Shown here piece after piece: positions 1-20,786 of a DNA stretch of 20,786 nucleotides (position 1 is the first letter of the stretch; the number at the start of each line of letters is the position of its first letter). Under the pieces are notes generated by a model. It did no database searches, was not told where the DNA came from, and saw nothing but the letters and a program-made list of their open reading frames with translations. A program made the position numbers and the translations under genes. Source of the DNA: Pirellulaceae bacterium (GTDB taxonomy: Bacteria; Planctomycetota; Planctomycetia; Pirellulales; Pirellulaceae); assembly GCA_013002105.1 (NCBI GenBank), contig JABDKS010000431.1, positions 1 to 20,786 on the forward strand, given 5' to 3'.

Positions 1-1312
1 CCATCGCCTTGTGCGTTGCGTCGCGTGGTGACAATCCCTCGGCGATCAGTCGTTCCACGTTTTCGACGACGACGATGGCGTCGTCCACCACGATGCCGAT
101 TGCCAGAACCAGGCCAAACAGTGACAGCGTGTTCAGCGTCACGCCGAGTCCCTGCATGCAGGCGAAGGTACCAATCAGCGAAATCGGAATCGCGACCACC
201 GGAATGATGGTCGGACGCCAGTTGTGCAGGAACATGAACACGGTCAACACAACAAACACGGTCGTAATCAACAGCGTATTGAAGACTTCGTCAATCGAAT
301 CTTCCACAAACTTCGTTGGGTTGTACGCGACTTCGTAACCAACACCTTCGGGAAAATCCTTTCGCATATCCGACATCGTCTGCTGGACTTCCGCTGCGGT
401 GTCGACAGCGTTGGTTCCGGGACGCTGGTAGATCAACACTGCGATCGCCGGCTTTCCGTCCAGATAACTCAGACGCGAATAGTCCTGTGCTCCGAGTTCC
501 AGTCGAGCCACATCGCTGAGACGCGTTACGCGGCCATCGTCGCCACGCTTTACGATGATGTTGCCAAATTCTTCGGCGTCGCGGAGGCGGCCTTGGGTAG
601 TCACGTTAAACTGAAAAGCACCGGTTTTGTCGGTGGGTGGCTGCCCGATGACGCCGGCTGCAACCTGCACATTTTGCTCTCGGATGGCTTGCACGACATC
701 GCCCGCCGTCAGGTCCACGTGCGTCATTTTTTCGATATCTAACCAGACGCGCATCGCATATTCATTGCCGCCGGCGATGCGAATGTCGCCGACCCCATCA
801 AGCCTCATCAACGCATCGCGAACACGCAGGTAAGCAAAATTACTGATGTACAGTTCGTCGCGACTTTCGTCCGGTGAATTCAGATGGACGACCATCAACA
901 TGTCCGGAATCTGCTTGGTGGTGGTCACTCCGATTTGACGAACTTGTTCCGGCAGACGCGACTCGGCGACGGCGACTCGATTTTGGACCAGCACCTGAGC
1001 GTCATCCAGATCCGTACCCAGTTTGAATGTGACGGTCAGTTGCATGGTGCCGTCCGAGCTGGAGGACGACTCCATGTACAACATGTCATCCACGCCGTTC
1101 ATCTCCTGCTCGATCGGCGTGGCAACCGTGTCCGCGATGACCTGTGGGGTCGCTCCGGGGTAGCTCGCCCGGACCAAGATCGTGGGCGGCGCGACATTCG
1201 GGTATTGCGATACCGGCAGCGAAAAGTACGTGATGCCGCCGACCAACACAATCAGGAAGGACAGGACCGTTGCGAAAATCGGTCGTTCGATAAAAAAGTG
1301 AGGGAACTTCAT
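1..1312 (-). CDS. RND efflux pump inner-membrane transporter, AcrB/MexB-like (HAE1 family), N-terminal part
   Basis: Proton-driven inner-membrane pump of a tripartite efflux system. The reverse strand is open from an ATG at 1312 to the window edge, giving 437 residues of a protein normally about 1040 long. It starts MKFPHFFIERPIFATVLSF, the usual RND opening with the first membrane helix at about residues 10-30. A periplasmic porter region follows, then TM2-TM4 near residues 340-425. TM4 reads GLVLAIGIVVDDAIVVVENV; its Asp410-Asp411 match the proton-relay pair Asp407/408 of AcrB. The start codon overlaps the stop of the upstream membrane fusion gene by one base (TAATG), so the two are probably translationally coupled. 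Substrate cannot be told from the sequence. No outer-membrane channel gene is visible; it may lie beyond the left edge. The missing C-terminus is due to the window boundary, not truncation. Confidence 0.96.
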   Translation of the reverse strand, partial: MKFPHFFIERPIFATVLSFLIVLVGGITYFSLPVSQYPNVAPPTILVRASYPGATPQVIADTVATPIEQEMNGVDDMLYMESSSSSDGTMQLTVTFKLGTDLDDAQVLVQNRVAVAESRLPEQVRQIGVTTTKQIPDMLMVVHLNSPDESRDELYISNFAYLRVRDALMRLDGVGDIRIAGGNEYAMRVWLDIEKMTHVDLTAGDVVQAIREQNVQVAAGVIGQPPTDKTGAFQFNVTTQGRLRDAEEFGNIIVKRGDDGRVTRLSDVARLELGAQDYSRLSYLDGKPAIAVLIYQRPGTNAVDTAAEVQQTMSDMRKDFPEGVGYEVAYNPTKFVEDSIDEVFNTLLITTVFVVLTVFMFLHNWRPTIIPVVAIPISLIGTFACMQGLGVTLNTLSLFGLVLAIGIVVDDAIVVVENVERLIAEGLSPRDATHKAM

Positions 1313-2757
1313 TACGATGCAGCTCCCCGGCGGTTCGCCACTGGTGGCTGGGAAGAATCCAGCTTTCGATTTGTGTCCAGCGATTTGCCGACGGATTTGG
1401 TAATCCGGCGTTGTGCTTTTGACTCAGAACTTTCCCCGATCCACTTCTCCGGTGGCAGCGGTTCGTAATCATCCGGCAAGCCGTCGTCGACGACTTCGAT
1501 CGCACCCTCTCTGGTGTTCACTTGCATCTCGGGTCGCGCATTGAGCAGTCCCTCGATGACCAGCGACTCCTCTCCTGTCAATCCTGTACGAACGACACGC
1601 AAGCCATCGACCATTGGGCCGAGCGTCACTGCGCGGCGCTGGATGATTTTGTTCGCCACGATGTACACAAATTGAGACGACTGATCCGTACCGACTGCGG
1701 AATCCGGTATCAGCACCGCTTCGTAAGCGGCGCTGCCGGGAATCCGGATGCGAGCAAACATGCCTGGAACCAGGACTTGGTCATCGTTGGGAAAAATACA
1801 CCGAGCTCGCATGCTGGCGGTGTTGGAATCGAAACGATTATCAACAAAGTCCATATGTCCTTGATGAGGGAACCCGACTTCGTCCACCAACCCGAGAAAC
1901 ACGGGGTTCTTAGCTACCCGAGAACTCTCGCGTTTTCCATCGAGCGCCAATCGGGTGTACTTCAGCACCTCCTGCTCATTGGCGTCAAAAGTGCAATAGA
2001 TCGGTTCGACCGACGTGATCGTTGTCAGCAGAGTGGACGTCGCCGTGCCGCCACTGACCAGATTGCCTTCATTGACGTGCTCGCGGCTGATGCGTCCCGT
2101 AACGGGAGAATGAATTTGGGTGTAATCGAGGTTCAGTTCCGCGGTCTCGATACCTGATTTAGCCAAATCAACGGCGGCCACCGCCGTCGCGATCGCTGCC
2201 TGAGCTGACGTGACGGCAGCCTTACTGGCTTCTTTATCGGCTTGTGCCTGAAGAAACTCGGCCTCACGCTGATCAAGTTCTTCGGCGGAAAGTGCGTTTT
2301 GCAATTTCAAACTGCGTGCGCGGGTGACGCGGGCGTCGGCGAGCTGCAATTGCGCTTCGGATTGAAGCTGCTGGGCCTTCGCTTCCTCGAGCTGCCCTTT
2401 GGACTGCTCGACCCGCGATTCGGCTTGTTTCAAAGCGGCTTTCGCTCCGCTGAGTTCGGCGGTAAAGGGCCGCGGATCGATGACAAACAATAAGTCACCT
2501 TTGGCAACCATCTGCCCCTCGTCAAAGTGGATCGACTGCAGATAGCCGCTGACACGTCCACGGACTTCGACAAACTTAATTGGTTCGAGCCGGCCGGTAT
2601 AAGCATCCCATTCAACGATCTGCTTAAGAACGGGCGCAGCCACCGTCATGGTGGGCGGAGGCGGTGCGGGGGGCATACTGCCCTGGTTTGTGCAGCCAGT
2701 GATCCCGGCGACCAGCGTCACAGAAACCAGAAGAATGATGTCGCGGATGTTCGTCAT
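1312..2757 (-). CDS. RND efflux membrane fusion (periplasmic adaptor) lipoprotein, AcrA-like
   Basis: Periplasmic adaptor that links the AcrB-like pump to an outer-membrane channel. With the ATG at 2757 the protein has 481 residues. It begins with a hydrophobic signal and a lipobox ITGC with the lipidated Cys at residue 22, then a proline-rich spacer. The beta-barrel/lipoyl half contains VRGRVSGYLQSIHFDEGQMV, followed by a long Ala/Gln/Glu-rich coiled-coil hairpin and the second lipoyl strand (YTQIHSPVTGRISREHVNEG), all typical of HlyD/AcrA proteins. About 50 polar residues extend past the usual end. An in-frame TTG at 2793 would add 12 residues, but it lies inside the repeat at 2779-2833 and spoils the signal peptide, so 2757 was chosen. 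No strong Shine-Dalgarno is seen. It is the first gene of a two-gene operon. Confidence 0.94.
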   Translation of the reverse strand: MTNIRDIILLVSVTLVAGITGCTNQGSMPPAPPPPTMTVAAPVLKQIVEWDAYTGRLEPIKFVEVRGRVSGYLQSIHFDEGQMVAKGDLLFVIDPRPFTAELSGAKAALKQAESRVEQSKGQLEEAKAQQLQSEAQLQLADARVTRARSLKLQNALSAEELDQREAEFLQAQADKEASKAAVTSAQAAIATAVAAVDLAKSGIETAELNLDYTQIHSPVTGRISREHVNEGNLVSGGTATSTLLTTITSVEPIYCTFDANEQEVLKYTRLALDGKRESSRVAKNPVFLGLVDEVGFPHQGHMDFVDNRFDSNTASMRARCIFPNDDQVLVPGMFARIRIPGSAAYEAVLIPDSAVGTDQSSQFVYIVANKIIQRRAVTLGPMVDGLRVVRTGLTGEESLVIEGLLNARPEMQVNTREGAIEVVDDGLPDDYEPLPPEKWIGESSESKAQRRITKSVGKSLDTNRKLDSSQPPVANRRGAAS

Positions 2758-2778
2758 GTTATCGATGCGGTGTTTGGT

Positions 2779-2833
2779 CGTGGATTTTGTCAAGAATCCT
2801 TGCGAGGGATCGATCTTTGACGAGGTCCACTAC
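2779..2833. repeat. Paired inverted repeat, copy A (upstream of the efflux operon)
   Basis: The left arm at 2779-2799 resembles GTGGATCTTGTCAAAGATCC with about four mismatches. The right arm at 2812-2833 resembles GATCTTTGACAAGATCC plus ACTAC with two mismatches. The arms face each other across about 12 bases and could fold into a hairpin. The copy lies in the 245-base divergent gap between the efflux operon and the dehydrogenase, 22 bases upstream of the adaptor ATG, so it could lie in that operon's leader or promoter. It is the most diverged copy. Confidence 0.8.
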
Positions 2834-3002
2834 GCCGGGATTGTGGTGTTCGTAGGGAATACTGGACGTTGGGGCCGGTCTTACAGCAAATTCCCGAAAA
2901 CAATTTTTCTGACTTGCTGTATGGCCTTCTGATTTGGCCGGTAAACCAATTGGTGAGCCACGATCGTGGCAAATGAAGCATCCATCTTTCGAGGACAAGC
3001 AA

Positions 3003-3752
3003 ATGACATTCGACGTCGCAAACAAGACGGTATTGGTGACCGGGGCAAACCGCGGTATTGGAAAGGCGATCCTGAAGGAAGCACTTGATCGCGGTGCAGC
3101 GAAGGTCTACGCGGCGGTGCGGAACATCCACTCCGTCGACCCGCTGGTAGCCGAGTACGGTGACCGCGTGGTACCCGTTCGCGTCGACTTAGAGGATCCG
3201 GAATCAATTATTGCCGCGGCTAAGACGGCAACGGATGTTGATGTTGTTGTCAACAACGCAGGTGTGTTGCAGCGAGCATCCTCGCTGGATCGACATGCGA
3301 TCGACTCGCTGCAGCATGAAATGAACGTCAATGTCTACGGATTGATCCGCGTTGCACAGGCGTTTGCTCCCGTCCTGAAGGCAAACGGCGGCGGCGCGAT
3401 TGCACAACTCAACAGCGTTGCGTCCGTTAAGAATTTTTCAGATTTCGCGACCTATTGCGCATCGAAGGCAGCGAGTTACTCGATCACACAGGGCTTGCGT
3501 GATTCGCTACAAGCACAAGGAACTCAGGTGGTCAGCGTTCATCCCGGTCCGATTGCAACGGACATGGCAACCGATGCGGGCTTGGAGGACGGCGCCGAAT
3601 CACCCGCTTTGGTTGCGACGGCGATTTTCGACGCCATCGCTGAAGGTCATTTCCATGTGTGGCCCGATTCGACAGCCAAGCAGGTTGGTGGAGCCTATCA
3701 GGGTTTTGCAGAAAACGTCGTCGAAACAGAAATGCAGGAAAGTGTGGGGTGA
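3003..3752 (+). CDS. Short-chain dehydrogenase/reductase (classical SDR)
   Basis: NAD(P)-dependent oxidoreductase of 249 residues, the usual classical SDR length. The Rossmann cofactor motif TGANRGIG is at residues 13-20 and NNAG at 84-87. The catalytic set is Ser138, Tyr151 and Lys155 (YCASK), with HPGPIATDM after it. No signal peptide is present, so it should be cytoplasmic. An ATG at 2934 would add 23 residues. The ATG at 3003 is preferred because GAGGA at 2991-2995 stands at proper spacing and the SDR fold starts right after it. Substrate is not predictable. It is transcribed divergently from the efflux operon, with repeat copy A between them and repeat copy B starting 11 bases after its stop, so it is probably a single-gene unit. 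Confidence 0.94.
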
Positions 3753-3763
3753 GCGCATGTCGC

Positions 3764-3851
3764 AGTGGATCATGACAAAGATTCCTGCCAATGCCGTCGC
3801 GGATCTTGTAGGAGATCTGTGCGCGACTGGATCGTTAACAAGATCCACTAC
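3764..3851. repeat. Paired inverted repeat, copy B, with an extra central unit
   Basis: The left arm 3764-3785 reads AGTGGATCATGACAAAGATT then CC. A central unit 3801-3818 reads GGATCTTGTAGGAGATCT. The right arm 3829-3851 reads GGATCGTTAACAAGATCC followed by ACTAC. All three are variants of the family core GGATCTTTGACAAGATCC or its complement. The copy fills much of the gap between the dehydrogenase stop and the sigma factor gene, so it could act as a 3' hairpin for the former or sit upstream of the latter's promoter. Confidence 0.82.
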
Positions 3852-3937
3852 AGCCGACACTTGTTCGGGTCGTCTTCGCGGTTTGACAATCAGGGGATAC
3901 AATGGTGAATCTCCTTTGTCACCCCCCGAGGCGCCCC

Positions 3938-4543
3938 ATGGCCGAGTCCCCACAGACGCGAGCGACGTTGTTGTTGCGACTGCGCGATCGTGGTGATGGG
4001 GATGCGTGGAGTGCATTTGTTCGCGACTACGGCCCGATGATCTATCGGTTCGTCCGTAGTCGCGGGTTGCAAGATGCAGATGCTGCGGACGTCGTGCAAG
4101 ACGTCATGCGAAGCGTTGGTTTGGCGATCGACCGTCTGGACTATCAAAAAGAGAAAGGCGGTTTCCGAGCTTGGTTGTTCACCATCACGCGCAATAAGTT
4201 ATCGACTTATTTTGAAAAACGAAATCGAATGGGACCGATCGGCAACGACACGGCGCAACACGAAATGCTCGGTCAAGCGAGCAGTGATCGAAGCGAGCTT
4301 GATGAACAATGGGAACTTGAACACAGACGGCAACTCGCGGCGATGGCCATGGAAACGTTAAAACCGACCATCGAACAAAAAACATGGGCCGCGTTTGAGC
4401 TGACTGCCATCCAAGGGCGGTCGGCTCAGGAGGCCGGGGAAACAATCGGCTTGTCAAAGGGCGCGGTGTACGTTGCCCGCAGCAGAGTGACGGCCAAATT
4501 GAGAAGCGAAATCGAACGACTGCTCGCCGAAGAAGAGCCCTAG
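3938..4543 (+). CDS. RNA polymerase ECF-type sigma-70 factor
   Basis: Sigma factor of 201 residues that should redirect RNA polymerase to a specific promoter set. Region 2 covers about residues 8-95: a start MAESPQTRATLLLRLRDRGD, then DADAADVVQDVM and the RAWLFTITRNKL segment used in promoter melting and -10 recognition. Region 4 covers about residues 145-195 with a helix-turn-helix (SAQEAGETIGLSKGAVYVAR) for -35 binding. The ATG at 3938 has GAGG six bases upstream. An ATG at 3902 with its own AGGGG would add 12 residues, but planctomycete relatives usually begin at the SPQTR motif. The next gene, 110 bases on, is a Ser/Thr kinase with an anti-sigma-like zinc finger; sigma-kinase pairs of this kind are a known planctomycete ECF arrangement. 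The two are probably one regulatory unit. Confidence 0.95.
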   Translation: MAESPQTRATLLLRLRDRGDGDAWSAFVRDYGPMIYRFVRSRGLQDADAADVVQDVMRSVGLAIDRLDYQKEKGGFRAWLFTITRNKLSTYFEKRNRMGPIGNDTAQHEMLGQASSDRSELDEQWELEHRRQLAAMAMETLKPTIEQKTWAAFELTAIQGRSAQEAGETIGLSKGAVYVARSRVTAKLRSEIERLLAEEEP

Positions 4544-4561
4544 CCAATAGAAGTATCACCA

Positions 4562-4630
4562 TAGTGGATCTTGTCAAAGTTCCCGCACACTGAAACCGCA
4601 TCTCATCGGATCTTTGACAAGATTCACTAC
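4562..4630. repeat. Paired inverted repeat, copy C (between the sigma factor and kinase genes)
   Basis: The left arm at 4562-4583 reads TAGTGGATCTTGTCAAAG then TTCC. The right arm at 4608-4630 reads GGATCTTTGACAAGATTC then ACTAC. Each arm has one mismatch to the family consensus. The loop between them is 24 bases. The copy occupies most of the 110-base gap between the sigma factor stop and the kinase ATG and ends 23 bases before the kinase start, so if the genes are co-transcribed the hairpin would form in the intercistronic RNA. Confidence 0.9.
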
Positions 4631-4653
4631 CTGACGTTTGATGAAGTCTAATC

Positions 4654-6900
4654 ATGTCTGTTCCATCTGCCTGCCCAACGCCCGAACAACTCAGTGGCCT
4701 GATCCGTGGAACCTTGTCCGAACAAGATAACGCTCGGCTGACCGATCATGTCGGAAATTGCACCACGTGTCAGACGAACTTGCAGTCCGCGGCGACAGGC
4801 GAAATCCCGATCGTTTCTTTGGTCTCAGACGTTCAGGGCTTGAACCCGCCGAACGAATCGAACTATTGGCCGGCCATGACCGATATCGAAAGAGAACGGT
4901 CTGAAGAGAACGCGGTGGATCCGGTGAAAGATCCCCACAACGGATCTTTCACAAGATCCTCTACACCAGCGGACGATCTCGACTTCCTTGAACCGTCCGA
5001 TGATTTGGCCTATCTCGGCAAGTTGCATCACTTCCAGATCTCGCGTGTGATCGGACGCGGTGGCATGGGGATCGTGCTGGAAGCTTTTGATCCGCATTTG
5101 CACCGCAATGTTGCGATCAAGGTACTCAATCCGCAGTTCCAAGCCAACGACATCGCCAAGCAGCGGTTCTGTCGCGAAGGACGCGCTGCTGCCGCGATCT
5201 CGCACGAACATGTCGTACCGATGTACCAAGTCGCCAAAGCTGACCAGGGCGAAGTCGCGTACTTGGTAATGCAATTGATCGAAGGCGACACGTTGGAGAA
5301 TCGCTTGCGCGACGGCCAGCCTTTGCCCCCAAACGATGTCGCACGGATCGGTATGCAGATCGCCGCCGGCCTTTCGGCGGCGCACAAGCGTGACATGGTT
5401 CACCGAGATATCAAGCCAGCGAACATCATGATTGAATCGGAAACCAATCGTGTGAAGCTGACCGACTTCGGCCTCGCACGTGCAACCGACGATGTAAAGC
5501 TGACGAAGACCGGGATGGTTACGGGAACACCGCTATACATGTCGCCCGAGCAAACGTTGGGTGAAACTGCCGACGAAAGGAGCGATCTGTTTTCGCTCGG
5601 CGCAGTCATGTACGAAATGGCGACCGGTGTGGCACCTTTCCAAGCGCCGTCGGCGCTCGGCGTGATGCAAAATATCATGAACGTCAATCCCAAGGCACCT
5701 CACACAATTAATGCTGGGATCACACGTCCGCTGTCGAATCTGATCATGTCACTGCTGACAAAGAATCCGGTCGATCGGCCTGAGTCGGCGTCGGCTGTCG
5801 CAACTGCGCTGGCGGCAATCGTCAACGAATACGGCCCCATCTCGCCACTACAAGTTCCAGCAGTGGCGGCGAAAGAGGTGAAGAAACTGTCGGGCAGCTA
5901 TCGACGATTGGAGCGGCGCTGGGTGATGGCCGCTTGGCTCGCCGCCGCGTTTGGATTGATAAGCATGCTGGCTGCGGGTTTCCTGATGTCGCGATCGGAC
6001 ACTGGCGACGACTTCCCATCGGTCGTGCTGCCCGATAATCCAGGCACGGTTTGGTCCGTCGACTTCGCACCTGATGGCAAGCGACTTGCTGCCGCGATCG
6101 AAGACGGTAGCGTACGGATTTGGGACATCGACAACCAACAGTTATTGAAGAATTTTAATGCGCACCGCGGCATCGCCTGGATGGTCGCCTATCACCCGAC
6201 GCGACCGCTGCTGATGACCAGTGGAGACGATGCGATGGTCAGGCTTTGGGACTCGACGACTTTTGAATTTGTAAAAGAGTGGAAAGCCGCCAACGCCGTC
6301 CGGAGTGCCGCGTTTTCACCCAACGGCAACCGGATTGTCGCCGGCGACCGAGAAGGAACGATCCATGTCTATGACATCGATAGCGGTGAAGAAGTCGCGA
6401 ACAAGAACCACCCCGGCTCGATCCTAGGGATCGACTACTCCAGTGACGGCAAGTTGATTGCGAGTGTCGGAAGCGGCAAAGTCGTCCGCATCTTTGACGC
6501 GGAGACGTTGGACGAGCGAAACACGTTGACTGGTCACGATGGCCCGATCTACGCCGTCAAGTTCGCTCCGCAAGGTCCGCTTGTCGCATCGGTCGGTTGG
6601 AATAAGAACATTCGTATATGGAACACGGAAACCGGTGAAGAGGTAGAACGTCTCGTCGGCAGCGAAGGTGACATTTGGGGCGTTGCGTTCTGCAGTGATG
6701 CGACACATTTGGTGACCGGCGAATACGGCGGCGCGGCCCGCGTCTGGGAATTGGCAAGTGGCAAGGCCGTTACGACACTCCGTGGGCATACTTCTTCTGT
6801 TCACAACGTTTCTCTGGACCCCATCGCCCATCGCATCGCCACAAGTAGCCGTGACGGAACGATCCGAGTCTGGGACATGAGCAGCGTGGCTGCAAAGTAA
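4654..6900 (+). CDS. Membrane Ser/Thr protein kinase with N-terminal anti-sigma-like zinc finger and C-terminal WD40 propeller
   Basis: A 748-residue signalling protein. Residues 1-45 resemble a zinc-finger anti-sigma domain with His32, Cys36 and Cys39 (HxxxCxxC). A linker follows, part of it (88-104) encoded by repeat copy D. The Hanks-type kinase spans about 126-390: glycine loop IGRGGMGIV (133-141), Lys156, Glu175, catalytic HRDIKPAN (250-257), DFG (271-273) and SPE (297-299). All catalytic residues are present, so it should be active. A membrane helix lies at about 423-445, followed by seven WD40 repeats (about 455-745; blade ends such as VRIWDI, VRLWDS, IRIWNT, IRVWDM), predicted outside the cytoplasm by topology. 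It sits just downstream of the ECF sigma factor, which its zinc finger may bind; phosphorylation of that sigma or its release in response to a ligand of the propeller is inference. No strong Shine-Dalgarno precedes the ATG. Confidence 0.97.
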   Translation: MSVPSACPTPEQLSGLIRGTLSEQDNARLTDHVGNCTTCQTNLQSAATGEIPIVSLVSDVQGLNPPNESNYWPAMTDIERERSEENAVDPVKDPHNGSFTRSSTPADDLDFLEPSDDLAYLGKLHHFQISRVIGRGGMGIVLEAFDPHLHRNVAIKVLNPQFQANDIAKQRFCREGRAAAAISHEHVVPMYQVAKADQGEVAYLVMQLIEGDTLENRLRDGQPLPPNDVARIGMQIAAGLSAAHKRDMVHRDIKPANIMIESETNRVKLTDFGLARATDDVKLTKTGMVTGTPLYMSPEQTLGETADERSDLFSLGAVMYEMATGVAPFQAPSALGVMQNIMNVNPKAPHTINAGITRPLSNLIMSLLTKNPVDRPESASAVATALAAIVNEYGPISPLQVPAVAAKEVKKLSGSYRRLERRWVMAAWLAAAFGLISMLAAGFLMSRSDTGDDFPSVVLPDNPGTVWSVDFAPDGKRLAAAIEDGSVRIWDIDNQQLLKNFNAHRGIAWMVAYHPTRPLLMTSGDDAMVRLWDSTTFEFVKEWKAANAVRSAAFSPNGNRIVAGDREGTIHVYDIDSGEEVANKNHPGSILGIDYSSDGKLIASVGSGKVVRIFDAETLDERNTLTGHDGPIYAVKFAPQGPLVASVGWNKNIRIWNTETGEEVERLVGSEGDIWGVAFCSDATHLVTGEYGGAARVWELASGKAVTTLRGHTSSVHNVSLDPIAHRIATSSRDGTIRVWDMSSVAAK
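4915..4964. repeat. Paired inverted repeat, copy D, inside the kinase coding sequence
   Basis: The left arm 4915-4934 reads GTGGATCCGGTGAAAGATCC. The right arm 4942-4964 reads GGATCTTTCACAAGATCC then TCTAC. The loop is seven bases. Both arms differ from the other copies at the same paired position (GTC to GTG on the left, GAC to CAC on the right), so complementarity is kept. The element is translated in the kinase frame as VDPVKDPHNGSFTRSST, residues 88-104, within the disordered linker between the zinc finger and the kinase domain. Confidence 0.88.
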
Positions 6901-6923
6901 CAAAGCAATACATCACCACCGAG

Positions 6924-7014
6924 GTAGTGGATCTTGCTCAAGATCCTCGTCATTCGGATCTGGAACAAGATCCACTACGGAACTGTCATTCGGATCTTTG
7001 ACAAGATCCACTAC
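6924..7014. repeat. Paired inverted repeat, copy E, with a tandemly duplicated right arm
   Basis: The left arm 6924-6946 reads GTAGTGGATCTTGCTCAAG then ATCC. The first right arm, 6956-6978, reads GGATCTGGAACAAGATCC then ACTAC. The second, 6992-7014, reads GGATCTTTGACAAGATCC then ACTAC. The two right arms are part of a 36-base tandem duplication (6949-6984 and 6985-7020, about 30 of 36 positions identical, both opening GTCATTCGGATCT). It fills the gap between the convergent kinase and pirin genes, 24 bases after the kinase stop and 7 bases from the pirin stop, and could serve as a two-way transcript end, although no T-run follows. Confidence 0.9.
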
Positions 7015-7021
7015 GCGGCTG

Positions 7022-7888
7022 CTAATCTGGTGTATCAAGATGGCCCATCTTTCCGGCTTGGTAGTCACGGATCGCTTCGTGGATCTCTGCGCGTGTATTC
7101 ATCACGAAGGGTCCTTGCCCCACCACCGGCTCACCGATGGGCTGCCCGGTCAAAACCAGAATTCTTGCGGCGGATTCGCAGCGGATTCCGACGGTTTCGC
7201 CATCACGTTCTAACAAAGCCAACTCGACCGCTTTGACGGGTTCGTCGTTCACGATTGCGCTACCTGACTGAACGACCATCATCGAGGTGTGGCCGCCGGG
7301 AACGTCGAATTGGGTCGATGCACCAGCGTTCAATTGCAGATCCCAAACATTGATCGGCGTAAACGTCGATGCGGGACCTTTGGACTCGCGAAACTCACCT
7401 GCGATCACTCGGGCTGTGCCGGCATCACCAGCCAGCGAAACTTGAGGAAACTGGTCGGCCAATAGATCCTGGTACTTCGGCGGCGACTTTTTGTTGACAG
7501 CGGGCAGATTCACCCACAATTGAATCATTTCCAACGTTCCACCTTCTTGGGCGAATCGCCTGCTGTGGAATTCTTCGTGAACGATTCCCGACGCGGCCGT
7601 CATCCATTGCACGTCGCCAGAACCAATGGTTCCGCGACTGCCGCTGGAATCGCGATGTTCTAATTCACCGTCGTACAAAATCGTCACCGTCTCGAACCCG
7701 CGATGCGGATGCTCGGCCACGCCACGCTTTGCCTCGTTTGGAGCAAATTCGTGAGGTCCGGCATAATCAAGAAGCAGAAACGGATCGAATTCCGATCCAT
7801 CGGCATAGGAAAACAAGCTTCGTACAGGAAAACCGTCGCCGACCCAGTGTTGTGGAACATCGCGAACGATTCGCTTGATCTTTTTCAT
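7022..7888 (-). CDS. Pirin family protein (cupin-fold, metal-binding)
   Basis: A 288-residue bicupin protein, the normal length for bacterial pirins such as YhhW. The N-terminal cupin holds HPHRGFETVTIL with His60 and His62 and GIVHEEF with His104 and Glu106. These four match the iron ligands His56, His58, His101 and Glu103 of human pirin, so the metal site is intact. The C-terminal cupin (about residues 180-280) includes the usual segment ending GQPIGEPVVGQGPFVMNT. Family members act as redox sensors or as quercetin dioxygenases; which applies here cannot be told. No signal peptide is present, so it is cytoplasmic. It is transcribed toward the kinase gene with repeat copy E between their ends. 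The ATG at 7888 (MKKIKRIVRDVP) is the only sensible start. Confidence 0.95.
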   Translation of the reverse strand: MKKIKRIVRDVPQHWVGDGFPVRSLFSYADGSEFDPFLLLDYAGPHEFAPNEAKRGVAEHPHRGFETVTILYDGELEHRDSSGSRGTIGSGDVQWMTAASGIVHEEFHSRRFAQEGGTLEMIQLWVNLPAVNKKSPPKYQDLLADQFPQVSLAGDAGTARVIAGEFRESKGPASTFTPINVWDLQLNAGASTQFDVPGGHTSMMVVQSGSAIVNDEPVKAVELALLERDGETVGIRCESAARILVLTGQPIGEPVVGQGPFVMNTRAEIHEAIRDYQAGKMGHLDTPD

Positions 7889-8061
7889 GATGGATCAATC
7901 CGGTGTTCTGTTTTGATGAATGTCGCGCTTGTTCGTAAATATGGAGACAAGATCCATGTTAAGCCGCGAGGTTGTCTCGGAAAAGTATCGTTCCCGATCC
8001 GCCGTATGCCGCCATTTTCCTGCAAGACGAGTATATCAACGATACCGCAACGCCACCGTAG

Positions 8062-8079
8062 AACGGACTTCAGTCCGTT
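8062..8079. repeat. Perfect short inverted repeat (hairpin)
   Basis: AACGGACT, two bases, AGTCCGTT: a perfect 8-base inverted repeat that would fold as a 7-bp stem with a TTCA tetraloop. No T-run follows on either side, so it is not a typical intrinsic terminator. It is unrelated in sequence to the GGATCTTTGAC family and may belong to another dispersed hairpin family. Confidence 0.65.
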
Positions 8080-8358
8080 GCCAAACATCCCCGACACAAC
8101 CACGCATCACCAAGCGAAGCTCATTGTGTCCCCGCCATTGCATGCACCACCGCGACAATTCTTAGGCTAGCTAACTTGACAGCGCCGCTATTCCTTAGCC
8201 GATGGGCGATACCCCGGTTGTTTTCGCAACGAACCGCGGCGATCACCGTGCGGCTATCGGGACAGGAAATCACAGCGTTCTGAAACCAAAGTGCCGCTGT
8301 CCAACGAAGCAGTGGGCCCCGACCCCATCACGCGCAAACACGAAGTCAATCATCACGC

Positions 8359-8378
8359 CCCGCTGGCAAGCTAGCCGG
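8359..8378. repeat. Imperfect short inverted repeat (hairpin)
   Basis: The sequence around CCGCTGGCAAGCTAGCCGG can fold on itself with about eight pairs and one bulged C around a small AA-centred loop. It lies some 280 bases from the other hairpin in the same gene-free stretch. It could be a decayed repeat element; function unknown. Confidence 0.4.
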
Positions 8379-8514
8379 TACCGTCCACGCCCCGGATCGC
8401 TCGCATCAATCCGCACGTTGTCGACTGCCAGATTGACCTGGATTTGTTGGGAGACGTCATACTACGATCGTGAACTCATTGACTCGCAGTTTCACGCCAC
8501 AGCAAACAGGCTTC

Positions 8515-9657
8515 ATGAAGATCGCACTTGCATTTTCCGGCGGCGGCGTGCGTGCAACGGTTTTCCACCTGGGCGTTCTTGCTCGTCTTGCCCGCCAGGA
8601 TTTGCTGGGCAACGTGACGATTCTCTCCAGCGTTTCGGGCGGAAGTCTTGCCGCGGGGCTCGTCTTTTCGACCTGCGGATACAGATGGCCAAATAGTCAC
8701 GAGTACTTGCACGATGTGGTGCCACGATGTCTATCGCTGCTGACGACAAAAAACGTGCAGCGGACCTACGTGCTGAGATCCTTGCTCCGTCCTTGGCGGC
8801 TGTTATCGGGTCGTGCTTCTGTTCTCGGCGATGCGATAGAAAGTCATTGGGGTATCACGGGATCGCTAGGGGATCTACCCATCGAACCACGCTGGATCAT
8901 CAATGCAACGTGTTACCAGACGGGCAAGAACTGGCGTTTTCAACGTGACTTGATGGGCGACTATCAAGCCAAATACATCCCCGATCCCGAATTCCGTTTG
9001 TCCCATGCCTTGGCGGCTTCCGCGGCGGTGCCGGGCTTGATTGGTCCACTGCTGATCCGATCGCGCCAACACAGGTGGTGTGAATACCAGTCCGCGATTG
9101 GAGTAGAAGGCGATTGGCAACCGATCGAACCCAAGTACAGGCATTTGCATTTGTGGGATGGTGGCGTGTACGACAACTTAGGCGTGGAGTCATTGTTCAA
9201 GCCAGGTGATGGACTATGCGACGAGGCCGATTTCTTGATCGTGTGCGATGCATCACGTCCATTGTCCAGCGAATCGCGGCAGTCACGATGGCGACCCGGC
9301 TACTTAAAAGCATCCATGCGATTGGTTGACGTTGCGACCGACCAGGTCCGAAGTCTGAGAGCGAGGATGTTGATCGAATACTTTAAGCAGAATCCGGGGA
9401 CCGGCGCGTATCTGCGTTTGGGGTCGGTGGCGACCCGAGCGAATGCACGCGGCGCGGTGGCCAACAAAGTAACGTTGTCCGATAGCGATATTCAGTTCGT
9501 AGCGCAAATCGAAACGACATTGCGTCGACTTTCGGGCAACGAATTCAGCCTGTTGTTTCGCCACGGCTTCGAAATCGCCGACACAATGCTGTCGAACTAC
9601 GGAAATCAGACACTTGCCCGCATTCCACGCGACCGCGTGTTATTCAAAGCGGCTTGA
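8515..9657 (+). CDS. Patatin-like phospholipase family protein
   Basis: Predicted lipid acyl hydrolase with a Ser-Asp catalytic dyad. From the ATG at 8515 it has 380 residues. It opens MKIALAFSGGGVRATVFHLG; SGGGVRA is the oxyanion-hole loop. The nucleophile elbow is SVSGGS with Ser41; the first Gly of the usual GxSxG is replaced by Ser, as occurs in some bacterial patatins and recalls the GLSGGS of cytosolic phospholipase A2. The second catalytic residue is Asp215 in LWDGGVYDNLGVESL. No signal peptide or clear membrane helix is present. An in-frame GTG at 8470 would add 15 residues and cannot be excluded; neither start has a strong Shine-Dalgarno, and 8515 was chosen because family members begin just before the SGGG loop. 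It is convergent with the histidine kinase gene, 59 bases away. Confidence 0.93.
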   Translation: MKIALAFSGGGVRATVFHLGVLARLARQDLLGNVTILSSVSGGSLAAGLVFSTCGYRWPNSHEYLHDVVPRCLSLLTTKNVQRTYVLRSLLRPWRLLSGRASVLGDAIESHWGITGSLGDLPIEPRWIINATCYQTGKNWRFQRDLMGDYQAKYIPDPEFRLSHALAASAAVPGLIGPLLIRSRQHRWCEYQSAIGVEGDWQPIEPKYRHLHLWDGGVYDNLGVESLFKPGDGLCDEADFLIVCDASRPLSSESRQSRWRPGYLKASMRLVDVATDQVRSLRARMLIEYFKQNPGTGAYLRLGSVATRANARGAVANKVTLSDSDIQFVAQIETTLRRLSGNEFSLLFRHGFEIADTMLSNYGNQTLARIPRDRVLFKAA

Positions 9658-9693
9658 GCGTTGCGGGCTGGAAGTCTCCTGGCAACGAACGCT
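9657..9693. terminator. Possible shared hairpin between convergent patatin and kinase genes
   Basis: AGCGTTGC at 9657-9664 can pair with the segment GCAACGAACGCT at 9682-9693 if a few bases bulge out. It lies directly after the patatin stop and before the stop of the convergent kinase gene. There is no T-run close to the stem, so this is a weak candidate. Confidence 0.25.
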
Positions 9694-9716
9694 GCGACAC
9701 GATCAACTTTTAGCGA

Positions 9717-12700
9717 TCATCGTGACGCCGGTTGCTGCCTATAATCGCTGATTGTTTTTAGCGTCATTTCGAGCGATTCATTCAGCACTGGCAGTTGTCG
9801 GCTTAGCGATGCGTCATCGGAATCCTCTGCGATCTTTTCGAGAGATTCTAAAGTTGCCGCGAGTGGCATTGCGCCGATGGACATTGCTGCACCCTTGAGC
9901 GTGTGCATGGCACGCATCACCGACTTGATGTCTGCGTTTGCGGTCGCGACTTGGATGTCGGTGTGGAGCGTTTTGCTTTCGGCTTCAAAAGTCTTGAACA
10001 ATTCGATCAGCAGACCGCGGTCATTGCCAAAAGAGTTGGACAACCGTTCCCACGCGATTGTCTCGCCGTCGGTTCGCTTTGATTCAACGATTGCGGGCTC
10101 AGTGCCCGATGTTGGATGGGAATGGGTATCCGGTGGAAAATCAATCAAATGAGAATCTGAAGGCGACGCGTCCTGCCGAATCGCTGATTCCGATTGGTGT
10201 CGATTGGCTATCGGATCGGATTCGTCGGCCGTGTTGATGTCGCGATTAGGTGCGGGGTCATTGCCAGAATCTAGCGATGTCGACTCCGGAACCTTGGGCT
10301 GGGGCGGGTCGTTGGGCGACTGAGTGTTCTGTAACAGTCCGGCGAGTGCTTCAAAAAGGAGTTCGCGACGAATTGGCTTGGGAACATAGTCATCCATGCC
10401 GGCCTCGAGGCATTGCTCGCGGTCTCCCTTCATCGCATTCGCGGTCATCGCGATGATCGGTACGTGCTGGCCGGTTGTTTCTTCGGCTTTGCGAATGGTT
10501 CTTGTGGCTTCGATCCCGTCCATGATCGGCATTTGCACATCCATCAACACGACGTCATACGAGTCTTTGCCAAGAGCATCGACTGCTTCTTCGCCATTGT
10601 TTGCGATCATCACGTCGTGGCCAAATTGAGAGAGCAGTCCCACCGCCAGTTTCTGATTTACCAGATTGTCTTCTGCAAGCAAGATTTTCAGTTTGCCGAG
10701 ATCAAAATCTGTATCCGAGCGGGGCACTTCATGGTCTTCGGGCCCATTGACGCCGAGTGCACGGACGATCGAGTCAAACAGCTCGGATTGTTTCACCGGC
10801 TTCATTAGCCGGTCGGCGATGCCCAGTTCCAGTCTACGATCCTTGTCACCCAATCGTCCGCCCGACGTGAGCATGATGACGGGTGCGTTTTCGATCAGTG
10901 CATCCTGCCGCAAACGCTGAACGAAATCAAACCCGTCTTGCCCGGGCATGTTCACATCCGTGACAACGAGGCCAAATGGTTTCCCCTCGTTTTCGGCGAA
11001 TTCGATTTCGGCGATCGCCTCATCGACCGATTCCGCGAGCACAGCTTGCATCCCCCAACTGGACAGCATTTCCTTGAGTATGAAACGGTTGGTTTCGTTA
11101 TCATCAACGATCAAGACATGGGTTCCGCCGACGATGACCACACCGCGTGATTTACTCTCCTGCACATCGTCCGGCGCAACGCCCATCATGGCTGTGAAAT
11201 AAAAGCGACTTCCCTGTCCCAGATCACTGTCAACCCAGATTGTCCCACCCATCATGCTGACAAGCCTTGACGAGATCGTCAGTCCAAGACCAGTTCCACC
11301 GAACTGGCGTGTCGTCGACGCGTCTGCTTGTTCAAACTCGCGGAAGATCGATTCGCATTTTTCCTTGGGAATCCCGATTCCCGTATCCCGAACGCAGACA
11401 CTCAGGCGGTATTCATCGTCGATCGCGGTCTGCAATTCGACTTCGACAACGACTTCACCTTTCGTCGTGAACTTAATTGCGTTGCCAACAAGATTGATAA
11501 TGATCTGACGCAGACGGCCAGGATCACCAACCAAAAATTTTGGGATTTCAGGATCGACGCGGAACGCTAGTTCGAGATTTTTGGCATGCGCACGTACCGC
11601 GAGCGCCTTCATCGTGTCACCAAGATTCTCGCGAAAATTGAATGGGATGCTGTCAATATCCAACATGCCGGCTTCGATTTTCGAAAAATCCAGGACGTCA
11701 TTGATGATCGTCATCAGCGAGTCCCCCGACTCCTGAATCATCTTCAAATAACCACGCTGCGACATATCGATTTTGGTATCTAGCAGCAGTTCCGTCATTC
11801 CGATGATGGCGTTCATTGGCGTGCGAATTTCGTGACTCATGTTGGCCAGGAATTCGCTCTTGGCTCGGTTGGCGTTATTAGCGGCATCTCGCGCCGACAT
11901 CAACTCCTCGGCGGCCAATTTCCGGCCAGTAATATTTCGGCTGATACCGACAATCCCGACGACTTCGCCTTCCGGGTTCCGCAGTGGCACCTTGGAGCTT
12001 AGATACCAATACTGGGTACCGTCAGCCTGTTGCGAACATTCCTCCTTGTCGATCATCGCTTCGCCCGACCGGACCACAATTTGATCGTCGGCGACGTAAC
12101 CGCAGGCAAGCTCGGCCGGCAGAAAATCGTAGTCTGTCTTGCCTTTGATCTGGTCAACCGATTCCAACCCAAACAGTTGCAGCACTGCAACATTGCACGT
12201 CACGAAGCGTCCGAAGCGATCCTTGACGTAAATCAAATCCGGAATATTGTCAGAAATCGTTTTCAACAAGTCGCGTTCGCGTTCCAGTTCGAGCTCCGCT
12301 CGCATCTGACTGGTCACATCTCGGGAGATTCCGAACGTTCCTATGATCAAGCCCGATGGATCGCGAAGCGGCATCTTGGTGGTCGAACACCACGTATCAC
12401 CTCGGTCCGGCCAAGTCTCTCGTTCGACTTTGCCAACAACAGCCTCGCCCGTCTCCATGATCCGACGTTCATCTGCCATCGCGTTACGGGCGTGTTCTTC
12501 GCCAAAAAAATCGGCATCGGTTTTGCCGATCGCGTCGGCCGGATCGTCCAATTGGAATAACTTCGCATGTGCGCGACTGATGCGAATGAATCGGCTCTGT
12601 TTGTCTTTGAAATAGACAGCATCAGGAACATTGTCCAGCATGGTGTCCATCAAAAACTTAGTTGACTCCAGTTCGCGCTCGGTTTGTCGATGATGACTCA

Positions 12701-13055
12701 CGTCCCAAAAAATGATTTGGATTCCGTTGACGCTGCCCGATGAAGAGTGTATCGGAACCTTCAGCACTTCCACGTATCGCCGTTTCCCTTCCGACGTCTG
12801 GTGTTCTTCGATAGCATGCGACGGCTGGCCGCTTTTCATCACGCGGTGGTCGCTGTCGGAATAGTCTTTGGCTAACGTCGCGGGAAAAAGATCAAAGTCG
12901 GTTTTACCGATGACCTCGTCGGCGGCTAACCCGAATGACCGACAAAACGCGTCGTTGGCGTATTGGATTCGGCCCTTTCGATCTTTTCGAAGGAGGTACA
13001 AAGCACCGTGGTCGAGAAGTCGGCGATGCGATTGGGTTATATCACTGTTGTCCAT
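9717..13055 (-). CDS. Soluble hybrid sensor histidine kinase: PAS x3, HisKA, HATPase, two receivers, HPt
   Basis: A 1112-residue phosphorelay protein. Three PAS domains lie at about residues 15-125, 135-250 and 262-378, each with a GKTD motif (50, 177, 305). HisKA has the phospho-acceptor His408 in SHEIRTPMNAIIGM. The ATPase domain (about 510-625) shows the N box NLVGNAIKFT, DTGIGIP and GGTGLGL. Receiver 1 (about 646-765) has Asp700 and Lys752. Receiver 2 (about 789-905) has Asp839 (LMDVQMPIMDG) and Lys893. A polar linker leads to an HPt domain with His1051 in MHTLKGAAMSIG. All phosphotransfer residues are intact. No membrane helix or signal is present, so it senses a cytoplasmic signal, perhaps through PAS ligands. 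No separate output regulator lies nearby, so the HPt must pass phosphate to a protein encoded elsewhere. The ATG at 13055 begins just before PAS1. Confidence 0.97.
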   Translation of the reverse strand: MDNSDITQSHRRLLDHGALYLLRKDRKGRIQYANDAFCRSFGLAADEVIGKTDFDLFPATLAKDYSDSDHRVMKSGQPSHAIEEHQTSEGKRRYVEVLKVPIHSSSGSVNGIQIIFWDVSHHRQTERELESTKFLMDTMLDNVPDAVYFKDKQSRFIRISRAHAKLFQLDDPADAIGKTDADFFGEEHARNAMADERRIMETGEAVVGKVERETWPDRGDTWCSTTKMPLRDPSGLIIGTFGISRDVTSQMRAELELERERDLLKTISDNIPDLIYVKDRFGRFVTCNVAVLQLFGLESVDQIKGKTDYDFLPAELACGYVADDQIVVRSGEAMIDKEECSQQADGTQYWYLSSKVPLRNPEGEVVGIVGISRNITGRKLAAEELMSARDAANNANRAKSEFLANMSHEIRTPMNAIIGMTELLLDTKIDMSQRGYLKMIQESGDSLMTIINDVLDFSKIEAGMLDIDSIPFNFRENLGDTMKALAVRAHAKNLELAFRVDPEIPKFLVGDPGRLRQIIINLVGNAIKFTTKGEVVVEVELQTAIDDEYRLSVCVRDTGIGIPKEKCESIFREFEQADASTTRQFGGTGLGLTISSRLVSMMGGTIWVDSDLGQGSRFYFTAMMGVAPDDVQESKSRGVVIVGGTHVLIVDDNETNRFILKEMLSSWGMQAVLAESVDEAIAEIEFAENEGKPFGLVVTDVNMPGQDGFDFVQRLRQDALIENAPVIMLTSGGRLGDKDRRLELGIADRLMKPVKQSELFDSIVRALGVNGPEDHEVPRSDTDFDLGKLKILLAEDNLVNQKLAVGLLSQFGHDVMIANNGEEAVDALGKDSYDVVLMDVQMPIMDGIEATRTIRKAEETTGQHVPIIAMTANAMKGDREQCLEAGMDDYVPKPIRRELLFEALAGLLQNTQSPNDPPQPKVPESTSLDSGNDPAPNRDINTADESDPIANRHQSESAIRQDASPSDSHLIDFPPDTHSHPTSGTEPAIVESKRTDGETIAWERLSNSFGNDRGLLIELFKTFEAESKTLHTDIQVATANADIKSVMRAMHTLKGAAMSIGAMPLAATLESLEKIAEDSDDASLSRQLPVLNESLEMTLKTISDYRQQPASR

Positions 13056-13706
13056 GCCATCGGGCTTCGGATTTGATTGGGGTTCGCGGCTGATTGAAAA
13101 AATCTAATCTGTGATCACGGTTCACTTGCTCTGCTGGAAGTGGCCACAACAGACAATGCATCATAATTGTTCGTAAACAGCCATGTCGGCAGCCGTTTGG
13201 AATCATCCATTTTAGTCATCTCGCGAGCAGCGAATCACAGGATTCTGGATGGGGACGATCAGTAATAGGTATTTCGCATCCCAGTCGTGAAAAACCGTCC
13301 AGCGCAAAGCTGCAGGCTACCCGATTATTTTCTCGCAACGCCTCTGACGGGATCGCTTGGACTGAAATCGCCGTTTCCATTTCATCGCGAGGGTAGCGGC
13401 ATCGATTCCGCCTGAGCAGGTTGACGCAGCGTCGATGATCGAGTCCGCATACATATGAGCGATCGGCATCGGAGAGTGGACCGGCCTCATTTCGATTGAC
13501 GACGCAGTGGTCTGAATGATCAGAGCCCCAAATGCGTAATGATCGCGGAGTGATCGAGGACGATGATTTGCGATTTTCACACGGTATTGGGCCGTGGGCG
13601 TTGTAATTGTGTTGCCCACTTGCTCGTCGCGTGATCGCCAATGCGGTACAAGTAGTACTTTCGGGTGTACATTTCAATTCACTTTCCAAGTTCGATCGAC
13701 CGCAAA
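13056..13706. other. Divergent intergenic region, no gene supported
   Basis: This 651-base stretch lies between the divergent histidine kinase and propeller genes and should hold both promoters. The reverse strand contains two overlapping open frames (13216-13689 and 13317-13619, 157 and 100 codons). Neither shows a domain, signal peptide or convincing start. The 100-codon frame (starting MGNTITTPTAQYRVKIANHR, ending in a basic tail) is the better candidate for a small hypothetical or decayed gene, but support is weak. A small GTAC-N5-GTAC inverted pair lies near 13647-13659, about 50 bases before the propeller gene. Confidence 0.5.
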
Positions 13707-15413
13707 ATGACTTTTTCTTTCAGACTCTGTATCGTTTGGTTGGCACTCTCCAGCGTCCCTGCGTTGGGTGACGACTGGCCTCGATTTCGCGGAACCGCTG
13801 GCTCTGGCGTTGCAACCGATTCGGACGCATTGCCAACTACTTGGTCACCGACTGCGAATGTCGCTTGGACGACACCGCTACCGGGTCCGGGTGCGTCCAG
13901 TCCGATCATTGTCGGCGGAAAAGTGTTCGTGACCTGCTATTCCGGTTATGGATTGTCGCAAGAGAATCCCGGCGACATCAACAATCTCGTGCGGCATCTC
14001 GTCTGCGTCGATTTAGAAACAGGCACGAAGCTTTGGCAGAAAGATGTGAAAGCGGCGTTGCCCGAAGATCCTTACTCAGGGATTGGAGTCACGGCTCACG
14101 GCTACGCGTCGCACACGCCAGCATCAGACGGAACCAACGTGTATGCCTTTTTTGGAAAAGGTGGCGTGTACGCTTTCGATATGGATGGCAAGCAATTGTG
14201 GCAAGCCGACGCGGGCAAAGAATCTGACCCGGCAAAGTGGGGGTCGTCATCAAGTCCTGTTGTCTACAACGACACCGTCATTGTCACGGCTTCGGCCGAA
14301 AGCCAGTCCATCATTGGATTGGACAAGGCAACCGGAAAAGAGCTATGGCGACAAGAGGCGAAAGGGCTCGATGGCATGTGGGGAACGCCGACGTTGGTCA
14401 CGATCAATGATGAACGCACGGATCTGGTGATGTGTGTTGCCAAGGAACTGTGGGGACTCGATCCCGAAACAGGTAAGTTGCGATGGTACGCCGATGCGAC
14501 CGGATCGCAACACGCGTACTCGAGTGTCATCGTGGACGCAAAGCGTGTGTTTGCATTCACCGGTCGTGGTGGCGGTAGCATTGCTCTGGATGCGGGCGGT
14601 AGCGGAGACATTAGCGATAGTCACACCGTATGGACGGGAACCGAAAACGCTAGTTTTGCGTCACCGGTGCGGCATCAGTCAAAACTGTACGTCGTCTCCC
14701 GTGGCGTCTTGACTGTCGTGGATGCCGAGTCCGGTGATCGGTTGCAACAAATTCGGCTCAGAGGTGCCAAGCAAACCGGCGGTCGTTTCGGTTCGCTTGA
14801 TTATCCGTCACCGGTTGTCGTAGGGGATCGTCTGTATTCTTTGAACGGAAGTGGACAGATGTTCGTGTTCTCTCTGGGCGAGTCGGTCGAGCAGTTGGCG
14901 GTCAATGAGATTACGACGGACAAGGAAACATTTTGGGGTTCGCCAGCCGTCAGCAACGGACGAATGGTTTTGCGAAGCTCCAAGAACTTGTACTGCATTG
15001 CTGACAAGGGCGACGCCGTCACGCCATCGCAAGGGGATCTGGCCCAAGCAGACGTTTCAGATCCATCAGATTCGGTCGACGAGGCACGTTCTGGCGACCG
15101 GTCGCAGGGTGGTGGACGTCCTGGTGGCGGCGGAAATGGTCGAGGACAATTCGACCCGATGAGCATGTTCAATGCTGTAGACGCCAACAAAGACGGTGCG
15201 GTGTCGATGGCTGAATTGGAGGGAAATCGGATGGCGGACCGCTTGAAGACGCTCGACAAAGATGCAGACGGTGTCATCACCAAAGACGAGTTCCGAACCG
15301 GGGTTTCGTCGCTGTTTAGTCGCGGCGGTGGTGGCGGTGGCGGAAATCATGGCAACCGAGGTGACGACGCTCGTCCCGATCGACCGCAACGCCCAACCGC
15401 TGCGGACAGTTGA
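13707..15413 (+). CDS. Secreted PQQ-type beta-propeller protein with C-terminal EF-hands
   Basis: A 568-residue exported protein. The signal peptide MTFSFRLCIVWLALSSVPALG is followed by DDWPRFRG, the common start of planctomycete PQQ-like (outer membrane assembly BamB-type) propellers. Repeated blade motifs such as ETGTKLWQKD, ATGKELWRQE and ETGKLRWYAD run to about residue 440. A Ser/Gly-rich linker leads to two canonical EF-hand loops, DANKDGAVSMAE (about 492) and DKDADGVITKDE (about 517), then a glycine run and a basic/proline tail. The calcium-binding loops look intact. The frame is open from 13665, but the ATG at 13707 places the signal peptide at the N-terminus and was chosen. The function of such proteins is mostly unknown; no quinoprotein dehydrogenase active site was recognised. 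A hairpin follows at 15459. Confidence 0.92.
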   Translation: MTFSFRLCIVWLALSSVPALGDDWPRFRGTAGSGVATDSDALPTTWSPTANVAWTTPLPGPGASSPIIVGGKVFVTCYSGYGLSQENPGDINNLVRHLVCVDLETGTKLWQKDVKAALPEDPYSGIGVTAHGYASHTPASDGTNVYAFFGKGGVYAFDMDGKQLWQADAGKESDPAKWGSSSSPVVYNDTVIVTASAESQSIIGLDKATGKELWRQEAKGLDGMWGTPTLVTINDERTDLVMCVAKELWGLDPETGKLRWYADATGSQHAYSSVIVDAKRVFAFTGRGGGSIALDAGGSGDISDSHTVWTGTENASFASPVRHQSKLYVVSRGVLTVVDAESGDRLQQIRLRGAKQTGGRFGSLDYPSPVVVGDRLYSLNGSGQMFVFSLGESVEQLAVNEITTDKETFWGSPAVSNGRMVLRSSKNLYCIADKGDAVTPSQGDLAQADVSDPSDSVDEARSGDRSQGGGRPGGGGNGRGQFDPMSMFNAVDANKDGAVSMAELEGNRMADRLKTLDKDADGVITKDEFRTGVSSLFSRGGGGGGGNHGNRGDDARPDRPQRPTAADS

Positions 15414-15458
15414 AATCGGATCGCCTGACGGAGGATGTCATTTCTCGATTACCATCAA

Positions 15459-15488
15459 CGATCGTTTCGCCGTGCAACGAAACGATCG
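15459..15488. repeat. Perfect 11-bp inverted repeat between the propeller and fucosidase genes
   Basis: CGATCGTTTCG at 15459-15469 and CGAAACGATCG at 15478-15488 are exact reverse complements across an 8-base loop. The element lies 46 bases after the propeller stop and 78 bases before the fucosidase ATG. With no T-run after it, it may be a weak terminator, an RNA-stabilising hairpin or an operator for the fucosidase gene. Confidence 0.7.
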
Positions 15489-15566
15489 ATCACGTACCAT
15501 CTCGATAGCGATTCGCAAAATCGCTCTTCACGTCCGGTCAAAAAAAAAGTGTGTTGGAATAATACT

Positions 15567-17240
15567 ATGAATGGCAAGGCGACGCGGCAGAGCAGCGGTC
15601 AACTGAACATGATGATTCGGCCAGTTGCCTTGGCATTGATGCTGTCAGGCCTTTGTGTCGGCGATGAACCGCGCGACCGGACCGGCCCGCACCCGAAAGT
15701 TGCCGGTGCATTGATAAAAATTCATGAGGAAATTGCTGACGGACCGTTTGATGCCAAATGGCAGTCACTGGAAAACTACAAGATTCCGCAATGGTACAAG
15801 GATGCCAAATTCGGGATCTTCGTGCACTGGGGTGCGTACAGTGTTCCGGCGTTCGGAAGTGAATGGTATCCGCGGCAGATGTACATCGATACGGAGCGGC
15901 GGGGCGACAACTTTTTTCAGTACCACTTGCGCACCTATGGTCCGCACAAAACGTTTGGCTACAAGGATTTTATCCCCGAGTTCAAGGCTGAAAAATTTGA
16001 TCCGTCGACATGGGCCAAGCTCTTTAAACAGGCCGGCGCTCGCTACGTCATCCCGGTTGCCGAGCACCATGACGGTTTTCCGATGTACGATTGTTCTTAT
16101 ACGCGATGGAACGCATCCCAGATGGGGCCCAAGCGTGACGTGATCGGGGAACTGGCCCAAGCCGTGCGAAAAGAGGGCATGAAGTTCGGTGTCAGCAGCC
16201 ACCGAGCGTTCAATTGGGTGTACTACGTTCGCAACGAGAATTTTGACAACGCTGATCCGCAGTATGCGGACCTGTACGGGCGTCCGCTGCCGCATTTATT
16301 CGCACCCGATGCCGCGGACTACAAAACGAACTTTCCACCCCAGGACCAGCAGTTCAAGGATGACTGGCTGGCTCGTTCTTGCGAGTTGATCGACAAATAT
16401 CAACCGGATGTTTTCTGGTTTGACTTTGGTATCACACCAGGGCTCGAAGAAGCGACCTACGATGACAATCCCTTCGCTGACCATCTGAAACAGTTCGCCG
16501 CCTACTACTACAACCAGACGTCAAACTACTACAACCAGACGTCAAACAAAGCGGCCGGCCTGGGAGTCATCAATTACAAATGGGGCGCGTTCCCGGAGAA
16601 CGCGGCCGTATTGGACAAAGAACGCTCGAAAATGGCGGAGATTCGTAAACCGTTTTGGCAAACGGACACCGCCGTGAGTTCCAGTTCGTGGGGCTATACG
16701 CAAAATCAACGTTACAAGACTCCCGACCGTCTGGTGGACGACCTGGTCGATATCGTCAGCAAAAACGGTTGCCTGCTGTTGAACGTTGGGCCTCGCTCGG
16801 ACGGAACAATCCCCGAACAGGACCAAGCGATATTGAAGGCGATTGGTGGCTGGTTGCAGATAAATGGTGAAGCGATCTATGACACGACCTACTGGAAAAC
16901 GTTTGGCGAGGGCCCCACGGCCGTCTCCACCGGACATATTTCTGAGTCGAAGGATAAGCCATTCGTCGCTGAGGACCTGCGTTTTACATCGCGGGACGAC
17001 GTCCTTTATGTGACGGGATTGAAATGGCCCAAGCTTGGAAAGATTACGGTCAAGTCACTCGCTAGCGATAGTCAACTCTACCCAGAACAGATCGCATCGG
17101 TCGACTTGCTGGGCACGAAAGAGAAACTCCAATGGACGCGTGGCGAAAACGGTCTCACCGTACAATTACCCGCAAAATCGCCGTCGGAATTCGCATACGT
17201 CTTGAAAGTAAAATCGCAGGGATCCGGAGTCGAAAAGTAG
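15567..17240 (+). CDS. Alpha-L-fucosidase, glycoside hydrolase family 29, secreted
   Basis: Retaining exo-fucosidase that would release alpha-L-fucose from glycans such as algal fucans. From the ATG at 15567 it has 557 residues; a signal peptide core (MMIRPVALALMLSGLCVG) starts at residue 15, and ATGs at 15609 and 15612 are alternative starts. GH29 landmarks are FGIFVHWGAYSVPAFGSEWY, the EHHDGF segment with His167-His168, and the probable nucleophile Asp286 in DVFWFDFGI. KNGCLLLNVGPRSDGTIP closes the catalytic barrel and a beta-sandwich domain follows. A perfect 21-base tandem duplication (16506-16547) makes YYNQTSN occur twice at residues 314-327. It follows the propeller gene by about 150 bases on the same strand, and a sulfatase remnant lies just downstream, consistent with use of sulfated fucose polymers (inference). 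Confidence 0.93.
   Translation: MNGKATRQSSGQLNMMIRPVALALMLSGLCVGDEPRDRTGPHPKVAGALIKIHEEIADGPFDAKWQSLENYKIPQWYKDAKFGIFVHWGAYSVPAFGSEWYPRQMYIDTERRGDNFFQYHLRTYGPHKTFGYKDFIPEFKAEKFDPSTWAKLFKQAGARYVIPVAEHHDGFPMYDCSYTRWNASQMGPKRDVIGELAQAVRKEGMKFGVSSHRAFNWVYYVRNENFDNADPQYADLYGRPLPHLFAPDAADYKTNFPPQDQQFKDDWLARSCELIDKYQPDVFWFDFGITPGLEEATYDDNPFADHLKQFAAYYYNQTSNYYNQTSNKAAGLGVINYKWGAFPENAAVLDKERSKMAEIRKPFWQTDTAVSSSSWGYTQNQRYKTPDRLVDDLVDIVSKNGCLLLNVGPRSDGTIPEQDQAILKAIGGWLQINGEAIYDTTYWKTFGEGPTAVSTGHISESKDKPFVAEDLRFTSRDDVLYVTGLKWPKLGKITVKSLASDSQLYPEQIASVDLLGTKEKLQWTRGENGLTVQLPAKSPSEFAYVLKVKSQGSGVEK
16506..16547 (+). repeat. 21-bp perfect tandem duplication within the fucosidase gene
   Basis: The unit TACTACAACCAGACGTCAAA plus C occurs twice in direct succession without a mismatch, in frame, encoding YYNQTSN twice. 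Exact identity, including synonymous positions, points to a recent slippage duplication. It falls after the nucleophile strand, probably in a surface loop. Confidence 0.95.
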
Positions 17241-17331
17241 AGCTGCCCGATCCAGTCGCGAATGAACTTTCAGGACCCTCAGTCGGAGAGTCGTCCTACT
17301 GTTGTTGGGGTAAATCATTTTCGCCGGACAG

Positions 17332-17613
17332 GTGTCGATGCGCGTCAACGTGGCTAAGCGTCCCAACATCATGCTTGTCTATGCCGACGGAATCGGTGCT
17401 CGCGAATTGCCGATCTACGGATCATCCGCTTGGAGCAAACTGACGCGTCGCGACACTTCCGACAATGGGCTGCGGGCCACGACGCCCATTTACAAAAAAA
17501 TGGCAGCCGCATCAGAAAAGCATCACGCTGTTCTTGAGCAGACTCAGTCCGCCGCAAAAATCAACTTGAAACCGGACGAGTGGCGGACTGCACCGGCGCT
17601 TCTTTGCAGTTGA
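17332..17613 (+). pseudogene. Truncated sulfatase (N-terminal fragment)
   Basis: The 93-codon frame opens MSMRVNVAKRPNIMLVYADG and continues with RELPIYGSSAW and a DTSDNGLRATTP segment. Planctomycete sulfatases start in this way, with a metal-binding Asp in the RPNI..ADD strand. Here the usual ADD reads ADG. After TTPIYKKMA the resemblance stops and the frame ends at 17613, well before the expected Cys/Ser-x-Pro-x-Arg active site, which is not found in any frame nearby. A complete enzyme has about 450-550 residues, so this is a remnant and cannot be an active sulfatase. It lies about 90 bases after the fucosidase stop, suggesting that a fucosidase-sulfatase pair once stood here. Confidence 0.6.
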
Positions 17614-17857
17614 CATCGCAAGTTGCGATTGCTCAAAAGCGAAGTTCTGCGGTATACAAGATGGCTGGTTCGGGTTCGCCGAGTGTATTGGCAAGGAACT
17701 GTCCTGGCGGGACTCTGACAGCGAAGGTCATGTCCCCAATGAAGCCACATCAACCCTGGCAATCCTTTGACATCCATGGACGCGGATTGCCGATTCGTTG
17801 ACTCCCACGATCCGTTGGCAAGCAAAATTAGGCCACACTTTAGCGCAGGGGCAAACG
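17614..17857 (+). other. Unassigned, coding-like stretch before the halogenase gene
   Basis: In the same frame as the downstream halogenase, codons from 17570 to 17767 are open and protein-like (for example FCGIQDGWFGFAECIGKELS). They end in a TGA at 17768-17770, after which the frame stays open (HPWTRIADSLTPTIRWQAKL) through the halogenase ATG at 17858. No ATG begins this stretch and I do not recognise the protein. It may be a decayed gene 3' end or chance. Confidence 0.35.
17847..17851 (+). promoter_or_regulatory. Ribosome binding site of the halogenase gene
   Basis: AGGGG six bases before the ATG at 17858. It decides between this start and the upstream in-frame TTG at 17798. Confidence 0.65.
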
Positions 17858-19150
17858 ATGCGCGTTGTAATCATCGGCGGAGGAACAGCAGGACACATGG
17901 CGCTGGCACATGTGTCGCACCATTTTTCCGATGTCAAATTGACTCACATCTTTGACAGCACGCGCCCGACCATCGGTGTGGGCGAAGGAACGACGCCGGA
18001 TTTTGTTCATTGGCTCGGTACCATCGGCGTTACGATGGCCGACCTGGTCAATCATTGCCAGGCAACGCACAAGCGTGGACTTCGCTTCGAGGGTTGGGGC
18101 AAGCACCAGGAGACTTTTGAGCACGAGTTTCTGCCCCGCTCGAAGCAAGCGGTCCATTTCTCGGCGGCTCAGTTGCCAGAGCTGTTGGCTGCCCGTAGCA
18201 AATTCAACCGAATCGACGATTGCGTGACAGCGGTCGTCGCTACAGAGACCGATACGACGGTCGTGACGCAGCGTGGACAACAGGTCGAAGCGGATTTGGT
18301 GATCGACGCGCGCGGATTTCAGGCGGACGATGATGAGATGACGAGTCACCAGTTCGATTGGATCACAACCGACAGCGCGCTGGTGACGAAATCGCCGATG
18401 ATCGATTCATCAACGATCACCCGAGCCGTCACGCGACCGCTGGGTTGGATCTTCTGTATCCCATTGGCCAATGAGACTTCGTTTGGATACGTCTACAATT
18501 CGCAGTTCTGTACGGCCGACGAAGCCTCCATCGACTTTCGGCACTTCCTGGATGAACAGAGCGTCGAGGTGCACAGTGAATTTCGCACCCTGAGTTTCCC
18601 AAACTTCGCGCGTCGCGACATTTTTGATGGCCAAATCCTTCATATCGGCAACCGCGCCTCGTTCCTTGAACCGCTGGAAGCGACCGCGATCGGCCTCGTC
18701 GTGCTGCAGTTGCATCTGCTTCAGCATTGGCGCCAATTGTCAGAGCAGGGCATGCCAAAGCTATTGGCGGTCGAGCGGATCAACCGAATTCACGAAGACA
18801 CACTGGTTAAAATCTCCATTTTTATTGCTTGGCACTACGCGGCGGGATCGAGATACGACACACCGTTTTGGCAAAACGCGGCCGATCGATTTCGACGCTT
18901 AACCGAACTGCCGGCATGCGGCGGCATGTTACGGCAGTTTGACAAGATGCTAGAAGTATCCAATGGCATTTCACCCAGCGTATTGGCGAGTTGTGACACC
19001 GAAGCGGACTTTCAGCGACACTGTCCGGGGGATCGAGGTCGCCAAAATTTTGGCGGCTACAGTCCACTTAGCTTTGCGCAACTTGCATCCGGTTTGGGGA
19101 TCCATCGATCCTCCAGCCGTCCGACGGTTGCAACCGATGGGACGCATTAG
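17858..19150 (+). CDS. Flavin-dependent halogenase-like protein (tryptophan halogenase family)
   Basis: FADH2-dependent enzyme family that halogenates indoles and other electron-rich aromatics; 430 residues, shorter than the usual 500-540. The dinucleotide motif GGGTAG is at residues 7-12 and GVGEGTTP at 40-47. Lys72 in HKRGLRFEGW matches the catalytic lysine (Lys79 of PrnA). GWIFCIPL at 196-203 stands where halogenases have GWxWxIP. FLEPLEATAIGL holds Glu274, matching the catalytic Glu346 of PrnA, but the following Ser is Ala. Both key catalytic residues are therefore kept. The ATG at 17858 has AGGGG six bases upstream; an upstream TTG at 17798 adds 20 residues and spoils the usual N-terminus. 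No biosynthetic cluster, flavin reductase or transporter lies beside it, so the substrate is unknown. A non-halogenating flavoprotein of the same family is possible. Confidence 0.9.
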   Translation: MRVVIIGGGTAGHMALAHVSHHFSDVKLTHIFDSTRPTIGVGEGTTPDFVHWLGTIGVTMADLVNHCQATHKRGLRFEGWGKHQETFEHEFLPRSKQAVHFSAAQLPELLAARSKFNRIDDCVTAVVATETDTTVVTQRGQQVEADLVIDARGFQADDDEMTSHQFDWITTDSALVTKSPMIDSSTITRAVTRPLGWIFCIPLANETSFGYVYNSQFCTADEASIDFRHFLDEQSVEVHSEFRTLSFPNFARRDIFDGQILHIGNRASFLEPLEATAIGLVVLQLHLLQHWRQLSEQGMPKLLAVERINRIHEDTLVKISIFIAWHYAAGSRYDTPFWQNAADRFRRLTELPACGGMLRQFDKMLEVSNGISPSVLASCDTEADFQRHCPGDRGRQNFGGYSPLSFAQLASGLGIHRSSSRPTVATDGTH

Positions 19151-19467
19151 CTGAAAAACGCGACATTGACCCAACTCCGCGACGGACGATGTCGATCGAC
19201 GCTTTGAGTGTTCGCTCCGGTTCTGTGTGAAAGTGTGAAAGTGAAAGACTCCGAAGTAACCGTGGCTATCGCCAAAACGGCTCATGTGCCTTGATGCTGC
19301 AGAGCCAGTGCAATTGGATGATGGATTTGGATGTATCGTAGACCGGGACCGCTTCTGCAACCCAGTCGATCCGCGGAGTAGAAACGGAAAAGTCGTGATG
19401 CCTTTAGCGACGACATCGTGTTGAGAAGCCGAACGAGTGATGTTGAATCCAATGGTAAAGCCGGTCC
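19151..19467. other. Intergenic region, nothing supported except a short micro-repeat
   Basis: This 317-base gap between the convergent halogenase and CotH-family genes has no supported gene. GTGTGAAA occurs twice in tandem at 19225-19240, followed by GTGAAAG. No intrinsic terminator was recognised. Confidence 0.5.
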
Positions 19468-20072
19468 TTATCGGCCGCGCGAACTGGAATCGGCTTCCAA
19501 ATTTTCTTCCATTTGGGGGCGCCGCATCACTGGTCGCCGACGCGACGGGAGTTCAGGACGATTCGGTTGATTTTGCAATTCGTTGCCGGACAATTTTCCG
19601 TCGCCGTTGCGATCGAGGCGTTTAAATACTTCGTCAGACTGTTGCATTTCGTCGCTCGAGATCTGGCCATCGCGATCCATGTCCAACGCTTGCTGCAGTG
19701 TCAACGGTTGCATCGTTGACGGGCCACCGGACATGCCGCCAGGACGTGGTGACTGAAAACCGCCGGGCGGTCGTCGTTGATTAAAGAAGCCGCCACGAGT
19801 CTCGACAATCTTTACATCGATCGTTCCAGCGATCTTATCGCCCGGCTTGATCCCCGATTTTGCCAGCCGAACGGCACCGATCACGGAGCGATTGGGCCCA
19901 CCGCCGAAGCCTCCGAATCCAAATTGACTGCTTCCACCCTCCTGAAAACGACCGGTAACGCGGATCGATACGCCTGGGTCCGCGTTCGCGAATTGTTTGC
20001 GGTCCATTACCATCGACAACGTGATCGCTTGTTCGCCCGAACGCTCTGCAGTGAAGGTCAGCTGATCGGTGG
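19468..20072 (-). pseudogene. C-terminal part of a frameshifted CotH-family protein, with two EF-hands
   Basis: This is the continuation, in another frame, of the CotH-family gene to its right. The frame is protein-like from about 20072 (TDQLTFTAERSGEQAITLS, then MVMDRKQFANADPG) to the stop at 19468, although the first possible start codon is a TTG at 20019. It contains a glycine-rich segment, a beta-rich stretch (VIGAVRLAKSGIKPGDKIAG), then two EF-hand loops, DMDRDGQISSDE and DRNGDGKLSGNE, and an Arg/Pro/Ser tail. The same domain order is common at the C-terminus of planctomycete CotH proteins. If annotated alone it would be a 183-codon hypothetical protein with no signal peptide and no ribosome binding site, which argues that it belongs to the upstream frame. 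Confidence 0.8.
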
Positions 20073-20786
20073 GGGCGATTGGTCAATTTGTGGTCCGCGA
20101 GGCCTTGTGTTTCCGCGGCCGCCGCCGCGACCAGGCCCGCCAAAACCGCGGAAGTTGGGGAGTTGTAATTCCTGGGCTCGAACTGTGAGCTGATGCATCG
20201 CAAGTTGTTTTCCATCGAGTTCAACTTTCAGATCCGCGTGGCTCGCGACGGCCGGATTAGGTCCAGGGGCACTGAAGACCGTTGAAAAGGAGCCGCTTGC
20301 TTGACCGACATCGACCGTGTGGGCTGGTGTTCGCGGTTCAGGCGGGATGGTGGGATTCCAATCCTGCAAGGCCTGCCGCACCGCATCGCGACGACCACGT
20401 ATGAACTGACGAATTTCGTTTTGCGCCTGCGAAGTTCCTTGCTGTGCTGGATGCAAGTGGGGTGAAAGGAGCTCGCCAGCTCGATCAATCTCCGCCAACA
20501 TCGCGTCTTCGTCCCAAACCTCATCCAATAACTGTGCCATCGTGGCGCGATAGCGTTGGGGGACCCCGTCGGTGTGATAAAGCCGATTAGCCAAGATGCT
20601 CTGCGCATAGATGGGTGCTGTACCTTGGGCTCCAAAACTGAACGGACTCCTATCGGTAAATGCCCAATCAGCTCCCCAGGGAATGAAATAGGCGCGATCG
20701 TCGTGCTTAGGACTGAAATACACGTAAAAGTTGTTTTGATTGGAGCAATAACCATCCCAAAACCCAGTCAAGCTCTCGATCGTCCA
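20058..20786 (-). CDS. CotH kinase family protein, partial at the window edge and frameshifted at its 3' end
   Basis: The frame is open to the right edge and its N-terminus lies outside the window. It reads SLTGFWDGYCSNQNNFYVYF, then AYFIPWGADWAF; the DxxxNNFY..F(I/L)PWGxDW pattern is the nucleotide- and metal-binding part of CotH-type atypical kinases, with Asp in GADW probably binding metal. A helical stretch (QRYRATMAQLLDEVWDEDAML) and a proline- and glycine-rich linker follow. The frame ends at 20058 just after a run of five C (five G on the plus strand, 20071-20075). One more C would join it to the EF-hand frame as QSPPTDQLTFTAERSGEQ, so the intact gene would end at 19468. The relatives are envelope or spore-coat proteins; the role in planctomycetes is unknown. 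Confidence 0.88.
   Translation of the reverse strand, partial: WTIESLTGFWDGYCSNQNNFYVYFSPKHDDRAYFIPWGADWAFTDRSPFSFGAQGTAPIYAQSILANRLYHTDGVPQRYRATMAQLLDEVWDEDAMLAEIDRAGELLSPHLHPAQQGTSQAQNEIRQFIRGRRDAVRQALQDWNPTIPPEPRTPAHTVDVGQASGSFSTVFSAPGPNPAVASHADLKVELDGKQLAMHQLTVRAQELQLPNFRGFGGPGRGGGRGNTRPRGPQIDQSPPPIS

Follow-up and report, generated by a model that had tools for sequence, protein, structure and literature searches.

The window, by which we mean the whole stretch of 20,786 nucleotides of Pirellulaceae DNA that was analysed, contains a gene for a Ser/Thr protein kinase of 748 amino acids, in which the Pfam kinase domain (residues 128-382) is followed by WD40 repeats. The N-terminal HxxxCxxC stretch of this kinase reads like a zinc-finger-like domain, which is a putative name, and no zinc finger occurs among the best 25 of the 51 Pfam families for the window. 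Short palindromic repeats (REP units) are present on both sides of the kinase gene and, as a copy that is referred to here as copy D, within it. The following features are relevant:

2777..2833, no strand assigned: degenerate REP dimer at the 5' end of the minus-strand membrane-fusion gene (repeat scan)
3763..3851, no strand assigned: intergenic REP units at 3763-3784, 3796-3818 and 3829-3851 (repeat scan)
3902..4543, plus strand: sigma-70 region 2 protein (Pfam PF04542), the conserved upstream neighbour of the kinase, in an order kept in genomes G147, G155 and G157
4561..4630, no strand assigned: intergenic REP dimer in the gap between the sigma factor and kinase genes, with a 24-nt spacer and GTCA loops (repeat scan)
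4654..6900, plus strand: host gene of copy D, encoding a Ser/Thr protein kinase whose C-terminal part has WD40 repeats (ORF; Pfam PF00069, PF00400; relatives at most 82% identical)
4912..4934, plus strand: REP unit forming the left arm of copy D, with GCGG as a degenerate GTAG tag and a GTGA loop (matches the GTGA-loop consensus at 19/23)
4935..4941, no strand assigned: spacer of copy D, 7 nt (versus 10 or 11 nt in 32/38 dimers of G147)
4942..4964, minus strand: inverted REP unit forming the right arm of copy D, also with a GTGA loop (matches the GTGA-loop consensus at 22/23)
6924..7014, no strand assigned: intergenic REP dimer (6924-6978) and inverted unit (6992-7014), 3' of the kinase (repeat scan)

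The REP clusters of the window are confined to 4.3 kb (2777-7014) around the sigma factor-kinase pair, and between 7.0 and 20.8 kb no REP unit was found at ≤3 mismatches. The ORFs at 3600-4016 (minus strand) and 6934-7236 (plus strand) consist partly of REP sequence (AVVDLVNDP..RSPTRSA, IWNKIHY/IFDKIHY) and are probably spurious, and the membrane-fusion ORF has its listed start, 2793, in a REP unit. Elsewhere in the window, an exact 21-nt tandem duplication in the alpha-L-fucosidase ORF (16504-16545) yields NYYNQTS twice.

The order short-chain dehydrogenase - sigma factor - kinase is common to the window, Novipirellula aureliae (G147), G155 and G157. The gap between the sigma factor and kinase genes measures 110 nt in the window, including the 70-nt dimer, ~37 nt in N. 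aureliae and 9 nt in G155. In its present form the intergenic dimer has no counterpart in either of these genomes, whereas the coding copy of the window is shared with N. aureliae. In the latter genome this gap (L124, ~15405-15445, minus strand) contains TTTTAACAAGATC, which matches the REP right arm over 12 nt and holds the stop codon of the sigma factor gene; it is possible that this is a REP remnant which supplies the stop codon.

The REP family in the Pirellulaceae

The repeat unit measures 23 nt (GTAGT-GGATCTT-nnnn-AAGATCC), and each arm of a dimer forms a hairpin of its own, in which a 7-bp stem carries a loop of 4 nt. At ≤2 mismatches it occurs in 62 of 241 Pirellulaceae genomes, with a maximum of 383 matches in N. 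aureliae, while a reversed control pattern gave 0 matches in the same 241 genomes. If the loop is left free, N. aureliae has 230+268 matches (498), a number that exceeds that of the units since both strands of one hairpin can match. Because only 1 of 392 genomes in an even draw across the phylum, searched with a stricter pattern, contained a match, the REP unit appears to be concentrated in the Pirellulaceae.

In 400 kb of N. aureliae, made up of stretches selected for the kinase or for their REP or Y1 content, the stem is near-invariant and the loop variable. The base preceding TAG, which was left out of the search pattern, is G in 113 of the 126 matches obtained there, which include some hairpins seen again on the other strand. 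A larger sample of 1.6 Mb (80 stretches, 20 selected on the same grounds and 60 taken regardless of hits) yielded 171 units, each counted once, of which 150 start with GTAG; their loops are GTTA (94), GTCA (37), GTAA (8), GTGA (8) and others. Spacers of 10 or 11 nt were found in 32 of the 38 inverted dimers of this sample (one per cluster).

The tag of GTAG REPs, which is GTAG or GTGG, stands 0-2 nt 5' of the hairpin, and here a single nucleotide (T) precedes the stem. The stem (GGATCTT/AAGATCC) and its 4-nt loop agree with a fully paired stem of at least 7 nt and a loop of 2-5 nt. However, the first four stem nucleotides, GGAT, include two G/C rather than at least three. Rules for stem and loop and for G/C are used for searching in the portion of PMC6006769 available to us, which also gives 4 of 66 known REPs as breaking its rules, and we therefore regard the rule on the first four nucleotides as heuristic and not as defining. 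Inverted doublets with a preferred spacing in extragenic space, as in REPINs, are present as well. The anatomy of unit and dimer is the one that the accessible parts of PMC3733652, PMC6006769 and PMC3116915 give for GTAG REPs and REPINs. REP units or dimers of N. aureliae are also arranged in satellite-like tandem arrays that repeat every ~33 nt or ~112-115 nt:

L132, 14840-15324: tandem REP array
L133, 7112-7365: tandem REP array
L134, 8125-8980: tandem REP array

Our own crude codon-model ORF caller places 79.3% of the bases of the 1.6 Mb of N. aureliae in genes. Of the 57 REP clusters in this sample (at ≤2 mismatches, so that the kinase copy of N. aureliae, with 3 mismatches, falls outside), 51 lie between genes, 3 overlap a gene and 3 are contained in an ORF call. 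The last three, namely a tandem array, L144 and a unit located at a start codon, are all doubtful and, therefore, translated copies are rare in N. aureliae. In L144 a REP dimer lies in frame in the N-terminal part of the ORF at 12575-13711 (minus strand), reading VVDLVKDPPAQGSLTRSTT; an ATG further downstream seems to be a better start, which would probably put the repeat upstream of the true start, and this dimer was not counted as a translated copy. The reading phase used by the kinase (phase 0) is open in 56 of the 72 strand readings of 36 dimers, against 7/72 and 15/72 for the other phases, and 15 of the 36 dimers combine a length that is a multiple of three with an open phase 0.

A REP dimer in the kinase linker

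Copy D spans 53 nt (4912-4964) and consists of two GTAG-tagged REP units in inverted orientation, a REPIN/BIME-like dimer. It lies in frame in the kinase gene as residues 87-104 and starts at a codon boundary (codon 87). An earlier, sequence-only reading of this DNA had recognized a repeat copy in frame at residues 88-104 of the kinase, and the match of the two arms to the consensus (19/23 and 22/23) bears this out; the 17 codons of these residues (4915-4965) encode VDPVKDPHNGSFTRSST, but the full element is slightly larger and begins at codon 87. The peptide is presumably synthesized as part of the kinase. The likeness to the repeat is far beyond chance, which is excluded by a wide margin: the window linker scores 23, against a mean of 0.1 (sd 2.1) for codon shuffles, and 0 of 60 shuffles score as high.

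The closest kinase, P0002 (82% identical), is that of N. aureliae, where it is encoded on contig C6. A scan of the 26 best-matching kinase loci at ≤3 mismatches, in which L042 may not reach the linker, gave one hit, which is in N. aureliae, at the aligned codons and in the same phase. This copy has the usual 10-nt spacer and 3 mismatches, retains GTAG where the window has GCGG, and has in common with the window copy a T-to-A change at position 5 of the right arm. Its left loop, ACGA, is two transitions away from GTGA and its right arm is poor (12/23). The N. aureliae linker scores 14 (codon-shuffle mean 0.3; 0 of 60 as high), and the chance of 16/19 fixed positions at one given place is 1e-7. 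The shuffle test covered 21 of the 26 kinase loci (L040, L042 and L055-L057 are without anchors), and the 20 others score -4 to 4, 18 of them being matched by 11 to 60 of their own 60 shuffles. A possible signal in L033 (G155), with a score of 4 that is reached by 2 of 60 shuffles, was not counted; L045 also scores 4 (0/60).

The segment might instead be ordinary ancestral linker coding sequence with a chance likeness to the repeat, since the linker varies among aligned homologues and often contains a DP or DTP motif. At the sensitivity of these tests this explanation is refuted by the shuffles, which reach neither the window score nor that of N. aureliae, and by the low scores of the 20 other loci, and we give it practically no credence. 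Distant orthologues with the same residues and no repeat-like DNA, which the earlier reading had named as the observation that would point to ancestral coding sequence, did not turn up among the loci examined: N. aureliae alone clearly matches, and its DNA is repeat-like.

Because the degenerate copy at the same codons of N. aureliae keeps GTAG, the insertion most likely took place before the split between the window lineage and N. aureliae. In the first kinase tree the window groups with P0003-P0005 and not with P0002 (83/90), a grouping that would imply that the element was lost or fully decayed in P0003-P0005. A tree made without the linker does not settle the position of the window relative to P0002, and their pairing is not rejected (p-AU 0.233). 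Trees that do not clearly unite the two could be explained by two independent insertions, or by renewal of the window copy through gene conversion from another genomic copy, as could the fact that the window copy is much nearer to the consensus (5 of 46 arm positions differ, versus 16 of 46 in N. aureliae). However, the two copies occupy the same codons in the same phase and have the right-arm T-to-A change in common, a difference in branch length suffices for the difference in rate (binomial p 0.11), and the other scanned kinase loci have no copy at ≤3 mismatches. We consider such a double or renewed origin unlikely.

It seems very probable that a REPIN/BIME-like GTAG-REP dimer entered the linker region of the kinase whole and in its open phase before the window lineage and N. 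aureliae separated, and that it has been tolerated there while decaying. The dimer would have arrived as one unit from a source element that was already of the GTGA-loop type, which would account for the matching change in both arms. We propose that it was kept, probably neutrally, because the linker tolerates the peptide, and decay after insertion would have gone further in N. aureliae.

The length of the linker bears on how the element was accommodated. Counted between the YW anchor and the start of the kinase, it has 51 residues in the window and P0002 and 52 in P0003 and P0004, and in the 92 of 120 homologues that could be measured (28 are without anchors) it ranges from 43 to 97 residues, with a median of 64. 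Without the element (53-56 nt) the linker would come to ~33 residues, which is under the shortest homologue (43). The earlier reading had suggested dating the insertion by an element-free orthologue from which about 17 residues are precisely absent; no examined homologue has such an absence, and the linkers of the nearest relatives are equal within one residue, or longer. A plain insertion should have lengthened a typical linker, which did not happen and, therefore, replacement, or insertion together with deletions, is needed. That the element itself became the linker, an ancestral segment being lost and the REPIN taking its place, is possible, though we regard it as doubtful.

The matching loops of the two arms

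Copy D has GTGA in both arms where the other copies in the window have GTCA. The sequence-only reading had noted this matching GTC-to-GTG change, which is real, and had called it compensatory, which is not supported: the changed position sits in the tetraloop of each REP hairpin, and GTGA is a standing loop variant of the REP family, found in 8 of the 171 units of N. aureliae and in both arms of 2 of its 33 dimers. In 20 of 38 N. aureliae dimers both arms have the same loop type, against 14.5 expected from shuffles (p 0.0043), and such an excess is expected if dimers copy as units; in 10 dimers from other genomes agreement is 4 against 2.5 expected, an excess that is not significant (p 0.20). 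The other origin that had been suggested for the paired change, a copying step that moves both arms together, fits the agreement in N. aureliae and its two GTGA/GTGA dimers.

Selection for the hairpin had also been put forward; it could act in kinase mRNA or DNA (through pausing, stability or recombination), with the GTC-to-GTG pair as a compensatory change. It would agree with the strong fold of the window copy as RNA (-26.4 kcal/mol, z -6.18) and with the presence of GTGA in both window arms. However, the five further differences in the window arms (left 2, 3, 11 and 12; right 5) are all one-sided, with 0 of 5 compensated, and dimers with GTGA in both arms already exist as a variant of the family. 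The kinase copy of N. aureliae folds as RNA no better than shuffles (-14.8 kcal/mol, z -0.63; 46 of 200 shuffles are at least as good), and in it 3 positions are changed in both arms (two alike) against 10 that are one-sided; the hairpin has thus been lost in that lineage while the kinase gene was retained. In addition, compensatory changes are common in REPINs generally, according to the accessible part of Bertels and Rainey (PMC3116915). Selection for the hairpin is, therefore, very unlikely, and the one-sided changes together with the unfolded copy of N. aureliae argue for inheritance of a paired element followed by decay.

Mobilisation and related systems

A search of 13 genomes for Y1-transposase genes gave 105 matches, distributed over 12 of them. 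None of these 105 matches has a REP unit within 1 kb, 14 loci being cut short, mostly by contig ends, and the nearest REP units lie at ~1.5 kb (L059) and ~1.8 kb (L204). A cognate Y1 gene flanked by the same REP, as in the REPIN/RAYT system, was not encountered among the 105 matches in 13 genomes, and linkage yielded no cognate RAYT. Nor did a full insertion sequence ending in a REP unit emerge: the masked inner flanks of 177 units in 1.6 Mb of N. aureliae gave 0 pairs, and an unmasked all-against-all comparison gave 537 pairs which, among the pairs listed, lie no more than a few hundred bases away from tandem REP arrays. We infer that the dimer may have been mobilised in trans by a Y1-type enzyme (RAYT), for which GTAGTGGATCTTGTTAAAGATCC would be a candidate single-stranded substrate.

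In the part of Di Nocera et al. (2013; PMC3733652) available to us, GTAG REPs are described as mostly intergenic, with some located in ORFs as dimers or groups encoding 20-30 residues, and intragenic copies are read as coding sequence in several species. R. baltica is there among the genomes with several REP families, and the section on intragenic REPs, in that part, names no kinase. The Pirellulaceae family has in common with these GTAG REPs the 5' GTAG tag, the short stem, the small loop, the head-to-head dimers and the mostly intergenic location, although the comparison with the 24 families of that paper is by description and not by consensus. With REPINs, as characterized in the accessible part of Bertels and Rainey (2011; PMC3116915), it shares the inverted REP pair, the preferred spacing, the extragenic bias and the covarying arms. 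It differs from them in that no linked RAYT was found here and in its spacer of only 10-11 nt.

The comparison that the sequence-only reading drew with the Rickettsia palindromic elements is supported in so far as a palindromic repeat has been inserted in frame and is read as coding sequence. However, those elements are ~150 bp long with nearly half of their copies in ORFs (PMC10969869, in part), whereas intragenic copies are rare here, and the 57 clusters of N. aureliae (3 inside ORF calls) gave no sign of frequent insertion in frame into ORFs so as to yield a common peptide. The units of the R. conorii elements carry CGTC and not GTAG tags (PMC3733652, in part). The kinase copy was not found in titles and abstract openings of the literature on REPs, REPINs and planctomycete repeats. 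Since in-frame repeats are known from other bacteria, copy D is a new, well-documented example and not a new kind.

Our results describe an in-frame REP dimer that can be followed in two species, and an abundant REP family that is, in these searches, concentrated in one family of Planctomycetes, with a mobiliser that is unlinked in the genomes examined. Copy D also shows how a paired difference between arms arises without compensatory mutation. If replacement of an ancestral segment is true, mobile palindromes can remake disordered linkers in signalling proteins while leaving their length unchanged, enabled by the open phase.
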